Shown here one piece after another: positions 1 through 64,000 of a stretch of 64,000 nucleotides of DNA. Origin of the DNA: Clostridiales bacterium (GTDB lineage: Bacteria; Bacillota; Clostridia; Christensenellales; Aristaeellaceae). Within the stretch, counting starts at the first letter, position 1, and each line of letters starts with the position of its first letter. The notes under the pieces were generated by a model. It did not search any database. It was not told the DNA's origin and was given only the letters and a program-made list of their open reading frames with translations. Location: NCBI GenBank assembly GCA_012729115.1, contig JAAYDR010000014.1:1-64000 (forward strand), read 5' to 3'. The position numbers and the translations under genes were made by a program.

Positions 1-88
1 CCTTCTCATGTCCTATGAGAAAGCTTATAGACAACCATTCATGGTGGTTGGTAGACACGTCCGACCAGATCTCGGACCTATATAAGCT
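1..88 (-). promoter_or_regulatory. Purine riboswitch (guanine/xanthine type) with expression-platform hairpin
   Basis: Read on the minus strand, 88 down to 22 folds as a purine aptamer: an 8-bp P1 (AGCTTATA with TATAAGCT), P2 capped by loop GATCTGG, junction TGTCTACC, P3 capped by loop CCATGAA, and a pyrimidine C in the P3/P1 junction at the place of specificity nucleotide C74, which predicts guanine-type rather than adenine recognition. The loop GG and CC pairs that kiss are kept. Just downstream, TTCTCAT and ATGAGAA form a 7-bp hairpin that reaches the window edge, probably the terminator stem. The controlled gene therefore lies left of the window on the minus strand, divergent from the purine-degradation genes. 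The junction residues next to C50 and C74 differ from the common guanine class, so the ligand could be another oxidised purine. Confidence 0.85.
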
Positions 89-261
89 GCAATATACAAT
101 TACCCCTTGACCGATTTTACCTTAGCACAGAATGGACGGAATGTCAAGGTGGAATTCGTTGCAGGGACTATCTTTCAAAGGGAAGTCGGCCTGCCTTGCC
201 ATAATCCCATGGTCAATATTCCTCAAGTATGGTAGAGTTAAAAATCGGGAGGGAAGGCATC

Positions 262-849
262 ATGCAAAGTGTGACCATCGGCTGTGTTATCAAGGCCTCG
301 GGAGTCTCCGCCCGCTTTGGGGGCAACAAGTTGCTGGCCCCCCTGTGGGATAAGCCCTTGATCTGTCATCTCCTGGACAGCCTGCCCCAAGCCCTGGCCC
401 GCACAGTGGTGGTCACCCGGCAGGAGGCAATTGCCGCCCTGGCCCGGGAGCGCGGCCTGCATGCCGTCCTGCACGACTTTCCCCGGGTCAGCGACACCAT
501 CCGCCTGGGAACCGCGGCCATGATGGATCTGGACGGCTGCATGTTTTGCGGCGGAGATCAGCCGGGTCTGCGCCCGGATACCCTCCGGGCCATGCTCGCC
601 GCCTTCGCATCCAACCCCGTCCGCATTCACCGCCTGTCCTTTGGCGAAAAACCCGGCAGCCCCGTGATCTTTCCCAGCTTTCTTTATCCTGAGCTGCTCA
701 GCCTCACCGGAGAGGAGACCGGAAGCACGGTTATCCGGCGGCACCGGGAGCTGGTATCTCTTGTTGAAGCCGCCAGTGAACGGGAGCTGATGGACGTGGA
801 CACCCGGGAGGACCTGGCGCTGTGGGAAGGCCGGGCGCAGGATGAATGA
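262..849 (+). CDS. mocA: MocA/MobA-like molybdopterin nucleotidyltransferase
   Basis: This 195-residue protein belongs to the NTP-transferase family that makes the cytidine or guanine dinucleotide form of molybdenum cofactor. The N-terminus has the nucleotide-binding signature GVSARFGGNK (a variant of GxxxRxGxxK) followed by LLAPL, and a central FCGGDQP supplies the metal-binding Asp. The start at 262 is preceded by GGGAGGGAAGG; an upstream in-frame ATG at 229 has no such site. In E. coli, mocA (ygfJ) lies beside ygfK and ssnA, and the same order follows here, so it most likely matures the cofactor of the dehydrogenase encoded at 6869-9424. The signature has Val-Ser-Ala where many members have Ala-Gly-Ser, a minor variation. 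MocA rather than MobA is inferred from context. Confidence 0.85.
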   Translation: MQSVTIGCVIKASGVSARFGGNKLLAPLWDKPLICHLLDSLPQALARTVVVTRQEAIAALARERGLHAVLHDFPRVSDTIRLGTAAMMDLDGCMFCGGDQPGLRPDTLRAMLAAFASNPVRIHRLSFGEKPGSPVIFPSFLYPELLSLTGEETGSTVIRRHRELVSLVEAASERELMDVDTREDLALWEGRAQDE

Positions 850-896
850 TCCGTCTCCTTTTTTCCCATTTTTTTGGAGAGCACTCCGTGCGCCTA

Positions 897-925
897 TTGC
901 GCTTTGCATGGGGATATGCTAGAAT
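897..925 (+). promoter_or_regulatory. Promoter of the ssnA operon
   Basis: TTGCGC (897-902) and TAGAAT (920-925) are separated by 17 bp, and TGC before the -10 box gives an extended -10. Transcription would start near 932, leaving a leader of about 200 nt before ssnA. Confidence 0.6.
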
Positions 926-931
926 GAAGCC

Positions 932-1098
932 GCGAAAAACCCTGGTTTGCCTTACAACCAAATGACGACAATGGCTGCAAGGAAGTGCTTTGCGCACGGG
1001 CTATTCCCTCAGATGGGCACCGTGAAAAGAATTGTCTCATCTAGGAACCGCTCATTTGGACAGAATGACAATGTCCACATGGGCGGTTTTTCGTCTTT
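932..1098 (+). promoter_or_regulatory. Structured 5' leader with intrinsic terminator; candidate riboswitch
   Basis: The leader has several nested helices. TGGTT (943-947) pairs with AACCA (956-960). ATGA plus GACAAT (962-972, one bulged C) pairs with ATTGTC plus TCAT (1031-1040). Inside that helix, GTGC (985-988) can pair with GCAC (994-997), or CACGG with CCGTG (up to 1024); these two are mutually exclusive. It ends in an intrinsic terminator: AACCGC (1046-1051) with GCGGTT (1083-1088), inner stem TGGACA with TGTCCA, then a T-rich run to 1098. The terminator lies before the ssnA ribosome binding site, so readthrough must be controlled. I do not recognise the fold as a known class. Its position suggests a purine, molybdenum-cofactor or related ligand, which is inference. 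Confidence 0.6.
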
Positions 1099-1134
1099 AA
1101 TGGATCCATGAGCGATTTGAGGAGGAATTCAAGC

Positions 1135-2472
1135 ATGCTGATTCTCACCAATGGCAATGTGGTGACCCGGGACGAAAGCCGTCCCTTCCTTGCAAACGGA
1201 GCTGTGGCAATCGACGGAGGCCTGATCCGGGAGATCGGGGACACCGCAGCGCTGACGGCCAAGTACCCGGACGCGGAGTTCCTGGACGCCAGGGGCGGCG
1301 TCATCATGCCGGGGCTTATCAACGCCCACAACCATATCTATTCCGCCTTTGCCAGAGGCCTTGCCATCAAGGGCAACAATCCCCGCAACTTCCTGGAGAT
1401 TCTGGACCAGCTCTGGTGGACCATCGACCGGCACCTGCTGCTGGACGACACCGCAGCCAGCGCAGACGCCACCTTCATCGACTGCATTGAAAACGGCGTC
1501 ACCACAGTGTTTGACCATCACGCCAGCTACGGGGAGATTCCCGGCAGCCTGTTTGCCATTGCTCAAAGCGCAAAACGCTACGGCGTGCGGGTGAACCTGT
1601 GCTACGAAATCAGCGACAGGGACGGCCCCGAGAAGATGAAACAGGCCGTGCGGGAGAATGTGGACTTCATCGAGTATGCCCGCCGGGAGGGCAACGGCAT
1701 GATGGCCGGCATGATGGGCATGCACGCGGCCTTCACCCTGTGCAATGATACGCTGGACTACTGCGTCTCGCAGAATCCCCAGGGAGCGGGCTACCACATC
1801 CATGTGGCCGAAGGCATCCAGGACGTCCACCACAGCCTGAAAAATCACGGCAAGCGGCCCGTGTACAGGCTCCATGATTTTGGCATTCTGGGCGAGAAGA
1901 CCATCTGCGGCCACTGCACCCATGTGAGCGAGGCGGAGATTGAGCTGATCCGGGACACCGGATCCATGGTGGCTCACAATCCCGAAAGCAACATGGGCAA
2001 CGCCATCGGCTGCCCGCCGGTGCTTGCCATGTTTGAAAAAGGCGTGTTGATTGGTCTGGGAACCGACGGTTATACTAACGACATGCTGGAGAGTTACAAG
2101 GTGGGCAATCTCCTTCACAAGCACCACACCTGCGACCCCACTGTCGCCTGGGGTGAAATCCCCGCCATGCTGTTTCAAAACAACGCCCAAATGGGGGCCC
2201 GGTTCTTCCCCACACCTCTTGGCATCCTGGCCCCCGGCGCGGCGGCGGACGTGATCATTTGCGATTATGTACCCCTGACCCCCATGAACGAAATCAACAT
2301 CAACTCCCATCTGCTTTTTGGCATGAACGGCCACAACGTCACCACCACGGTGATTGCCGGGGAAGTAAAGATGAAGGATCGGCAGCTGATCGGGATCGAC
2401 AAGGAACAGGTGCTGGCCCATTGCCGGGAACAGGCCCAGTCCCTTTGGAACCGGATCAACCAAGGCCGCTAA
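1135..2472 (+). CDS. ssnA: SsnA-type amidohydrolase
   Basis: This 445-residue protein is a metal-dependent amidohydrolase of the TRZ/ATZ group, specifically the SsnA family tied to selenium-dependent molybdenum hydroxylase loci. Visible ligands are HNH in the N-terminal NAHNHIYSAF motif, the mid-protein HIHVAE histidine, and the Asp of LGTDGYTNDM. Its likely role is hydrolytic deamination or ring opening in anaerobic purine breakdown; the precise substrate is not defined by sequence. The start at 1135 has GAGGAGG nine bases upstream, while an in-frame ATG at 1108 lies before that site and would put the site inside the gene. It is first in an operon with ygfK, hydA and xdh (gaps of 13-24 nt) and is preceded by a terminator-bearing leader. 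Confidence 0.9.
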   Translation: MLILTNGNVVTRDESRPFLANGAVAIDGGLIREIGDTAALTAKYPDAEFLDARGGVIMPGLINAHNHIYSAFARGLAIKGNNPRNFLEILDQLWWTIDRHLLLDDTAASADATFIDCIENGVTTVFDHHASYGEIPGSLFAIAQSAKRYGVRVNLCYEISDRDGPEKMKQAVRENVDFIEYARREGNGMMAGMMGMHAAFTLCNDTLDYCVSQNPQGAGYHIHVAEGIQDVHHSLKNHGKRPVYRLHDFGILGEKTICGHCTHVSEAEIELIRDTGSMVAHNPESNMGNAIGCPPVLAMFEKGVLIGLGTDGYTNDMLESYKVGNLLHKHHTCDPTVAWGEIPAMLFQNNAQMGARFFPTPLGILAPGAAADVIICDYVPLTPMNEININSHLLFGMNGHNVTTTVIAGEVKMKDRQLIGIDKEQVLAHCREQAQSLWNRINQGR

Positions 2473-2488
2473 GAAGGAGGACGAATCC

Positions 2489-5455
2489 ATGAGCGACATC
2501 ATGAAGCCCATTGCCTTTTCCGCCCTGATGGACTGGGCGCTGGAGGAATACCGCAAGCACGGGACGCTGTTTGGCGTCCATGCCCTGTACCGGCATCAGA
2601 CCGGCAAAACCCTGCCCATTTTCGGCGAAACCATCGAGCTGCCCTTTGGCCCTGCCGCCGGGCCTCATTCCCAGCTGGCCCAGAACCTGATTGCCGCCTA
2701 TGCGGCGGGCAGCCGCTTTTTTGAAGTAAAAACCGTCCAGATCATCGAAGGGGAGGACCTGCCTGTCAGCAAACCCTGCATTCTCGCCCATGACGAGGGC
2801 TACAACGTGGAATGGAGCACGGAGCTGCGGGTGCCCCAGGCCTTTGCGGAGTACGTGAAGGGCTGGTTCGCCCTCAAGCTCCTCTCCCGGGAGCTGGGCC
2901 TGGGCGCGGGAGACGGCTTCGTGTTCAACATGAGCGTGGGCTACGACCTGGCGGGTATTCAATCGGAAAAGATCGACCGCTATATCGAAGGGATGAAGCA
3001 GGCCCGGGACAGTGAAATCTGGAAGGAATGCATGGCCTGGGCCAGGGCGAATCTGGGCCGTTTTACCAGGATCGATGAAGCCTATCTGGAGGGAATCGAC
3101 TCCAAAATCTGCAAGTCCATCACCCTGTCCACCCTCCACGGCTGCCCGCCGGAGGAGATTGAGCGGATCGCCACCTACCTGATCCGGGAGAAAAAGCTGC
3201 ACACCTACATCAAGTGCAACCCCACCCTGCTTGGCTTCGAGTTTGCCCGAAAGACCATGGACGAGATGGGCTACGACGAACTGGCCTTTGACGACCATCA
3301 TTTCAAGAACGATCTGCAGTTTGAGGACGCCGTGCCCATGCTGCGGCGTCTGCAGGCCCTGGCCGCCGAGGGCGGCCTGGAGTTTGGCGTAAAGCTCACC
3401 AACACCTTCCCGGTGCAGGTGACCAAGGGAGAGCTGCCCGGCGAGGAAATGTACATGAGCGGCCGCAGCCTGTTCCCCCTGTCCATCGCCCTGGCGGAAA
3501 AGCTGGGGAAGGCCTTTGAGGGGAAGCTGCGGGTATCCTTCTCCGGGGGCGCGGATGAACACAACATCGGCAAGATCTTTCAGGCGGGCATCTGGCCCAT
3601 CACGCTGGCGACCACCCTGCTCAAGCCCGGCGGATACAACCGCCTGCTGCCCATGGCCCATCAGCTGGCATCCCTGCCCTTTGCTCCCTTCACCGGGCTT
3701 GACCTGGCCGCCATCGGGAAGCTGGCGGATGAGGCCAGGGAGGACCCCCACCACAGGCGAAGCATGTCCGGGGAGCACAATCGCAAGCTGCGGGAAACTG
3801 TTCCTCTGGTGGATTGCTTCACCGCCCCCTGCGCGGACACCTGCCCTATCGGCCAGAACATTCCCGAGTACATCGAGCTGGTGGGCCAGGGCAAGTACCT
3901 GGAAGCCCTTCAGGTGATTTGCCAGCAAAACCCCCTGCCCTTCATCACCGGCACCATCTGCAACCACCGCTGCACCGGGGCCTGCACCCGCAATTTCTAC
4001 GAGGAGCCCATTCGCATCCGGGACGTAAAGCTGACGGCAGCGGAGCAAGGCTTTGACGACTTTGTGAAGACCCTGGCCCCCGGCGAAAAGCGGAGCGAAA
4101 ACGTGGCCATCATCGGCGGCGGGCCCGGCGGTATGGCGGCTGCATTCCTGCTGGCCCGGGCCGGCGCCAGGGCCACCATCTTTGAAAAGCGGGATTCCCT
4201 GGGCGGCATCGTGCGCCATGTGATTCCCCAGTTCCGCATCGGCCATGAGGCCATCGACAAGGACGCAGCCCTGCTTGAGAAACTGGGGGTTGAAGTCCGC
4301 CTGAACACGGAAATCACCGACACCCAGGCTCTGTACCGGCAAGGCTTCACCCATGTGATCGTGGCCATCGGAGCCTGGAAACCCGGTCAGCTGGCCTGCG
4401 AGGATGCCCTGGGCGTCCTTCACTTCCTGGAGACCTGCAAGAAGAATCCGGAAGCCCTTGCCCTGGGCAAATCCGTGGCTGTGGTGGGCGGCGGCAATAC
4501 CGCCATGGACGCGGCCCGGGCTGCGAAGCGGGTTCCCGGCGTGGAAAAGGTAACCGTGGTGTACCGCCGTACCCAGCGGCAGATGCCCGCCGACCCGGAG
4601 GAACTGGAACTTGCCCTTCATGACGGGGTGGAGTTTGCCCCCCTGCTGGCTCCCCAGGCTTATGTGTGCGGCGAACTGCGCTGTCAGGTGATGCAGCTGG
4701 GCGAGGCGGACGAGAGCGGCCGCCGCAGTCCCCAGGCCACCGGAGAAAGCTTCCACATGGAGGCGGACAGCGTGATCAGTGCCATTGGCGAGCAGGTGGA
4801 CAGGGAGGCCCTGGCTGCCCTGGGCGTTGCTACCGATGCCAGGGGCCGGGCTGCCTTCAGCACCAATGACAAGCTGTTTGCCATTGGCGACGCCAAGCGG
4901 GGCCCGGCTACGGTGGTGGAGGCGATCGCCGATGCCACGGCAGCCGTCACCCACATTCTGGGCCAGGCAGCCGGCACCCATACTCCCTACCGCATGGAGC
5001 CGGAAGTGCTGAAAAAGCGCCGCATCTCCCTGGCCCACAGCCTGAAGCCCCAGGAAGAGAAGGAGCGCTGCCTGGGCTGCTCCATGGTTTGCGAAAACTG
5101 CGTGGACGTATGCCCCAACCGGGCCAACATTGCCGTGAAGGTGCCGGGGCTCGTTGTGGAGCAGATCATCCACATCGACCGGATGTGCAACGAATGCGGC
5201 AACTGCGAGGACTTCTGCCCCTACGACAGCGCCCCCTATAAGGACAAGTTCACCCTCTTTGACAGGGAAGAGGACATGCAGGACAGCAAAAACCCCGGCT
5301 TTTTGGTGCTGGATCGGGAGAAGGGCAAGGTGCGGGTGCGGGTCGGCGGCGAGGAATACGAGACCACGCTCAGCGAAGACCGCAAAACCGACCCGGCTCT
5401 GGTGGCCCTGATGGAATGCATGCTCCGGGACTATGCCTGGTGCCTGGCGTACTAA
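2489..5455 (+). CDS. ygfK: YgfK, multidomain FMN/FAD/Fe-S oxidoreductase (putative selenate reductase family)
   Basis: A 988-residue electron-transfer protein. The N-terminal ~420 residues resemble a dihydroorotate-dehydrogenase-like TIM barrel. Residues ~444-520 hold a GltD-like cysteine cluster (CFTAPCADTCPIG, then CNHRCTGACTR). Residues ~535-830 are an FAD/NAD(P) pyridine-nucleotide-disulfide-type module with IIGGGPGG for FAD and VVGGGNTAMDA for the second dinucleotide. The C-terminus carries two ferredoxin-like sets (CLGCSMVCENCVDVCP and CNECGNCEDFCP). In E. coli ygfK sits with ssnA and xdhD and is annotated as a selenate reductase subunit, but its position in purine-degradation loci suggests it shuttles electrons to or from the xanthine-dehydrogenase-like enzyme. 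The dehydrogenase at 6869 has no FAD subunit, which makes YgfK the obvious partner; that coupling is inference. Confidence 0.9.
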   Translation: MSDIMKPIAFSALMDWALEEYRKHGTLFGVHALYRHQTGKTLPIFGETIELPFGPAAGPHSQLAQNLIAAYAAGSRFFEVKTVQIIEGEDLPVSKPCILAHDEGYNVEWSTELRVPQAFAEYVKGWFALKLLSRELGLGAGDGFVFNMSVGYDLAGIQSEKIDRYIEGMKQARDSEIWKECMAWARANLGRFTRIDEAYLEGIDSKICKSITLSTLHGCPPEEIERIATYLIREKKLHTYIKCNPTLLGFEFARKTMDEMGYDELAFDDHHFKNDLQFEDAVPMLRRLQALAAEGGLEFGVKLTNTFPVQVTKGELPGEEMYMSGRSLFPLSIALAEKLGKAFEGKLRVSFSGGADEHNIGKIFQAGIWPITLATTLLKPGGYNRLLPMAHQLASLPFAPFTGLDLAAIGKLADEAREDPHHRRSMSGEHNRKLRETVPLVDCFTAPCADTCPIGQNIPEYIELVGQGKYLEALQVICQQNPLPFITGTICNHRCTGACTRNFYEEPIRIRDVKLTAAEQGFDDFVKTLAPGEKRSENVAIIGGGPGGMAAAFLLARAGARATIFEKRDSLGGIVRHVIPQFRIGHEAIDKDAALLEKLGVEVRLNTEITDTQALYRQGFTHVIVAIGAWKPGQLACEDALGVLHFLETCKKNPEALALGKSVAVVGGGNTAMDAARAAKRVPGVEKVTVVYRRTQRQMPADPEELELALHDGVEFAPLLAPQAYVCGELRCQVMQLGEADESGRRSPQATGESFHMEADSVISAIGEQVDREALAALGVATDARGRAAFSTNDKLFAIGDAKRGPATVVEAIADATAAVTHILGQAAGTHTPYRMEPEVLKKRRISLAHSLKPQEEKERCLGCSMVCENCVDVCPNRANIAVKVPGLVVEQIIHIDRMCNECGNCEDFCPYDSAPYKDKFTLFDREEDMQDSKNPGFLVLDREKGKVRVRVGGEEYETTLSEDRKTDPALVALMECMLRDYAWCLAY

Positions 5456-5468
5456 GGAGGCGCGGCTT

Positions 5469-6845
5469 ATGAGGATTATCCAGGGCGGAACGCTGGTCAG
5501 CGGCAGCGAAACCCGCAGGGCGGATCTGGCAGTGGGTGGTGGCAGGATCGTGAAGGTGGCTGAGTCCATCCTCCCTGCCCCCGGCGACGAGGTCATCGAC
5601 GCTCGGGGATGCCTGGTGTTCCCGGGCTTCATCGACGCCCATACCCACCTGGCCATGGACAATGGAACCACCGTTACGGCGGACGACTTTGCCACCGGCA
5701 CGGCAGCGGCGGTCCGAGGCGGCACCACCACCCTCATCGACTTTGCCACCCAGGACAAGGGTGGCACCCTGGCTGCTGCGCTGGAGGCCTGGAAGCAGCG
5801 GGCCGTGGGTGTGTCCAGCTGCCATGTGGCATTCCACATGGCGATAACCGACTGGAACGAGAACACCCGCCGGGAGATCGCGGACATGGCCTTTCATGGC
5901 GTAACCTCCTTCAAGGTCTATCTGGCCTATGACGCCCTGCGGGTGGACGATGCTCAGCTGCTGGACATCTTAAGGGCCGTGAAAAGTGTGGGCGGGCTGC
6001 TGGGCTGCCACTGCGAAAACGGCACATTGGTGAACGCACTGGTGGCGGAACAAAAGCGCCTGGGGCATCTCACCCCGGCAGCCCATCCCGTCAGCCGGCC
6101 CCCGGAGGCGGAGGCCGAGGCTGTGTCCCGCCTGTGCTACATCGGCAGGCTGGCGGACTGGCCGGTCACTGTGGTGCACCTGAGCACGGAACTGGGCCTT
6201 CATGAAGCGGAAAAGGCCCGGGCCATGGGCCAGAGGGTCATCCTTGAGACCTGCCCCCAATACCTGCTGCTCACTGACGAGAGGTACAATAAGCCGGGCT
6301 TTGACGGGGCCAAGTATGTGTGCTCCCCGCCCCTGCGCAAGGAATCCGACCGGCAGGCCCTGCTGGATGCCATCCGGGCGGGCAGGATCGACACCCTTGC
6401 CACAGACCACTGCTCCTATAACTTTCAAGGGCAAAAAACCCTGGGGGAAGGCGACTTCTCCCGCATCCCCAACGGCCTGCCCGGTGTGGAGCACCGCCCG
6501 GCGCTGGCCTACACGGCCCTGGCCGATTCCGGCCTGATTGCCCCCCAGGCCCTGTGCCGCTTGCTCAGCGAAAACCCGGCCAAGCTGTATGGCCTGTATC
6601 CCGGCAAGGGCGCCCTGCTGCCCGGCAGCGACGCGGACATTGTCCTCTGGGAAACCGGCGTGGAGGAAACCGTCTCTGCCGCCACCCAGTTGCAAAACGT
6701 GGATTACACCCCCTTTGAGGGCATGCGGGTGACGGGCCGGGCCAGGGATGTGCTCCTCATGGGCGAAACAGCGGTTCAAAACGGCGTTCTGGTCTCCAGA
6801 AATCTGGGAACCTATGTGGCCCGCGGGCCCATGGTTCTCCCCTGA
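5469..6845 (+). CDS. hydA: Dihydropyrimidinase/hydantoinase family cyclic amidohydrolase
   Basis: A 458-residue enzyme that opens cyclic amides (hydantoins or dihydropyrimidines). The metal-binding signature DAHTHLAMDNG, the carbamylated-lysine segment TSFKVYLAY, HCENG, VVHLSTE and the Asp of ATDHCSYNF are all present and correctly spaced, so it should be active. The start at 5469 follows AAGGAGGCGCGGCTT, placed just after the ygfK stop; an in-frame upstream ATG would overlap ygfK. It corresponds to hyuA (ygeZ) of the E. coli purine locus. In anaerobic purine degradation such an enzyme would open an imidazole or pyrimidine ring intermediate. Downstream xdh starts 23 nt after its stop, so the operon continues. 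Confidence 0.9.
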   Translation: MRIIQGGTLVSGSETRRADLAVGGGRIVKVAESILPAPGDEVIDARGCLVFPGFIDAHTHLAMDNGTTVTADDFATGTAAAVRGGTTTLIDFATQDKGGTLAAALEAWKQRAVGVSSCHVAFHMAITDWNENTRREIADMAFHGVTSFKVYLAYDALRVDDAQLLDILRAVKSVGGLLGCHCENGTLVNALVAEQKRLGHLTPAAHPVSRPPEAEAEAVSRLCYIGRLADWPVTVVHLSTELGLHEAEKARAMGQRVILETCPQYLLLTDERYNKPGFDGAKYVCSPPLRKESDRQALLDAIRAGRIDTLATDHCSYNFQGQKTLGEGDFSRIPNGLPGVEHRPALAYTALADSGLIAPQALCRLLSENPAKLYGLYPGKGALLPGSDADIVLWETGVEETVSAATQLQNVDYTPFEGMRVTGRARDVLLMGETAVQNGVLVSRNLGTYVARGPMVLP

Positions 6846-6868
6846 CCCATATGACAGGAGGCGGCAGC

Positions 6869-9424
6869 ATGTACACGATCACCGTGAACGGCATACCCCA
6901 TCAAACCGACCGGGACCAAAAGCTCATCGACTACCTGCGGGACGAGCTTCGCCTGACCTCGGTGAAGAACGGCTGCGGCGAGGGGGCCTGCGGCACCTGC
7001 ACCATTCTGGTGGACGGGAAAAAGATGCGCGCCTGCATCCTCACCGTGGCAAAGGCCAACGGCAAGTCCATCACCACCCTGGAGGGGCTCTCCCAGCGGG
7101 AAAAGGAGGTCTATGTTCACTGCTTTGGCGAGGCCGGGGCGGTGCAGTGCGGCTTTTGCATTCCCGGCATGGTCATCAGCGCCAAAGCCCTGCTGGACAG
7201 CAACCTCAGCCCCACCCGCCAGGAGGTGAAGGCGGCCCTGAAGGGCAACATCTGCCGCTGCACCGGGTATGTGAAGATCGAGGATGCCATTTTGATGGCC
7301 GCCGAGTTCTTCCGGGAGGACAAGCCCGTGCCCCAGCGCTGTCAGGACGGGGTCATCGGCTCCCATTTTGTCCGGGTGGATACGGAGGAAAAGGTGCTGG
7401 GCACCGGTCAGTACGTGGATGACCTCCAGTTCCCCGGCATGATTTATGCCAAGGCCCTGCGCACCAAGTATCCCCGCGCCCGGGTGCTGCGCATCAACAT
7501 CGATAAGGCCTCCCAGCATCCCGATGTGGTGCGGATCCTCACCGCGGACAACGTTCCCTTCAACAAGACCGGTCATATCGTGCCGGACTGGGACGTGATG
7601 ATCGCCCAGGGGGACGTGACCCGCTACGTGGGGGACGCTGTGGCCCTGGTGGCCACCCGCCATAAGGAGACGCTGGACGAGGTGCTGGCCCTGATTGAGG
7701 TGGACTACGAGGAACTGCCCCCCCTCACCGACCCTCTGGAGGCCATGAAGCCCGATGCCCCCCTGATCCACGAAAAGGGCAACATCCTCTTCCGCCAGGA
7801 ACTCAAGCGTGGGGACGTGGACGCTGCCATTGCCTCCGCCGCCCATGTGGTCACCCATCACTATTCCACCCCCATGACGGATCACGCCTTTATGGAGCCG
7901 GAGTGCGCCATCGCCATGCCCGACGGAAACGGCGGGCTGCTGCTGTACACTGGCTCCCAGTCCGTCTATGACGAGCAGCGGGAAATCGCCCGGATGCTCC
8001 AACTGCCTCCCGAGAAGGTGCGCTCCATTTCCAAACTAGTAGGCGGCGGTTTCGGCGGCAAGGAAGACATGAGCGTTCAGCATCACGCGGCCCTCATGGC
8101 CTACCACACGGGGCTTCCCGTGAAGGTGAGGTTCTCCCGCCAGGAGAGCCTGCAGATCCACACCAAGCGCCACGCCATGGAGATGGACGTCACCACGGCC
8201 TGCGACAAGGACGGCATCCTCCTGGCCATGCGGGCCACCCTGATCTCCGACTGCGGTGCCTATGCCTCCCTGGGCGGTCCCGTTCTCCAGCGGGCCTGCA
8301 CCCACGCCGCCGGACCCTACAACTTCCAGAATGTGGACATCACCGGCATCTGCGTGTATACCAACAATGTGCCCGGCGGGGCCTTCCGCGGCTTTGGCGT
8401 TACCCAGAGCTGCTTTGCCGCCGAGCAGAACCTGAACCTTCTGGCAGATAAGGTGGGCATCTCCCCCTGGGAGATCCGTTACCGCAACGCCATCCGCCCC
8501 GGCCAGGTGCTGCCCAACGGCCAGATCGCCGGGCCGGACACCGCCTTTGTGCAATGCCTGGAAGCGCTGAAGGAAGCATATGAATCCAGCCCCTACGCAG
8601 GCATAGCCGGCTCCCTGAAAAACAGCGGTATCGGTGTGGGCCTGCCCGACATCGGCCGGTGCCGGCTGGTAGTGCAGGGCGGCAAGGTTCACACCCGCAC
8701 CTCCGCCGCCTGCATCGGACAGGGCATGGCCACCGTGTGCACCTCCATGGTTTGCACTGCCGCCGGCCTTTCCCCGGAGGATGTCATCCACGACGCTCCG
8801 GATACGGCACTCACCCCCAACTCCGGCACCACCACCGCCAGCCGCCAGACCCTCTTTACCGGCGAGGCCACGCGCCGCGCCGCGGAGCTGCTGCGGGAGG
8901 AACTCAGCCAGGACAAGACCCTTCAGGACCTGGAGGGCCGGGAATTCTACGGCGAGTACAGCGGCGTCACCGACAAGATGGGTGCGGACGTGCCCAACCC
9001 TGTCAGCCATGTGGCTTACAGCTATGGGGCTCAGGTGGTCATCATGGATGAGAACAAGGCCGTCACCCGGGTGGTGGCCGCCTACGATGTAGGACGGGTC
9101 ATCAATCCCCCCGCCTGCGAGGGCCAGGTGGAGGGCGGCGTGCTCATGGGCCTGGGCTACGGCCTCACCGAGGATTTCGTGATGGAAAACGGCCTGGTGA
9201 AGTCCACCTATGGCACCCTGGGCCTCATCCGCGCTCCCCAAGCCCCTGAAATTCAAACGATCTTTGTGGAGGAGAACGATCCCGACGGCCTCGCCTACGG
9301 CGCAAAGGGCATCGGTGAGATCTCCGCCATCCCCACGGCCCCCGCCGCTGCCCTGGCTGCCTTCCGGGTGGACGGGATCTTTCGAGACCGCCTGCCGATC
9401 AGCGGCACGGCTTATCGCAAATAA
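6869..9424 (+). CDS. xdhD: XdhD-type (selenium-dependent family) molybdenum hydroxylase, fused Fe-S and Mo domains
   Basis: An 851-residue member of the xanthine dehydrogenase/aldehyde oxidase family. Residues 1-~155 are the two [2Fe-2S] domains (CGEGACGTC plus a distal Cys; then QCGFCIPGM and CRCTGY). The rest is the molybdopterin-binding part, with GGGFGGKEDMS, GAFRGFGVTQS and a GIGEISAIPT segment holding the presumed catalytic Glu. No FAD domain or separate FAD gene is seen, typical of the family found with SsnA/YgfK/MocA in organisms that make selenium-containing hydroxylases. It is likely to oxidise purines (xanthine/urate level) or run in reverse during urate reduction. There is no in-frame UGA: the selenium would be a cofactor, not selenocysteine. 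The start at 6869 follows AGGAGG; an ATG at 6851 precedes that site. Confidence 0.9.
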   Translation: MYTITVNGIPHQTDRDQKLIDYLRDELRLTSVKNGCGEGACGTCTILVDGKKMRACILTVAKANGKSITTLEGLSQREKEVYVHCFGEAGAVQCGFCIPGMVISAKALLDSNLSPTRQEVKAALKGNICRCTGYVKIEDAILMAAEFFREDKPVPQRCQDGVIGSHFVRVDTEEKVLGTGQYVDDLQFPGMIYAKALRTKYPRARVLRINIDKASQHPDVVRILTADNVPFNKTGHIVPDWDVMIAQGDVTRYVGDAVALVATRHKETLDEVLALIEVDYEELPPLTDPLEAMKPDAPLIHEKGNILFRQELKRGDVDAAIASAAHVVTHHYSTPMTDHAFMEPECAIAMPDGNGGLLLYTGSQSVYDEQREIARMLQLPPEKVRSISKLVGGGFGGKEDMSVQHHAALMAYHTGLPVKVRFSRQESLQIHTKRHAMEMDVTTACDKDGILLAMRATLISDCGAYASLGGPVLQRACTHAAGPYNFQNVDITGICVYTNNVPGGAFRGFGVTQSCFAAEQNLNLLADKVGISPWEIRYRNAIRPGQVLPNGQIAGPDTAFVQCLEALKEAYESSPYAGIAGSLKNSGIGVGLPDIGRCRLVVQGGKVHTRTSAACIGQGMATVCTSMVCTAAGLSPEDVIHDAPDTALTPNSGTTTASRQTLFTGEATRRAAELLREELSQDKTLQDLEGREFYGEYSGVTDKMGADVPNPVSHVAYSYGAQVVIMDENKAVTRVVAAYDVGRVINPPACEGQVEGGVLMGLGYGLTEDFVMENGLVKSTYGTLGLIRAPQAPEIQTIFVEENDPDGLAYGAKGIGEISAIPTAPAAALAAFRVDGIFRDRLPISGTAYRK

Positions 9425-9448
9425 AATAAGGATAGGACGGAAACCAAC

Positions 9449-10780
9449 ATGCAGAAAACAAGGACCACGGATCCAGGCTTGTTCCAACTCAACGGAAAAC
9501 CCGGCTGGGGCGTTTCCTTCCCCCAGGCCATGCAGCACGTGCTGGCCATGCTGGCGGGGAACATCACCCCCCCGATCCTCCTGGCCCAGGCGCTCAAGCT
9601 CCCGGATGACCAGCGGATTCTTCTCATCCAGGCAGCCATGATCATCGGCGGCATCACCACATTGATCCAGCTCTTCCCCATCTGGCGCTTTGGCATGGGC
9701 CTTCCCAACGTAATGGGCGTGGCCTTTGCCTACATGCCTGTGCTCCTTTCCATCGGACTCTCCTACGGCATCAGCGCCATTTTCGGCTCCCAGCTGGTAG
9801 CCGCCTTTCTCTCCATCTTCATCGGCATGGGCATCGGCAAGATTCGCAAGTTCTTCCCCCCCATTGTCAGCGGCACCGTGGTCCTGAGCATCGGTCTTTC
9901 CCTGTATAATACCGCCATCACCTACATGTCCGGCGGCTCAGGAGCTGGAGACCGGTTTGGCAGCCCCACCTTCTGGATCGTGGCCCTGGTTACCCTGGGC
10001 GTCACCCTGGCCTGCAACTTCTTTGGCAAGGGCTACATCAAGGTGTCCGGTATGCTGATTGGCATTGCCGCCGGGTATATTCTCTCCCTGGTGCTGGGCG
10101 GCGGCATGATCAAGTTTGACAATGTGCTGACTTCCGGCTGGATTGCGCTGCCCCGGTTCTTCTCCTTCGGCATGAGCTTCCCCGTTGGGGCCATCATTTC
10201 CATGACCCTGATGTACATCGTTCAGGCAGTGCAGACCATCGGCGACGTTTCTTCCACCGCCATCGGCGGCTTTGGCCGGGAATCCACGGACCGGGAGCTG
10301 GGCGGAGCCATCATGGGCCAGGGCCTGTGCGGCATGCTGGGCGCCTGCATCGGCGGCCTGCCCACCGACCCCTACAGCCAGAACGTGGGCCTTATCGTTA
10401 CCTCCAAGGTGGTGGCAAAGCGCGTCTTTGTGATCGTGGGCGCCCTGATGCTGGCCGCGGGCCTCATTCCCAAGTTTGGCGCCCTGATGACCACCATCCC
10501 CTACTCCGTCCTGGGTGGAGCCACGGTAACCGTCTTTGCCGCCATCACCATGTCCGGCATCTCTCTCATCACCCAGCAGCCTATGAACTACCGCAACAAG
10601 ATGATCGTGGGCATCTCCCTGGCCCTGGGCGTGGGCATCTACATGGTGCCAAACTCCCTCCAGTTCTTCCCCCTGGCTGTCCAGGACATCATCGGCAAGT
10701 CCCCCATCATTCTCTCCTTCGTGGTGTCCTTCCTGCTGAACATCATCGTGCCCAAGGACGACACGGCCGAGGAAGACTAA
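9449..10780 (+). CDS. NCS2-family purine (xanthine/urate) permease
   Basis: A 443-residue, highly hydrophobic protein of the nucleobase:cation symporter-2 family with about 12-14 membrane segments. The family signature region is visible as ALGGNERS-like variations, including the conserved QTIGDVSSTAIGGFGRES segment and GGLPTDPYSQNVGLI. Members import xanthine, urate or uracil with protons or sodium. As the last gene of the ssnA-ygfK-hydA-xdhD operon it corresponds in position to xanQ of E. coli, so a purine substrate is the best inference. AGGATAGGACGG precedes the ATG, and a strong terminator follows at 10798. Confidence 0.9.
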   Translation: MQKTRTTDPGLFQLNGKPGWGVSFPQAMQHVLAMLAGNITPPILLAQALKLPDDQRILLIQAAMIIGGITTLIQLFPIWRFGMGLPNVMGVAFAYMPVLLSIGLSYGISAIFGSQLVAAFLSIFIGMGIGKIRKFFPPIVSGTVVLSIGLSLYNTAITYMSGGSGAGDRFGSPTFWIVALVTLGVTLACNFFGKGYIKVSGMLIGIAAGYILSLVLGGGMIKFDNVLTSGWIALPRFFSFGMSFPVGAIISMTLMYIVQAVQTIGDVSSTAIGGFGRESTDRELGGAIMGQGLCGMLGACIGGLPTDPYSQNVGLIVTSKVVAKRVFVIVGALMLAAGLIPKFGALMTTIPYSVLGGATVTVFAAITMSGISLITQQPMNYRNKMIVGISLALGVGIYMVPNSLQFFPLAVQDIIGKSPIILSFVVSFLLNIIVPKDDTAEED

Positions 10781-10797
10781 TAAGGAATGCCATAAAA

Positions 10798-10835
10798 GGG
10801 CGGCTGCGCATCCAGGGATGCACGGCCGCTTTTTT
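10798..10835 (+). terminator. Intrinsic terminator after the permease gene
   Basis: A GC-rich hairpin (GGGCGGC...GCATCC with GGATGC...GGCCGC) is followed by six T residues. It ends the ssnA-to-permease operon. Confidence 0.9.
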
Positions 10836-10886
10836 GATGGATGGCGTTTTTTCAAACCATGGTATCATCCCTGTGAGGTGAAGCGC

Positions 10887-11918
10887 ATGAATGTCCAGCA
10901 GATCTGGGATGCATGGCCTGAGGCGGAGTTGTTCTCGGGCGTATTTTCCGTTGCCGGTGAAAAGGGTGTTCTTTTTGAAAGAAGCCAGGGATACCGCAAC
11001 CGGAGCGAGGAACTGCCCAACAAGCGGGATACCGCCTTTGGCATTGCCTCCGGTACCAAGCTGTTCACCTCCCTTGCCATCGGCAAGCTGCTGGACGCGG
11101 GCAAACTGTCCCTTCATGACAGGATCTGGGACAGGCTGCCCCATGACCTGGGACGGATTGACAGGCGGGTTACGGTTTATCATCTGCTCACCCACACCTC
11201 CGGCATCGGCGATTACCTGGATGAGGAGGCCCCGGATTCCCGTGAGCAGGAAATGGCCCTGTGCCGCAAGTACCCCGTCTATCTCTGGGAAACCCTGGAG
11301 TATTATCTGCCCATGATCACGCCCCTCCCGCCAAAGTTTGAGCCCGGAACGCGTTATGGGTATTCCAACGCCGGCTATGTGCTGCTGGGCCTGCTGGTGG
11401 AGGCTGTGACCGGGAAGCCCTACCAGACATTTGTGACCGGGGAGATGATTCAGCCTCTGGGCATGAAGCATACCGGTTTTTACCGCATGGATGCCCTGCC
11501 CGGAAATACGGCGCTGGGGTATATGGAGGATGAACACACAGGAGAGGTGCGCACCAACATCTTCAGCCTGCCGGTGCTGGGCGGATCCGACGGCGGCCTG
11601 TATACCTGCGCGGAGGATCTGGATAGGCTCTGGCGCAAGCTCTTTGCAGGAGAAGTACTGTCCCCGGAGGGGATGGATACCTTTTTGGCGCGTCAGGTTG
11701 CGCTGGGGAAGGAAGACAACTATGGCCTGGGCGTGTACCACTGCGACCATGGCGGCGACACGGCCTATTACGCGGTAGGCGGCGACTTTGGCGTGGATTT
11801 CTTCACCGCGTATTTTCCCAGGCACAGGATCACCGCCTCCGCGCTGGGCAACACGGAGGTGAATACCGCGCCGCTGCTGGAAGGGCTGCTGGAGGGCATC
11901 ATGGACAGCGACGGCTAG
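10887..11918 (+). CDS. Serine hydrolase of the class C beta-lactamase / penicillin-binding-protein-like family
   Basis: A 343-residue protein with the beta-lactamase fold signatures: SGTK (the SxxK nucleophile motif) near residue 52, YSN around residue 155, and HGG near the C-terminus in place of KTG/HxG. There is no signal peptide, so it is probably a cytoplasmic esterase or amidase rather than a true beta-lactamase. The start at 10887 has a GAGGTGAAG site; an ATG at 10818 would lie inside the preceding terminator. It sits between the two arms of the purine locus, separated from both by terminators, and a role there is not evident. Confidence 0.8.
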   Translation: MNVQQIWDAWPEAELFSGVFSVAGEKGVLFERSQGYRNRSEELPNKRDTAFGIASGTKLFTSLAIGKLLDAGKLSLHDRIWDRLPHDLGRIDRRVTVYHLLTHTSGIGDYLDEEAPDSREQEMALCRKYPVYLWETLEYYLPMITPLPPKFEPGTRYGYSNAGYVLLGLLVEAVTGKPYQTFVTGEMIQPLGMKHTGFYRMDALPGNTALGYMEDEHTGEVRTNIFSLPVLGGSDGGLYTCAEDLDRLWRKLFAGEVLSPEGMDTFLARQVALGKEDNYGLGVYHCDHGGDTAYYAVGGDFGVDFFTAYFPRHRITASALGNTEVNTAPLLEGLLEGIMDSDG

Positions 11919-11943
11919 AAGCGGGAGCCACAAATCCGCAGCA

Positions 11944-11990
11944 AACAAACGTGCCGATCCCCTGGGGGAACCGGCACGTTGTTTGTTTGT
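11944..11990. terminator. Bidirectional intrinsic terminator
   Basis: A long near-perfect inverted repeat (ACAAACGTGCCG with CGGCACGTTGTTTGT) lies between two convergent genes. A-rich and T-rich flanks allow termination in both directions, after the serine hydrolase (+) and after carbamate kinase (-). Confidence 0.85.
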
Positions 11991-11999
11991 GAATGTCAA

Positions 12000-12932
12000 T
12001 TACCCGCGGATCACGGTTCCGGTCCTGCCCTGGATGCCGTCACTGGCTTTTTCCAGCAAAGTGATCAGGGCGTACCGTCCCGGGGCGCTCTGGGCGAAGT
12101 CCAGGGCGGCCTGCACCTTGGGGAGCATGGAGCCGGGAGCAAAGTGCCCCTCCTGGATATAGCGCTGGGCGTCCTCTGGGCTGATTTCATCCAGCCATTG
12201 CTGATCGGGCTTGCCAAAGCGGATGGCCACCTTTTCCACGGCAGTGAGGATGATGAGGCAGTCCGCGTCCAGCATCTGGGCCATGCGGCTGCTGGCGAAG
12301 TCCTTGTCGATGACCGCGCCCACACCCTTTAGGTGATGGCCTTCTGCGATCACGGGGATGCCGCCGCCGCCCGCCGCGATGACGATCTGACCGGCATTCA
12401 GCAGGTCCTTGACGGTTTCGATTTCAATGATCTCCACAGGCTTGGGGGATGCCACCACCCGGCGGTAGCCCCTGCCCGCGTCCTCCATGACGGTGTAACC
12501 CTTCTCCCGGGCCAGCTCCTCCGCCTCTTCCCGGGTCATGAAGGGGCCGATGGGTTTGGTGGGCTTGGCAAAGGCCGGATCCTGCGGGTCCACGCGAACC
12601 TGGGTCAATACCGTGGAAACGGGTTTTGGAATACCCCGCTCCAGCAGTTCCTCCCGCAGGGCGTTCTGGAGGTCATAGCCGATATAGCCCTGGCTCATGG
12701 CCACGCAGACGGACAGGGGGGCCATGGGCTCCCCGTGGGTCCGGCTGAACTCGGCCATGGCGTTTTGGATCATGCCCACCTGAGGGCCGTTGCCATGGGA
12801 AATGATCACCTGATGGCCCTGCTGCACCAAGTCCGCGATGGTCTTTGCGGTCTTCTTTACCGCCACCATCTGCTCGGGCAGGTTGTTGCCCAGGGCGTTG
12901 CCCCCCAGAGCAATGACGATTTTCTTGCCCAT
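12000..12932 (-). CDS. arcC: Carbamate kinase
   Basis: A 310-residue amino-acid-kinase-fold enzyme that transfers phosphate from carbamoyl phosphate to ADP. The N-terminus KIVIALGGNALG, the SHGNGPQVG segment and the C-terminal AAGGGGIPV and FASS(R)MAQ motifs are typical, and the length is normal. It is the last gene of the dpaL-ygeY-ygeW-arcC series and equals yqeA of the E. coli locus. With YgeW it would harvest ATP from carbamoyl groups released during purine breakdown, a major energy gain for a fermenter. The bidirectional terminator at 11944 follows. Confidence 0.95.
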   Translation of the reverse strand: MGKKIVIALGGNALGNNLPEQMVAVKKTAKTIADLVQQGHQVIISHGNGPQVGMIQNAMAEFSRTHGEPMAPLSVCVAMSQGYIGYDLQNALREELLERGIPKPVSTVLTQVRVDPQDPAFAKPTKPIGPFMTREEAEELAREKGYTVMEDAGRGYRRVVASPKPVEIIEIETVKDLLNAGQIVIAAGGGGIPVIAEGHHLKGVGAVIDKDFASSRMAQMLDADCLIILTAVEKVAIRFGKPDQQWLDEISPEDAQRYIQEGHFAPGSMLPKVQAALDFAQSAPGRYALITLLEKASDGIQGRTGTVIRG

Positions 12933-12969
12933 ATTGTTTCCGCCTTTGCCGGTTGATGTTTGAATGGGA

Positions 12970-14166
12970 TCAGTCCTGGTTCCAGCGCTGGACGGCAGCC
13001 TTTTCCAGTTCCTCCAGCTTGGCAGCGGGGTTCTTCACCTTGGCCAGGAAGATCATGGCCGCGATGATGTAGGGCTTGAAGGAGGCCTCCTTGTACAGGG
13101 GGTTGCGGTAGCGGTCAAACACGCTGGCAGCCACTTCGCCTTCCTTGCAGCTGACGCCGGAGATGTCGGCGGGCAGGCAGTGCATGTACAGAGCCTTGCC
13201 GTCCTTGGTGGTCTTCATCAGCTCTTCGGTGCACTCCCAGTCCTTGTGCTTGGCGTTCTCGGCAAGAAGCTCCTTTTCCAGAGCCTTGATGCCGTCAAAG
13301 TCGCCCTTACCGTACAGGTCGGTGCGCTTCTCCATGGCGGCGAAGGATGCCCAGCTCTTGGGATAGACGATGTCGGCATCCTGGAAGGCTTCGGCCATGT
13401 TGTTGACGCGCTTGAAGCTGCCGCCGGATTTCTTGGCGTTTTCCATGGCCACCTGCTCCACCTCGGGCATGACCTCGTAGCCTTCGGGATGGGCCAGAAC
13501 CACTTCCATGCCCATGCGGGTCATGAGGCCGATGATGCCCTGGGGCACGGAAAGGGGCTTGCCGTAGGAGGGAGAATAGGCCCAGCTCATGGCAATCTTC
13601 TTGCCCTTCAGGTTCTCGATGCCGCCAAAGTGGTCAATCAGGTGCAGGCAGTCCGCCATGGCCTGGGTGGGGTGGTCGATGTCGCACTGGAGGTTGACCA
13701 AAGTGGGCTTCTGCTCCAGAACACCGTCCTCGTGGCCCTGGGCGACCGCATCCACCACTTCATGCATATAGGCGTTGCCCTTGCCGATGTACATGTCGTC
13801 CCGGATGCCGATGACATCGGCCATGAAGGAGATCATGTTGGCGGTTTCCCGGACGGTCTCGCCGTGGGCAATCTGAGACTTGCCCTCGTCCAGGTCGGAT
13901 ACCTCCAGGCCCAGCAGGTTGCAGGCGGAGGCAAAGGAGAAACGGGTGCGGGTGGAGTTGTCCCGGAAGATGGAAATCCCCAGGCCGCTGTCAAAAATCT
14001 TGGTGGAAATGTTGCGCTCCCGCAGGTCGCGCAGGGCCTGAGCCACCTCAAAGACCGCCTTGATCTCGTCGTCGCTCTTTTCCCAGGTGAGGAAGAAATC
14101 GCCGTTGTACATGTCCTTGGCATTCAGCTTGGAAAGGTTTTCCACATGTTTGCGGGTCTTGCTCAT
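12970..14166 (-). CDS. ygeW: Knotted carbamoyltransferase YgeW
   Basis: A 398-residue member of the aspartate/ornithine carbamoyltransferase superfamily, longer than classical OTCase (~335) as expected for YgeW. Motifs are the carbamoyl-phosphate-binding STRTR (in FRDNSTRTRFSF), DHPTQAMAD, and MHCLPAD near the C-terminus. In loci of this type it is thought to phosphorolyse a carbamoylated intermediate to carbamoyl phosphate, which the adjacent carbamate kinase then uses; the physiological substrate is inferred, not read from the sequence. GAAGGAGATCAAGACG lies before the ATG. It lies 37 nt after ygeY and 37 nt before arcC. Confidence 0.93.
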   Translation of the reverse strand: MSKTRKHVENLSKLNAKDMYNGDFFLTWEKSDDEIKAVFEVAQALRDLRERNISTKIFDSGLGISIFRDNSTRTRFSFASACNLLGLEVSDLDEGKSQIAHGETVRETANMISFMADVIGIRDDMYIGKGNAYMHEVVDAVAQGHEDGVLEQKPTLVNLQCDIDHPTQAMADCLHLIDHFGGIENLKGKKIAMSWAYSPSYGKPLSVPQGIIGLMTRMGMEVVLAHPEGYEVMPEVEQVAMENAKKSGGSFKRVNNMAEAFQDADIVYPKSWASFAAMEKRTDLYGKGDFDGIKALEKELLAENAKHKDWECTEELMKTTKDGKALYMHCLPADISGVSCKEGEVAASVFDRYRNPLYKEASFKPYIIAAMIFLAKVKNPAAKLEELEKAAVQRWNQD

Positions 14167-14203
14167 CGTCTTGATCTCCTTCTTATTATGGTGGCTGCGG
14201 GGT

Positions 14204-15400
14204 TTACTTCTTGCAGTACAGGGTGGGCATGGCGGCGTAGACGGCGGCGCACTTCACCAGGTCCGCTTTCCAGGTCTTCTCGTTGGGAGCGTGGGCCTGG
14301 TTCTCTTTGCCCGGGCCAAAGCCGATGCAGGGGATGCCGTAGCGGCCCATGATGCTGACGCCGTTGGTGGAGAAGGTCCACTTGTCCACCTTGGGTTCGC
14401 CGTACATCCCGCGGAAAGACTCCACCATGGCCTGGGTGGCGGGGTGATCCTGGGGGATGACCCAGGTGGGGAAATAGCAGTCGGTGGGGTAGCTCAGGCC
14501 TGTCCAGGAGGGACGGTCATACTTGTACATCGTAACCACGGCCCCGTGCTTCTTACAGGAGGGCAGGTTGCGAACCTCTTCCAAAGCCATCTCGTAGGTT
14601 TCTCCGTCGGTGAGGCGGCGGTCCAGGGAGATGGAGCAGGAGTCCGCCACGGCGCAGCGGGAGGGAGAGGTGAAGAAGATCTCGGAGGTGGTGACGGTGC
14701 CCTTGCCCAGGAAGGGATCCACGTGGAGATGGTTGTTCAGCTCCCGGACCTCCTGGAGGATATCGGCCATCTTGTAGATGGCATTGTCGCCCCGCTCCGG
14801 CGCAGAACCGTGGCAGGATACGCCCTTCACGTCCACGCGGATCTCCATGCGGCCCCGCTGGCCCCGGTAAATGTTGCCGTCGGTGGGCTCGGTGATGACC
14901 ACAAACTCCGGCTTCACCTTGTCTTCATTGATGATGTACTGCCAGCACAGGCCGTCGCAGTCTTCCTCCTGAACGGTGCCGGTAACCAGCACGGTGTACT
15001 GGTCGGAAAGCAGGCCCAGGTCCTTCATGATCTTCGCGCCATACACGGCGGAAACGATGCCGCCCAGCTGGTCCGAGGTGCCCCGGCCGCCAATCTCGGT
15101 GTCGCTTTCAAAGCCCTCGTAGGGATCGAAGGTCCAGTTGGCGATGTTGCCGATTCCCACGGTGTCGATGTGGGCGTCGTAGGCGATGAGGGTCTTGCCG
15201 GTGCCCATGTAGCCCAGCACGTTGCCCATGGGGTCAATCTCTACCTTGTCAAAACCCAGCTTGTTCATCTCGGCTTCAATGCGTTTGATGTGGCCTTCCT
15301 CACCGGCGCTTTCTCCGGGAATCCGCACCAAATCGCGGAGGAACCTGGTCATGTCCTTTTCGTACCCCTGGGCCGCCGCCTTGATCTTTGTGAAATCCAT
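14204..15400 (-). CDS. ygeY: YgeY family M20-type metallohydrolase
   Basis: A 398-residue amidohydrolase/peptidase of clan MH. The DAHIDTVG motif supplies the first metal ligand and the catalytic Asp, and VQEEDCDG supplies the general-base Glu pair; a dimerisation domain follows in the middle. The family is linked by genome context to selenium-dependent hydroxylases and anaerobic purine use, probably as a deacylating or decarbamoylating enzyme. The start at 15400 has AAAGGGGATC upstream; the longer reading frame to 15550 would overlap dpaL and has no start signal. Confidence 0.92.
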
Positions 15401-15414
15401 GATGAGATCCCCTT

Positions 15415-16632
15415 TCAAATTTCGTCGGTAGACAGCGCGCCGTCCCATACGATGCGCCGGTAGTTGTCCGGGTCCGTGTCCCCCTCGGTGGAGAACATCA
15501 GGATCACGGAGTCCCTGGTAAGGCCGATGGCCTCCCGCAGATCCTTGCACTTGTCATCCTCCAGCAGGGCCGCCAGCAGGCCCATGCCCACCGCGCCGCT
15601 TTCCCCGGAGATGACCTGGGGGTCGCCCTTGACTGGAGCCGCCAAACGGCGCATGCCCTTGGCAGCCACCCAGTCCGGGCAGGATACAAAGGCCGAGGCA
15701 TGGTTCTTGAGGATGTCCCAGGAGAGGGTGTTGGGCTCGCCGCAGGCCAGCCCGGCCATCACCGTCTGAAGATCGCCGGTCACAAACCGCTCCTTGCCGT
15801 CTCCTGCCACAGCGCCCTGGTAGAGGCAGTCTGCAGCCTGAGCCTCCATGATGACGGTCACCGGGGTTTTGTCTGGGAACAGGTTGGCAAAGTAGCCCTG
15901 CACTGCCCCGGCCAGGGAGCCAACCCCGGCCTGCACGAAGATGTGGGTGGGGCGTTCAATGCCCGCCTCGCGCAGCTGCCTGGCAGCCTCGGCGGCCATG
16001 GTGCCGTATCCCTGCATGATCCAGGCGGGGATTTCCTCATACCCCTCCCAGGCCGTGTCCTGCACCACAACGCCCCTGGGCGTCTGGGCAGCCTCCTTGG
16101 CGGCCATGCGCACACACTCGTCGTAGTTGACCTCCTCGATGGTCACCTGAGCCCCTTCCTTGGCAATGTTGTCAAAGCGGCTCTTAGCGCTGCCCTTGGG
16201 CATGTGCACCACGGCCTTCTGGCCCAGCTGGTTTGCTGCCCAGGCCACACCCCGGCCATGGTTGCCGTCGGTAGCGGTGAAGAAGGTGGCCTGGCCAAAC
16301 TCCTCCCTGAGCTTTGCGGAGGTCAAATAGGCGTAATCCACCTCCGCCACATCCTTGTTCAGCTCCCCGGCAATGTAGCGGGCCATGGCGAAGGAGCCGC
16401 CCAGCACCTTGAAGGCATTGAGCCCAAAGCGGTAGGATTCGTCCTTGACGAAGACCCCGCGAACGCCCAGCGCCTGGGCCATTTCCTTCAGGTTTGCCAG
16501 CGGAGTGACGCTATACTGGGGGAAGCTCTCGTGAAACCGCCTTGCCTTATCCACGTTTTCCAGAGACATGATGGAAAGCTGCCTGTCGTCGGTCCTGGGC
16601 AGCTTGTTTGATACCCACTTGATCCTCTCCAT
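15415..16632 (-). CDS. dpaL: Diaminopropionate ammonia-lyase
   Basis: A 405-residue fold-type II PLP enzyme that converts 2,3-diaminopropionate to pyruvate and ammonia. The PLP lysine lies in [16 protein letters not shown] near residue 75, [11 protein letters not shown] holds the substrate loop, and the C-terminal [10 protein letters not shown] is the phosphate-binding loop region. It corresponds to E. coli ygeX. In the purine locus it is the step that yields pyruvate for energy and carbon. It is first in the operon and has a consensus promoter at 16687-16715. AGGAGCAAGAGC precedes the ATG. Confidence 0.95.
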
Positions 16633-16686
16633 GCTCTTGCTCCTTATGCTTTGCAGCAGGCCTCCCGCTGCTTTTTGTCTGCCATG

Positions 16687-16715
16687 ATTATACAGCTGCG
16701 CATCCCAAATGTCAA
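16687..16715 (-). promoter_or_regulatory. Promoter of the dpaL-ygeY-ygeW-arcC operon
   Basis: On the minus strand, perfect TTGACA (16715-16710) and TATAAT (16692-16687) are 17 bp apart. The predicted start lies ~48 nt before dpaL. A box this strong implies tight control by a repressor or other factor. Confidence 0.85.
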
Positions 16716-16747
16716 CAAAAATTTTTTTGAGCTAAAAAATTTTTAGC
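16716..16747. promoter_or_regulatory. Palindromic operator candidate between divergent promoters
   Basis: GCTAAAAAATTTTTAGC (16731-16747) is a perfect inverted repeat about a central A. A second imperfect one, CAAAAATTTTTTTG (16716-16729), abuts it. They fill the space between the -35 boxes of the dpaL and regulator promoters, where one bound protein could control both. The adjacent YheO-type regulator is the likely ligand of this site. Confidence 0.6.
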
Positions 16748-16748
16748 A

Positions 16749-16777
16749 TTGTACCCGGGCTGCTTCTGCGGTATAAT
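16749..16777 (+). promoter_or_regulatory. Promoter of the YheO-type regulator gene
   Basis: TTGTAC (16749-16754) and TATAAT (16772-16777) with 17-bp spacing. The -35 box touches the palindrome, which suggests autoregulation. Confidence 0.75.
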
Positions 16778-16838
16778 CATGGCATGCCATTTGCGCCCAC
16801 ACGCTTCTATTCTCACCAGAAAGGTGGAAGAATAACGC

Positions 16839-17471
16839 ATGAATGAATTTCAGCTTGCCTTTTTGAAGCAGCTGACCCGGGGTTTGGCCGCGCAGTTTGG
16901 CGAAAACTGCGAGGTGGTCCTGCACGATTTTAACAAGGATCACCTGGACCAGACCATCGTCGCCATTGAAAACGGGCATGTAACCCACCGCCAGCTGGGG
17001 GACGGTCCTTCCCACGCCGTGCTCCAGGGCCTGAAAAACCCCCAGGAGCTGTCCGACCACCTCAACTACCTCACCCGCACCCAGGACGGGCGAATCCTCA
17101 AGTCCAGCACCATCTACATCCGGGATGAGGAAGGCCAGGTGGTGGGCCTCTTTGCCATCAACTACGACATCACCCACCTGCTCATGGTGGAAAACGCCCT
17201 GCGCCCCCTCATCAGCGCCCAGGGGGAGGACAAGGAGCCCGAAGCCATCGTCCAGAATGTCAACGACCTGCTGGACGAGCTGATCGCCCAATCCGTACGG
17301 GTGGTGGGCAAGCCCGTTGCGCTGATGACCAAAGAGGATAAAATCAAAGCCATCCAGTTCTTAAACGGCACCGGCGCGTTTTTGATCACCAAGTCCGGGG
17401 ACAAGGTGAGCCGGTATTTTGGCATTTCCAAGTATACCCTGTACAACTACATCGGGTCGGAGGGAACCTGA
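16839..17471 (+). CDS. YheO/DauR-type PAS-HTH transcriptional regulator
   Basis: A 210-residue regulator. Residues ~1-120 form a YheO-like PAS ligand-sensing domain (QFGENCEVVLHDF, then GLFAINYDIT). Residues ~150-208 form the DNA-binding HTH of the DauR class, ending SKYTLYNYIGS. Relatives control amino-acid and purine-linked catabolic genes in response to small ligands. It is divergent from dpaL with a shared 206-bp control region, so it most likely senses a purine-pathway intermediate and acts on the palindrome at 16731-16747. AAAGGTGGAAG precedes the ATG. Confidence 0.85.
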   Translation: MNEFQLAFLKQLTRGLAAQFGENCEVVLHDFNKDHLDQTIVAIENGHVTHRQLGDGPSHAVLQGLKNPQELSDHLNYLTRTQDGRILKSSTIYIRDEEGQVVGLFAINYDITHLLMVENALRPLISAQGEDKEPEAIVQNVNDLLDELIAQSVRVVGKPVALMTKEDKIKAIQFLNGTGAFLITKSGDKVSRYFGISKYTLYNYIGSEGT

Positions 17472-17492
17472 CGGCGATAATTCACCCCTGCT

Positions 17493-18092
17493 TTATCCTT
17501 TTACAAACACCCGCTCCCGAATGTCCATGAATTTCTTCGCCTTCGCGGGCGCCGTCACCGTACCAAAGGGCATCTGGGCAATCAGCTTCCAGCCCTGGGG
17601 CAGTCCCCACCGTTCCTTCACCTGCTGATCGATCAGCGGGTTGTAGTGCTGCAGGCTGGCGCCCAGGCCTTCGTTCTCCAGGGCTGTCCAAATCAGGATC
17701 TGCACCATCCCCGCATGATGCATGGAATAGACCGGGAAGGTCTGGGCAAAGACGGGATAGTCCTTTTGCAGCTTCTCCACCGTGTCCTGATCCTCAAAAA
17801 ACAGCAGTGAACCATAGGCGGCGGCAAAGCCGCCGATTTTGTTTTCCGTTGTTTTGAATGACTCCGGGGGTACGATGCCCCGCAGGGTCTCCAGCACGAT
17901 GTTCCACAGTGCCTTGTGCTCCTCCCCCCGAAGGATCACCACCCGGCTGGTCTGGGAGTGGTAGGAGGAGGGGGCGTGCTTTAACACAGTTTCCACAATC
18001 TCCTGAATCCGTTCATCGGAAATGGGGCTCTCAGCTGAAAGGGCATACTGGCTGCGGCGGTTTTCGACAGCTTCCAAAAAGGTCCTTTTCAT
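17493..18092 (-). CDS. Nitroreductase family protein (Frm2/Hbn1-like)
   Basis: A 199-residue FMN-dependent NAD(P)H oxidoreductase. The N-terminal ENRRSQYAL, the APSSYHSQTSRVVIL segment that binds FMN phosphate, and ENEGLGASLQHYN in the C-terminal half fit the subgroup of fungal Frm2/Hbn1 and bacterial homologues rather than the NfsA/NfsB groups. The physiological substrate is unknown; these enzymes reduce nitro-compounds or quinones in vitro. It is a single-gene unit with its own promoter (18126-18154), and AAGGAGACCCACC precedes the ATG. It is convergent with the YheO-type regulator with only 21 nt between stops. Confidence 0.88.
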   Translation of the reverse strand: MKRTFLEAVENRRSQYALSAESPISDERIQEIVETVLKHAPSSYHSQTSRVVILRGEEHKALWNIVLETLRGIVPPESFKTTENKIGGFAAAYGSLLFFEDQDTVEKLQKDYPVFAQTFPVYSMHHAGMVQILIWTALENEGLGASLQHYNPLIDQQVKERWGLPQGWKLIAQMPFGTVTAPAKAKKFMDIRERVFVKG

Positions 18093-18125
18093 GGTGGGTC
18101 TCCTTCCCTGTGGGTACTTTTCTAT

Positions 18126-18154
18126 ATTGTACCACTTGGGAAGGAAAAGTGAAA
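18126..18154 (-). promoter_or_regulatory. Promoter of the nitroreductase gene
   Basis: Minus-strand TTTCAC (18154-18149) and TACAAT (18131-18126), 17 bp apart, ~35 nt upstream of the start codon. Confidence 0.55.
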
Positions 18155-18182
18155 CAGAGGTGTCTTTGTCTCTGGGGTGCGT

Positions 18183-18212
18183 AAAAAAGTCCCCACAGGC
18201 TTGTGTGGGGAC
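18183..18212 (-). terminator. Intrinsic terminator of the uronate operon
   Basis: On the minus strand GTCCCCACA and TGTGGGGAC form a 9-bp stem followed by TTTTTT, just after the kduD stop. Confidence 0.9.
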
Positions 18213-18230
18213 CTTATCTGGGGAAGGCGG

Positions 18231-19028
18231 TCAGGGCTGCTTGCCGATATAGGCAAGAATGCCGCCGTCCACGTACAGAATGTGACCGTTGACGAAGTTT
18301 GACGCATCGCTGGCCAAAAATACGGCGGGACCCATCAGGTCTTCCGGGGTGCCCCAGCGGTTGGCAGGAGTCTTGGCCAGGATGAAGCTGTCAAAGGGAT
18401 GAGGGTTCCCGTCAGATTGTTTTTCGCGCAGGGGAGCGGTTTGCGGTGTGGCGATGTAGCCTGGGCCCAGGCCGTTGCACTGGATGTTATACGAACCATA
18501 CTCGGACGCAATGTTCCGTGTGAGCATCTTCAGACCGCCCTTGGCCGCTGCATAAGCGCTAACTGTCTCCCGACCAAGTTCGCTCATCATGGAGCAGATG
18601 TTGATGATCTTTCCTCCACCCTTTCGTATCATGCCGGGGATCACCATCTTGGCGCAAATGAAAGGCGCATTTAAATCCACATCGATCACCATGCGGAACT
18701 CCGCGGCACTCATTTCCGTCATGGGAATCCGGCGGATGATGCCGGCGTTGTTTACCAAAATGTCAATGACGCCCACCTCTTGGGTGATCTGCGCCACTAG
18801 GGATGCCACCTCATCCTCATGGGTCACGTCGCATACATAACCCCTGGCCTGGATGCCCACCTGATGGTAGGCTTCCAGGCCCTTGTCCACCAACTCCCGG
18901 TTGATATCATTAAAAACAACCGCAGCCCCGCACTGGGCATAGGCCTTTGCAATGGCAAAGCCAATGCCGTAGCTGGCCCCGGTGATCCAGGCAACCTTTC
19001 CCTGGAGACTGAAAGCATTCAGTGTCAT
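18231..19028 (-). CDS. kduD: SDR oxidoreductase, 2-deoxy-D-gluconate 3-dehydrogenase / gluconate 5-dehydrogenase type
   Basis: A 265-residue classical short-chain dehydrogenase: cofactor loop TGASYGIG, NNAG, catalytic Ser and YAAAK (in SAYAAAKGG). Asp in FNDIN after beta-2 suggests NAD+. Next to kduI it most likely reduces 3-deoxy-D-glycero-2,5-hexodiulosonate to 2-keto-3-deoxygluconate in pectin/uronate breakdown. Sequence alone does not separate this from gluconate 5-dehydrogenase, so the call rests on context. It is the last gene of a six-gene minus-strand operon, 19 nt after kduI, followed by a terminator. Confidence 0.85.
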   Translation of the reverse strand: MTLNAFSLQGKVAWITGASYGIGFAIAKAYAQCGAAVVFNDINRELVDKGLEAYHQVGIQARGYVCDVTHEDEVASLVAQITQEVGVIDILVNNAGIIRRIPMTEMSAAEFRMVIDVDLNAPFICAKMVIPGMIRKGGGKIINICSMMSELGRETVSAYAAAKGGLKMLTRNIASEYGSYNIQCNGLGPGYIATPQTAPLREKQSDGNPHPFDSFILAKTPANRWGTPEDLMGPAVFLASDASNFVNGHILYVDGGILAYIGKQP

Positions 19029-19047
19029 GAAACCATCCTCTCCTTAG

Positions 19048-19890
19048 TTAACGAAGATCCATGGTGGAAATGCCGTCCATGTCATCAAATGCTTGGTTTT
19101 CACCGCCCATAGCCCAGATGAATGTATAGCTGGCCGTGCCCACCCCCGCGTGGATACTCCAGGACGGGCTGATGACAGCCTGCTCATTTTGCATCACGAT
19201 ATGACGGGTCTCCCGCCCTTGGCCCATGATATGGAACACCACGTTGTCCTGGGGAATGTCAAAGTAACAGTAGATTTCCATGCGGCGTTCATGGGTGTGA
19301 ACGGGCATGGTGTTCCACACGCTCCCTTCTTCCAGTACAGTCAGGCCCATAGATAGCTGGCAGGTCTTGAGCACGTCTGGATGGATGAATTGGTTGATCA
19401 CCCGTTTATTGCTGGTTTCCAAGCTTCCCACGGGCCGTTTGACCGCTTCCTGGAGGGTGATGAGCCTGTTTTCATAGGCAGTGTGGGCAGGAGCCGAGAC
19501 CATGTAGAACTTTGCGGGGTTTCCGGCATCTTTGGAGGTGAAGGTGACTACCCGGTTGCCTCTGGTTAAGTACAGGCAATCCTTGCGGCCCATCGGGTAA
19601 ATCTTTCCGTCTGCGGTGATATGGCCTTCCCCGCCCAGATTGAAGATTCCAATTTCTCGACGCTCCAGGAAATAGTGTGTACCGAAGCTCTTCCAGATGT
19701 CGATGCCATGGTGAATGGGAAGCGGCTCCTGAAGCGGCATACAGCCCATGGCGACCATACGGTCCACATGGCAGTACACACAGGTCAGCTCACCGGGGAC
19801 AAACAGCTTCTGGATCAAAAACTCTTGGCGGATCTCCTCGGTGGTATAACGCATGAAGTCACGCTGATTCGCACTGTAGCGAATATCCAC
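19048..19890 (-). CDS. kduI: 5-dehydro-4-deoxy-D-glucuronate isomerase
   Basis: A 280-residue cupin-fold isomerase of normal length. It converts 4-deoxy-L-threo-5-hexosulose uronate, from pectin or glycosaminoglycan lyases, into the KduD substrate. The histidine-rich metal site is visible in MPVHTHERRMEIYCYF and SWSIHAGVG. The DctQ stop is one base before its reading frame ends, and kduD follows by 19 nt, so all are co-transcribed. GGAGGTGCTCTAGAG precedes the start codon. Confidence 0.95.
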   Translation of the reverse strand: MDIRYSANQRDFMRYTTEEIRQEFLIQKLFVPGELTCVYCHVDRMVAMGCMPLQEPLPIHHGIDIWKSFGTHYFLERREIGIFNLGGEGHITADGKIYPMGRKDCLYLTRGNRVVTFTSKDAGNPAKFYMVSAPAHTAYENRLITLQEAVKRPVGSLETSNKRVINQFIHPDVLKTCQLSMGLTVLEEGSVWNTMPVHTHERRMEIYCYFDIPQDNVVFHIMGQGRETRHIVMQNEQAVISPSWSIHAGVGTASYTFIWAMGGENQAFDDMDGISTMDLR

Positions 19891-19891
19891 T

Positions 19892-20425
19892 CTAGAGCAC
19901 CTCCTTTGCTACAGGTGCTTCAAATTTGGGACGAAGAGCACTGCGGATGTTTTGAAGCATATACGTGCCCTCATACAGGCTCATAAAAAGGGTGTTGAAG
20001 GGGATGGAAAGATACAGAACCCGCATGGGTATTCTGAGCACAGGGGTATGCTGCGTTGCCATCACCATCAGATGACATCCGTAGTAACACAAACACACAT
20101 AAAAAACAAGCGATAGAATGCCGATTACAGCGTTATACCAGTAACCCGCACGAGTTCCTTTCAGCTTATCGGGCAACAGTGTCACGGCAAAGTGATCCTT
20201 TTGCTGCACGAGGATGGTAGCGGCCAACATGATCATCCAGACAGTACACAGCTGGACAATTTCATCAAACCAGCCCATGGAAAAGTTGGGGAATGCTGAC
20301 AGAAGGGGAACCAACCTGAAAAACACGTTGGCCAATAAGATGAGAAACAGGCATACCGCGCACGCGATGCAAAGGAGGGTCACTGCCTTGATGAATCCCG
20401 CCTCAAGCTTTTTGAATGCATTCAT
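19892..20425 (-). CDS. dctQ: TRAP transporter small permease (DctQ)
   Basis: A 177-residue membrane protein with four predicted hydrophobic segments and the DctQ pattern (LLANVFFRLVP, then GWFDEIVQLCTVWMIMLAA). It is the small integral partner of the DctM permease in a sodium-driven TRAP importer. The start at 20425 follows GTAGGAGGAAACGTC; the longer frame to 20572 overlaps dctM. The neighbours point to a uronate or oligo-uronate substrate. Confidence 0.9.
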   Translation of the reverse strand: MNAFKKLEAGFIKAVTLLCIACAVCLFLILLANVFFRLVPLLSAFPNFSMGWFDEIVQLCTVWMIMLAATILVQQKDHFAVTLLPDKLKGTRAGYWYNAVIGILSLVFYVCLCYYGCHLMVMATQHTPVLRIPMRVLYLSIPFNTLFMSLYEGTYMLQNIRSALRPKFEAPVAKEVL

Positions 20426-20436
20426 GACGTTTCCTC

Positions 20437-21726
20437 CTACATGAATAAGTTGGGGACGATTAGGCTCAGCGGTGGCCAGAACATCGAAATCAGCAGGATG
20501 ATGAAGATACCCAACACATAAGGAAGAACCGTCTTGGACAAATCCACGAGACTTACCTTGCTGATGCTGCATACGGCGTATAGGCTCATGCCTACCGGCG
20601 GCGTCAGCAGGCCAATCATACTGGCCAGAATCATGACCACGCCAAACTGGACCAAGTCCATCCCCATCATATTGACAATAGGTAGGAATACTGGCGTTGC
20701 GATGAGAATGACCGCTACGCCTTCCACAAAGCAGCCAAGGATCAGCAAAATGGCAATGATCAGCAGCTTGATTACCACAGGATCGTTGGTCAAGGACATG
20801 ATTCCGTCGATGACCATGGCAGGGATACGCTGATGGGTGAGGAAATAGGCCAGGAAGTTGGCGATGGCGATGATGAACAGCGTTTTGGCAGATTGCAAAA
20901 TGCTGGTTTTGATTACCTCCAGCAATTCCTTGCCATTCATCGTCTTATAGACCACACCGCCCAGAATCAGCGCGTACAGGCACGCCACTGTGGCCGCTTC
21001 TGTGGGGGTAAAGAAACCGCCCCAAATGCCGCCGATAATGATAACCACGGTAAACAGGGAGGGCAGGGCACGCCAGAAGTACTTGATGCGTAGCTTCCAG
21101 GGCATCTTGGGCTGGACGGGATACTTGCGCTTTTTGCTGATAAAATATACGGCAATTGCCATGGCCACAGCCATCAGCAGCCCAGGCAGAAAACCGGCCA
21201 TAAAGAGGGACCCTACGGAAACGCTTGTTACGGAAGCGTACACCACAAAAGGGATGCTGGGGGGAATTACTGGGCCGATGGTGGAGGAGGCTGCGGTGAT
21301 ACCTGCCGAGAATGTATCGTCAAAGCCCGCGTCGTGCATCGCCTTCATTTCGATCACGCCCAGGCCGGCCGCGTCCGCAACAGCAGCACCGCTCATGCCG
21401 GAAAAAATCACACTGGAGAGGATGTTGACCTGCCCAAGGCCGCCAGGCCAGTGGCCGCAGCAGGCCTGCGCAAAGTCAAAGATGCGGGTGGTGATTCCTC
21501 CGCTGTTCATCAGGTTTCCCGCCAGGATGAAAAAAGGAATGGCGAGCATTGTAAAGCTGGTCATACCGGAAAAGATTCTCTGTGCCATAACGGCTAAAAA
21601 GTTACCCTCACCCAGAAAAGCAAAGGCTCCGGCTGATACCAGGCCCATGGAAGCGCCTACAGGTACCCCCACCAGCATTAGTGCGATCAAAAGAAAGCAA
21701 ATCGTTGCTGCCAGCACCGTTACCAC
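20437..21726 (-). CDS. dctM: TRAP transporter large permease (DctM)
   Basis: A 429-residue, ~12-segment membrane protein of the DctM family, with the typical SSTIGPVIPPSIPFVVYA and GLLTPPVGMSLYAV stretches. It is the ion-coupled translocation subunit. The start is GTG at 21726, preceded by a modest AAGAAAGAA site. It is separated from dctP by a strong hairpin (21762-21800) that probably lowers permease relative to binding-protein expression. Confidence 0.95.
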   Translation of the reverse strand: MVTVLAATICFLLIALMLVGVPVGASMGLVSAGAFAFLGEGNFLAVMAQRIFSGMTSFTMLAIPFFILAGNLMNSGGITTRIFDFAQACCGHWPGGLGQVNILSSVIFSGMSGAAVADAAGLGVIEMKAMHDAGFDDTFSAGITAASSTIGPVIPPSIPFVVYASVTSVSVGSLFMAGFLPGLLMAVAMAIAVYFISKKRKYPVQPKMPWKLRIKYFWRALPSLFTVVIIIGGIWGGFFTPTEAATVACLYALILGGVVYKTMNGKELLEVIKTSILQSAKTLFIIAIANFLAYFLTHQRIPAMVIDGIMSLTNDPVVIKLLIIAILLILGCFVEGVAVILIATPVFLPIVNMMGMDLVQFGVVMILASMIGLLTPPVGMSLYAVCSISKVSLVDLSKTVLPYVLGIFIILLISMFWPPLSLIVPNLFM

Positions 21727-21761
21727 TTCTTTCTTGCATGATATAAGTTCGCTGTTGATTC

Positions 21762-21800
21762 AAAAAGGGGAGCGATGGAAACCATCTCCACCGCTCCCCT
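21762..21800 (-). terminator. Intercistronic terminator/attenuator between dctP and dctM
   Basis: On the minus strand, AGGGGAGCGG...ATGG pairs with CCATCGCTCCCCT, followed by TTTTT. It lies directly downstream of the binding-protein gene, so only part of the transcripts would read through into the permeases. Confidence 0.85.
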
Positions 21801-21836
21801 CGTGCTGTTGAAGGAAGGGCTTCCTTCTCTAGCACG

Positions 21837-22829
21837 TCAGTTGGCTTTGCACTCCTCCACCATGGCCAGGAACTCATCGATGATGGCGGGATCGCCCACA
21901 TACTCCGTAATGGCTTCATAGGCAGGCCCCATGGACGCAGCGAACAGAGCCGTGTCAGGATAGGTCACTTCCATGCCCTCGGCCTCCAGCTTGGCGATGT
22001 AATCCGCATCACCGTTCTTGATCAGCTCACGCATGGTAGCGGCGGCGTTTTTGCTGGCTGTGACGAGAATTTCCTGCTGCTCGGCGGTCAGCTTATCCCA
22101 GGCGACCTTGGAAATCACCAGGTTCATTGAGTTATACACATGTTTGGTGATGGCCAGGTACTTCTGGGCCTCATAAAACTTCTGGGTGTGGATGACGGAC
22201 AGGGGGTTCTCCTGGCCATCCACCACGCCTTGCTTGAGGGCAAGGTACAGCTCGTTGAAGGCGATGGCCTGCACCTCGGCGCCCAGAGACTCCATGGATT
22301 TGAAAATTTGGATTTCACCAGGTGTCCGGATTTTCAGCCCCTTCACGTCCTCGGGCACGTTGACAGGCCGTTTGGAATTGGTAAGGCAGCGGAAGCCATA
22401 GTCCCAGCTACCGATGAACACAAGGCCCTGATCCAGCAGCTCATCCTTGATCCAGCTGTAGAAGGGGCCGTCCAGCACCTCATATGCCAGTTCGTAGCTG
22501 TCAAACACGAAGGGCAGCATGACCGTGGCGAACTTCTTGGAGTACTTGTCCAAAGAACCCTGGGTTCCCAAGGACATATCCACAACGCCCAGGATGTTCT
22601 GCTCCAGAATGGAGGCAGGGTCGCCCAACTCGTTGTTGGGATAGACTTCGACCTTGATTTCACCATTGGTCTTATCAGCCAGCTCATCGGCAAATTGCTG
22701 GGCAGCGATTCCGCCCGGATGGGTATCGGTCGCGTAGTGGGCAAGGCGCAGAACCGTTTCGGCGGTGGAAGAGGCGCACAATCCTAGACAGAGAACGAGT
22801 ACCAGCACAACACCCAGAACCTTTTTCAT
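21837..22829 (-). CDS. dctP: TRAP transporter substrate-binding protein (DctP)
   Basis: A 330-residue exported binding protein. It has an N-terminal signal (KKVLGVVLVLVLCLGLCASSTAE) with a cysteine at residue 18, so it may be a lipoprotein or simply secreted. The DctP hallmark Arg that binds the substrate carboxylate lies in LKIRTPGEIQIF, and AIAFNELYLALKQGVVDGQENP follows. It delivers an organic acid, most likely a uronate, to DctQM. A GGAGGG site precedes the ATG. Confidence 0.93.
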   Translation of the reverse strand: MKKVLGVVLVLVLCLGLCASSTAETVLRLAHYATDTHPGGIAAQQFADELADKTNGEIKVEVYPNNELGDPASILEQNILGVVDMSLGTQGSLDKYSKKFATVMLPFVFDSYELAYEVLDGPFYSWIKDELLDQGLVFIGSWDYGFRCLTNSKRPVNVPEDVKGLKIRTPGEIQIFKSMESLGAEVQAIAFNELYLALKQGVVDGQENPLSVIHTQKFYEAQKYLAITKHVYNSMNLVISKVAWDKLTAEQQEILVTASKNAAATMRELIKNGDADYIAKLEAEGMEVTYPDTALFAASMGPAYEAITEYVGDPAIIDEFLAMVEECKAN

Positions 22830-22886
22830 GTGGTTTCCCTCCTTTAGTCAAGTGGTGATAGATGGGGACATGTATCGTGAAAGCAC

Positions 22887-23348
22887 TTACTTACCCAGCG
22901 CTTTCTTGATTGCGTGAAACCATGTGTCAACCTTGGCATCCACCTTGTTTTCGGGATAACTTCCGTCCTCCCCGGGCATGGTGCCGTACTTCACCATGCG
23001 CTCTACGTGTCCTCCCTTGTCCGTCCGGGGGGGAGAAAAGATGTCGATCCCCTTAAACCCGGTTAGGGTTTTGCCGCCGTGGATACATCCACCGGGATGG
23101 ACGCATACATCTCCCGCTTCCATATGGATCTCCTGGCCGTCGACGATATGCTCCTCTGTGCCCTCCAGCATGATCAGTATCTGCTCGGCATCATGGCTGT
23201 GCAGTGGGAAGGTGGCTCCGGGAGGATTCTGAATAAAGCTGATTTGGATATTTTCGCTGAGAATGAACTGGGTTACAATGTTTTCCTTCTCCACCAAGGG
23301 GGTAAAGGGAAGGTCGTCAATGTGAAATACGTATTGCTTTTTATCCAT
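22887..23348 (-). CDS. Cupin-domain protein, possibly KdgF-like
   Basis: A 153-residue single-domain cupin. Motif 1 reads PLHSHDAEQILIMLEG, with HxH and a distant Glu/His; motif 2 reads HPGGCIHGGKTL. KdgF proteins, which linearise 4,5-unsaturated uronates upstream of KduI, are cupins of similar type and sit in such operons. This protein is ~40 residues longer at its C-terminus than KdgF, so the assignment is tentative. It is first in the operon. The start at 23348 has AAAGGCGGAAG upstream; an upstream ATG at 23372 has no site. Confidence 0.75.
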   Translation of the reverse strand: MDKKQYVFHIDDLPFTPLVEKENIVTQFILSENIQISFIQNPPGATFPLHSHDAEQILIMLEGTEEHIVDGQEIHMEAGDVCVHPGGCIHGGKTLTGFKGIDIFSPPRTDKGGHVERMVKYGTMPGEDGSYPENKVDAKVDTWFHAIKKALGK

Positions 23349-23415
23349 ATACCGCTTCCGCCTTTCGTCCATACAACTTGGGATTCAGTTTTTCAAGTAC
23401 GTACCTTGTATTGCA

Positions 23416-23444
23416 ATTATACGGTTATCTTCAATAAATGTCAA
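23416..23444 (-). promoter_or_regulatory. Promoter of the uronate catabolic operon
   Basis: Minus-strand TTGACA (23444-23439) and TATAAT (23421-23416), 17-bp spacing. CTTGTATTGCAA (23405-23416, plus strand) overlaps the -10 side and resembles half of the nearby CTTGTATACAAG palindrome. Confidence 0.85.
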
Positions 23445-23720
23445 CATAAAAAATGCAAGATATATTATATAAAATAACCAAATTCTTATCAAAAATGTAA
23501 TGCATGTACATCAAGATCATCTGAACTTCAAATTGAATACATAAAAAAATTTATTGAAATTTGTAAGTAATGCCAATATAAAATGTATTGAGGACCATTT
23601 TCTTGTATACAAGATAATCGATTGGAAATCTGACCAGAAAGACTTTTAGATGTCATCACTTTTCTTTCATCAGGAGAATAAATATAAGATTTGACAAGAT
23701 ACATCCCCCATAGGCAGATA
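23445..23720. promoter_or_regulatory. AT-rich divergent intergenic region with operator palindrome
   Basis: This stretch between the uronate operon and its regulator carries no gene. It is much more AT-rich than its surroundings. The one clear signal is the perfect 12-bp palindrome CTTGTATACAAG at 23602-23613, which fits the GT-N-AC core of FadR-subfamily GntR operators. Confidence 0.6.
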
Positions 23721-23760
23721 TTGACAAGGCCGGATGAAATGGTATAATGACTTGTATACA
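23721..23760 (+). promoter_or_regulatory. Promoter and downstream operator of the FCD regulator
   Basis: TTGACA (23721-23726) and TATAAT (23743-23748) with 16-bp spacing. Immediately downstream CTTGTATACA (23751-23760) repeats the core of the 23602 palindrome and would cover the transcription start, suggesting autorepression. Confidence 0.7.
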
Positions 23761-23785
23761 TATGATGCGAAGGAGTGAATGTGCG

Positions 23786-24646
23786 TTGGAGCCAGTGCGA
23801 CCGCTGGAGGACGCCGCCTTACCACAGCCCGAGGAGGTAGCGTTCCGCCACACCTTTTCTACTGAGGACATTTACCATATGCTCCGGCATGAGATCATGA
23901 TCCTAGCGCTTAAGCCCGGTGAGCTTATCAGCGAAAACGAGATCAGCGAACGCTTCAATGTATCCCGTACGCCCATCAGAAGCGTGATAGAGCGCCTGCG
24001 TCTGGAAGGTCTTGTCACGGTGATCCCAAGAAAAGGGACCTTTGTACAAACGATCGATCTCGATTTTGCCGAACAGATCATCTACATGCGCATCCAGGTA
24101 GAACTTGGCGTGATGCTTTACATATGCCGCCATCCCAGCGCAGCGCTCTTTGACCGCCTGGAGGAGAACCTGGCGCAGCAAAAGGAACTGATCAAGAACG
24201 ATGGGATCGACCAATCCTTTTACAGACTGGATTCCCGCTTTCACGAGATGTGTATGGCCTATTGCCAAAAATCAAAGCTGTGGCAGGTCATCCAGAACAT
24301 GAATCTGCACTATACCCGGTATCGTCATTTTGATTACAGCACCTCATCCCAGTTCACACCGGTCTATCATACGCTGTATCGAGAGCACATGCAGTTGTTG
24401 AAATTGATGCAAAACGGTGACGAAGCCCAGTTGAACACGGCGCTGGCGGTGCATTTGTACGGTGGCTTTTTGCGCATCGGCACCCGCTTGGAAAACGAGT
24501 GTAAGAAGTACCTGTCCGAATCCGCCCGCAGCGTCCAGGACATCATCACTGACATCAATCTCTTTATTCAGGATGCACAACGCACCGCCGCCGCTAGCGC
24601 GCAGGCCCCACGCCGCAAACGGCGTACTCTATTCGCCGATATATGA
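23786..24646 (+). CDS. GntR-family (FCD subfamily) transcriptional regulator
   Basis: About 286 residues. The N-terminal winged helix is clear (HEIMILALKPGELISENEISERFNVSRTPIRSVIERLRLEGLV is the region; the recognition helix lies around NVSRTPIR). An all-helical FCD ligand domain follows, with metal/ligand residues in DSRFHEMC and HMQLLK. Such proteins repress sugar-acid pathways and release DNA on binding a catabolic intermediate. It is divergent from the kdu/TRAP operon. An ATG at 23747 overlaps the -10 box and cannot be used; I prefer TTG at 23786, which has AAGGAG ten bases upstream. ATGs at 23762/23765 remain possible. The C-terminal tail is rich in Arg/Ala. Confidence 0.85.
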   Translation: MEPVRPLEDAALPQPEEVAFRHTFSTEDIYHMLRHEIMILALKPGELISENEISERFNVSRTPIRSVIERLRLEGLVTVIPRKGTFVQTIDLDFAEQIIYMRIQVELGVMLYICRHPSAALFDRLEENLAQQKELIKNDGIDQSFYRLDSRFHEMCMAYCQKSKLWQVIQNMNLHYTRYRHFDYSTSSQFTPVYHTLYREHMQLLKLMQNGDEAQLNTALAVHLYGGFLRIGTRLENECKKYLSESARSVQDIITDINLFIQDAQRTAAASAQAPRRKRRTLFADI

Positions 24647-24697
24647 AACAGGTGTCGGAGCATCCCGGGGTGGAAAAGACAGCAGAACGGAAAAGGG

Positions 24698-24728
24698 AAA
24701 AGGCCCAACTTGCCAAAGAGGGCCTTTT
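24698..24728 (+). terminator. Intrinsic terminator after the FCD regulator
   Basis: Perfect 9-bp stem AAAAGGCCC/GGGCCTTTT with a 13-nt loop and T-rich 3' side. The A-rich 5' side could also make it work on the other strand. Confidence 0.85.
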
Positions 24729-24805
24729 CCTGTATCATGGCAAAAAGGCAAAAGCAGGCAGAAAGTCCTTTCATATTCAAACCCGATACGATGGAGGAAT
24801 TCCCC

Positions 24806-27334
24806 ATGAAACAACTTTCTCTGAACGGCTTGTGGCGCATGGGCACCCTGGGGGAATCCTGGGAAATCGACGCCCAGGTTCCCGGCTCGGTCTATCACGA
24901 TTTGCTCACAGCAGGCCGCATGCCCGACCCCTTTTACCGGGAAAATGAGCTGGAGGTCTTTCCCCTGATGGAGAAGGACTACCGCTATTACCGCACCTTT
25001 CAGGCGGACGAGGCGCTGCTTGCCTGCGATGCCCTGCTGCTGCGCTGCGAGGGGCTGGACACCCTGGCGGAAATACGCCTCAATGATGAAACCGTGGCCC
25101 GGGTGGACAACATGCACCGCACCTGGGAGTTTGACGTAAGCGAGCTGGTCCGTTTGGGGGAGAACCGGTTGGAGATCCTCTTTTTCTCTCCCCTGCGATA
25201 CATCGCCCGGGAATGGGACAAGCGGCCCTCCTGGGGCAGCACGGATGCCACCCCCGGCTTTCAGCACCTGCGCAAGGCCCATTGCATGTTTGGCTGGGAC
25301 TGGGGCCCGCGTCTCCCGGACGCGGGCATCTGGCGGAACATCTCCCTGCTGGGGGTGGAGAAGGCCCGTCTGAGCGGCGTGCAGGTCCTCCAGGAGCATG
25401 GGGAGGGCAAGGTGCTGCTGAGCATTGAGCCGGAACTGGAAACCTACGCCCTGGGCACTCAAAGCGCCCTGGAGTTTACCGTCACCGTCACCGGGCCGGA
25501 TGGCCGGGTGTTTACCCCATCCCACAGGGGCGGCCTCACCGTCTCCATCGTGAACCCCGCCCTTTGGTGGCCTTCCGGGTACGGAGACCAGCCCCTTTAT
25601 ACTGTGCGGGTGGAGCTTCTCCACAAGGGGCAGCTCCTGGACGCATGGGAGCGGCGCATTGGCCTGCGCACCCTGGGCATCTCCCGCCAGGAAGACGAAT
25701 GGGGCGAGGAGTTCTGTCACGTGGTGAACGGCCTGAAAATCTTCGCCATGGGCGCGGACTACATCCCCGAGGACAACCTTCTGCCCCGGGTGAACCCCTC
25801 CCGCACCCGGCGCCTGCTGGAGGACGCCAGGCTGGCCCATTTCAACTGCATTCGCGTCTGGGGCGGGGGCTGCTACCCCGATGATTTCTTCTATGACCTG
25901 TGCGACGAGCTGGGCCTGCTGGTCTGGCAGGACTTCATGTATGCCTGCGCCTACTATGACCTGACCCCGGAGTTTGAGCAATCCATCCGGGCCGAGGCTG
26001 TGGACAACATCAAACGTCTGCGCCATCACCCCTCCCTGGCACTGTGGTGCGGGAACAACGAGATGGAAATGTTCCAGCATGACGCCCTGCGCTATGACCA
26101 GACCGAAGCCCTCCTGGCCCCCGGGCAGCCTCATCCCTTCGGACCCCGAAAGCCCAGCCACATGGCCGATTACTTCAAAATGTTCGAATACATCCTGCCC
26201 CAGCTCTGCGGCCGGCTGGATCCCCAGCGGTTTTACTGGCCCGCCTCCCCCTCCAGCGGCGGAGCCTTTGACCGGCCCAATGACCCGGACCGGGGCGACG
26301 TGCACTACTGGGATGTATGGCACGGAGAAAAGCCCTTTACCGAGTACCGGAAGTTTCATTTCCGCTACGCCTCGGAGTTTGGCTTCCAGTCCTTTCCCTG
26401 CCTGGCCACGGTGGAGCAGTTCACCCTGCCCGAGGACCGCAACATTTTCTCCCGGGTTATGGAGCGCCACCAGCGCAACGGGGCGGCCAATGGAAAAATC
26501 CTGAACTACCTGTCCCAGACCTATCTGTACCCCTATGATTTTGACAGCCTGCTGTACGCCTCCCAGCTCTTGCAAGCCGATGCCATCCGCTGCGGTGTGG
26601 AACACTGGCGGCGCTTCCGCGGCCGCTGCATGGGCGCGGTCATCTGGCAGCTGAACGATTGCTGGCCCGTGGCCTCCTGGTCCTCCATCGACTATTATGG
26701 CAGATGGAAGGCGCTGCACTACGCCGCCAAGCGGTTTTTTGCGCCGGTGCTGCTTTCCGCCTGCGAGGAGAACGAGGTGACGCAAAACCCCAGGATCAAT
26801 GAGTTCCGCAGGGAGCCCATTGCCAAAACCGTGGCGCTGTGTGTTACCAACGATACCACCGGCACCGTGTCCGGCCGTGTCCGGTGGGCCCTGAGGTCCG
26901 CTTCGGCCCAGGTGATCCGGGAGGGTTTTACGGACGTGACCGTGGAGCCTCTCAGCGCCCTGTGGCTGCCCAGGATGGACTTTGCCGATGCGGATTTGAC
27001 TTCCCATTATGTGAGCTATGACTGGGAGGTGGAGGGGAAGTGGATTTCCGGCGGAACCGTGCTGTTCTGCGCGCCCAAGCACTTTGGATTTGAGGAGCCG
27101 GGGCTTACGGTACAGGTCCAGGGGGACGAGATTGTGGTGACGGCCAGGGCTTTCGCCCGCTTTGTGGAGATCCGCTCCCAGGATGCGGACATGCTCCTTG
27201 ATGACAATTTCTTTGAAATGAACGGCGGGGAAAGAAGAGTCAAAGTGCTGCGGGGCGAGGCGAAGGGCCTGAGCGTGCGCAGCGCATACAACATCGGAAG
27301 ACAAACACAGGAAACGGAGACGACTGCGCAATGA
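24806..27334 (+). CDS. Glycoside hydrolase family 2, beta-mannosidase type
   Basis: An 842-residue intracellular enzyme (no signal peptide) with the GH2 layout: jelly-roll sugar-binding domain (~1-180), Ig-like domain, TIM barrel (~290-600) and C-terminal Ig-like domains. The acid/base Glu is in WCGNNEMEMF and the nucleophile Glu in YASEFGFQSF. The WDWGPRLPDAGIW segment and the early AQVPGSVYHDLL are characteristic of the beta-mannosidase subgroup rather than beta-galactosidase or beta-glucuronidase. It probably trims manno-oligosaccharides taken up by the neighbouring transporter. The start at 24806 follows GGAGGAATTCCCC. Its stop overlaps the MFS gene by 4 bp (ATGA), so the two are translationally coupled. 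Confidence 0.92.
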   Translation: MKQLSLNGLWRMGTLGESWEIDAQVPGSVYHDLLTAGRMPDPFYRENELEVFPLMEKDYRYYRTFQADEALLACDALLLRCEGLDTLAEIRLNDETVARVDNMHRTWEFDVSELVRLGENRLEILFFSPLRYIAREWDKRPSWGSTDATPGFQHLRKAHCMFGWDWGPRLPDAGIWRNISLLGVEKARLSGVQVLQEHGEGKVLLSIEPELETYALGTQSALEFTVTVTGPDGRVFTPSHRGGLTVSIVNPALWWPSGYGDQPLYTVRVELLHKGQLLDAWERRIGLRTLGISRQEDEWGEEFCHVVNGLKIFAMGADYIPEDNLLPRVNPSRTRRLLEDARLAHFNCIRVWGGGCYPDDFFYDLCDELGLLVWQDFMYACAYYDLTPEFEQSIRAEAVDNIKRLRHHPSLALWCGNNEMEMFQHDALRYDQTEALLAPGQPHPFGPRKPSHMADYFKMFEYILPQLCGRLDPQRFYWPASPSSGGAFDRPNDPDRGDVHYWDVWHGEKPFTEYRKFHFRYASEFGFQSFPCLATVEQFTLPEDRNIFSRVMERHQRNGAANGKILNYLSQTYLYPYDFDSLLYASQLLQADAIRCGVEHWRRFRGRCMGAVIWQLNDCWPVASWSSIDYYGRWKALHYAAKRFFAPVLLSACEENEVTQNPRINEFRREPIAKTVALCVTNDTTGTVSGRVRWALRSASAQVIREGFTDVTVEPLSALWLPRMDFADADLTSHYVSYDWEVEGKWISGGTVLFCAPKHFGFEEPGLTVQVQGDEIVVTARAFARFVEIRSQDADMLLDDNFFEMNGGERRVKVLRGEAKGLSVRSAYNIGRQTQETETTAQ

Positions 27335-28488
27335 TTCTGCTTCTGGTCATCATCTACCTCACCTTTATCGGCCTGGGCCTTCCTGACGCGCTCCTGGGGG
27401 CCTCCTGGCCCACCATGGGTCCGGAACTGAACGCGCCTCTTTCCGCTGCCGGCATTCTCTCCATGATCACCAGCGGAGGAACGGTGATCTCCAGCCTCAT
27501 GAGCGCACGGATGATCCACCGCTTCCGCACCGGCCCCGTCACCATTGTCAGCGTATTGCTCACCGCCCTGGCCTTGCTGGGCTATGTTTTTGCCCCCAGC
27601 TACTGGTGGCTCTGCCTGCTGGCCATTCCCCTGGGCATCGGCGCGGGCTCCATCGACGCGGCGCTGAACAACTACGTGGCCCTGCACTACTCCGCCCTGC
27701 ACATGAACTGGCTCCATTGCTTCTGGGGCGTGGGGGCGACACTGAGCCCCCTGCTGATTGGGGCGGTACTCTCCGGCGGCGGGCACTGGCGCCAGGGGTA
27801 TGGCCTGGTAGCTCTGATGCTGGGCCTGATCACGTTGGTCCTGCTCCTGTCCCTCCCCCTGTGGAAGCGGGGAGACAAGCGTGAGGAGGAAGCGCGGGGC
27901 AAGCCCAAGGCCCTCATCACCAACCGCCAGGCCCTGACAATCCCCGGAATGCCCTACGCGCTGCTGGCCTTCCTGTGCTACTGCGGCCTGGAGGGCACGG
28001 TGGGCCTGTGGGCTGCCAGCTACCTGGTGAACATCCGCGGACTGGACATGGCCACAGCCGCCTCCTGGGCCTCCCTGTACTTTGGCGGCATCACCGCCGG
28101 GCGCTTCCTCTCCGGCTTTGTGGCCATCAAGCTCCCCGGCACGCTGCTGATTCGCATCAGCTGCTGTATGTGCCTTGCGGGGGTCCTCCTTCTCCTGCTG
28201 CCCCTTCCGCTCATGGTGTCCTTTGCGGCCCTGCTGCTGCTGGGTGTGGGCTCGGCCCCCTTTTATCCCAGCATGATCCATGAAACCCCCAAGCGCTTTG
28301 GGAAGGAGGCTTCCCAGGCCGCCATGGGGCTCCAGATGGCAAGCGCCTACATGGGCTCCACCTTTATGCCCCTGATTTTGGGCTTCCTGGCCGGGCAGTT
28401 TTCTCTGACCCTGTGGCCCTGGTTTTTGCTGGCGCTGGTTCTGGGCATGCTGCTGCTCAGCGAGCGCATACCCAAGCGAAGGAAGTAA
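27331..28488 (+). CDS. MFS transporter
   Basis: A 385-residue permease with about 12 hydrophobic segments and short loops, split by a basic cytoplasmic loop (KRGDKREEEARGKPK) after segment six. The pattern resembles the FucP/YbjJ-like branch of major facilitator sugar permeases. It overlaps the mannosidase gene by 4 bp and lies just upstream of a GH3 gene, so an oligosaccharide or aryl-glycoside substrate is likely; direction and specificity are not readable. Confidence 0.85.
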   Translation: MILLLVIIYLTFIGLGLPDALLGASWPTMGPELNAPLSAAGILSMITSGGTVISSLMSARMIHRFRTGPVTIVSVLLTALALLGYVFAPSYWWLCLLAIPLGIGAGSIDAALNNYVALHYSALHMNWLHCFWGVGATLSPLLIGAVLSGGGHWRQGYGLVALMLGLITLVLLLSLPLWKRGDKREEEARGKPKALITNRQALTIPGMPYALLAFLCYCGLEGTVGLWAASYLVNIRGLDMATAASWASLYFGGITAGRFLSGFVAIKLPGTLLIRISCCMCLAGVLLLLLPLPLMVSFAALLLLGVGSAPFYPSMIHETPKRFGKEASQAAMGLQMASAYMGSTFMPLILGFLAGQFSLTLWPWFLLALVLGMLLLSERIPKRRK

Positions 28489-28557
28489 TGCCTGAGGATA
28501 TCTGCGCGGCGGACAAAGACCGCTTTTGAGATTTAATTGCACAATGAGGTGGAAGAA

Positions 28558-30837
28558 ATGGACATCAAAAAGACGGTATCCCAAATGACATTGGAAGAAA
28601 AAGCCTCCCTTTGCTCCGGCCTGGATTTCTGGCATACCAAGGGGGTGGAGCGCCTGGGCGTACCTTCCGTCATGGTGAGCGACGGGCCCCACGGGCTGCG
28701 CAAGCAGGACATGAGCGCCGACCATCTGGGCATCAACGACAGCATCAAAGCCGTATGCTTTCCGGCAGCCTGTGCCACAGCCGCCAGCTTTGACCGGGAG
28801 GCCCTGCGGGAGATGGGCGAGGCCATCGGCGATGCCTGCCAGCATGAGGAAGTGGCCGTTCTGCTGGGCCCGGCGGTGAACATCAAGCGCTCCCCCCTGT
28901 GCGGGCGGAACTTCGAATATTTCAGCGAGGACCCCTACCTGGCCGGGGAGATGGCGACGGCCATTACCCAGGGCATCCAGAGCCGGAACGTGGGCACCAG
29001 CCTGAAGCATTTTGCCCTCAACAACCAGGAGCACCGGCGCATGTCCTCCGACTCCGTGGTGGACGAGCGGACGTTGCGGGAGATCTACCTGACCGCCTTT
29101 GAAACAGTGGTGAAGCAGGCCCGCCCCTGGACCGTGATGTGCTCCTACAACAAGATCAACGGCGAATACGCCTCCCAGAACTACGAGACCCTCACCGGAA
29201 TTCTCCGGGAGGAATGGGGCTTTGACGGGTATGTGGTCAGCGACTGGGGCGCGGTGAGCGACCGGGTAAAGGGCCTGGCAGCCGGGCTGGAACTGGAAAT
29301 GCCCGCTTCCGACGGTGTCAATGACCGGCGGATCGTGGAAGCCGTCAAGGAAGGTGTCCTGGACGAGGCTGTGCTGGACAAGGCGGTGGAGCGGATGCTA
29401 ACCGTGCATCAGCGATACCTGGAAAACAGGAAGCCCGAAACCCCCTGGGACAAGGAAGCCCAGCATGAACTGGCCCGGCGGATCGCGGCCGAGTGCATGG
29501 TGCTGCTGAAGAACCAGGATGACATTCTGCCCCTCACACCGGGAGACAGGATTGCGGTCATCGGCAAGTTCGCCAAGGACCCCCGGTACCAGGGCGGCGG
29601 CAGCTCCCACATCAACGCCTTCAAGGAGACCAGCCTGATGGACGCCCTTGACGGCGTGCCGGGAATCACCTATGCCCAGGGCTATGATTTTGTAACGGAG
29701 GAGCCGGACGAGGCCCTCATCGCCCAGGCTGTCCAGGCAGCCCGGGAAGCCCAGGTGGCCGTGGTGGTGGCCGGGCTGCCCGACGACTTTGAGAGCGAGG
29801 GCTATGACCGAACCCACCTGAACATGCCTGCCTGCCAAAACCTGCTGATTGAGCGGGTGGCGGAGGCCAACCCCAATACCGTGGTGGTGCTCTACAACGG
29901 CTCCCCCGTGCTGATGCCCTGGCTTTCCCAGGTGAAGGCCGTGGTGGAGGCCTACCTGGGCGGCCAGGCCGTGGGCGGGGCCACCCGGGACATCCTATTT
30001 GGGCAGGTGAACCCCTGCGGCCGCCTGCCGGAGACCTTCCCCCAGAAGCTGGCCCACAACCCCTCCTATCTCTCCTACGGCGGGGAGGGAAACCACGCCC
30101 CCTACCAGGAGGGTGTGTTTGTAGGGTACCGGTACTATGGTAAAAAGGAAATTGAGCCCCTCTTCCCCTTTGGCTTTGGCCTGAGTTACACCCGCTTTGC
30201 CTACGATAACCTGCGCACCAGCGCGGACAGTATGCTGGATACGGGCATCCTCACCGTACAGGTGGATGTGACCAATGTAGGCCGGATGGCGGGCAAAGAA
30301 GTGGTCCAGCTCTACGTGAGGGATGTGGAAAGCACCGTGTTCCGCCCTGTGCGGGAACTGAAGGGCTTTGTCAAGCTCTCCCTCCAGCCCGGAGAGACAA
30401 AGACCGCCACCTTCACCCTGGACAAGCGCGCCTTTGCCTATTGGAACACCCGGATTCACGACTGGCACGTGGAAAGTGGAGACTTTGTGATTGAGATTGG
30501 CCAAAGCAGCGCCCATATTGTTGCCAGCGTCCAAGTGACGGTGGAGAGCACCGTGAAGCTGCCCCAGCACTTTACGATGGACAGCATCTTCCTGGATCTG
30601 ATGAAGGATGAGCGGGCCCGCCAGATGCTGGTGCCCCTGATGGCAGCTGTGAATGAAAGCTTTGGCATCTCCACGGCAGAGGATTCCCGCAGTGAGGTGG
30701 CTGCCAGCGCCATCACCCCCGCCATGCTGGAGGCCATGGTCCGGTATTCGCCGCTGAGAAGCCTGCTGAGCTTTGCACCGGGAAAAGTGACCTACGAACA
30801 GCTGGTGGAGATGGTGGATGCGCTCAACCGGGGGTAG
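28558..30837 (+). CDS. Glycoside hydrolase family 3, beta-glucosidase type
   Basis: A 759-residue three-domain GH3 enzyme: TIM barrel (~1-310) with the nucleophile Asp in VVSDWGAV, an alpha/beta sandwich (~330-560) and a C-terminal fibronectin-III-like domain (SYTRFAYDNL onward). KHF and NNQEHRRM provide the usual Lys-His substrate contacts. No signal peptide and no PA14 insert. It probably releases glucose from beta-linked oligosaccharides in the cytoplasm. The start at 28558 has GAGGTGGAAG upstream. The bidirectional terminator at 30863 follows. Confidence 0.93.
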   Translation: MDIKKTVSQMTLEEKASLCSGLDFWHTKGVERLGVPSVMVSDGPHGLRKQDMSADHLGINDSIKAVCFPAACATAASFDREALREMGEAIGDACQHEEVAVLLGPAVNIKRSPLCGRNFEYFSEDPYLAGEMATAITQGIQSRNVGTSLKHFALNNQEHRRMSSDSVVDERTLREIYLTAFETVVKQARPWTVMCSYNKINGEYASQNYETLTGILREEWGFDGYVVSDWGAVSDRVKGLAAGLELEMPASDGVNDRRIVEAVKEGVLDEAVLDKAVERMLTVHQRYLENRKPETPWDKEAQHELARRIAAECMVLLKNQDDILPLTPGDRIAVIGKFAKDPRYQGGGSSHINAFKETSLMDALDGVPGITYAQGYDFVTEEPDEALIAQAVQAAREAQVAVVVAGLPDDFESEGYDRTHLNMPACQNLLIERVAEANPNTVVVLYNGSPVLMPWLSQVKAVVEAYLGGQAVGGATRDILFGQVNPCGRLPETFPQKLAHNPSYLSYGGEGNHAPYQEGVFVGYRYYGKKEIEPLFPFGFGLSYTRFAYDNLRTSADSMLDTGILTVQVDVTNVGRMAGKEVVQLYVRDVESTVFRPVRELKGFVKLSLQPGETKTATFTLDKRAFAYWNTRIHDWHVESGDFVIEIGQSSAHIVASVQVTVESTVKLPQHFTMDSIFLDLMKDERARQMLVPLMAAVNESFGISTAEDSRSEVAASAITPAMLEAMVRYSPLRSLLSFAPGKVTYEQLVEMVDALNRG

Positions 30838-30862
30838 GTCCCAAGGGATATTGCATGCAGTC

Positions 30863-30896
30863 AAAAGGAGCCGCCAGCGGATGCAGCGGCTCCTTT
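30863..30896. terminator. Bidirectional intrinsic terminator
   Basis: AAAGGAGCCGC (30864-30874) and GCGGCTCCTTT (30886-30896) form a perfect 11-bp stem between the convergent GH3 gene (+) and rpoD (-). A-rich on one side and T-rich on the other. Confidence 0.8.
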
Positions 30897-30959
30897 GCAT
30901 GGGATGCACAGGAAGAAATTCCCTTGTATGTATCAATGGATGTTCGGGGGCCTATCCCT

Positions 30960-32051
30960 TTAGTCCAGATAATCCTTCAGCTTCTTGCTCCTGCTGGGGT
31001 GCCTGAGCTTGCGCAGCGCCTTGGCCTCAATCTGCCGGATACGCTCCCTGGTGACTTTAAACACCCGGCCGACCTCCTCCAGGGTACGCTGATGCCCGTC
31101 ATCCAGCCCAAACCGGAGCCTGAGCACCTTCTCCTCCCTGGGGGTGAGGCTGTCCAGCACATCCATGAGCTGTTCCTTCATCAGGGTAAAGCTGGCGGCA
31201 TCCGCCGGGGCGGGGGCATCCTCATCGGGGATGAAATCTCCCAGGTGACTGTCCTCCTCCTCGCCGATGGGAGTCTCCAAAGACACGGGCTCCTGGGCGA
31301 TCTTGATGATCTCCCGCACCTTGCTTTCGGAGATGTTCATCACATAGGCGATTTCGTCAGGGGTGGGCTCCCGGCCGTATTCCTGCAGAAGCTGCCTGGA
31401 GACGCGGATGAGCTTGTTGATGGTTTCCACCATGTGAACGGGAATGCGGATGGTGCGGGCCTGGTCTGCAATGGCCCGGGTGATGGCCTGGCGAATCCAC
31501 CAGGTGGCATAGGTGGAAAACTTGTAGCCCTTGCGGTAGTCAAACTTGTCCACCGCCTTGATGAGGCCCAGGTTCCCTTCCTGAATCAGGTCCAGAAACA
31601 GCATCCCCCGCCCCACGTACCGCTTGGCGATGGACACCACCAGGCGCAGGTTGGCCTCGGTAAGCTTGGCCTTGGCGTCCTCGTCGCCCTCTTCCATGCG
31701 CTTGGCGATCTCGATTTCCTCCTCGGCGGTAAGCAGAGGCACCTTGCCGATCTCCTTGAGGTACATGCGCACAGGGTCGTCAATGCTGACGCCCTCGGGC
31801 ACGGACAGGTCGATCTTTTCCGGCTCCACCAGCTCTTCCGCGGGCACGGGATCAAACTCGTTGATCACATCAACGCCCATGTTTTCCAGCGTTTCGTAAA
31901 TCTTACTCATCTGGTCGGCGTCGATTTCCAGCTCCATGGCCTGATTGGCCACCTCGTCCCGGGTGACCGCGCCCTTGGCCTTGGCATCCTCGTATAATTC
32001 GTTGAGTTTCAGCTTGATCGCCTCGGGCGACTGGTGACTGCTCAACTTCAT
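30960..32051 (-). CDS. rpoD: Primary RNA polymerase sigma factor (sigma-A/RpoD)
   Basis: About 363 residues, the short Firmicute form. Region 1.1-like N-terminus, [17 protein letters not shown] (1.2), region 2 with [27 protein letters not shown] and [18 protein letters not shown] (2.3-2.4, -10 recognition), region 3, and region 4.2 ([20 protein letters not shown]) for the -35 box. It explains the sigma-A promoters seen across the window. AAGGAG sits only two bases before the ATG at 32051 but eight bases before an in-frame TTG at 32045, so the true start may be the TTG. It is downstream of dnaG by 24 nt, the classic macromolecular-synthesis order. Confidence 0.97.
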
Positions 32052-32075
32052 CACTCCTTCACATGGAAACACCGG

Positions 32076-33821
32076 TTATTTGGAGTGCCTTCGCATCTCC
32101 GTCAGTTGCTTGGCGATTTCAAAGGCCCGCAGGCTGTGGGCATGTTGCTCCTCCTGGGGCAGGTTGGGCAAGCTTTCTTCAATGCGCTTCAGCTCCCCCT
32201 CCAGCTTGCTCAGGCGCATCTTGCGCAGGCATTCCTGGGCCATCCGCATCAGGGCCTCGTCGTCGCCCTGGGTATCGATGCTGAGGATCTGGCCGACCAG
32301 GCTGCGGCTCTGGTCGTCGCTTTGCCGTTCCATCAGAGCCGCTGCGCTTTCCCCGGCACTCAGGCCCTCGCAAAGGGAACGAAGCAGCGGATCCTCAAAA
32401 ACCTCGGGGGTTACGCATCCGGCAGGGAGGCGGCCCGTGGCGTAGACCGCCAGCAGCGTGCAGGCGGGCCAATCCACAGAAGCCGACACTTTCGCTTTTT
32501 GTTGAAAGCCTTCCCTTTTCTCGGCTTTTGTATGCTTTGGGAACGGCGTGATCCCAATTTGGGCCATCAGCACCTCGCGGGAAAACCCGCTTTCCAGGGA
32601 AAGCCGTTTGAGGTAATTCTCCAGCTCCACCGGCTCTCCTACGGCTTTGAGCACCTTGGCACAGGCCTTGGCATAGTTCACGCGCCCCTCCTCGGTGCTC
32701 ATGTCGTGGTTTTCCTTTTCCCGCAGCATCCGGTACAGGACGCCGGAGATGGGCTTCAAGGCCTCAAAGGCCTCCCGGCCCTTCTGGCGGATAAACTCGT
32801 CGGGATCCAGGCCGCCGGGAAAATCCAGCACCTTTACAGGAACCCGCTCCGCCTCCAGCACCTCCAGGCCCCGCAGAATAGCCTTCTGACCGGCCTTGTC
32901 CCCGTCATAGGCCAGGTGTACCTCCGGGGCATACCGATTCAGCAGCCTGGCCTGCTCCGGTGTCAGCGCGGTGCCCAGAGTGGCGGCCACCCCTTCCACG
33001 CCGTATTGGGAGAGCGCTACCACGTCCATGTACCCCTCCACCAGAATCACCCGTGCAAGCCCTCTGGTTTTTCGCAGCAGATTGGCTGCGTACACGGTAA
33101 ACCGCTTGTTGAAGGCCACGGTGTCGGAGGTGTTCAGGTACTTGGGCATGGCATCGCCCATGGCCCGGCCGCCAAAGCCGAGCACATTGCCGTAGGCGTC
33201 GATGATGGGAAACATCACACGGTTGCGGAACATGTCAAAGGCCCGGCCATTTTTTTCCAGCATCAGGCCGCTCTGAAGAAGTTCCGCCTTGGTAAATCCT
33301 TGTTGCATCAGGGTTTCACAAACCTTGGGCTTTGCGGGGGCCGCCCCGATGCCAAAGCGCCGGATCACCCCGTCGTTCAGCCCCCGTCCTTTGAGATAGG
33401 CGAGAATCTCCTCGCCCTCCTGCTCCCACAAATGCTGATGATACAATCGGGCGGCTGCCTGGTTGGCCTGGTATACGCGCTCTTTGAGCGACCGGCGCAT
33501 TTCATAGGCAGGGTCATTTTGCATCTGGGGAAGGGGCATGTGGAGCTGCTCGGCCAGAAAGGCCACCGCCTCCGCAAAGGACAGGCGCTCGATTTCCATC
33601 ACGAACTGAATGACGCTGCCCCCAGCTTTGCAGCCAAAACAGTGGTAAAGCTGCTTTTGCTCGTCTACAGAGAAGGAGGGAGCGGTTTCGTTGTGAAACG
33701 GGCACAGACCTGTGAATCTATGCCCGTTCTTCTTCAAGGGCACATAGGAGGACACGATTTTCACGATGTCCGCCCGAGCCCGCAACTCGTCCAGCCACGC
33801 GGTTGGGAACCTGCCTGCCAT
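32076..33821 (-). CDS. dnaG: DNA primase
   Basis: A 581-residue primase. The CHC2 zinc finger (CPFH...CFGCKAGG, residues ~40-64), the catalytic core with RVMFPI and GFGGRAMGD, and the TOPRIM acidic residues (LVEGYMDVV; AYDGDKAGQ) are intact. The C-terminal helicase-binding part is short and divergent, as usual. It synthesises replication primers. It lies between dgt and rpoD on the minus strand, and GGATGGGTGAACAACC precedes the ATG. Confidence 0.97.
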   Translation of the reverse strand: MAGRFPTAWLDELRARADIVKIVSSYVPLKKNGHRFTGLCPFHNETAPSFSVDEQKQLYHCFGCKAGGSVIQFVMEIERLSFAEAVAFLAEQLHMPLPQMQNDPAYEMRRSLKERVYQANQAAARLYHQHLWEQEGEEILAYLKGRGLNDGVIRRFGIGAAPAKPKVCETLMQQGFTKAELLQSGLMLEKNGRAFDMFRNRVMFPIIDAYGNVLGFGGRAMGDAMPKYLNTSDTVAFNKRFTVYAANLLRKTRGLARVILVEGYMDVVALSQYGVEGVAATLGTALTPEQARLLNRYAPEVHLAYDGDKAGQKAILRGLEVLEAERVPVKVLDFPGGLDPDEFIRQKGREAFEALKPISGVLYRMLREKENHDMSTEEGRVNYAKACAKVLKAVGEPVELENYLKRLSLESGFSREVLMAQIGITPFPKHTKAEKREGFQQKAKVSASVDWPACTLLAVYATGRLPAGCVTPEVFEDPLLRSLCEGLSAGESAAALMERQSDDQSRSLVGQILSIDTQGDDEALMRMAQECLRKMRLSKLEGELKRIEESLPNLPQEEQHAHSLRAFEIAKQLTEMRRHSK

Positions 33822-33927
33822 GGTTGTTCACCCATCCTATTCATTCGCCGGATGCTCCTACATTCCTGCAACGCGCCCCAACATTTTCAACATGAAACCG
33901 TAAAATCGGCCCGAAACGGACAAAACC

Positions 33928-34932
33928 TCATCTTTTGGGGAAGGCGTTGGGCACGAAAATCTCGGTGAACTGGTCGATGGCATACCGGTCCGTCATGCAG
34001 GCCAGAAAGTCGCACACAGCCTGCTGGATGCCCTCGGTGAAGGCGATTTCCAGATATTCCCCCGGCATCTGCTCCGGGTGCTCCTGGTAGTGGGCAAAGA
34101 GCGCCGTGAGCACCGCGTCGCAGCGCTCCTCCTCCTGCTTGCGCCAGTCGTCATGGTAGACCTTCTCAAAGAGGAAATCCCGCAGTTCTTCACTGGCATC
34201 CCGGATGTCCGGAGACATGGTAATTTCAGGTTTTCCCCTGCTGCTTTTGATAATGTCCAGGATCATGGTGTTGATCCGCTCCCCGTGACTCTCCCCCAGC
34301 ACCATCAGGCAGCTCCGGGGCAGCTCAAAGGGCTTCAAGATCCCCGCGCGGATGGCATCGTCGATGTCGTGGTTGATGTAGGCGATCCGGTCCGCCCGCC
34401 GCACACACCAGCCTTCCAGCGTCTGGGGTTCCCCCTCGCCGCTGTGGTTCATGATGCCGTCCCGCACCTCCCAGGTCAGGTTCAGCCCCTTGCCGTCGTT
34501 TTCCAGCTTATCCACCATGCGCAGGCTTTGGACGTTGTGGGCAAAGCCGCCGGGCATCAACCGATTCAGCGTGGCTTCCCCGATGTGACCAAAGGGGGTG
34601 TGCCCCAGGTCGTGGCCCAGGGCCACGGCCTCCGCCAGATCCTCATTCAGTCGCAGGGCCCGGGCCAGGGTCCGCGCCACCTGGGACACCTCCAGGGTAT
34701 GGGTGAGCCGGGTGCGGTAATGGTCTCCCCGGGGGGAGAGAAATACCTGGGTTTTGTATTTCAGCCTGCGGAAGCTCTTGCAGTGGATGATGCGGTCCCG
34801 GTCCCGCTGAAAGGCGGTGCGCACCGTGCAGGGGGGAATATCCACAGTGCGGCCACGGGTCTGGGAACTGAGCATGGCATAGGGGGAGAAGAGTTCCTTT
34901 TCCTGCTGCTCCCATTCCTCGCGGATGTTCAT
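33928..34932 (-). CDS. dgt: dGTP triphosphohydrolase-like HD protein
   Basis: A 334-residue member of the deoxyguanosinetriphosphate triphosphohydrolase family. HD-superfamily metal ligands are in RLTHTLEVSQVAR and ALGHDLGHTPFGHIGE, with a distal HDID; the family signature RRLKYKTQVFLSPRGDH is near residue 65. Members cleave dNTPs to deoxynucleosides and triphosphate. It is placed upstream of dnaG-rpoD, as in many Clostridia. AAAGGAGCAACCCG precedes the ATG. Confidence 0.92.
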   Translation of the reverse strand: MNIREEWEQQEKELFSPYAMLSSQTRGRTVDIPPCTVRTAFQRDRDRIIHCKSFRRLKYKTQVFLSPRGDHYRTRLTHTLEVSQVARTLARALRLNEDLAEAVALGHDLGHTPFGHIGEATLNRLMPGGFAHNVQSLRMVDKLENDGKGLNLTWEVRDGIMNHSGEGEPQTLEGWCVRRADRIAYINHDIDDAIRAGILKPFELPRSCLMVLGESHGERINTMILDIIKSSRGKPEITMSPDIRDASEELRDFLFEKVYHDDWRKQEEERCDAVLTALFAHYQEHPEQMPGEYLEIAFTEGIQQAVCDFLACMTDRYAIDQFTEIFVPNAFPKR

Positions 34933-35041
34933 CGGGTTGCTCCTTTGCGGATTGACTGTGGGTGCTGCACAAAAGGCACACCCTTATTGGGTATATACCA
35001 TGCGCGGGAGGGTTTCTCCTCTTTTGCAGGCCTGATCTCCT

Positions 35042-36406
35042 TTACCCCATATCTATCCAGTCGAAACCGTTATCCCGGGCCGCCTGGGCATACCAGTGCC
35101 CGCTCTGCTTTACAATCCTCTCCTGGGTGGCAAAGTCGATATACACCAGGCCAAAGCGGCTGCTGTAGCCAAAGCTCCATTCAAAATTGTCACAGAAGGA
35201 CCATTGCATGTACCCTGTTACATTCACACCGGCCTGGATGGCCCGGTGCAACTGGTGCAGGTGCCTGCGCAGATAGTCCACCCGCTGGGGATCCTCCACC
35301 CGATTGTCTGCACTGCGCACATCGTTGATGGCGGTGCCGTTTTCCGTGATGACAATCTTCCGGATGCCGTATTCCTGCTTCATCCTGAGCAGCATATGAT
35401 AGAGCCCCTCTTCGGTGATGGGCCAGCCACGGTCATTCACCGGCATCAAGCGGGGAGTCGCTGAACTGAACCCAAGAGGCCACACCTGTGAATCATGCCT
35501 GACAAAACTGTCATTGTAATAATTAAGCCCCATAAAATCCAGAGGCTGGGCCATGAGTGCCATTTCATCCGGATCAAAGGGAGGCATCACCACACCCATG
35601 CTTTGATACCAGTCCACCATGTCCTGGGGATAGGTCCCCCGGATCAGAGGGTCCAGGAACCAGCGGTTGATGTAGCCATCCGCCCGCCTGGCCGCGGCTG
35701 CGTCCTCCGGCTCATCAGACAGGGGCACACGACCCATCAGGTTCAGGGCAATGCCGATTTCCCCCTTCATACCGCTTTGCCGGAAATATCGCACCACCAG
35801 CCCATGGGCCACGTACAGGTGGTAGGCCACGCGCAGCGCCGTTGAAAAATCCCGGATGCCCGGAGCCTGCCGCCCTTCATAGTTGCCCAAAAACGCCGCG
35901 CAGAAGGGCTCGTTGAGGGTGATCCAGTGCCTGACCCGGTCCCCCAGGCGCTCCATCACCTTATGGCAATAAGTCAGGAAATACTGGGGCATCTGAGGGT
36001 TGGCCCATCCACCGATGTCCTGCATGGCCTGGGGCAAATCCCAGTGGTACAGCGTTACATAGGGAGTGATCCCTGCCTTTAGCAATTCATCCACCAACCG
36101 GGAATAAAACTCCAGCCCCGCTTCATTTACCTGCCCGCGGGCGTCCGGATAAATGCGGGGCCAGGCGATGGAAAAGCGGTAGCCCTTCATCCCCATCTGC
36201 CGCATCAGCGATATGTCTTCCCTGAAACGGTGATAATGGTCGCAGGCCACATCCCCCGTATCCCCATTGGCCACATTTCCCGGAATAGTACAGAAGCGAT
36301 CCCAAATCGATTCTCCGCGCCCATCCTCCCGGGCAGCCCCCTCCACCTGATAGGACGCCGTAGCAGTACCCCATACAAAATCCTGAGGGAAAAGCAGCTT
36401 GCTCAT
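35042..36406 (-). CDS. Glycoside hydrolase family 1, beta-glucosidase type
   Basis: A 454-residue GH1 enzyme of normal length. The N-terminal FVWGTATASYQVEGA signature, acid/base Glu in ITLNEPF and nucleophile Glu in VITENGT are intact; WSFCDNFEWSFGYSSRFGL is the aglycone/glycone wall. Lack of phosphate-binding motifs favours a plain beta-glucosidase/galactosidase over 6-phospho-beta-glucosidase. The start at 36406 follows AGGAGGCAAAAGG. It lies 59 nt downstream of the membrane-protein/peptidase fusion with no terminator seen, so it may share that c-di-GMP-controlled transcript. Confidence 0.93.
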   Translation of the reverse strand: MSKLLFPQDFVWGTATASYQVEGAAREDGRGESIWDRFCTIPGNVANGDTGDVACDHYHRFREDISLMRQMGMKGYRFSIAWPRIYPDARGQVNEAGLEFYSRLVDELLKAGITPYVTLYHWDLPQAMQDIGGWANPQMPQYFLTYCHKVMERLGDRVRHWITLNEPFCAAFLGNYEGRQAPGIRDFSTALRVAYHLYVAHGLVVRYFRQSGMKGEIGIALNLMGRVPLSDEPEDAAAARRADGYINRWFLDPLIRGTYPQDMVDWYQSMGVVMPPFDPDEMALMAQPLDFMGLNYYNDSFVRHDSQVWPLGFSSATPRLMPVNDRGWPITEEGLYHMLLRMKQEYGIRKIVITENGTAINDVRSADNRVEDPQRVDYLRRHLHQLHRAIQAGVNVTGYMQWSFCDNFEWSFGYSSRFGLVYIDFATQERIVKQSGHWYAQAARDNGFDWIDMG

Positions 36407-36465
36407 CCTTTTGCCTCCTGTCTGCCTCTTTGAGCCTGGGAATGCCCGAAGTTCGCCAGCTTCAA

Positions 36466-37935
36466 TCATCGCCGCTGTTTCAGCGCCAGCCCTTTGAAGA
36501 ATTTGCGGATTTGACCCGAGTAAAAAATCAGGATCGTCGGAACAATCAGAAACAGCATGCGGCCCAGCACCGTGTTGGCGAAAAGGATGATAACCCCCAG
36601 GTAACGGTTGACACCCACCAGCCGGCCATACACACTGCTGGCCTGAAAGGTGATCTTCATCACGTCCGGTATGGCATCGGGGGGATAGTAATCGATATCG
36701 CCGTCAATCATCTGGTAACCAAATTCCTCATCGGTATACAGGGACATTGCTCGCCGCACCTGCACCGCCCCCACCTTGTCCTTGAAGAGGACGATATCCC
36801 CCTGGGAGAGCGCCACATGCTCATCAATCTTTTCGAAGAAGGCAATGTCGTTGAAGTGTATGGTGGGCTCCATGGTGGATGACTGGAAAATGTAGGGGAA
36901 GTAGCCCATGATGGCCGTCTCCTTGGTTGGCGAGGCGTAATTGAACGCCAGCAGGAGCACGTTGATGAGCAGCATACCGGTGACCACAGCAACCAGCAGA
37001 CCTGTGGCAATAAAGGACAGGGCGGTGCTGCGCTGTTTTGGCAGGGCGGCCTTCTCCATCCGCCGGACGGCTGCAAGGATCTTACGGTCTTTTCTCGCCG
37101 TATGGAGGGTGAGTCTTACCCCCTCGCCCCACTTAGCTTCAGGCACAGGGATGCCGGAATCGTAAGGCGGATTGAAACGCTTTGCAATGTCCATCGCCCG
37201 CACAATGCAGTAGATGAGACTGACAGCGCAGAAGACAAGCAACCCAATCGCGTAGAGACTTCCGCCCGAGGGAAGCAGCAGGTTGGACAGCGACTGCATT
37301 TTGCTGCGGTCGCTGATGATCTGGAAATAGCCTGTGGGCAGCTGTAAAAGGCCTGCCGCCAGCGAAAACGCGCCGATGGCGTACTTCGCGTTTGTCACAT
37401 CGCGGATGGACAGGGAAACGGTTAACGTAATGCTCAGCAGCATGGCCAAATTCATGGCTCCCTGCAGGAACTGACTGATCAGATAGGGCAGCACAAAGGG
37501 TGCCTTTAAAAAGGAGGTGAGACCAATGGTTACCACAAATCCGATGGCATATACCAGCAGCACATACGCCAGCTGTGCCAGCAGCTTGGCGATCACCATG
37601 ATTCCCACCGGGTATTTCATATGCACCAGGGCATACCAGCTGTTGTCATAGACCTCCGCATAGGAGACATTCTGATACCGCACAATGAAATAGGCTGTCA
37701 TGGACAGATAGGACAAGCCCAGATAAATGAAGATCGTGGAAAAATTGCTGGTTTCAATTATGTAGGGAACCTTTTCGGACAGAACGGATTCCCTGAGGGT
37801 TTGCAGCACAAAAAACAGCGCAAATGCCATCATGCCCTGAAAGACGCCCAGCGCCACCAGGGTACGCATGCCATTTGGATTTTCGTAATATGCGTAGCTC
37901 CATTCCTTGCGAAAGAGTCCCGCTTTATACAGCAA
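36466..37935 (-). CDS. ABC-2-like membrane protein fused to a degenerate signal-peptidase-I-like domain
   Basis: A 489-residue protein. Residues 1-~250 hold six to seven hydrophobic segments in an ABC-2/ABC-transporter-permease-like layout (cytoplasmic N-terminus, long segments at ~28-46, 68-86, 110-145, 160-200, 230-250). After a basic cytoplasmic linker (~255-300) come a membrane segment and an S26-like domain (~345-450) with SSTMEPTIHFNDIAFF, LSQGDIVLFKD and GRLVGVNRYLG, which parallel the SipW boxes, then a final membrane segment. The residue just before Met in the S-M-x-P box is Thr, not the catalytic Ser, and the place of the SipW His (THRI) reads VRRA, so the domain looks catalytically dead. 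The start is TTG at 37935 with AAGGAGG nine bases upstream, overlapping the ATPase-like gene by 11 bp. I know of no described protein of this architecture. Confidence 0.75.
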   Translation of the reverse strand: MLYKAGLFRKEWSYAYYENPNGMRTLVALGVFQGMMAFALFFVLQTLRESVLSEKVPYIIETSNFSTIFIYLGLSYLSMTAYFIVRYQNVSYAEVYDNSWYALVHMKYPVGIMVIAKLLAQLAYVLLVYAIGFVVTIGLTSFLKAPFVLPYLISQFLQGAMNLAMLLSITLTVSLSIRDVTNAKYAIGAFSLAAGLLQLPTGYFQIISDRSKMQSLSNLLLPSGGSLYAIGLLVFCAVSLIYCIVRAMDIAKRFNPPYDSGIPVPEAKWGEGVRLTLHTARKDRKILAAVRRMEKAALPKQRSTALSFIATGLLVAVVTGMLLINVLLLAFNYASPTKETAIMGYFPYIFQSSTMEPTIHFNDIAFFEKIDEHVALSQGDIVLFKDKVGAVQVRRAMSLYTDEEFGYQMIDGDIDYYPPDAIPDVMKITFQASSVYGRLVGVNRYLGVIILFANTVLGRMLFLIVPTILIFYSGQIRKFFKGLALKQRR

Positions 37936-38920
37936 GGCGGTTCGCCTCCTTCAGCGCTTCAGTCAAAGAGGGCCGGGCCACGCGGAAATCCCCAAAGAGG
38001 ACACCCGCATCTTCCAGCACGTTCAGTACACGGGAGGGCGGGGGCGCCTGCTGTTTGTCTCCATACACAGACAGCCTGTCCTCTTCTGTCTCCAGGTGCA
38101 ATCCGGGGAAGGATTGCTGAAGCGCAGTACCGGCAGCCTTCATATCCTCCGTGCGCAGCACATACAGGCGGTGGTCCAGGGTGTTGCAAAGTTCGCCCAC
38201 AGACCCGGTGTTAAGCGGCTGAACCCGTCCGTTCACCAACAGGGCCGCATGGGTGGCGCAACGTTGTGCAAGGGTACCGGAGGTGGTGGAAAAAATGATC
38301 GTCTTCCCGGCATTTTCGCTCAGGTGGCGGAAAAGAGATGCAAAGCTTGCCTCCAAGGGCTCCGGAACATGGATGTGGGTCAGATCCACCAGAATCAGCG
38401 GCACTTTGATGTCCAGCGTCAGTAGCAGAAGCAGCAAAACCCGCTCGGCAGGGGAAAGGTTGCGGATATAGGTGAAGCAGAGCCTCTCCAGCCCAAATTG
38501 CAGCAAGCGGTCCAGCCAGAGGAGCTGGCGTTTGATGGGGTCCTTCACGATATGCCGGGAAGCGAGCATCAGCCACGAGATGCCCTGGACATGATGATAA
38601 AGAAGTTTCTGGTTGTTGGTATAATACACATGCTCCAAAATACGCCGTTTATCACGCATCATGCCCAGCCCCATCAGCGAGCAGCGTCCCGATTCATAGG
38701 GCCTGATATTGCCGATGATTTCCGTGAGCAATTGCAAATCGATTGCATCGTGACCCAAAAGAGCAAATCGCTGTGCCGCGGAAACAGTGAAAGAAACGCC
38801 ATCCAGCGCACGGCGGAGAATGGCTCCATCCTGCCGCTGGTAGCATTCCACGCTTGTGACATCTTCCAGCAGTGCAATGCGGGAAAAATCGATGGCAACC
38901 CCTTTGGGCAATCTCTGCAT
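37925..38920 (-). CDS. Degenerate ABC-transporter ATPase-like protein
   Basis: A 331-residue protein with the outline of an ABC nucleotide-binding domain but without its catalytic residues. The Walker A position reads ALLGHDAIDLQLL and lacks GK[ST]; the signature region reads YIRNLSPAERVLLLLLL in place of LSGGQ; Walker B reads LILVDLTH, keeping the Asp but losing the catalytic Glu; and the H-loop reads IIFSTTSG without His. ATP hydrolysis is therefore unlikely. The C-terminal ~100 residues form an accessory domain. It begins right after the sipW stop and overlaps the next gene, so it is probably the cytoplasmic partner of the membrane fusion protein. Low identity to canonical ABC proteins makes the family call inferential. 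Confidence 0.7.
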   Translation of the reverse strand: MQRLPKGVAIDFSRIALLEDVTSVECYQRQDGAILRRALDGVSFTVSAAQRFALLGHDAIDLQLLTEIIGNIRPYESGRCSLMGLGMMRDKRRILEHVYYTNNQKLLYHHVQGISWLMLASRHIVKDPIKRQLLWLDRLLQFGLERLCFTYIRNLSPAERVLLLLLLTLDIKVPLILVDLTHIHVPEPLEASFASLFRHLSENAGKTIIFSTTSGTLAQRCATHAALLVNGRVQPLNTGSVGELCNTLDHRLYVLRTEDMKAAGTALQQSFPGLHLETEEDRLSVYGDKQQAPPPSRVLNVLEDAGVLFGDFRVARPSLTEALKEANRLAV

Positions 38921-39505
38921 TTAGTCGGTCCCCCAAACGGTTGGCATTTTAATCATGAACTGAAAGGTGCCAATCACCCGGTCAGGCGTCAGCAGCTCGC
39001 CATCCGGATCATTGATGGGATTGTCGCCCTTGGTGCGGTATTGCACGCCCCCGTCCGGATCCACCATGGTTTCGATGATCCGGTGGGTCACCACCATGCC
39101 GCTGTGAAAGCGGAAGGTCACAATGGTTCCCACGGGAATCGCGTCCGGGTTCTCCGGTGTTTTTGCGATGATGATACTGCCAATGGGCAGCGTCGGCACC
39201 ATGGAACCGGTTTCCACCCGAAACAGACTGTAGCCAAAAACAGAAGGAATGCCGCCATCGCGTTTTGTTTGCCAGGCGGTGTACATGATGGCCATCAGCG
39301 ACAGCGCCAGCAGCCAGAAGATGATGCCAAAACCAATGCGGGTAATTTTCTGCACAGGAGAAAGCGGCGCTTTTTCTTTGCGCAGAGCCCGCTTTACACC
39401 GCCTGCCGCCTGATAGGCCAGGGTCTGCTCCCGAAGGGCAATCACCCGCTCATGGTCCTCCCCGGCAGGGGATTCATTCATCCAGGATTGATCACGGTTC
39501 CTCAA
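38921..39505 (-). CDS. sipW: SipW-type signal peptidase I
   Basis: A 194-residue serine peptidase of the archaeal/ER-like SipW branch. After ~50 cytoplasmic residues comes a membrane segment (GFGIIFWLLALSLMAIMY), then box B with catalytic Ser in VETGSMVPT, the general-base His in VVTHRI (His instead of the bacterial Lys) and TKGDNPINDPD. All catalytic boxes are present, so it should be active. It would process the three upstream precursors, whose signals carry the SipW-type TSGxxAxY cleavage region. The start is TTG at 39505 (site AAGGGAGAG), overlapping the preceding gene by 14 bp; ATG at 39481 is a weaker alternative. Confidence 0.9.
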   Translation of the reverse strand: MRNRDQSWMNESPAGEDHERVIALREQTLAYQAAGGVKRALRKEKAPLSPVQKITRIGFGIIFWLLALSLMAIMYTAWQTKRDGGIPSVFGYSLFRVETGSMVPTLPIGSIIIAKTPENPDAIPVGTIVTFRFHSGMVVTHRIIETMVDPDGGVQYRTKGDNPINDPDGELLTPDRVIGTFQFMIKMPTVWGTD

Positions 39506-40595
39506 CAGGACTCTCCCTTTCTTCCACTTTCTCCCGGGGAGCCTCCGTGGGGGCAGGAGCGCGCGTGGGCGCAGGAGTAGGCGCCGGAGCAGGTGCCGCT
39601 GTGGGGGCTGGGGTGAGCGCCTGAGTTGGCGTCGGAGCAGGCGTGTCTGTAAGCACCGGCTTGGAGGGTGCCATCATCGCGGGTTTGGGCGCTTCCGTGG
39701 GGGCAGGGGCTTGTGTGGGAGCGGGTGTAGCCGTGGGAGCAGGTGTAGGCGCCTCTGTGGGGGCAGGTGTGCTGGGGGGGGCGGCAGTAGCTGCTTCCGT
39801 GGGAGCAGGTGTGTCGGTGGTGGTTGGGGTAGGCGAGTCTGTGGTGAGCGGGGCCAGCAGGGGCGCTCCCACCGGTTTCGAGGCCGGGGCAGCCGCCAGG
39901 AACTTCTGCCGCAGGTCTTCAATCACCTGCCACGCATCGCCGGCCGCCTTCCGCGCAGCGGCAAGATGGGCCTGGGCGGCAGCTATCCTGGCGTCTTCCG
40001 TATCCGCCTGGGCTTTGGCACTCAGCGCGAAAGTTTTGAGCTTGTTGAGGTGGCCCGTTGCATCATCCGTCTGCTTACACATGGAATACTCATATTCGGC
40101 CGTCTGCCATCCGTTTACATACTGGTCGGTGCTCCATATGTAGATCGCGCCGGCAATCTGGGCAATGGCGGCGTTTGCGCTGACAGCGCTTCTGTGCAAT
40201 GCGTCGATTTGATTGCTTGCCTGCTGCACCCAGGATCGCTGTTCCTCGTTTGCGGCCATGGACCAATAGGGTTGCAATGCCTGCCAGGCGGCGTTGGTGC
40301 CCTGACTGCCGTTCTCGTACGGGTCGGCCAGACGGTCCAATTCATCCGCCAATGCGTCATCTTCCGTAGCCCGCCGCAAAGCGTCCCGCGCCACCTGAAT
40401 CCAATAGTCTGAGGTTCCCTCCGGACTCGGGGTGGCGCTGGGGCTGGGGCTGGGAGACAGGCTGGGCTCCGGGATCAGCAGGGAGACGCTTCCCTTCAGT
40501 GTGATTTTCTCGTAATAGGCAGCGATGGCGCCCGATGTAAGCAGCACGGCCGCCATGGCCACTGCCAGCAGGGCGTTTGTCAGTTTCTTCTTCAT
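39492..40595 (-). CDS. Exported Pro/Thr-rich protein with SipW-type signal
   Basis: A 367-residue exported protein. The signal (KKKLTNALLAVAMAAVLLTSGAIAAYYE) ends in the same LTSGxxAxY motif as its neighbours. Residues ~60-245 are helical and Ala/Gln-rich (ARDALRRATEDDALADELDRL; AIAQIAGAIYIW). Residues ~250-350 are a low-complexity PAPTEAPTPAPT-type stalk, and the C-terminus is charged (REKVEERESPVEEP). No LPxTG motif is present, so it is not sortase-anchored. It may be a tip, base or wall-spanning component of the fibre. Its ATG overlaps the stop of the preceding gene (ATGA). It matches no family I can name. Confidence 0.8.
   Translation of the reverse strand: MKKKLTNALLAVAMAAVLLTSGAIAAYYEKITLKGSVSLLIPEPSLSPSPSPSATPSPEGTSDYWIQVARDALRRATEDDALADELDRLADPYENGSQGTNAAWQALQPYWSMAANEEQRSWVQQASNQIDALHRSAVSANAAIAQIAGAIYIWSTDQYVNGWQTAEYEYSMCKQTDDATGHLNKLKTFALSAKAQADTEDARIAAAQAHLAAARKAAGDAWQVIEDLRQKFLAAAPASKPVGAPLLAPLTTDSPTPTTTDTPAPTEAATAAPPSTPAPTEAPTPAPTATPAPTQAPAPTEAPKPAMMAPSKPVLTDTPAPTPTQALTPAPTAAPAPAPTPAPTRAPAPTEAPREKVEERESPVEEP
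39530..39830 (-). repeat. Degenerate tandem repeat encoding the Pro/Thr/Ala stalk
   Basis: Imperfect units of about 12-36 bp related to GTGGGGGCAGGTGT (plus-strand reading) encode the PAPT/EAPT repeats. Such runs expand and contract by slippage, so stalk length is likely variable between strains. Confidence 0.75.
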
Positions 40596-41101
40596 GACCT
40601 GCCTGCCTGTTCTGCCTCAACAGAGACGTCGTATGACATGCTGAAGTCCTTGTATGCGCTTAAATCCGCTCCACTTGCTTCTTCCCAGGAAACGGATACG
40701 GTCATCGTGACGATTTTTTCCTGGGCATTTTGCATGGTTGAAACGGCTTTCAGCGTACTGCTGCCCGTTGCGGCCACATCATCCAGCCGGATGCGAAGCC
40801 CGGGCGGCAAAGTGCCCGAAGGGGTGGCGGTCAGTGTGACAGTGAGCGTTGTGGGTGTCTTGCAGCGGGAGGTGTCAATCTTGATCTCCCGGGTGCGGGT
40901 TTCGCTGGGGGCCAGGCTGATTCCCGGCAGAGTCTGCGTCTGGGACGGAGAATCATTGACCCGCAATTCAAATGAAGCGGTGGATAGCCAAGCAGTCAGG
41001 GATGTACTCTGAGAATACATCGCCATGGTGCCCGATGTCAGAAGGATGACCGCGCCGATGAGCAGGAGCGCCAAGTAGAAAAATTTCTTATCATACTTCA
41101 C
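40592..41101 (-). CDS. TasA/camelysin-like exported protein with SipW-type signal
   Basis: About 169 residues. The signal peptide is long and ends in ILLTSGTMAMYSQS, the hallmark of SipW substrates. The mature part is beta-rich with a run of hydrophobic-alternating strands and a CK-TPTTLTVTLTATPSGTLPPG segment, like a small TasA-type subunit or minor pilin. Start choice: GTG at 41101 has AAGGAGG eight bases upstream; the frame also opens at a GTG at 41110, which touches that site. It is separated from the first subunit gene by a strong hairpin and overlaps the next gene by 4 bp. Confidence 0.8.
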   Translation of the reverse strand: MKYDKKFFYLALLLIGAVILLTSGTMAMYSQSTSLTAWLSTASFELRVNDSPSQTQTLPGISLAPSETRTREIKIDTSRCKTPTTLTVTLTATPSGTLPPGLRIRLDDVAATGSSTLKAVSTMQNAQEKIVTMTVSVSWEEASGADLSAYKDFSMSYDVSVEAEQAGRS

Positions 41102-41142
41102 AGACCCCACCTCCTTGTGGCTTGATAATATGAAAGATACGA

Positions 41143-41170
41143 CAGGGCAAAGACGTAAGTCTTTGCCCTG
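41143..41170 (-). terminator. Intercistronic hairpin (partial terminator or 3'-end stabiliser)
   Basis: CAGGGCAAAGAC and GTCTTTGCCCTG form a perfect 12-bp stem with a 4-nt loop between the first and second genes of the fibre operon. The downstream tail is only moderately T-rich, so it probably attenuates rather than stops transcription, raising first-gene product over the rest. Confidence 0.7.
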
Positions 41171-41213
41171 CGTTTGCCGTCTTACCTAGCACTGCCTGAA
41201 TCATCAGGTGTGA

Positions 41214-41702
41214 TTAATTCTGAGTTGCATTAACCCTGACGGTCAGATTGAGGGGTTGACCCGCTTGAGCTGTCGTTTGTACCTCATCCTTATCCCAGTC
41301 AATGGTGATTACAACCGTCTGACTACCCTTTTGACCAAGTGTGGCCTTAGCCAGTCCGCTCTCCACAACTTGATTCTCACTATCATTACCATCTTCAAAA
41401 GTTAAGTCTATTTTCATACCCTTAAACTTATCGAGATTTGTAATGGAAGGAGCAACAGCTATGTCGGATTTAACCTCAGAGGCGTTCGTCACCTTCACTT
41501 TATATGTTGCTTTTTCACCCGGAGCAATGTCGATAACTTTATCAAAGCTACCATCCACATCAGTGGCAGTGACCATGAACTCTTTTGTGGTGAAGTCGTC
41601 TGTAAACGTTGCAACATCTTGCGTGTAGGCGGCCATGGTACCAGCAATCAGGGAAGTCATCAGAGCGAGGAGCAGAGCGGCGACGAGAAGGAACCTTTTC
41701 AT
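41214..41702 (-). CDS. TasA/camelysin-like probable major fibre subunit with SipW-type signal
   Basis: A 162-residue exported protein. The signal peptide ends in SLIAGTMAAYTQD, and the mature start (AYTQDVATFTDDFTTKEF) matches the TasA pattern of an aromatic residue near the cleavage site followed by an ATF-type strand. The rest is a single beta-sandwich-like domain (DIAPGEKATYKVKVTN; SQTVVITIDW). It is first in the operon, directly behind the riboswitches, has the best ribosome binding site (TAGGAGGG) and is followed by a hairpin, all consistent with being the most abundant product. TasA forms biofilm fibres in Bacillus; function here is by analogy. Its codons are less GC-rich than neighbouring genes. 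Confidence 0.82.
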   Translation of the reverse strand: MKRFLLVAALLLALMTSLIAGTMAAYTQDVATFTDDFTTKEFMVTATDVDGSFDKVIDIAPGEKATYKVKVTNASEVKSDIAVAPSITNLDKFKGMKIDLTFEDGNDSENQVVESGLAKATLGQKGSQTVVITIDWDKDEVQTTAQAGQPLNLTVRVNATQN

Positions 41703-41832
41703 TAACAGAACCCTCCTATAAAATTTCGAGAAACTTACTCATGCAAATCTGGTTGCACACGTCCTGGAAACTTCTTTCCAAGGCACGTTTCCAAGGTGTG
41801 CTTCCAGGCTGATGCACAACGAGATCTGTTTA

Positions 41833-41916
41833 GATGACGGCTGGCTGTCATGCGCCGAAGCGTTTAGACCCTGTAGCTTTGTGTCCCGGCTTTTCAACCG
41901 GTTTACCATGAGCATC
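41833..41916 (-). promoter_or_regulatory. Cyclic di-GMP-I (GEMM) riboswitch, second of a tandem pair
   Basis: On the minus strand the aptamer reads GGTAAACCGG, a GAAA-type loop, GGGACACAAAGCTACAGGG, TCTAAACG (tetraloop receptor side) and ATGACAGCCAGCCGTCA. GATG/CATC closes P1. The G preceding TAAACC matches the position (G20) that selects c-di-GMP over the cGAMP variant. It lies 130 nt before the first fibre gene. Confidence 0.9.
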
Positions 41917-41920
41917 TTAT

Positions 41921-42004
41921 AGACGGCAACTGGCTGCCATGCGGTGTGCGTTTAGGCCCTTTAGCTTTGCGTCCCTACCTTTCGATAAGTTTGCGATTGA
42001 CACC
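41921..42004 (-). promoter_or_regulatory. Cyclic di-GMP-I (GEMM) riboswitch, first of a tandem pair
   Basis: On the minus strand: ATCGCAAACTTATCGAAAGG, then GGGACGCAAAGCTAAAGGG, CCTAAACGC and ATGGCAGCCAGTTGCCG. This is nearly the textbook consensus, including the GAAA tetraloop and its receptor and the G of GCAAAC that contacts c-di-GMP. It starts about 20 nt after the predicted transcription start. Confidence 0.95.
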
Positions 42005-42030
42005 ATGAACAAGTTTCCTTCTCAGCACGC

Positions 42031-42059
42031 ATCGTAGCATGCATAGTATATTATGTCAA
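42031..42059 (-). promoter_or_regulatory. Promoter of the riboswitch-controlled fibre operon
   Basis: Minus-strand TTGACA (42059-42054) and TACGAT (42036-42031) with 17-bp spacing, and TGC giving an extended -10. The leader it produces is ~320 nt and holds both aptamers. Confidence 0.75.
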
Positions 42060-42079
42060 TATTTGTCAAAAACTAAACA

Positions 42080-42103
42080 GCATTTGTAGAAAAACTACAA
42101 TGC
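42080..42103 (-). terminator. Probable terminator of the DUF3795 gene
   Basis: GCATTGTAG and CTACAAATGC (one bulge) form a stem, followed on the minus strand by a TGTTTAGTTTTT tail, 80 nt after the stop codon and just before the fibre-operon promoter. Confidence 0.55.
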
Positions 42104-42181
42104 TTCTCTTGTCAAAGAATGAATTGTTCCTTCAACCGGCGTTTTATGACGCAAGCAAAATCGGGCTTTTCTCCCCGACGC

Positions 42182-42889
42182 CTACCCCCTGCCGATTTCC
42201 AAAAAGCTCTCCAGCAGAACAAGCGCGCTCTCCACGCTGCCCGTCCTATCAAAATCCCTGGGGTAATTCAGGCCCGAAGCAATTGCATGTTGGAGCGCGG
42301 CAGTATAGGGAGCCTCGCCGTGCTTGTGGATGAACAGCGCCGTAGCCTTGGCGATGTATTCGTTGCTGTTCTCCCTTTCATAATACCCTTTTGGGCAGGA
42401 TGCCAAATCGCGGCAAGCATAGCAGGCGTCCAGGCCACGTTCCTTTGCGCAGGATACATTGGGACAGCTGCCGCTTTCAAACAGCGTGGCGTAAGAGCAG
42501 CAGTTGTACTCGCTTCGGCAACCGCCGCACCACTCACCCAGAAAGCAATAATCGCAATGATGGCCACAATATCCAATAGGTTGGAGATCCTTCCTGGCCT
42601 CCTTGACCATGGCCGTTTTGATGGCTTTGCAGTTTTCAATCCTCGCACCATCATCCCCATGCACCTTATCGTTGGAATAGCGCACAAGCACTTCACAAGG
42701 AAAGCTTTCACATTCTCCGCAAAAGCGCTTTCCCCTTTTTGCGGCGCATTGCGCAACCTCACAGCTTCCGTGGAAGGGCCGGCCTTTGGTGGCAATACAA
42801 CCGCCACAATGATGAGGCTCCTTAAAGCTGCACTGGGCGCAGCTTAAACCGCAGTAAGAGTCAAAAGCATCCTCCATAAATGATTTCAT
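42182..42889 (-). CDS. Cysteine-rich DUF3795-type protein
   Basis: A 235-residue soluble protein with two cysteine-rich modules, around residues 12-75 (SYCGLSCAQCSF, CGGCIATKG, CEVAQCAAKRGKRFCGEC) and 105-170 (YCGHHCDYCFLGEWCGGC, CPNVSCAKERGLDACYAC), the pattern of DUF3795 proteins found in anaerobes. It probably binds zinc or iron-sulfur; function is unknown. The start at 42889 follows GGAGGTCATCTT. It is a single-gene unit upstream of the fibre promoter. Confidence 0.85.
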   Translation of the reverse strand: MKSFMEDAFDSYCGLSCAQCSFKEPHHCGGCIATKGRPFHGSCEVAQCAAKRGKRFCGECESFPCEVLVRYSNDKVHGDDGARIENCKAIKTAMVKEARKDLQPIGYCGHHCDYCFLGEWCGGCRSEYNCCSYATLFESGSCPNVSCAKERGLDACYACRDLASCPKGYYERENSNEYIAKATALFIHKHGEAPYTAALQHAIASGLNYPRDFDRTGSVESALVLLESFLEIGRG

Positions 42890-42981
42890 AAGATGACCTC
42901 CGAATGGATAGACAGTATCCAAGGCTTTGGGCTTCCAGGCCCTACGGAGCATTCAACCGGTTGATCTACTTTGTATGTATG

Positions 42982-43213
42982 TCAAGTTTCCCGCACAAGG
43001 ATACTTTTCCGGTTCCGGTTCAGCTCCTTGGCAAGCACGGTGATCAGCAGTTCCTCCAGGGCGGAATACATCCCAAAACAGCACAGAATCGCGCCCGTGG
43101 CCGTGGTGCCGACTGCCGCATACAAAATCGGCGCGCCCAGCAGCAATCCTCCCGTGGCCTTGTTGGCAGCGGGTGGACGTGATGACGTTGGCAAAATGTC
43201 TGATAAGAACCAC
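42982..43213 (-). pseudogene. Remnant of a CDP-alcohol phosphatidyltransferase gene (internal deletion, frameshift)
   Basis: The 3' part encodes ANKATGGLLLGAPILYAA...EELLITVLAKELNRNRKS, the C-terminal third of a PgsA-like CDP-alcohol phosphatidyltransferase, ending in a stop at 42982. In a different frame just upstream, RHFANVITSTR is the typical N-terminus of the same family, starting with a GTG near 43213. The catalytic middle (DGxxAR...GxxxDxxxD) is missing and the two ends join near 43180 out of frame. This is best read as a decayed gene with an internal deletion. An in-frame 84-residue reading (start 43236) exists but its N-terminus makes no sense for the family. Confidence 0.7.
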
Positions 43214-43252
43214 TCCCCTGCCGGCCTGGTGTCCATTGCTCCCCACGGGTGC

Positions 43253-43744
43253 TTACGCCAGTGAGTACATGGTCTTCAGCAGGGCGATCCCCGTGTCGGT
43301 CCTGAAAACGCTGTCCATCATATGTCGAATCGTATCCTGCGATAAATGGTGCTCATCCGCATTGACCAGAAAATCGGCCTCCACCAGAATCTGATAATCG
43401 GGCCCTGTAATGCCCTTGAGCGTGTGGTGGTGCCCCACCAGGAAAGCAACCCGATCCTTCAGTTCATCGGAGCAGCCGCAGCCATCGAGAAACTCTGCGG
43501 CCAACACAGCGCCTTCCGCTTCCTGATAGGGGCCGTCGGAAGACCCGTACTTTTCCAGGCACAGGGGGATGGCGATATCGTGGACAATCGCGGCCACTTC
43601 AAGCACCGTTTGGGTTTTGCTGTCCAACTTCTCACATTCCCCGATGGTTTTCGCATACGCATATACCTTCATCAGATGATTGATGCGATGCAGGTCTCCG
43701 TTGGAATACGCAATCATCCGGGCAGCTATTTCAGATACGTTCAT
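43253..43744 (-). CDS. HD-domain phosphohydrolase-like protein
   Basis: A 163-residue HD-superfamily protein. Metal ligands are in the early H-x-x-x-V helix (RINHLMKVYAYA), VAAIVHDIA (the HD pair) and FLVGHHHT, with a distal Asp in LVEADFL. The superfamily hydrolyses phosphodiester or phosphomonoester bonds; the substrate is not predictable. The start at 43744 follows GGAGGGACGAGGG. A likely -10 (TATACT on the minus strand near 43820) lies upstream. It is downstream-adjacent to the phosphatidyltransferase remnant. Confidence 0.85.
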   Translation of the reverse strand: MNVSEIAARMIAYSNGDLHRINHLMKVYAYAKTIGECEKLDSKTQTVLEVAAIVHDIAIPLCLEKYGSSDGPYQEAEGAVLAAEFLDGCGCSDELKDRVAFLVGHHHTLKGITGPDYQILVEADFLVNADEHHLSQDTIRHMMDSVFRTDTGIALLKTMYSLA

Positions 43745-43868
43745 CCCTCGTCCCTCCATTTTCTCGGATCGCATTCCGGGGCGGATGCCCCGACCCCATG
43801 CGCGTTTTGCACAGATACAGTATACCAGTCATGAAAAGTTTGTACAGGAAAAGTTATATTTTGTGCTA

Positions 43869-43897
43869 TTGACAGCCTTCACAGGATGAGATAGAAT
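43869..43897 (+). promoter_or_regulatory. Promoter of the ChvE/GguAB transporter operon
   Basis: TTGACA (43869-43874) and TAGAAT (43892-43897) with 17-bp spacing, leaving a ~170-nt leader before the binding-protein gene. Confidence 0.8.
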
Positions 43898-43937
43898 ACA
43901 ATCAGGTACAACGGAGCCAATTTATATGAGTTTACTG

Positions 43938-43957
43938 TAATGTGTCCGCACACATTA
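43938..43957 (+). promoter_or_regulatory. Perfect inverted repeat in the transporter leader (operator or RNA hairpin)
   Basis: TAATGTGTCCGCACACATTA has 8-bp arms and a 4-nt centre, about 35 nt downstream of the predicted transcription start. It could be a repressor roadblock site or an mRNA hairpin. No poly-T follows, so it is not a terminator. Confidence 0.5.
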
Positions 43958-44074
43958 TACCAGACCCGTGCAGGTTGTCCGCTGCATCCAGTCCAAGGGC
44001 AATTCTCTTCCCCCCCGTTCTCCAGGCCGGGCCACAAGCTTCGGCCTAGAAATAAAAAAGGAGTGTGTCCCAAG

Positions 44075-45142
44075 ATGAAAAAGGTATTCGCGGTTGTTTT
44101 GGCTCTCGTACTCACCTTCTCCCTGGCGAGCGTCGCGTTGGCAGCGGGCAAGGTGGGCGTTGCGATGCCGACCCAGAGCCTCCAGCGTTGGAATCAGGAT
44201 GGCGACTACATGAAGTCCAAGCTCGAAGCCGCCGGCTTTGAGGTGGACCTCCAGTACGCCAACAACGAAGTGGCTACCCAGGTTTCCCAGCTGGAAAACA
44301 TGATCCTCAACGGCGCGCAGGTTCTCGTGGTTGCCTCCATTGACGGCAGCGCCCTGGACACCGTGCTGGCCACCGCCAAGGAAGCCGGCATCCCTGTTAT
44401 CGCCTACGACCGTCTGCTGACCGACACCCAGAATGTGGACTTCTACACCACCTTTGACAACTACAAGGTCGGCCAGATTCAGGGCCAGTATGTCATCGAC
44501 CGGTTTGACCTGAGCAACGAAGCGGTGAAGGGCCCCTTCACCATCGAGTTCACCGCCGGTTCCCCCGATGACAACAACGCCGGCCTGTTCTTTGCCGGTG
44601 CCTTCGACCTCCTCAAGCCCTACCTGGACAGCGGCAAGCTGGTTTGCGTCAGCGGCCAGCTGGATTTCCAGACCGTGGCTACCCCCGCCTGGAAGAGCGA
44701 GACCTCTCAGGCCCGGATGGACAACATCCTCAGCGCTTACTATCCTGATGCCCTCACCGGCGGCCAGAAGCTGGACATCGCTCTGTGCTCCAATGACTCC
44801 ACCGCCCTGGGCGTGACCAACAGCCTCGTGGCTGCCGGCTTCACCAAGGACAACATCCCCGTCATCACCGGCCAGGACTGCGACGTTGCCAACACCAAGA
44901 ACATGATCGCCGGCCTGCAGGCCATGTCCGTGTTCAAGGATACCCGTACCCTGGCTGAGCAGACCGTGGCCATGGTTTCCGACCTGCTGTCCGGCAAGGA
45001 GCCCGAAGTGAACGCCGAGTATGACAACAAGGTCAAGATGGTCGCCAGCTTTAACTGCACCCCCGTGTTTGCGGATGTGAACAACTATGAAGCTCTGCTG
45101 ATCGAAAGCGGCTACTACAAGGCCGAGGATCTGGCCAACTAA
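44075..45142 (+). CDS. chvE: Sugar ABC transporter substrate-binding protein (ChvE/MmsB-type)
   Basis: A 355-residue periplasmic-type binding protein of the Peripla_BP_4 family. It has a signal peptide (MKKVFAVVLALVLTFSLASVALA) and begins GKVGVAMPTQSLQRWNQDG, the pattern of ChvE and xylose-type proteins, with NDSTALGV and TGQDCDV in the C-lobe. ChvE relatives bind several aldoses. There is no lipobox Cys, so membrane anchoring is unclear. The start at 44075 has AAAGGAG upstream. A terminator-like hairpin separates it from gguA. Confidence 0.92.
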   Translation: MKKVFAVVLALVLTFSLASVALAAGKVGVAMPTQSLQRWNQDGDYMKSKLEAAGFEVDLQYANNEVATQVSQLENMILNGAQVLVVASIDGSALDTVLATAKEAGIPVIAYDRLLTDTQNVDFYTTFDNYKVGQIQGQYVIDRFDLSNEAVKGPFTIEFTAGSPDDNNAGLFFAGAFDLLKPYLDSGKLVCVSGQLDFQTVATPAWKSETSQARMDNILSAYYPDALTGGQKLDIALCSNDSTALGVTNSLVAAGFTKDNIPVITGQDCDVANTKNMIAGLQAMSVFKDTRTLAEQTVAMVSDLLSGKEPEVNAEYDNKVKMVASFNCTPVFADVNNYEALLIESGYYKAEDLAN

Positions 45143-45174
45143 TCCCCAGGAACACTCTTAGAACAATTGACGAC

Positions 45175-45208
45175 AGGAGACGGACGAATCCTTCGTCCGT
45201 CTCCTTTT
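45175..45208 (+). terminator. Intercistronic terminator/attenuator between chvE and gguA
   Basis: A perfect 14-bp stem AGGAGACGGACGAA/TTCGTCCGTCTCCT with a 3-nt loop, followed by TTTT. Partial termination here would give excess binding protein over ATPase and permease. Confidence 0.9.
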
Positions 45209-45231
45209 AACAGAACCGGGAGGAAGGTCAC

Positions 45232-46779
45232 TTGGGCAACACGCTTCTCAAAATGCAGAACATCACCAAGGTCTTCCCTGGCGTGAAGGCGCTGGACCAA
45301 GTGAACATCGAGGTCGAGGAAGGCGAGATCCACGCCATCTGCGGCGAGAACGGCGCGGGGAAATCCACCCTGATGAACGTTCTCAGCGGCATCTATCCCT
45401 ATGGCACCTATGAGGGGGACGTCATCTTCCGGGGGCGGGAGTGCCGCTTCCACAACATCAAGGACAGCGAACACCTGGGCATCGTTATCATCCACCAGGA
45501 ACTGGCCCTGGTGCCCTACCTGAGCATCGCCGAAAACATGTTCCTGGGCAATGAACGCGCCTCCTCCGGTGTGGTCAACTGGGACCTCACCTACCAAAAA
45601 GCCGCCGAGTATATGGCCATGGTGGGCCTGCGGGAAAACCCCCGCGCCCTCATCAAGGACATCGGCATGGGCAAGCAGCAGCTGGTGGAAATCGCCAAAG
45701 CGCTTGCCAAAGACGTAAAATTGCTGATTTTGGACGAGCCGACTTCGTCTTTGAACGAAAGCGATGCGAAGAATCTGCTCGACCTTTTGTTACAATTCAA
45801 GCGCGAGCGGGGCATCACCAGCATCCTGATCTCCCACAAGCTCAATGAGCTGTCCTACTGCGCCGACAAGATTACCGTCATCCGGGACGGCCATTCCATT
45901 GAAACCCTGGTCAAGGGCGTGGATGAACTCTCGGAAGCCCGCATCATCAAGGGCATGGTGGGCCGTGAGATGACCCACCGCTATCCCCCCAGGGAGCGCC
46001 GCATAGGCGACGTGGCCCTGGAGGTGAAAAACTGGACCGTCTACCATCCCCTCTATGCCGACCGCAAGGTGGTGGACAACGTATCCATCACCATTCACCG
46101 GGGCGAGGTGGTGGGCGTGGCCGGGCTTATCGGCGCGGGCCGCACGGAGTTGGCCATGTCCATCTTTGGCAGAGCCTATGGCACGCACATTTCCGGGGAA
46201 CTGTACAAGGACGGCAAACCCATCACCCTGAGCACCATCCCCCAGGCCATCGCCGCCGGGCTGGCCTACATGACCGAGGACCGCAAGAGCAACGGCCTGA
46301 TCATCCAGGACAGCATCAAGCACAACTTCACCCTGGCCCGGCCCCAGTTCATCAGCAAGCGCGGCGTGCTGGACAAGGACCTGGAGACCCACAAGGCCAA
46401 GGACCTGCGGGCAAAGCTGGGCGTCAAAACGCCCACCGTGGAGCAAAACGTGGCCAACCTCTCCGGCGGCAACCAGCAAAAGGTGCTGGTGGGCAAGTGG
46501 ATCTTCGCGGAGCCGGATGTGCTGATGCTGGACGAACCCACACGGGGCGTGGATGTGGGCGCCAAGTACGAAATCTATCAGATCATCAATGATCTGGTGG
46601 CCCAGGGGAAGGCCGTGCTCATGATCTCCTCAGAGCTGCCTGAAATTCTTGGGATGTGCGATCGTATCTATGTGATGAACGAGGGGCGTGTGATCGCCCA
46701 GGTCAATGCCCGGGAAGCCTCCCAGGAGAGCATCATGGGCTATATCATGCAAGACAGCAAGAAGGAGATCGGCGCATGA
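45232..46779 (+). CDS. gguA: Sugar ABC transporter ATP-binding protein (GguA/MmsA)
   Basis: A 515-residue tandem ATPase of the ribose/multiple-sugar class. The first domain has Walker [10 protein letters not shown], a signature region and [11 protein letters not shown]; the second keeps a degenerate Walker A (GLIGAGRTE), [14 protein letters not shown] and [12 protein letters not shown], the usual asymmetry. Start codon is TTG at 45232 with GGGAGGAAGG upstream. Its end overlaps gguB by 4 bp. Confidence 0.95.
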
Positions 46780-48014
46780 ACAACGTCAAAAGCAGGCTAA
46801 AGGGGAACCTCAAACAATACAGCATGCTGATTGCCCTGCTGGTGATCATCGTCTTCTTCAACATCCTCACCAGCGGCCGGCTGCTGCGGCCTATGAATGT
46901 CTCCAACATCGTATTCCAGAACGCCTACGTGGTCATTCTGGCCATCGGCATGCTGCTGTGTATCCTCACCGGCGGCAACATCGACCTGGCCGTAGGCTCC
47001 GTGGTGGCCTTCATCAGCGCCTGTGCCGGGCAGATGATCATCGTCTGGCACTGGAACGTGTACCTGTCCATCGCCCTGTGCCTCCTGATGGGCATCCTGG
47101 TGGGTGCGTGGCAGGGTTTCTGGATCGCCTATGTGCGCATCCCCGCCTTTATCGTCACCCTGTCCGGCCAGCTGGTGTTCCGCGGCCTGACGCTGCTGAT
47201 GCTCAACGGCCTCACCCTGGCCCCCTTCCCTCCCAATTACCTGATGTTCTCCACCGGTTTCATCGCCAAGGAGGCCAAGGTTGAGCTTTGGGGGATGAAC
47301 GTCAACATCGTCTGTCTCATTACAGGCGTTGCCGTGGCGCTGATCTTCTGCATCGCCCAGATCATCAACCACCGTTCCCGCAAGCGCAAGGGCTACGAAA
47401 CCGACAATCCCGTTGTTCTGGCTGTCAAGATGGTCATCATCTCCGCAGCTCTGATCTTCTTCTTCACCCTCCTGGCCCAGTACCAGGGAATTCCCTCTGT
47501 GCTGGTGATCGTAGGCATATTGCTCATCGTCTACTCCTTCTTCACCACCAAAACCGTGATCGGCCGGCATCTTTACGCCCTGGGCGGCAACGAGAAGGCC
47601 GCCCGCCTCTCCGGTGTGAAGACCAACCACCTGATGTTCTTCGCCTATGTGAATATGAGCTTCCTGGCTGCCGTGGGCGGCCTGGTGTTCGCCGCGAGGC
47701 TGAACAGCGCCAGCCCCGTCACCGGCTCCGGCTTTGAGCTGGACGCCATCGGTTCCTGCTTCATCGGCGGCGCTTCCGCCTATGGCGGCATAGGCACTGT
47801 GGGCGGCACCTTGATTGGCGCCCTCATCATGGGCATGCTCAACAACGGCATGTCCATCATGGGCATCAGCTCCAACCTCCAGCAGGTGGTGAAAGGCCTC
47901 GTGCTCCTGGGAGCCGTTGCCTTTGACGTTATCAGCAAGATGAACCTGGGCCGGGCAACGAAACGCAAGAAGACGCTTGCCGTGGGGGAACCTACGGAGA
48001 CATTGCAAGGCTAG
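46776..48014 (+). CDS. gguB: Sugar ABC transporter permease (GguB)
   Basis: A 412-residue permease of the BPD_transp_2 family with ~10 membrane segments, longer than RbsC because of an inserted loop around residues 160-220, as is usual for Ggu[28 protein letters not shown] and [20 protein letters not shown] are family landmarks. ATGA overlap with gguA implies coupled translation. Together with ChvE and GguA it imports monosaccharides. Confidence 0.94.
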
Positions 48015-48022
48015 GAAAGACC

Positions 48023-48066
48023 AATGCCCCCCGCAGGCCCACAAAGCCGGCGGGGGGCATTCTTTA
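48023..48066. terminator. Terminator after gguB
   Basis: AATGCCCCCCGC and GCGGGGGGCATT form a 12-bp stem followed by CTTTATT on the plus strand. It also lies just after the convergent cupin gene and may serve both. Confidence 0.8.
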
Positions 48067-48071
48067 TTGCC

Positions 48072-48416
48072 TCAGCTTGCGGGAAATACCACCACAAGCA
48101 TCATCTTGAACTTCTCCGGGGCCTCCACGCTATGGGGGACCCCGGCGGGCATCACGATGCTCTGCCCCGCCCGGACGGTGTGGACATTGCCGCCGATGGT
48201 CACCTGCGCCGTGCCGTCCAGCACACTGACCATCGCGTCCCCGTGGGAGGCATGGGTGCTGATTTCCTCCCCTGCGTCAAAGGCGAACAGCGTAACGCTT
48301 ACAGCCTTGTTCTGGGCCAGGGTGCGGCTGACAATCTGCCCCTCCTGATAGCTGACCAAAGATGTCAATTCCAGCACCTTTTCAAAGGGAATGTTCTTGA
48401 GCAACGGATCTGCCAT
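48072..48416 (-). CDS. Small cupin-domain protein
   Basis: A 114-residue single cupin. Motif 1 is STHASHGDAMVSVLDG, with His and Asp in place of HxH...E; motif 2 is PAGVPHSVEA. Such proteins bind metals or small ligands, and many sit beside transporter genes without known activity. The start at 48416 follows AAGGAGGGATTCC. It is convergent with the sugar transporter operon. Confidence 0.85.
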   Translation of the reverse strand: MADPLLKNIPFEKVLELTSLVSYQEGQIVSRTLAQNKAVSVTLFAFDAGEEISTHASHGDAMVSVLDGTAQVTIGGNVHTVRAGQSIVMPAGVPHSVEAPEKFKMMLVVVFPAS

Positions 48417-48717
48417 GGGAATCCCTCCTTGGATTGATCTGGTTTGAGCATACCACAAAAAGCCGCCGGTAAAACCATCAATCGGGACCCTGGGCGCATA
48501 TGAGCAAAATCAACAGGGATGCACAGATTCTGGGGATGAAAATAGTGAGGCGCTTCACGCACATGTCGTTCAGCACCTCACTTGATAGGGGAGCTACGGC
48601 TCCTCGTCGCTCGCAAGGGATAGGAGCCGGTTTTCCATCGCTCCCCAGATCTGTGCCATGCGCCTGCCAAGGATACGCAGATATCCGTCCGCAAACGCAG
48701 CACCGGTTTTCGCAGGC
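48417..48717. other. Intergenic region with stem-loops, no gene seen
   Basis: No credible coding region. Two dyads are visible: AGTGAGG (48544-48550) with CCTCACT (48576-48582), and GGCTCCT (48598-48604) with AGGAGCC (48622-48628). They could be an RNA structure or a relic of a mobile element; neither has a T-run. Confidence 0.4.
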
Positions 48718-49038
48718 TTACTTTTGCTTCACATAGGTGATGCCGTCTATCACCAAATTGCTGTCCTGGATGAGAAACGGATAGGAGAATCGGCCAAACC
48801 TGGTTTCAAACACAAGCTCATCCCCGATGATCTGGAATGTCAAAGTCTGCTGAGATGTTTTGCCGGCCATGGTCATTTCATTCCCCTTGACGATGATTGT
48901 TTCAATCAGTGTGGTTTCGTCCTGGGGCATGGGCTGGTCAAGGGCCGTATACGTACCGTCCAGATTTTTATGCGCTTCACACCCGCCGGACCCCAGCATA
49001 ATCAACACAGTCAGAATAAGCAAAACAGCTTTTTTCAA
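48718..49038 (-). CDS. Small lipoprotein of unknown function
   Basis: A 106-residue lipoprotein. From a TTG start at 49038 (site GGAGG, six bases upstream) it reads KKAVLLILTVLIMLGSGGC, a complete type II signal peptide with Cys-20, which strongly supports this start over ATGs at 49095/49080. The mature part is beta-rich: DGTYTAL, TIIVKGNEMTM, TLTFQIIGDELVFE, NLVIDGITYVKQK, resembling small lipocalin-like domains of Clostridial lipoproteins (DUF-type). No neighbour gives a functional clue. Confidence 0.75.
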   Translation of the reverse strand: MKKAVLLILTVLIMLGSGGCEAHKNLDGTYTALDQPMPQDETTLIETIIVKGNEMTMAGKTSQQTLTFQIIGDELVFETRFGRFSYPFLIQDSNLVIDGITYVKQK

Positions 49039-49099
49039 TGCATTCCTCCGGGCGGCGGTGTCATGGGGCCGATGCTTCATCTTCCATCCGTCCATTCAT

Positions 49100-49141
49100 C
49101 CGGACCCCGCGGCCTGAGCATATCCAGGCACCGGGGTCCGG
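49100..49141 (-). terminator. Strong GC-rich hairpin after the ribose-type operon
   Basis: CCGGACCCCGCGGCCTG pairs with CAGGCACCGGGGTCCGG (one mismatch). It lies 50 nt past the binding-protein stop on the minus strand. The T-run expected of an intrinsic terminator is missing, so it may protect the mRNA 3' end or need a factor. Confidence 0.5.
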
Positions 49142-49190
49142 GTCGGTTTGTAAACGCGTCGCTGCCTATGGGAGCGAATCACGCTGCGGA

Positions 49191-50135
49191 TCAACGATAC
49201 AATTGGAGATTATCCTTGGTCACGAGGGTCATGGGGATATACTGCTCGGGAGCGACCTTAAAGCCGTTGAGTGCCAACAAGCAGGCATAGATGGTATTGG
49301 CGACCTGGCTCTTTTCTTCCTGAGCGCCGGTGATGAGGACTTCACCCGCTTCAATCGCATCCAGGCAATCCTGATCAACATCGAAGGTCACATGGATCAT
49401 TTCCTCAAGCCTGCCCGCGGCCTTGCATGCTTCCAGTGCGCCCATGGTCATATCCTTGTTGACGGAGGCCACGCCATCAATCTCAGGATAGCGTTGGAGG
49501 AAGTTCTCCATAACTGTCATGCCCTTTTCGCGGTTAAAGTCGGCGGGCTGAGAGTCCAGCAGCTGGATCCCGGGGTATTCGGCAAAAGCATCCTTGTAGC
49601 CATCCACGCGCTCCGTCGAGGTGGAATTGCCCGAGGTGCCTTCAATCAGCACCACTTTTCCTTCGCCATTGAGGGCATCGGCCAGTGCATGGCCGAGCTG
49701 ATATCCAACCTGGTAGTTGTCAACACCAACCCAGCAAAGTACGTCTCCGCCATATGCCTTGGTGTTGGGGGTTGCGATGGGGATCCCGGCTGCGTTGCAC
49801 TTTTCTACCGCCGGAATGATGCCGGTGGAGTCAGCGGGCGTAATGATGACGGCGTCCGCACCGGTGGTGATGGCCTGTTCCACCAATTGGATCTGCTCCT
49901 CAACGCTGTAGGGCGTTTCGGGACCGATGCACTTGATGTTGATGTTGGGAACAAGTGCGGCCGCGGCTTGTGCACCTTCAATCATGCTCAGCATGAAGGA
50001 GAACTGCATGGATTTAACGATGAACACGAAGTTGTATTCGCGGGGCTCAACCGTGGCGGCCGATGCGCCGACGCTGCCAGCAAAGAGGCTGATGGCTAGC
50101 GCCATGGACAACACGAGAGCGAGTGCCTTTTTCAT
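49191..50135 (-). CDS. Sugar-type ABC transporter substrate-binding protein
   Basis: A 314-residue Peripla_BP_4 protein. Signal peptide KKALALVLSMALAISLFAGSVGASA, then NFVFIVKSMQFSFMLSMIEG, QIQLVEQAITTGADAVIITPAD and FDVDQDCLDAIEAGEV, the layout of RbsB-like proteins. Ligand specificity is not readable; the co-encoded enzymes suggest a non-standard substrate. It is the last gene of a seven-gene minus-strand operon. GGAGGAATGAAAAA precedes the ATG at 50135. Confidence 0.9.
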   Translation of the reverse strand: MKKALALVLSMALAISLFAGSVGASAATVEPREYNFVFIVKSMQFSFMLSMIEGAQAAAALVPNINIKCIGPETPYSVEEQIQLVEQAITTGADAVIITPADSTGIIPAVEKCNAAGIPIATPNTKAYGGDVLCWVGVDNYQVGYQLGHALADALNGEGKVVLIEGTSGNSTSTERVDGYKDAFAEYPGIQLLDSQPADFNREKGMTVMENFLQRYPEIDGVASVNKDMTMGALEACKAAGRLEEMIHVTFDVDQDCLDAIEAGEVLITGAQEEKSQVANTIYACLLALNGFKVAPEQYIPMTLVTKDNLQLYR

Positions 50136-50157
50136 TTTTTCATTCCTCCGTTTGTAA

Positions 50158-50997
50158 TTATCGAATATTCTTGAACTCATTGACCGTTTTGGAGATGGCC
50201 TGTTCTGTGGGGATCCGCTCCATACTGGAGGCTCCCACAAAACCGTCGATTTCAGGAAGAAGCTTCAAAAACTCCCGGAAATCCTCGGGGGATGCCAGGG
50301 GTCCGCCATGGGCCAGCCATAGGATATCCTGGCGAACCTCCTTGCCGGCGTTCATGATTTCCCGGGTCAAATCGGCTGATTCCTCGATGGTAAGCGATTT
50401 GCTTGTGCCGATCATACCGCCAACGGTTAGCCCCACATGCGCGACGATGCAGTCCGCGCCTGCCTCAGCCATCTTCCTTGCTTCCTGCGCATTGAACACA
50501 TAAACGATAGAAAATATGTTTTTTTCGTTCGCAAGGCGGATCATTTCAACTTCCTTGTCGAATCCGAGGTTGGTAAGCTCCAGTTGTTCACGGAATTGCC
50601 CGTCCACCATACCCATTGTGGGGAAATTGTTAATTCCGCTGAAACCGCGACGCATAACCTCGTCCAGGTGATAGCTGATGACCTTTGTTACATCCTGCGC
50701 AAAGCAGGAGCAGATCACGGGTATCTCATTCACGATGGGCAGCACATAACTCTCACCCATCTCCAGGGCTACGTCATTGGCGTTTCCAAAGGCAAGCCAA
50801 CCGGACAGGGACCCATGCCCATGCATACGGTATTTCCCGGAGTTGAATACCATAAGCATGTCGGCTCCCCCATTTTCGATAGCCTTGGCCGACAACCCGC
50901 TTCCGGCTCCTGCAACTACGATTTTGTCCCCCCTTTCCTTAATGCTGCGCAGGCGATCGTTTAGTTCTTTGCGCGAATACTTGACCAATGTTGCCAC
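50158..50997 (-). CDS. PEP-hydrolase-family TIM-barrel protein
   Basis: A 279-residue protein of the PEP_hydrolase family (TIM barrel). Landmarks are IVVAGAGSGLSAKAIENGGADML, GFSGINNFPTMGMVDG, GADCIVAHVGLTVGGMIG and ILWLAHGGPLASPEDF. In plants and fungi this domain is fused to a Tm-1-like domain; in bacteria the two are commonly adjacent genes, exactly as here. Enzymatic activity in bacteria is poorly defined, but the barrel resembles lyases/hydrolases of the PEP/pyruvate class. GGAGTGGCAAC precedes the start region, and it follows the UPF0261 gene by 43 nt. Confidence 0.85.
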   Translation of the reverse strand: MATLVKYSRKELNDRLRSIKERGDKIVVAGAGSGLSAKAIENGGADMLMVFNSGKYRMHGHGSLSGWLAFGNANDVALEMGESYVLPIVNEIPVICSCFAQDVTKVISYHLDEVMRRGFSGINNFPTMGMVDGQFREQLELTNLGFDKEVEMIRLANEKNIFSIVYVFNAQEARKMAEAGADCIVAHVGLTVGGMIGTSKSLTIEESADLTREIMNAGKEVRQDILWLAHGGPLASPEDFREFLKLLPEIDGFVGASSMERIPTEQAISKTVNEFKNIR

Positions 50998-51040
50998 TCC
51001 TTTCCATTGATTCCAAAGTTATTTTCAGCCCGAGGACGCC

Positions 51041-52291
51041 TTATGCCCCGTAATGCTGCCGCATCATTTCGTCCAGCAAGCCCGCGGCCTTCTTTCCAAA
51101 GCCGGAGTCATACAAATGCCGGGGGTCTTCCAGAATCTCCACGGGCGACCCGGCAAGCCGTCCCCTCAGAGTTTCAAACAAGGCTTCGTTGGCCTCGGGC
51201 ATATAAAATACCTGACCGGGCCTGTCAATAGAGGACAGGCCACCCAAAGGAAGCAGAATCTTTACGGGCGAGCGGGTGTTTTCCAGCTTGTCCGCAATAA
51301 AGTTGGCGATTTGGATATTTTCCTCCACATTCGTCCGCATGGTGGTCATGGTCGGATTATGCTTGTTTAGAATTCTGTTGTTGCGGAATTTATCCGGTAC
51401 GTCGTTAATGGGGGGCAATACGATGGTATCTGCCGCTCCAGGCACCAGAACCATCGGTATGCCCATGCTGACAGCCGCCTCAAGGCGGTGAGGGCCGGCA
51501 TCATGGAGACCGCCTACCAAATGTGCGCCGATTTCGGCGATGGTCATATCCAGCACACCATGAATGGCACCCTGGGTGATGAACCTTTCCATGGAGCGCC
51601 CACCTGCCCCAGAGGCATGAAAGACGACGGTTTCATACTGCAGACGCTCCAACTCTTCCCGTGACTCGGTAACTCCCCGGGTGGTGGTGCCATACATGGT
51701 CATTCCTACACGAAGCCTGGTCCTGTCCGTAATCATGTGCTTCAGCCCGGCCTCTGCTTGCGCATACCATTTCGCGGCCGCTGCAGCCATGGCGGCAAAG
51801 CGGCTGAAAACCGGTTCCATGATGAAATTCAGCCCGCAAACATCGGCCACGGACGGCATCATGCAGATGTCGCTGTCCTGAAGGTACCAGCGGACATTGC
51901 CCGATGCCAGGGTGCTGAGCATCAGCTTGGGCAGACCAAAAGGGAGCATCCGCATTGTCTGTGTTACAATCTGAGTGCCTCCGGCACCTCCGATCCCGAT
52001 AATGGCGCTCATTTCCCCTTTGTGATGCAGCTGGGTTACATACTTCTCCACCAAATCAGATACCACACCCACCGCATCGCCCCGGGGCATGGCACGGATG
52101 GCTTCCACGGTGTACGCGGTTCCGGCACACAGATCCTTCAGGCCAATATCGGGTGTAGCCGCAGGCGCAACGCCTACGCCCACGTCGATGGTCAGGCAAT
52201 CTACACCATGTTCCAGAATGCGCTGCTTGACAAACTCGGATTCCTTTCCCTTGGTGTCATAGGTGGCAATGAATACGACGCATGGTTTCAT
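51041..52291 (-). CDS. Tm-1-like ATP-binding domain protein (UPF0261)
   Basis: A 416-residue protein of the UPF0261/Tm-1-like family: VVFIATYDTKGKESEFVKQ at the N-terminus, GIGGAGGTQIVTQTMRMLPFGLPKLMLST, HASGAGGRSMERFI and PLGGLSSIDRPGQVFY. The N-terminal half of the tomato virus-resistance protein Tm-1 belongs to this family and binds ATP. The bacterial function is unknown. It is sandwiched between transporter permease and PEP-hydrolase-family genes, so it is likely a catabolic enzyme acting on the imported compound. I use ATG 52291 (GAGGACT eight bases upstream); a GTG at 52297 is possible. Confidence 0.88.
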   Translation of the reverse strand: MKPCVVFIATYDTKGKESEFVKQRILEHGVDCLTIDVGVGVAPAATPDIGLKDLCAGTAYTVEAIRAMPRGDAVGVVSDLVEKYVTQLHHKGEMSAIIGIGGAGGTQIVTQTMRMLPFGLPKLMLSTLASGNVRWYLQDSDICMMPSVADVCGLNFIMEPVFSRFAAMAAAAAKWYAQAEAGLKHMITDRTRLRVGMTMYGTTTRGVTESREELERLQYETVVFHASGAGGRSMERFITQGAIHGVLDMTIAEIGAHLVGGLHDAGPHRLEAAVSMGIPMVLVPGAADTIVLPPINDVPDKFRNNRILNKHNPTMTTMRTNVEENIQIANFIADKLENTRSPVKILLPLGGLSSIDRPGQVFYMPEANEALFETLRGRLAGSPVEILEDPRHLYDSGFGKKAAGLLDEMMRQHYGA

Positions 52292-52293
52292 TT

Positions 52294-53355
52294 TCACAGT
52301 CCTCTTTTCATCCGCGCAAGCTGATTCTTCTGCATGACCGCTTCCGCAACATCGTTGTCCAGCTGCATTTTCTTGTTTGCCAATGTGTTGTTGAGGAAGA
52401 CGGCAAAAATGATAAGCAACCCGTTGATCATGGACTGCAACTCACCCGGAAGTTGAAGGCTGTTCATGCCCGCCTGGATGGTGTACACCACGATTGCTCC
52501 CCCGGCAACACCCCAGATGTTGCCATATCCGCCCGACATGGCGAATCCGCCGATCAAAGATACGGTGATGGCTTCAAAATGGGTTTTGCCGGCCAGACCG
52601 GGCTCTGTGGAGTTCAGCCGCGCCATGTACATCAAACCGGCAAAACCTGCCAGAGCCGTGCTAAGGGTATAGGCTGCGATGATCACACGGTCTGTGTTGA
52701 TACCGGAGAATTTGGCGGCTACCGGATTGGCTCCTGTGAAATACCACCTTCGGCCCATGTTGGTATGGCGCAGCAGGATGAAGAACAGCAGCAGAAAACC
52801 TGCCGCGATGACCATGGGCATGGTCACGGAAAAGCCTCCTACCTTGAACAGTCTGCCAATGGCTATTTGCCGGAATCCTTCGTTCAGGCTGTAGATAACC
52901 CGGTTCCTGAGATATACCCAAGCCAGGCCACGAAAAGCGTACATCACAGCGAAGGTGGCAATGTAGGGTGTGATGTGCAACTTGGTAATCATCAGCCCGG
53001 AGAGGCAGCCAATCAGCGCGGCTGACGCCACAATCAATACCGAGGGGATCAAAGGATGAATCCCGCTGTTTTTCAGCAGCATATCCCCCCACATCACCGT
53101 CGTGAAGGCCATCACCGCACCCATCGAAAGATTGATGCCTCCCATCAGGATGACAAGAGATTGGCCGATTCCCACAATAATCAGGAAGCATGCCTGGTTT
53201 ACGATGGTGGACAAATTGGAGGCCGACAGAAAATTGATTCCCTGCGCCATGTTCAGCACCGCGAAAAGCAGCAGCACCGCAAGCATGATGATGACCGTGG
53301 ACATGCTTGAGAGCCTGGCCTTGCCGCGCATGACAAACAGATTGTTCTTACTCAT
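52294..53355 (-). CDS. Ribose-type ABC transporter permease (second)
   Basis: A 353-residue BPD_transp_2 permease with ~9-10 membrane segments: LMGGINLSMGAVMAFTTV, FTGANPVAAKFSGIN and SLIGGFAMSGGYGNIWGVAGGA. It forms a heterodimer with the permease at 53382-54401. AAAGGGTGGCGCAC precedes ATG 53355; a GTG at 53364 is possible. The next gene starts 2 nt after its stop region. Confidence 0.9.
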   Translation of the reverse strand: MSKNNLFVMRGKARLSSMSTVIIMLAVLLLFAVLNMAQGINFLSASNLSTIVNQACFLIIVGIGQSLVILMGGINLSMGAVMAFTTVMWGDMLLKNSGIHPLIPSVLIVASAALIGCLSGLMITKLHITPYIATFAVMYAFRGLAWVYLRNRVIYSLNEGFRQIAIGRLFKVGGFSVTMPMVIAAGFLLLFFILLRHTNMGRRWYFTGANPVAAKFSGINTDRVIIAAYTLSTALAGFAGLMYMARLNSTEPGLAGKTHFEAITVSLIGGFAMSGGYGNIWGVAGGAIVVYTIQAGMNSLQLPGELQSMINGLLIIFAVFLNNTLANKKMQLDNDVAEAVMQKNQLARMKRGL

Positions 53356-53381
53356 GTGCGCCACCCTTTTTACGATTAATG

Positions 53382-54401
53382 TTACCCGCGCTGGAGCCGG
53401 GCTGTTCTTTTCTCAGCCAGGTACTGAAACGCCTCGTTAATCACCATGCCGACCACAAGAGTCGCTCCGATGACGACCATAACCACCGATGTTCCGATGC
53501 CCCACAGACTCATGGCGTTGCGGATGACATACAGTACCAGCGCGCCCAGTAGAGCCCCGGGGATGGAGCCTTTTCCGCCCTTGAGGGAGTTGCCGCCCAG
53601 CACCGCCGCCACAACCGCCTGAAACTCGAGGTTCTCACCAATCATGGGTTGAAGGCTGTTGGTGCGCACCATCAGAAGCATGCCTGTAATCGCTGCCAGC
53701 AGTCCGGAACTGATGAATACGCCCGTTTTCCAGCGCACCGGTGAAATGCCGGCCAATCGGGCAGTCTCCTCATTGGCGCCCAAGGCATATACGTTGCTCC
53801 CCAGGGTGGTCTTCTTGAAGATAAACAGAACACATGCAATAATGAAAACCGTCAGGAGCAGCAGGACCGGGAAGGAAAGGGTCATGGCGGCGGAATCGCC
53901 AAACCTGATGGTAAAAACATTCCCTCCCAGCGCGCTGATTAGCGTGGTGTGCTCTGACGCTTCCCAGGCGACGGTGCGCTGGTCGCTTAGGATGTTGGCA
54001 ATGCTCTGAGCGATTCCTCCGGCTCCAAAGGTGGCGATAAAGGAGGGAACCTTTAGCCTGGTCACAATAACACCGTTGAACAGACCGAAAAGCATTCCCG
54101 CCAACAGACCAAGCGCCACAGCAAGCCAGGCGTTCATCCCGCCGCGAATGAAGATCGCCATAATAACCCCGGTCATGGAAACAAGACCACCCAACGAAAG
54201 GTCAATGCATCCCATCATCAGGCTCGTCGACATTGCCGTGCTGAGGATCATCAGGGCACATGCCTGCGTGAGTAGGGTGGCAATGTTTCCCGGGGAGAAG
54301 AAATTGGGTACAAGCAGGGAGGCCAACACAAACACGAGAAGGAACACATAGGTTGAGGTGGGCAGGTTACGCAGGGACGGCAAACTCATTTTATGTTTCA
54401 T
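53382..54401 (-). CDS. Ribose-type ABC transporter permease (first)
   Basis: A 339-residue BPD_transp_2 permease: MMGCIDLSLGGLVSMTGV, LGANEETARLAGISP and AVLGGNSLKGGKGSIPGALLGAL. The start is uncertain: ATG 54401 (GGTGG site six bases upstream), ATG 54413 or GTG 54419, the last overlapping the ATPase stop. It pairs with the following permease. Confidence 0.9.
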   Translation of the reverse strand: MKHKMSLPSLRNLPTSTYVFLLVFVLASLLVPNFFSPGNIATLLTQACALMILSTAMSTSLMMGCIDLSLGGLVSMTGVIMAIFIRGGMNAWLAVALGLLAGMLFGLFNGVIVTRLKVPSFIATFGAGGIAQSIANILSDQRTVAWEASEHTTLISALGGNVFTIRFGDSAAMTLSFPVLLLLTVFIIACVLFIFKKTTLGSNVYALGANEETARLAGISPVRWKTGVFISSGLLAAITGMLLMVRTNSLQPMIGENLEFQAVVAAVLGGNSLKGGKGSIPGALLGALVLYVIRNAMSLWGIGTSVVMVVIGATLVVGMVINEAFQYLAEKRTARLQRG

Positions 54402-54415
54402 TTTTGCCACCATCC

Positions 54416-55897
54416 TCACACATTTGAAAAAGCCAGGCGGAGAATCTCCTGCTGGTTCGCTTGCTCTTTGTCAAACTCCCCAACGACCGTACCTCCGGAC
54501 ATGACGCAGATCCGGTCACTCATGCCCAGCACTTCCGGCAGATCCGAAGAAATCATCAGGATCGCAGCACCTTCCGCAACCAGGTTATCCATAAGCTCAT
54601 AGATGCTGTTTCGCGCACCTACGTCAATACCCCGGGTTGGTTCGTCGAAGATGAAAATCTTGGACTGGCTGAGAAGCCATTTGGCCAGCACCACTTTTTG
54701 CTGGGTTCCGCCGCTGAGAAAGCGGGTGAGTTTTTCCATGGAAGAGGTGGCGATGTTAAGCCGGTCGATAAATCCGGATACCGTTGTGTGCTCCTTTTTG
54801 CGTTGGATGAAGCCCAGCGGATTCAAATCGGACAAACTGGATACCACCGTGTTTTCCCGGATGCTTAAGGATAGGGCCAACCCTTCCACTTTCCGGTCTT
54901 CCGGCAAAAGGCACATCCCAGCCCTTTTGGCTTTGTCAGGACTCTTTTTGGGGATCCGTTTGCCCATCACCCGTACGCTGCCTTCATAATAGCCGTCAAT
55001 TCCAAAGGCTGCTCTGGCTACCTCCGAACGTCCGGCGCCAACCAGGCCGGACAGGCCCAGGATCTCTCCGGAATGAACCGTTATAGAAACCTTTTTAAAC
55101 CGTTCTCCCGACAGGTCCTCAATCTCAAGGCATGGTGAGCCGATCTTCTTTTTGGTGTGGGGATAAAGCGTATCAATCTTTCTTCCCGCAATGTGCTCGA
55201 TGATTTGCTTCATTTCCAGGTTATGGATGTCATCGGTCATGATGTGCTTGCCATCGCGCAGAACCGTTACCCGGTCACCAATTTCAAAAAGCTCCTCCAA
55301 GCGGTGGGAAATATAGAACATGCCCACGCCACGGCTTTTCAGCAGCCGGATGATCCTGAACATCTCCCTGATTTCCGAATCTGTCAGCGAGCTGGTGGGT
55401 TCGTCAAATACAAGCACTTTCGCGTTTGTACTCAAGGCCTTCCCGATTTCAACCATCTGCTGGGTGCCGATTCCCAGGTTTTTGACCAGCGTGGTTGGGT
55501 CGGTCTGCAAACCCAGGTCCTCCAGAATTGCCCGTGACCGCCGAACCTGCTCGCCCTTGTTGACGATGGGGCCGGTTTTGATCTCATGTCCAAGAAACAT
55601 ATTGGCTGCGATGGACAACTCGGGCACCAGGTTCAGCTCCTGATAAATCATCCGGATGCCCAGTTCCATGGATACCTTCGGGCTGTTGCCCACAATTGGC
55701 TTCCCTTCCAAAAGGATTTCGCCTTCATCACAGGTGTACGCGCCCGCCAGGATCTTCATCAGGGTAGACTTACCGGCGCCATTTTCACCCACAATTACGT
55801 GAACCTCTCCGGCCTTCAGGTCAAAGCTGACGTTTTCCAGGGCCTTGACTCCCGGAAACGCCTTTGTGATTCCCCGAAACTCCAACAAACTGCTCAT
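54416..55897 (-). CDS. rbsA: Ribose-type ABC transporter ATP-binding protein
   Basis: A 493-residue tandem ATPase. The first domain has [27 protein letters not shown] and VLVFDEPTSSL; the second has the degenerate GLVGAGRSEV, LSGGTQQKVVLAKW and IFIFDEPTRGIDVG. This is the RbsA/XylG/MglA group. It is the first structural gene after the GntR regulator (15-nt gap). The gene symbol denotes the family, not ribose specificity. Confidence 0.94.
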   Translation of the reverse strand: MSSLLEFRGITKAFPGVKALENVSFDLKAGEVHVIVGENGAGKSTLMKILAGAYTCDEGEILLEGKPIVGNSPKVSMELGIRMIYQELNLVPELSIAANMFLGHEIKTGPIVNKGEQVRRSRAILEDLGLQTDPTTLVKNLGIGTQQMVEIGKALSTNAKVLVFDEPTSSLTDSEIREMFRIIRLLKSRGVGMFYISHRLEELFEIGDRVTVLRDGKHIMTDDIHNLEMKQIIEHIAGRKIDTLYPHTKKKIGSPCLEIEDLSGERFKKVSITVHSGEILGLSGLVGAGRSEVARAAFGIDGYYEGSVRVMGKRIPKKSPDKAKRAGMCLLPEDRKVEGLALSLSIRENTVVSSLSDLNPLGFIQRKKEHTTVSGFIDRLNIATSSMEKLTRFLSGGTQQKVVLAKWLLSQSKIFIFDEPTRGIDVGARNSIYELMDNLVAEGAAILMISSDLPEVLGMSDRICVMSGGTVVGEFDKEQANQQEILRLAFSNV

Positions 55898-55912
55898 CGT
55901 CTCACCCCGATT

Positions 55913-56641
55913 TCATACAGACGGTTCCGTCTGTTTTTTCAGGCTCTCTTTTCGTTCGACGTCCCGCTTGACCTTCATCAGAACATCCTTGAGATGCTCC
56001 TCCATGAAGTACTTCGCCTGATCCGGCTCATGACGGGCGATGGAAGTAAAAATATTGTGGTGAAAGTCGTTGCTTCTCTCCTTGCCGTGAGTCCTCAAGA
56101 ACCCCATCAGCCAAACGGTGTACATGTTCTCCAGAATCTCAGCCACTTTGATAAACAGGTCATTGCGGGAAGCCAGCGCCACCTGGCGGTGAAACTGCAT
56201 GTCGTATTTTGCAAAGGCGTCGCTGTCATCGATTGCCTGGGCCGACATTTTCCAGGTCTGCTCCATGGTGGCGATGTCATTTTCATCCGCCCGCAGAGCC
56301 GCCATGTAGGCTGCTTCACCCTCCACCCCAATGCGAAACTCGGTGATGGAGATAAAATCTCTTGAGCGCAACAGCATCGTTGGCAGCATGGTATTCAGAT
56401 AAACTCCGGTGTTCAGATTTCGTACACAATAGCCAAACCCCTGACGCGTCTCCACAAGACCGATTGCGTTGAGTTTGCTTAACGCAGCACGAATGGTATT
56501 TCTGCTGACGCCCAGTGTTTCGCAAAGTTTGCTTTCGCTGGGGAGTTTATCGCCCTCACGCCATTCGCTGGAAGCGATCATCTGGAGAAGCTGGTTGTAG
56601 ACCTCGTCCACCAGATTGCTCTTCTCAATCATCCTGATCAT
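55913..56641 (-). CDS. GntR-family (FadR/FCD) transcriptional regulator
   Basis: A 242-residue regulator. Winged helix at residues ~10-75 (EVYNQLLQMIASSEWREGDK region, LGVSRNTIRAALSKL recognition helix), then an FCD domain with metal ligands in KYDMQFHRQV and HHNIFTSIARHE. It heads the seven-gene operon and shares its transcript, so it is probably autoregulated through the operator at 56690-56704. AAAGGAATGTG precedes the ATG. Confidence 0.92.
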   Translation of the reverse strand: MIRMIEKSNLVDEVYNQLLQMIASSEWREGDKLPSESKLCETLGVSRNTIRAALSKLNAIGLVETRQGFGYCVRNLNTGVYLNTMLPTMLLRSRDFISITEFRIGVEGEAAYMAALRADENDIATMEQTWKMSAQAIDDSDAFAKYDMQFHRQVALASRNDLFIKVAEILENMYTVWLMGFLRTHGKERSNDFHHNIFTSIARHEPDQAKYFMEEHLKDVLMKVKRDVERKESLKKQTEPSV

Positions 56642-56689
56642 GGAATCACATTCCTTTATTTGACCTTCACCTGTGGGTCATAACATGTC

Positions 56690-56704
56690 ACTTGTGGTAC
56701 AAGT
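56690..56704. promoter_or_regulatory. GntR-type operator
   Basis: ACTTGTGGTACAAGT is a near-perfect palindrome (6-bp arms, 3-nt centre) with the TnGTnnnACnA layout of FadR-subfamily sites. It sits immediately downstream of the -10 box of the operon, suiting repression. Confidence 0.75.
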
Positions 56705-56711
56705 TTTCTTA

Positions 56712-56740
56712 ATCATAACGCCATCTATACAAACTGTCAA
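56712..56740 (-). promoter_or_regulatory. Promoter of the GntR/ribose-type transporter operon
   Basis: Minus-strand TTGACA (56740-56735) and TATGAT (56717-56712) with 17-bp spacing. Confidence 0.8.
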
Positions 56741-56813
56741 TACCCTCCGGCAAAATTTTGTGCAGGTGTTTGTATGCACTATGTAGAATGCGTTTGTACA
56801 GACCATCGCTCGG

Positions 56814-56842
56814 TTGACACAATCCCCCTGCTCTGGTAGCAT
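56814..56842 (+). promoter_or_regulatory. Promoter of the HPr-like/mgsA operon
   Basis: TTGACA (56814-56819) and TAGCAT (56837-56842) with 17-bp spacing, ~70 nt before the first start codon. Confidence 0.65.
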
Positions 56843-56917
56843 TAGGGTTGGCGCCGGGCCCATCCCCACCCAGGTGCAGCACAAACTTACCCACCGACGA
56901 ATCCGGAGGGAAAAGCA

Positions 56918-57169
56918 ATGACAGAAATCAACATCCGCTTGTCCTCGGTGAGGGACGTCCAAAAATTTGTGGGAACGCTGACCACCCTTCCGGGGGATTT
57001 TGAACTGACCCGCGGCGCTTATGTGCTGGACGCCCGCTCCCTGATGGGGATCTTCGGCTTTGACCTTACAAAACCCCTCCGCCTGAGGGTGCATGATGAC
57101 AGGCCTGAAACCCTGGCCGCAATCCGGCCCTACCAGGTGGATGGAGAGGATGATACAGATGAGCAATGA
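56918..57169 (+). CDS. HPr-family protein lacking the active-site histidine (Crh-like)
   Basis: An 83-residue HPr fold protein. The C-terminal half is recognisable: VLDARSLMGIFGFDL matches the HPr segment around Ser-46 (the HPr-kinase site), and that Ser is kept. The N-terminal GIHARPA loop with phosphorylatable His-15 is replaced by SSVRDVQKF, so it cannot carry phosphate in the PTS. Bacillus Crh has the same combination (Ser-46 present, His-15 absent) and its unphosphorylated form is known to bind and inhibit methylglyoxal synthase. Here the gene overlaps mgsA by 11 bp, which makes the same regulatory pairing likely. GGAGGG lies before the ATG. Confidence 0.8.
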   Translation: MTEINIRLSSVRDVQKFVGTLTTLPGDFELTRGAYVLDARSLMGIFGFDLTKPLRLRVHDDRPETLAAIRPYQVDGEDDTDEQ

Positions 57170-57629
57170 ATGGATTACCCTGACCATCGGCAAGCAGAAA
57201 AACATCGCCCTGATCGCCCATGACGGCAAAAAGAAAGAATTGCTGGAATGGTGCGAATGGAACAAGAAGGTTCTGCAGCGCCATTTTCTTTGCGGCACCG
57301 GCACCACCGCCGCCATGATTACCGCCCGCACCGGTCTGCCCGTGAGAGCATACAACAGCGGCCCCCTGGGCGGGGACCAGCAAATTGGCGCAAAGATTGT
57401 AGAGGGAGCCATCGACTTTGTGGTGTTCTTTTCCGATCCCCTCAGCGCCCAGCCCCACGACCCGGACGTGAAGGCGCTGCTGCGCATTGCCGGGGTGTAT
57501 GACATTCCCATCGCCACCAACCGGGCCACGGCGGACTTTATTATCACCTCACCGCTGATGACCCAGGAATATGAACACCAGGTCATCAATTTCAGCCAGG
57601 CCATCCGGGAGCGGAGCGAGACCCTCTAG
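57159..57629 (+). CDS. mgsA: Methylglyoxal synthase
   Basis: A 156-residue enzyme that converts dihydroxyacetone phosphate to methylglyoxal and phosphate, a glycolytic overflow bypass. The IALIAHDGKK N-terminus, CGTGTTA phosphate loop, catalytic Asp in SGPLGGDQQIGA and the PLSAQPHDPDVKALLRIA signature are all intact. The start at 57159 (GGAGAGGA upstream) overlaps the end of the HPr-like gene, so translation is coupled. Confidence 0.95.
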   Translation: MSNEWITLTIGKQKNIALIAHDGKKKELLEWCEWNKKVLQRHFLCGTGTTAAMITARTGLPVRAYNSGPLGGDQQIGAKIVEGAIDFVVFFSDPLSAQPHDPDVKALLRIAGVYDIPIATNRATADFIITSPLMTQEYEHQVINFSQAIRERSETL

Positions 57630-57651
57630 TCTCCCCTGCACAGCCCGATTT

Positions 57652-57921
57652 CTATTTCGCCTGCAAGCTGCTGAAGAATGCCTTGCAGGCTTCTTTGACA
57701 TCTGTCGGCAGCAGTTTGTCGGGAATGCCAAGGATGGCCCCCTGGATACCGTAAAGCATGTGCAGGCAGGCCCCGGGATCCCGCTGCCGGCGAATCCGCA
57801 GAAAGACCTCCTCCGCCCCGGTTTCCCGCAGCTGCTGGGGAGTTTCAATGCCGATGGCCAACAGATGCTCACAGAGAACCTTGCCCACATTGGGCAGTTT
57901 GGACAGCGCGCCGGTTTCCAT
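57652..57921 (-). CDS. TfoX C-terminal-domain protein
   Basis: An 89-residue protein consisting almost only of a TfoX_C domain (LSKLPNVGKVLCEHLLAIGIETPQQL, a helix-hairpin-helix-like motif, then DPGACLHMLYGIQGAILGIPDKLLP). In Haemophilus/E. coli the domain follows an N-terminal part in the competence regulator TfoX/Sxy; stand-alone versions are common in Firmicutes with unknown roles. The start at 57921 has GGGGAGGGG; the longer frame to 58086 lacks a site and runs through a terminator. Confidence 0.85.
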   Translation of the reverse strand: METGALSKLPNVGKVLCEHLLAIGIETPQQLRETGAEEVFLRIRRQRDPGACLHMLYGIQGAILGIPDKLLPTDVKEACKAFFSSLQAK

Positions 57922-57996
57922 GGATTTCCCCTCCCCGGCTTTAACCTTTCCATACTTTTTCGTCCAGGCGGCCTTGTTTTCCTTCTCCCGGGCAAG

Positions 57997-58034
57997 AAAA
58001 AAGCCGCCCATCAGGCCCAAAAGCCTGGGGCGGC
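57997..58034 (-). terminator. Intrinsic terminator after the 61-residue protein gene
   Basis: On the minus strand GCCGCCCCAGGC pairs with GCCTGATGGGCGGC, followed by TTTTTT. It separates the small-protein gene from the TfoX gene. Confidence 0.85.
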
Positions 58035-58098
58035 GGCAAAAGCCGTGGTAGAATAGAATGGTTGAGAAACTGTGGCACAGGGCCAACAGCCTTGGGGT

Positions 58099-58284
58099 TT
58101 ACTGCAGCAGCGACTGAACGAAAGCCTGCATCTCCTCCTTGGAACCAATACTGTGGGTGCGCGCGATGATTGCCTGCTGCTCGGCCTTGGACATGGAAGC
58201 GAACCGGTTCATAGCCGGCAGATTTTGGGCCAGGGCCATCCCAAGGCCCATGGGCATATCGGAACCATTTGCGAAATTTTGCAT
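58099..58284 (-). CDS. Small conserved-type protein of unknown function
   Basis: A 61-residue protein (MQNFANGSDMPMGLGMALAQ at its start), with a Met-rich N-terminus and a helical C-terminus (FASMSKAEQQAIIARTHSI; SKEEMQAFVQSLL). Similar small proteins with MALAQN and a Ser-rich helix-start pattern are familiar in Clostridia but have no assigned role. GAGGTGATGGA precedes the ATG, and a terminator follows, both supporting that it is real. Confidence 0.7.
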   Translation of the reverse strand: MQNFANGSDMPMGLGMALAQNLPAMNRFASMSKAEQQAIIARTHSIGSKEEMQAFVQSLLQ

Positions 58285-58427
58285 TCCATCACCTCGGCCA
58301 TAGTATGGGCCGGCAGAAGAGAAGTATACGCCCCGGGACGGTTAGCTTCCCTTCCAAACGGGCAAAATTCGCCTTGAGACAAACAACCGGCGGCGTTTCC
58401 AGCGCCTTGGGAAAGGGTTGATCCCCC

Positions 58428-60194
58428 GTGAGAAACGAGAAAAAGGCGCTGCGGGCCTTTCAGGAGATCCGCAGGCAATATCCCCAGCTCAAACAGCAGG
58501 CCGCCAGCTCCAAAACCCGCAACCTCTTTCACCAGGAGGCTGTGATCCGCAACAAACTGTGGCTGCTGCAGACCCTGGCTCCGATGGATCCTCCAGGCTA
58601 TGAGGCTGTGTATCACCAGTATGTGGATTTGCTGGGGGATCTGTCGGGCCGGCTGCTGGACAGGTACAACCGGAAGAACAGCACCTCCTACGAGCTGGAA
58701 GCGGTGATCAGGGGGCACATGCGGGAATACCTGCGCACCGGAGTCATGGCGGTGCTGGCGGCCTACCACATTCCCCAGCGGGTGCGGGAGGAGTTCCGCA
58801 GGCTGCTGCCCAGGGCTCCCCACCTGGAGTACCCGGCGGCCAGGGCCATGCACCGCAAGTTCATCCTTCACCTGGGGGACACCAACACCGGCAAGACCTA
58901 CCAGGCTCTGGCCCGGATGATGGAAAGCCCACGCGGCATTTACCTGGCGCCCCTGCGGATACTGGCACTGGAGAACTTCGAGCGGCTGAACCAGGAGGGC
59001 GTGCCCTGCGACCTGCTCACCGGGGAGGAGGAAATCCGCGTACCGGGAGCCAGGCATCTGTGCTGTACCGTAAAAATGGCCTCCCTGAAGGGCGGGGAGC
59101 AGGGACCCTGGGAGGTGGCCGTCATTGACGAGGCCCAGCTGCTGGCGGATTCCCAGCAGGGGGACGCCTGGACCCGGGCCATCCTGGGGCTTTGCTGCCC
59201 CGAGATTCACCTGTGCGGCGCGGCTCTGGCCAAGGAGCAGCTGATCCGCATGATCCGGGACTGCGGGGACGACTACGAGCTGAAGGAATACGTCCGTTCC
59301 GTCCCCCTGATGGTGGAAGGCGCACCGGCCCGGCTGAACCATATTGGGGCCGGGGACGCCCTGGTGGCCTTCTCCAAGCGGGAGGTGCTGAATCTCTCCG
59401 CCATCCTTAGCAGCAAAGGCGTGCCCAATCACGTGATCTACGGGGATTTGCCCCCGGCCGTACGCCGGATGCAGTACGAGGCCTTTCTGGCCAGCCCAAA
59501 GCCGGTGCTGGTGGCCACCGATGCCATTGGCATGGGGGTGAACCTGCCCATCCGGCGGCTGATCTTCACCCAGCAGGAGAAGTTTGACGGGGAAAGCTTC
59601 CGGCCCCTCACCCCCCAGGAGGTGAAGCAGATTGCCGGGCGGGCAGGCCGCCTGGGCATCTACGACGTGGGGTATGTGGCCTGTCTGGGAGGCGGCGTGG
59701 ACTTTATCCAAACCATGCTGGACTGGGAGGATGAGCCCATTCCCCAGGCAGTGGTGGGCCCCAGCGAGGCCATCCTGCGCATCGGCCTGCTGCCTCTGCG
59801 GGAGAAGCTGGCCCTGTGGAGCCTTCAGGAGGAGCACCTGCCCTATTACCGAAAAAAGGACCTGCGGGAGGCCCTGGCAATCCTGGATCTGCTAAAACCC
59901 TTCCGCCTGCCGGAGCCGGTGCAGTGGCATCTGATGCGCATTCCCTTTGACGCGGAACATCCGGACCTGGCCGCCCAGTTTCTGCAGTATGTGCGCCTGC
60001 GCTTTGAGGAGGGGGCAAGCCAGCTCCCCCGGCCCGTCAACCCCTGCCGGGAACTGTCCGACTGGGAACTCTATTACCGGCAGACCGACCTGTACTATGC
60101 TTTTTCCAGAGCCATGGAGATGCCTATGGAGGAGGATTGGTTGCGGGAGATCCGGATCAAAATCTGCAAGGAGATTCAGCGGTATATCACCTGA
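58428..60194 (+). CDS. Suv3-like DEAD/DEAH-type RNA helicase
   Basis: A 588-residue superfamily 2 helicase. A helical N-terminal region (~1-135) precedes RecA-1 with Walker A LGDTNTGKTYQAL, YLAPLRILALE and DEAQ (VIDEAQLL), and RecA-2 with ATDAIGMGVNLPI, QIAGRAGRLG and an arginine-finger region. A Suv3-type C-terminal domain follows. GDTNTGKT plus APLRLLALE is the signature of the mitochondrial/proteobacterial Suv3 group, which unwinds RNA for degradation. No RNase partner is adjacent. The start is GTG at 58428 with GGAAAGGG upstream. Its last codons overlap the convergent kinase gene by 19 bp. Confidence 0.85.
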   Translation: MRNEKKALRAFQEIRRQYPQLKQQAASSKTRNLFHQEAVIRNKLWLLQTLAPMDPPGYEAVYHQYVDLLGDLSGRLLDRYNRKNSTSYELEAVIRGHMREYLRTGVMAVLAAYHIPQRVREEFRRLLPRAPHLEYPAARAMHRKFILHLGDTNTGKTYQALARMMESPRGIYLAPLRILALENFERLNQEGVPCDLLTGEEEIRVPGARHLCCTVKMASLKGGEQGPWEVAVIDEAQLLADSQQGDAWTRAILGLCCPEIHLCGAALAKEQLIRMIRDCGDDYELKEYVRSVPLMVEGAPARLNHIGAGDALVAFSKREVLNLSAILSSKGVPNHVIYGDLPPAVRRMQYEAFLASPKPVLVATDAIGMGVNLPIRRLIFTQQEKFDGESFRPLTPQEVKQIAGRAGRLGIYDVGYVACLGGGVDFIQTMLDWEDEPIPQAVVGPSEAILRIGLLPLREKLALWSLQEEHLPYYRKKDLREALAILDLLKPFRLPEPVQWHLMRIPFDAEHPDLAAQFLQYVRLRFEEGASQLPRPVNPCRELSDWELYYRQTDLYYAFSRAMEMPMEEDWLREIRIKICKEIQRYIT

Positions 60195-61816
60195 AAGGGC
60201 GCCTCGTCCAGCTGCTCCTGGGTAGCCGGCCGCAGAGCCTCGCCCAGCTCCACCTCCTTCAGCGCGGGGTTACCCAGCATCGGTGTCAAATCCCCATCCG
60301 TCACTTCCGTCAGACTCAGCCGCTCCAGGGAACCCAGCTCCCCCACTCCCCTCAGGGTATGCAGGGGAGCTCCGGACAGCCTCAGGCTTTTCAGCCCGTC
60401 CAGGCCCTGCAGTGATTCCAGGGAAGTGATGAAGGTCTTCCCTGCATCGATGTGGGTGAGAACCGGACACCCGGCCAGGGGAGACAGATCCGCCACCCTG
60501 GTGCCATAAAGACAGACTTCGGCAAGATAGGGCAAAGAGCCCAGGGGTGTGATGTCCGAAACCGGGTTGTGCCGCAGGTCCAGGATGCGCAGGGCAACCA
60601 GACCCGTCAGGGGGCTCAGATCCGCAATGTCCTCACCGGCCACAAACAGGATGCTCAAATTTTTAAGTTTTTTCATGTCCTCCAGGGAGGTCATGCCCCC
60701 GTTGGGGCTGGGAGCCTCCTTGCGGGCACGCTTATCGCACAGGGCGTTGAAGCTTTCCGGGTCCGGCAGGGGCTGATCCCCATAGATGAAAAGCTCCGTT
60801 ACGCTGAGAAGATCCTTTTCCCGGAGGGGCTCCTCCGGGAAAAGGCCCAGGGTCATGCGCACCGCCTGTTCCACCAGCGGTTCCCGGAAGACCACAGCCT
60901 CCGGGGCTCTTAAAAAGCCGGCGCTTTCCGCATACCGGCCCAGGCAGAACCCGATGCCCAGGCAAAGCAGGCATGCCAGCACCGCGCAGCTCCATCCCAG
61001 GATACGCCTTTGCCTGCGGCCGTCCAGGGCCAGCAGGCCGGCGCGAACCCTGGCCGCCGTGGCATAGCGGTCCCGGGGGGCAAAGGCCGTGCATTTTTCC
61101 ACAATATGCCTCAAACGGCGGTTGGCAATCCCGGGAAGGATCAGCTCCCGCTTGCATTCCCCGGTAAGCAGCCAGCCCAGCAGGATGCCCATGGAAAACA
61201 GATCTGCCCTGGCATCGGTCTGGGCATAGCCGTATTGCTCCGGGGAGGAAAAGTTTTTGGTGCCGCAGGACACGGTATCCTCCGCCTTGCTTGGGTCAAA
61301 CAGCCGGGAGATGCCAAAGTCGATCAGCCACAGCTCCCCCTGGGGGTCCACAATCAGGTTCTGGGGCTTGATGTCCCGATGGATGACCGGGGGCACGCGC
61401 CCATGGAGATAGGCCAGGATGTCACACAGGGACAAGGCCCACTCCACGGCCTTCTCCTGCGTGGGCTTGCACCGTGCCACAAACCGGTCCAGGGGCATGC
61501 CTTCCACATACTCCCGCACAACGCACAGGTAGTTTTCGTTTTCAAACTCCCCCACAAACCGGGGCAGGCCGCGATGATCCAGGCTTTGCAGAATCACCGC
61601 CTCCAGGGTGCGGAAGGGCGCATCGGTTTTTACATAGCACTTGGCTACGTAAAACAGGCCCGTTTCCCGCTGCTTTACCAGAAGGGTTTCACAGGTTTCG
61701 TTATGGGAAAAGCACTCAAAGGGCTCAAACTTCGCCAGAAAATCCTCCGGATACTGCTGGTCGCCACAGGCCGCCTGGAGGGTTTCCCGGAAGGCATCAC
61801 CCCTGTCATCCTTCAT
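60176..61816 (-). CDS. Transmembrane Ser/Thr protein kinase with leucine-rich-repeat ectodomain
   Basis: A 546-residue Hanks-type kinase. Kinase domain ~1-260: ATP-binding Lys in FYVAKCYVK, catalytic loop VIHRDIKPQN, metal loop LIDFGIS and SSPEQYGYAQTDARADLFSMGILL all present, so it should be active. A single membrane segment follows (~275-297, ILGWSCAVLACLLCLGIGFC). The outside part has a cap module (VEQAVRMTLGLFP...LREKDLLSVTELFIYG) and ~6 SDS22/internalin-type LRRs (LRILDLRHNPVSDITPLGSL). PASTA domains typical of PrkC are replaced by LRRs. The start at 61816 has GGAGGTGAGCGCC; it overlaps the HTH gene by 11 bp. Confidence 0.9.
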   Translation of the reverse strand: MKDDRGDAFRETLQAACGDQQYPEDFLAKFEPFECFSHNETCETLLVKQRETGLFYVAKCYVKTDAPFRTLEAVILQSLDHRGLPRFVGEFENENYLCVVREYVEGMPLDRFVARCKPTQEKAVEWALSLCDILAYLHGRVPPVIHRDIKPQNLIVDPQGELWLIDFGISRLFDPSKAEDTVSCGTKNFSSPEQYGYAQTDARADLFSMGILLGWLLTGECKRELILPGIANRRLRHIVEKCTAFAPRDRYATAARVRAGLLALDGRRQRRILGWSCAVLACLLCLGIGFCLGRYAESAGFLRAPEAVVFREPLVEQAVRMTLGLFPEEPLREKDLLSVTELFIYGDQPLPDPESFNALCDKRARKEAPSPNGGMTSLEDMKKLKNLSILFVAGEDIADLSPLTGLVALRILDLRHNPVSDITPLGSLPYLAEVCLYGTRVADLSPLAGCPVLTHIDAGKTFITSLESLQGLDGLKSLRLSGAPLHTLRGVGELGSLERLSLTEVTDGDLTPMLGNPALKEVELGEALRPATQEQLDEAPFQVIYR

Positions 61817-62267
61817 GGCGCTCACCTCCGTCCAGCAACGTCAGCCCCAGCCTGTCCAGCAACTCCTGGACCTGGAGCAGGGTTTTTTCGTCATGCAGGC
61901 AGCGCATGATGGCAGCATCCCGTAGGATCTTGGGATAGAGCGGGCTTTTCTCCCCCATCTTCAGCAGCGCCTGGGCCTCCACCACGCTCAGTTCCAGCCC
62001 GAAGCAGATCTGGATCAGCTTGTCCCGGGAGGGTTTGCGGGTGCCGTTAAAGAGCTGGTATCCATAGGTCCGGTCCAGCCCTGCCAGGCGTATCACCTCC
62101 CCGGCCGTCCTGCCCTTTTCTCTGCACAGCCCCGCCAGGTAATAGCAAAGCCGGGGGGTGGTCATCCAGGCGGCATTGTCCTGCAGAAAGGCATCAAAAT
62201 CCGGAGCTTCAAAAAGCCTGCGCTGAAGGGTATGGGTGGTTTGCGCCTGCCCGGGGGGCTTGGCCAT
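61806..62267 (-). CDS. Helix-turn-helix (XRE-like) protein
   Basis: A 153-residue protein. The central part (GRTAGEVIRLAGLDRTYGYQLFNGTRKPSRDKLIQICFGL region) is a Cro/C1-type HTH in which GLDRTYGYQLFNGTR is the turn and recognition helix. Flanks are helical. It overlaps the kinase gene and is upstream of it on the same strand, so the two are translationally coupled, a pairing that suggests HTH-kinase signalling. The start at 62267 follows AAAGGAGACAAGGGAC; ATGs at 62297/62330 lack a site. Confidence 0.8.
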   Translation of the reverse strand: MAKPPGQAQTTHTLQRRLFEAPDFDAFLQDNAAWMTTPRLCYYLAGLCREKGRTAGEVIRLAGLDRTYGYQLFNGTRKPSRDKLIQICFGLELSVVEAQALLKMGEKSPLYPKILRDAAIMRCLHDEKTLLQVQELLDRLGLTLLDGGERHEG

Positions 62268-62367
62268 GTCCCTTGTCTCCTTTGTATCGCGGTCCATGGG
62301 AAAGAGGATCTGTTTTTTATTATACTCCATCCGGACCGGGAGGCAAGGGACAAGGCCCCATTCTTTC

Positions 62368-64000
62368 CTATTTTATCTCAAAATCCTTTCCGGTAAGCCG
62401 GGGATAAATCTCCGCCACAGGGGAGAAATCCTTGATGGGGTTCTCACTGAGCAGCAGTTCCGTCAGGTTCGCCAGACCGCTGAGGGGCTTGATGGACTTG
62501 ATTTTATTGGCACCCACATTGAGGGTGATCAGGTTGGTCAGCCTGGCCAGGGGCTTCAGGTCCGAGATGGCATTGCTGAAAGCCCGCAGATGGTTCAGCT
62601 GAGTCAGGCCGGCCAGCTTTTTGATATCCTTGATCTTGTTCCAGCTGATGTCCAGGCTTCTCAGGTTAATGAAATATTCAATGCCGTCCAATTTGGTGAT
62701 CTGTGAGCCCTTGGGGAACTTCTCCTGCCATTCGTTGCCCAGGTTGAGGAAGTCCACCTGCGCCGCGTCCAGGGCGGTGATGGGCCCTTCAGGCCTGTTC
62801 ATGGCTTCCCGGACGCGCCTCTCCATCACCTTGTCGGCAAATTTGATCACCTTGTCGGGTTTTTCGGGGTAGAGGAAGTCATCGGGGATGCCGGAGGCAT
62901 CAGCCTGGCCTTCCGGTTCGCCTTCGGGCTGGCCATTTTCAGCCGGCTCCCGGTACAGCTCCAGGGGCTTGTCCGGATCGAAGTCTGTGCCGCCCTTCTT
63001 CATGTTCTGCATCATGTCCTTGAAGCCGCCGGCATCCGTGGTAAGGTTGTAGTTGACAAACAGAATATTGAGATTTTTAAGCCCGTACAGGGGGCTCATA
63101 TCCGTGATCCGATTGCGGGAGACATCGAGAAAGTGGAGGTCCGCAAGGGCTTTCAGCGGGGTAACGTCCGTGATCTGATTGCCCGGCAGCTCCAGATACT
63201 CCAGCTGCGTCATGCCGGATAGCGGGGTCAGGTCGCTGACCCTGGAATCCGTAATGGCCAGCACCGTCAGCCTGCCAAGGCCTGAAAGCGGGGTCAGGTC
63301 GCTCACCTTGGAGACAAAGATATTCAGCCGTTCCAGGTTCGCACAGGCGGACAGGGCGGTAAGATCGGCCACCTCTGGCCACATCTGTTCCACGCCCCCC
63401 TGGATCTCCCGGATCCGGTATGTGTCCCGGTAGGTGAGCGGCCTGTCATGAACACCGGCAACCTCCCGCAGAATTGCCTCCAGGGCGGCATCCGTTATGG
63501 GCACCGGTTGCTCAGGATTTTCCGGCTTCAGCGGAGCTTGAATGTCAAACACCTGCCCCAGCTCAAAGTCCTTTTCCTCCAGCTGGGGATAGATCTTTTC
63601 AATGGGGGTGTAATCCGCAATGGGGTTGTTGGACAGGTTCAGTAAAACCAGATGGGTCATCCCGGCCAGGGGACCGATATCATCGATTTCGCAGCTGGAC
63701 AGGTACAGATGGTCAATGAGGGTGAGCCCTGCCAACGGGCTGATGTCGCCCAGCGGGTTGTTTGCCAGGTTCAAAAAGCTCAATTTGGTGAGGTCGCTGA
63801 GAGGGCTCAGATCCCGGATGCCCCCATCAAACAGGGTCAGGCTCTCCAGGTTGGTCAGCCCTGACAGGGGACGGATGTCGCGGATGAGGTTGTTGCCGCC
63901 AAAGTTGAGACTGCGCAGTTCCGTGAGGGTGGAAAGAGGGCTCAGGTCGCCGATGCTGTTAAAGCCCGCATCCAGATCCCGCAGACTGAGAAAGGCTTCC
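62368..64000 (-). CDS. Leucine-rich-repeat protein (5' end beyond the window)
   Basis: At least 543 residues are visible; the reading frame continues past the right edge, so the start and any signal, membrane or kinase domain are unseen. It holds three blocks of ~22-residue SDS22/internalin-type LRRs (LRSLDISWNKIKDIKKLAGL; LEYLELPGNQITDVTPLKAL) separated by cap modules of the form F.DK.MERRVREAMN...ITALDAAQVDFLNLG and ITDAALEAILREVAG. An acidic Pro/Gly linker (ENGQPEGEPEGQADASG) divides the blocks. The same cap module occurs in the kinase ectodomain. It lies 100 nt upstream of the HTH-kinase pair on the same strand. Confidence 0.88.
   Translation of the reverse strand, partial: EAFLSLRDLDAGFNSIGDLSPLSTLTELRSLNFGGNNLIRDIRPLSGLTNLESLTLFDGGIRDLSPLSDLTKLSFLNLANNPLGDISPLAGLTLIDHLYLSSCEIDDIGPLAGMTHLVLLNLSNNPIADYTPIEKIYPQLEEKDFELGQVFDIQAPLKPENPEQPVPITDAALEAILREVAGVHDRPLTYRDTYRIREIQGGVEQMWPEVADLTALSACANLERLNIFVSKVSDLTPLSGLGRLTVLAITDSRVSDLTPLSGMTQLEYLELPGNQITDVTPLKALADLHFLDVSRNRITDMSPLYGLKNLNILFVNYNLTTDAGGFKDMMQNMKKGGTDFDPDKPLELYREPAENGQPEGEPEGQADASGIPDDFLYPEKPDKVIKFADKVMERRVREAMNRPEGPITALDAAQVDFLNLGNEWQEKFPKGSQITKLDGIEYFINLRSLDISWNKIKDIKKLAGLTQLNHLRAFSNAISDLKPLARLTNLITLNVGANKIKSIKPLSGLANLTELLLSENPIKDFSPVAEIYPRLTGKDFEIK

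Follow-up and report, generated by a model that had tools for sequence, protein, structure and literature searches.

In Bacillus subtilis, the fibre subunits encoded by tapA-sipW-tasA are exported in a SipW-dependent manner, as is proposed below for the locus described here; the B. subtilis SipW has a C-terminal membrane segment, and the operon is controlled via SinR. We know of no pseudo-ABC protein or permease-peptidase fusion in this system, and to our knowledge the membrane assembly of SipW-dependent fibres is little understood outside Bacillus.

The sipW-bsaABCRSD locus of Clostridium perfringens encodes a dedicated SipW, a polymerising exported matrix subunit, and further exported proteins; a predicted terminator, with read-through, follows the main subunit gene, and the locus is under the control of a two-component system (PMC7395162). 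The available portion of that paper names no ABC-like gene, permease-S26 fusion, or operon riboswitch, and the term “ABC” is absent from its main text (PMC7395162). In Streptococcus pyogenes, SipA has no catalytic residues but keeps its peptide cleft, and pili cannot polymerise without it (PMC4049620, from the part available). Bacillus thuringiensis Bc3-5 is a set of tandem c-di-GMP-I riboswitches, with three aptamers in one leader (PMC4759541, likewise). Among the matches listed for open-licence PubMed Central papers, no title or opening of an abstract described a SipW locus with a pseudo-ABC and fusion pair.

The genes of the present locus all lie on the minus strand of the 64,000-nt stretch of DNA analysed (the window), and their coordinates are kept from the original prediction. 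As far as sipW-bsaABCRSD is described in the text available, the two share a SipW, exported proteins, and a terminator-like hairpin after a subunit gene. The promoter-like site (42031..42059; TTGACA-17-TACGAT, with a TG ahead of the second hexamer) matches at 10 of 12 positions, but the 6.2 kb scanned contain 6 such sites where 3.9 are expected, so that the match is weak evidence alone. Downstream of it, both predicted c-di-GMP-I riboswitch aptamers are clearly recognised by RF01051 (gathering threshold 35 bits): the first (41922..42005) scores 64.7 bits and the second, in tandem (41833..41917), 63.3 bits. Several c-di-GMP aptamers are thus found both here and in the Bc3-5 leader as described, two here and three there. 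These are the only RF01051 matches found in this genome (150 of 315 first-look candidates scored), which also has 9 GGDEF matches above cut-off. The remainder of the leader (41703..41832) carries an AGGAGGG ahead of the start codon of gene 1.

Gene 1 (41214..41702) encodes a BsaA/TasA-like exported protein of 162 aa. It is separated from gene 2 by 103 nt, within which lies a terminator-like hairpin of 13 pairs (41142..41171), a possible attenuator: a 40-base stretch here folds at -25.3 kcal/mol, the tail lacks a continuous stretch of T, and the scanned region has 11 terminator-like sites against 6.1 expected. The single promoter originally predicted may therefore mean partial read-through into the later genes. 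Hairpins with T-rich tails, below -16 kcal/mol, follow an exported gene or precede sipW in 7 of 8 loci scanned, a count made with no shuffle control (this locus, L013, L062, L063, L064, L092, and L093); L010 has none. The overlapping series of the original prediction holds for genes 2 to 6 but leaves gene 1 apart: exported protein 2 (172 aa, 40592..41110) and exported protein 3 (367 aa, 39492..40595) overlap at 40592-40595, exported protein 3 and SipW (38921..39505) at 39492-39505, SipW abuts the pseudo-ABC gene (331 aa, 37925..38920) at 38920/38921, and the latter overlaps the fusion gene (36466..37935) at 37925-37935.

Beyond the fusion lies a GH1 beta-glucosidase gene (35042..36406; 36406 is the likely start, with what appears by eye to be its own ribosome-binding site), which is probably a neighbour outside the system. 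It was considered as a component and dropped: in L013 no such gene follows the fusion, and in 10 congeners the GH1 proteins reach just 42-47% identity, so an empty site could not be defined.

The three exported proteins carry, as predicted, signals that are of SipW type when judged by eye; exported protein 2 can be aligned with other exported proteins, and exported protein 3 has a tail that by eye is Pro/Thr-rich, with Pro/Thr-rich counterparts in both L013 and L010. Their assignment to a TasA type is a matter of resemblance. At E up to 1, exported protein 1 alone of the three matches a SipW-export family: TIGR04090 at E 1.1e-7 (31.8 bits, under the cut-off of 60), with PF12389 at 15.8 bits (under 22.5). 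Ten further exported proteins include one, from L013, that matches TIGR04090 and TIGR04088, both under cut-off, and PF12389 is matched at E up to 1 by 3 of 15 exported proteins (best 0.0048). None of the exported proteins scanned reaches the cut-offs of the TasA/camelysin or BsaA models, and an exported-protein profile, searched up to E 5, matched none of the solved structures. Exported genes with SipW-type signals (again by eye) are nearby in all 10 loci where this could be assessed; in L092 they are 4.4 kb off, with opposite-strand genes in between. In four loci an exported protein has a CBM_2 (cellulose-binding) domain above cut-off.

The SipW itself is intact, in agreement with the original prediction: it has TGSM, VTHR, and KGDN boxes and scores 70.2 bits with TIGR02228 (cut-off 51.85), though below cut-off with the Bacillus model NF046067 (80.7 vs. 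190). The catalytic Ser, His, and Asp are kept by the separate SipW in all 11 loci with a full-length fusion. It ends 32 residues past KGDN, and by hydropathy windows, which are not a trained predictor, a C-terminal membrane segment is found in none of the 11 module SipW proteins versus 7 of 8 controls; these are related, non-independent sequences, and the segment is common among SipW relatives rather than shown to define the SipW/ER-type signal peptidase family. (The controls derive from 30 loci kept from a TIGR02228 search, in which 12 proteins from 11 loci passed a motif filter and 4 cassette members were then removed.) In a second set, which is biased because its proteins were chosen for resembling the fused domain, and which contains repeats and one cassette SipW, 19 of 22 have the segment.

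SipW, pseudo-ABC, and fusion occur together and in the same order in all 11 loci with a full-length fusion. No full-length fusion was found away from sipW; this was the comparison fixed in advance as the test of the single-system reading, and as far as it could be run it went, together with the exported genes nearby, in that reading's favour. Pairwise identities of the pseudo-ABC and fusion proteins correlate at 0.96, and those of either protein with the identities of SipW at 0.79-0.81; joint inheritance of the genes would lead one to expect this.

The module is rare. With this genome included, it was found at full length in 3 of 308 genomes of the family (plus one fragment, in G102, of 80 residues at a contig end, kept outside the 11 loci), 1 of 347 of the order, 6 of 341 of the class, and 3 of 348 of the phylum; at the last three levels, matches of the fusion profile that cover the SipW-like part alone are not counted. 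A contig scan with an alignment query gave three loci, two of them coinciding with G085 and G058 and counted once, while the same scan with a single-protein query gave none. No fusion relative was found on the plasmids searched, and none was confirmed among 41 pattern matches in viral contigs. This sporadic distribution, which extends to 16 other genomes of the same genus and 5 other genomes of G706's order where the module was not found, would fit pseudo-ABC and fusion genes that are passengers, a decaying relict transporter lying by chance beside a SipW operon. Such an origin is nonetheless highly improbable, given intact frames, similar lengths, and fixed order at 20-66% identity across families, and replacement motifs conserved over the same range.

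These motifs are clearest in the pseudo-ABC protein. At this locus Pfam yields nothing for it up to E 1 and NCBIfam yields weak ABC matches, and one of nine pseudo-ABC proteins reaches Pfam ABC_tran (E 0.045). Its profile, however, is similar over the full length to ABC-2-type ATPases (DrrA, CcmA, GldA, and the structure 1vpl, the last at E 1.2e-16 with profile A9), from which it differs in lacking the residues for nucleotide binding and hydrolysis. Foldseek gives as its best matches ABCA proteins, MetN, PmtCD, a Thermotoga ABC ATPase, and NosDFY; these agree with ABC descent, but their TM-scores, taken on the query, do not rise above about 0.25. At the aligned positions, the Walker A Lys, signature Gly, Walker B Glu, and H-loop His are absent from all 11 proteins, as the original prediction of an ATPase-like protein without nucleotide motifs had it; the Walker B Asp persists in 2. 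An LSGG flagged in L009 and L010 falls outside the aligned signature position and was not counted. Of 6 intact ABC relatives taken as a control, all 6 show the Walker A pattern and 5 the Walker B pattern, but none a simple LSGG, which makes the last a poor signature test. In all 11 proteins the Walker A stretch has instead become [GS]-x-x-x-[FYIL]-[ED]-x-[KQE]-L, while K-x-x-I-L-x-H-[VI]-[FY] stands where the Q-loop would be, which argues for constraint rather than decay. As judged from its sequence, the pseudo-ABC protein is a member of the ABC ATPase superfamily by descent that has lost its nucleotide-site residues.

The full-length similarity to ABC-2-type ATPases, and a permease-like membrane half in the fusion, might also suggest an exporter that still works, drawing on an unusual source of energy or an unusual partner to move a lipid, a peptide, or a small ligand, possibly by means of an intact ATPase encoded elsewhere; by eye, L062 and L093 have intact ABC ATPase genes close to the module. 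These adjoin what appear to be transporter genes of their own, outside the cassette, however, and since all 11 proteins are without the nucleotide-site residues, we regard an exporter as very unlikely.

The original prediction described the last gene product as an ABC-2-like membrane protein fused to a dead signal peptidase. The N-terminal multi-helix part (37000..37935, limit approximate) has no Pfam match at this locus and no NCBIfam permease match in nine members, and may be called ABC-2-like from its helix pattern and its pairing with the pseudo-ABC gene. The C-terminal SipW-like (S26) domain (36466..36999), with a membrane segment before and after it, matches the SipW model NF046067 at residues 315-484 (E 3e-11, under cut-off). 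Here it has Thr at the nucleophile position and Arg at that of the catalytic His; the His is missing in all 11 fusions, replaced by Glu (5), Arg (2), Ala (2), or Gly (2). The fusion and the pseudo-ABC protein were each modelled singly with 4-sequence alignments, but confidence was low (mean pLDDT 46.8 and 57.7), and so no fold claim is drawn for either.

A hydroxyl is kept at the nucleophile position throughout (Thr in 9, Ser in 2), leaving room for an unusual activity, and 10 of 11 also have an Asp close to where the later box should lie. The fused domain might thus be a second active peptidase, a Thr or Ser enzyme with a base other than His; the variety of residues at the His position means that no common base is visible, and we consider this quite unlikely. 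A precedent for the platform reading below is S. pyogenes SipA, as far as it is described in the part of the paper available: it too is a signal-peptidase fold without catalytic residues, and is essential to a surface fibre, but it is a relative of the Ser-Lys rather than the SipW type, has no permease fusion, and serves sortase-built pili (PMC4049620).

The reading we favour, at about an even chance, is that the locus specifies a surface fibre which depends on SipW and whose construction uses a non-catalytic platform in the membrane. The locus would encode a surface fibre or adhesive matrix, fibre formation by the exported proteins being predicted by analogy with the systems above, and the dedicated SipW would cleave the exported subunits. 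SipW, pseudo-ABC, and fusion may form one membrane complex, in which the pseudo-ABC protein would dock at the cytoplasmic face of the ABC-2-like part, in the fashion of an ATPase but without an ATP cycle. The fused SipW-like domain would lie outside, beside the active SipW, with its peptide-binding fold kept and its catalytic His gone; there it might hold, orient, or pass on subunits or their signal peptides as cleavage proceeds and the fibre grows. The fusion may also provide the second membrane segment missing from the module SipW. A fuller version of this proposal, which we put forward tentatively and as somewhat short of even, is an assembly platform with an ABC-2-like scaffold, a nucleotide-dead ABC subunit, and an outward-facing pseudo-signal-peptidase that completes the truncated SipW as an active/inactive pair; it would couple signal-peptide cleavage to polymerisation, be switched by c-di-GMP riboswitches in several lineages, and be used for attachment to polysaccharides.

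The absence of a C-terminal segment from SipW would also fit reliance on a partner in a quality-control or sensing module, one in which the pseudo-transporter and pseudo-peptidase bind precursors still uncleaved, or signal peptides once freed, and regulate SipW or send the cell a signal rather than building a fibre. Pseudoenzymes often regulate active relatives, and the cytoplasmic ABC-like face could relay such a signal. Among the loci read, however, no signalling gene was seen to recur next to the trio, and we think this role rather unlikely.

For the building platform, control by c-di-GMP at this locus is suggested by the tandem riboswitches, through which the ligand probably raises expression in this lineage. 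For the module as a whole, the gating originally proposed is less well supported: a c-di-GMP-I riboswitch is found at 5 of 9 assessable loci, in two of them in tandem, and at the other 4 none was found, making it a common but not a defining part of the module. Such matches also occur away from the module locus (4 of 5 in G706, 3 of 3 in G650, 1 of 1 in G683, and 1 of 2 in G058), and in the first three genomes are more numerous there than at the module. In L063 and L093 the 5′ arm of a terminator overlaps the 3′ end of the aptamer (pairing of the aptamer ends was judged by eye), which fits a ligand that switches expression on; against this, the terminator coexists with the aptamer hairpins in the lowest-energy fold of L063. 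It is for these two loci only that we infer an ON direction. The original interpretation is supported in part, by the constant trio beside sipW, the exported genes nearby, and the conserved loss of catalytic residues; with the uneven riboswitch distribution and the hairpin after gene 1, its transcriptional side is weaker than proposed.

A conserved module with two apparent pseudoenzymes offers named genes for deletion and testing, and hints at a building platform made of transporter and peptidase folds that are inactive. It would also link c-di-GMP to surface fibres in relatives of the clostridia; for the four loci with cellulose-binding domains, these domains suggest that plant fibre is what the cells attach to.

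On the minus strand of the window, from 42059 to 36466, a promoter-like site and two c-di-GMP-I riboswitch aptamers are followed by three genes for exported proteins (41214-41702, 40592-41110, and 39492-40595) and by a trio in which SipW (38921-39505) is accompanied by an ABC-ATPase-like protein (37925-38920; the pseudo-ABC) and a membrane protein ending in a SipW-like domain (36466-37935; the fusion). What the original prediction observed is real; its description of the genes as one overlapping series holds for genes 2 to 6, which abut or overlap, but not for gene 1, which precedes a 13-pair terminator-like hairpin. This hairpin resembles the arrangement in the sipW-bsaA operon of Clostridium perfringens, for which a predicted terminator with read-through has been reported (PMC7395162); it could yield many subunits and little machinery. 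A GH1 beta-glucosidase gene with its own ribosome-binding site (identified by eye) lies directly downstream on the same strand (35042-36406), and may be co-transcribed with the locus. The start of the window holds a Purine riboswitch (8-105, minus strand) and an ssnA RNA (965-1012, plus strand). Among the titles and abstract openings listed in searches of open-licence PubMed Central papers, none described a SipW locus with such a module; the locus is an apparently undescribed variant of the SipW/TasA type.

Queries with the fusion, alone or aligned with its relatives, recovered full-length copies in two genomes of the window's family (G058 and G085), in a third record (locus L013), in five more genomes of the class, and in two of the phylum outside the class, giving 11 loci with the window; a fragment in G102 is counted apart. 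L013 aside, these fall in seven families (f1, f38, f52, f54, f57, f113, and f120), and the system is conserved across families. The module is sporadic and accessory: own genome included, full-length fusions occur in 3/308 genomes at family level, 1/347 at order, 6/341 at class, and 3/348 at phylum level, with none found in 16 other genomes of the window's genus, and within the order of G706 only that genome, of six, has one.

The order sipW, pseudo-ABC, fusion on a single strand is found at all 11 loci. Genes for exported proteins whose N-termini look SipW-type by eye precede the trio at seven loci (the window, L013, L062, L063, L064, L092, and L093) and follow it at three (L010, L065, and L066); L009, whose contig stops 406 bases past the fusion, was left out of this assessment. 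In L092, sipW is about 4.4 kb from the exported genes, with opposite-strand genes in between. L013 is a near match to the window in gene content and order: its tandem aptamers precede genes for two small exported proteins and a third rich in Pro and Thr, and the trio follows. Unlike the window, it has no GH1 gene 3′ of the fusion. In each of ten carrier genomes, a pseudo-ABC profile gave a single match of E 3e-54 or better, at the module locus, the best of the remaining matches being at 1.2e-21. ABC ATPase genes that look intact occur close to the module in L062 (5289-6137, plus strand) and L093 (14274-15077, minus strand); each adjoins what by eye look like its own transporter genes.

The pseudo-ABC groups with ABC ATPases by profile (structure 1vpl, E 1.2e-16; GldA, CcmA, and DrrA models), while Pfam ABC_tran is reached by just one of nine members (E 0.045). 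In an alignment of all 11, the Walker A lysine, signature glycine, Walker B glutamate, and H-loop histidine are missing throughout; the Walker B aspartate is kept in the window and L013, and the Walker A and Q-loop stretches have conserved patterns of their own. Among six ABC relatives from four carrier genomes, pattern searches recovered Walker A in six and Walker B in five; the LSGG pattern matched none of these intact relatives and is uninformative for the signature here.

The fusion's SipW-like domain lacks the catalytic histidine, with Glu (5), Arg (2), Ala (2), or Gly (2) at that position and Thr (9) or Ser (2) at the position of the nucleophile. It matches the SipW model in 9/9 members, and SEC11C weakly (E 0.012). 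No family model matches the membrane half, which its helices and gene pairing suggest is ABC-2-like. The separate SipW has intact Ser, His, and Asp boxes at all 11 loci, and at all 11 stops 24 to 32 residues past KGDN, without the C-terminal hydrophobic segment that seven of eight controls have (SipW-like proteins from elsewhere than the module, retrieved with TIGR02228); the fusion bears a hydrophobic segment after its SipW-like domain. This correlation across related sequences is compatible with pairing of the two, in which the inactive domain would complete the active SipW. Much longer open frames (about 380-720 aa, stop to stop) in other genomes of the class, including one in L110 (703-1932, plus strand), contain SipW-type matches and are possibly other SipW fusions.

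The exported proteins are like BsaA/TasA subunits in size and signal, with model matches all below curated cut-offs; their profile had no hit among solved structures at E 5 or lower. The second of the window's three has a probably spurious pyrE match (25.9 bits against a cut-off of 106.8; E 7e-6). Exported proteins of L063, L064, L092, and L093 carry an above-cut-off CBM_2 cellulose-binding domain, suggesting attachment to plant polysaccharides at those loci; the window's three have none. In L010, a 212-aa protein (12304-12942, plus strand) with no Pfam match closes the exported-gene series.

The proposed control by c-di-GMP would apply to part of the group: aptamers were found at five of nine assessable loci (two each in the window and L013, one each in L010, L063, and L093) but not at the other four (L064, L065, and L066, with the threshold relaxed to E 5; L092, at the gathering score). 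L009 and L062, cut by contig ends, were excluded. The window's aptamers score 64.7 and 63.3 bits (RF01051 gathering score, 35); its 3.15 Mb genome has nine GGDEF matches and no other RF01051 match among the 150 of 315 first-look candidates scored. The module locus holds 2/2 of the aptamers found in that genome, compared with 1/2 in G058, 1/5 in G706, 0/3 in G650, and 0/1 in G683; G905 has two elsewhere, and G085, G102, and G886 have none genome-wide. In L063 and L093 the aptamer is followed by a terminator whose 5′ arm takes in the aptamer 3′ end, so ligand binding should favor transcription. The competition was assessed by eye, and in the lowest-energy fold of L063 the terminator coexists with the aptamer hairpins. 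Translational control is suggested for L013, where one segment is complementary to the ribosome-binding site. A short GGDEF open frame with a partial domain lies 300 bases upstream of the L092 exported genes (11622-11954, minus strand), and in L065 a TwoAYGGAY RNA motif (12023-12180, plus strand) separates two of the genes for exported proteins.

Subunits would be exported from the cell and then cut by SipW, while a pseudo-ABC/fusion complex would keep SipW and subunits together and guide the growth or anchoring of a putative fiber. The closest tested precedent found is Streptococcus pyogenes SipA, described as a signal-peptidase fold without catalytic residues, essential for pilus polymerization (PMC4049620). 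The membrane module of this SipW/TasA-type locus could represent an assembly platform of a new type.
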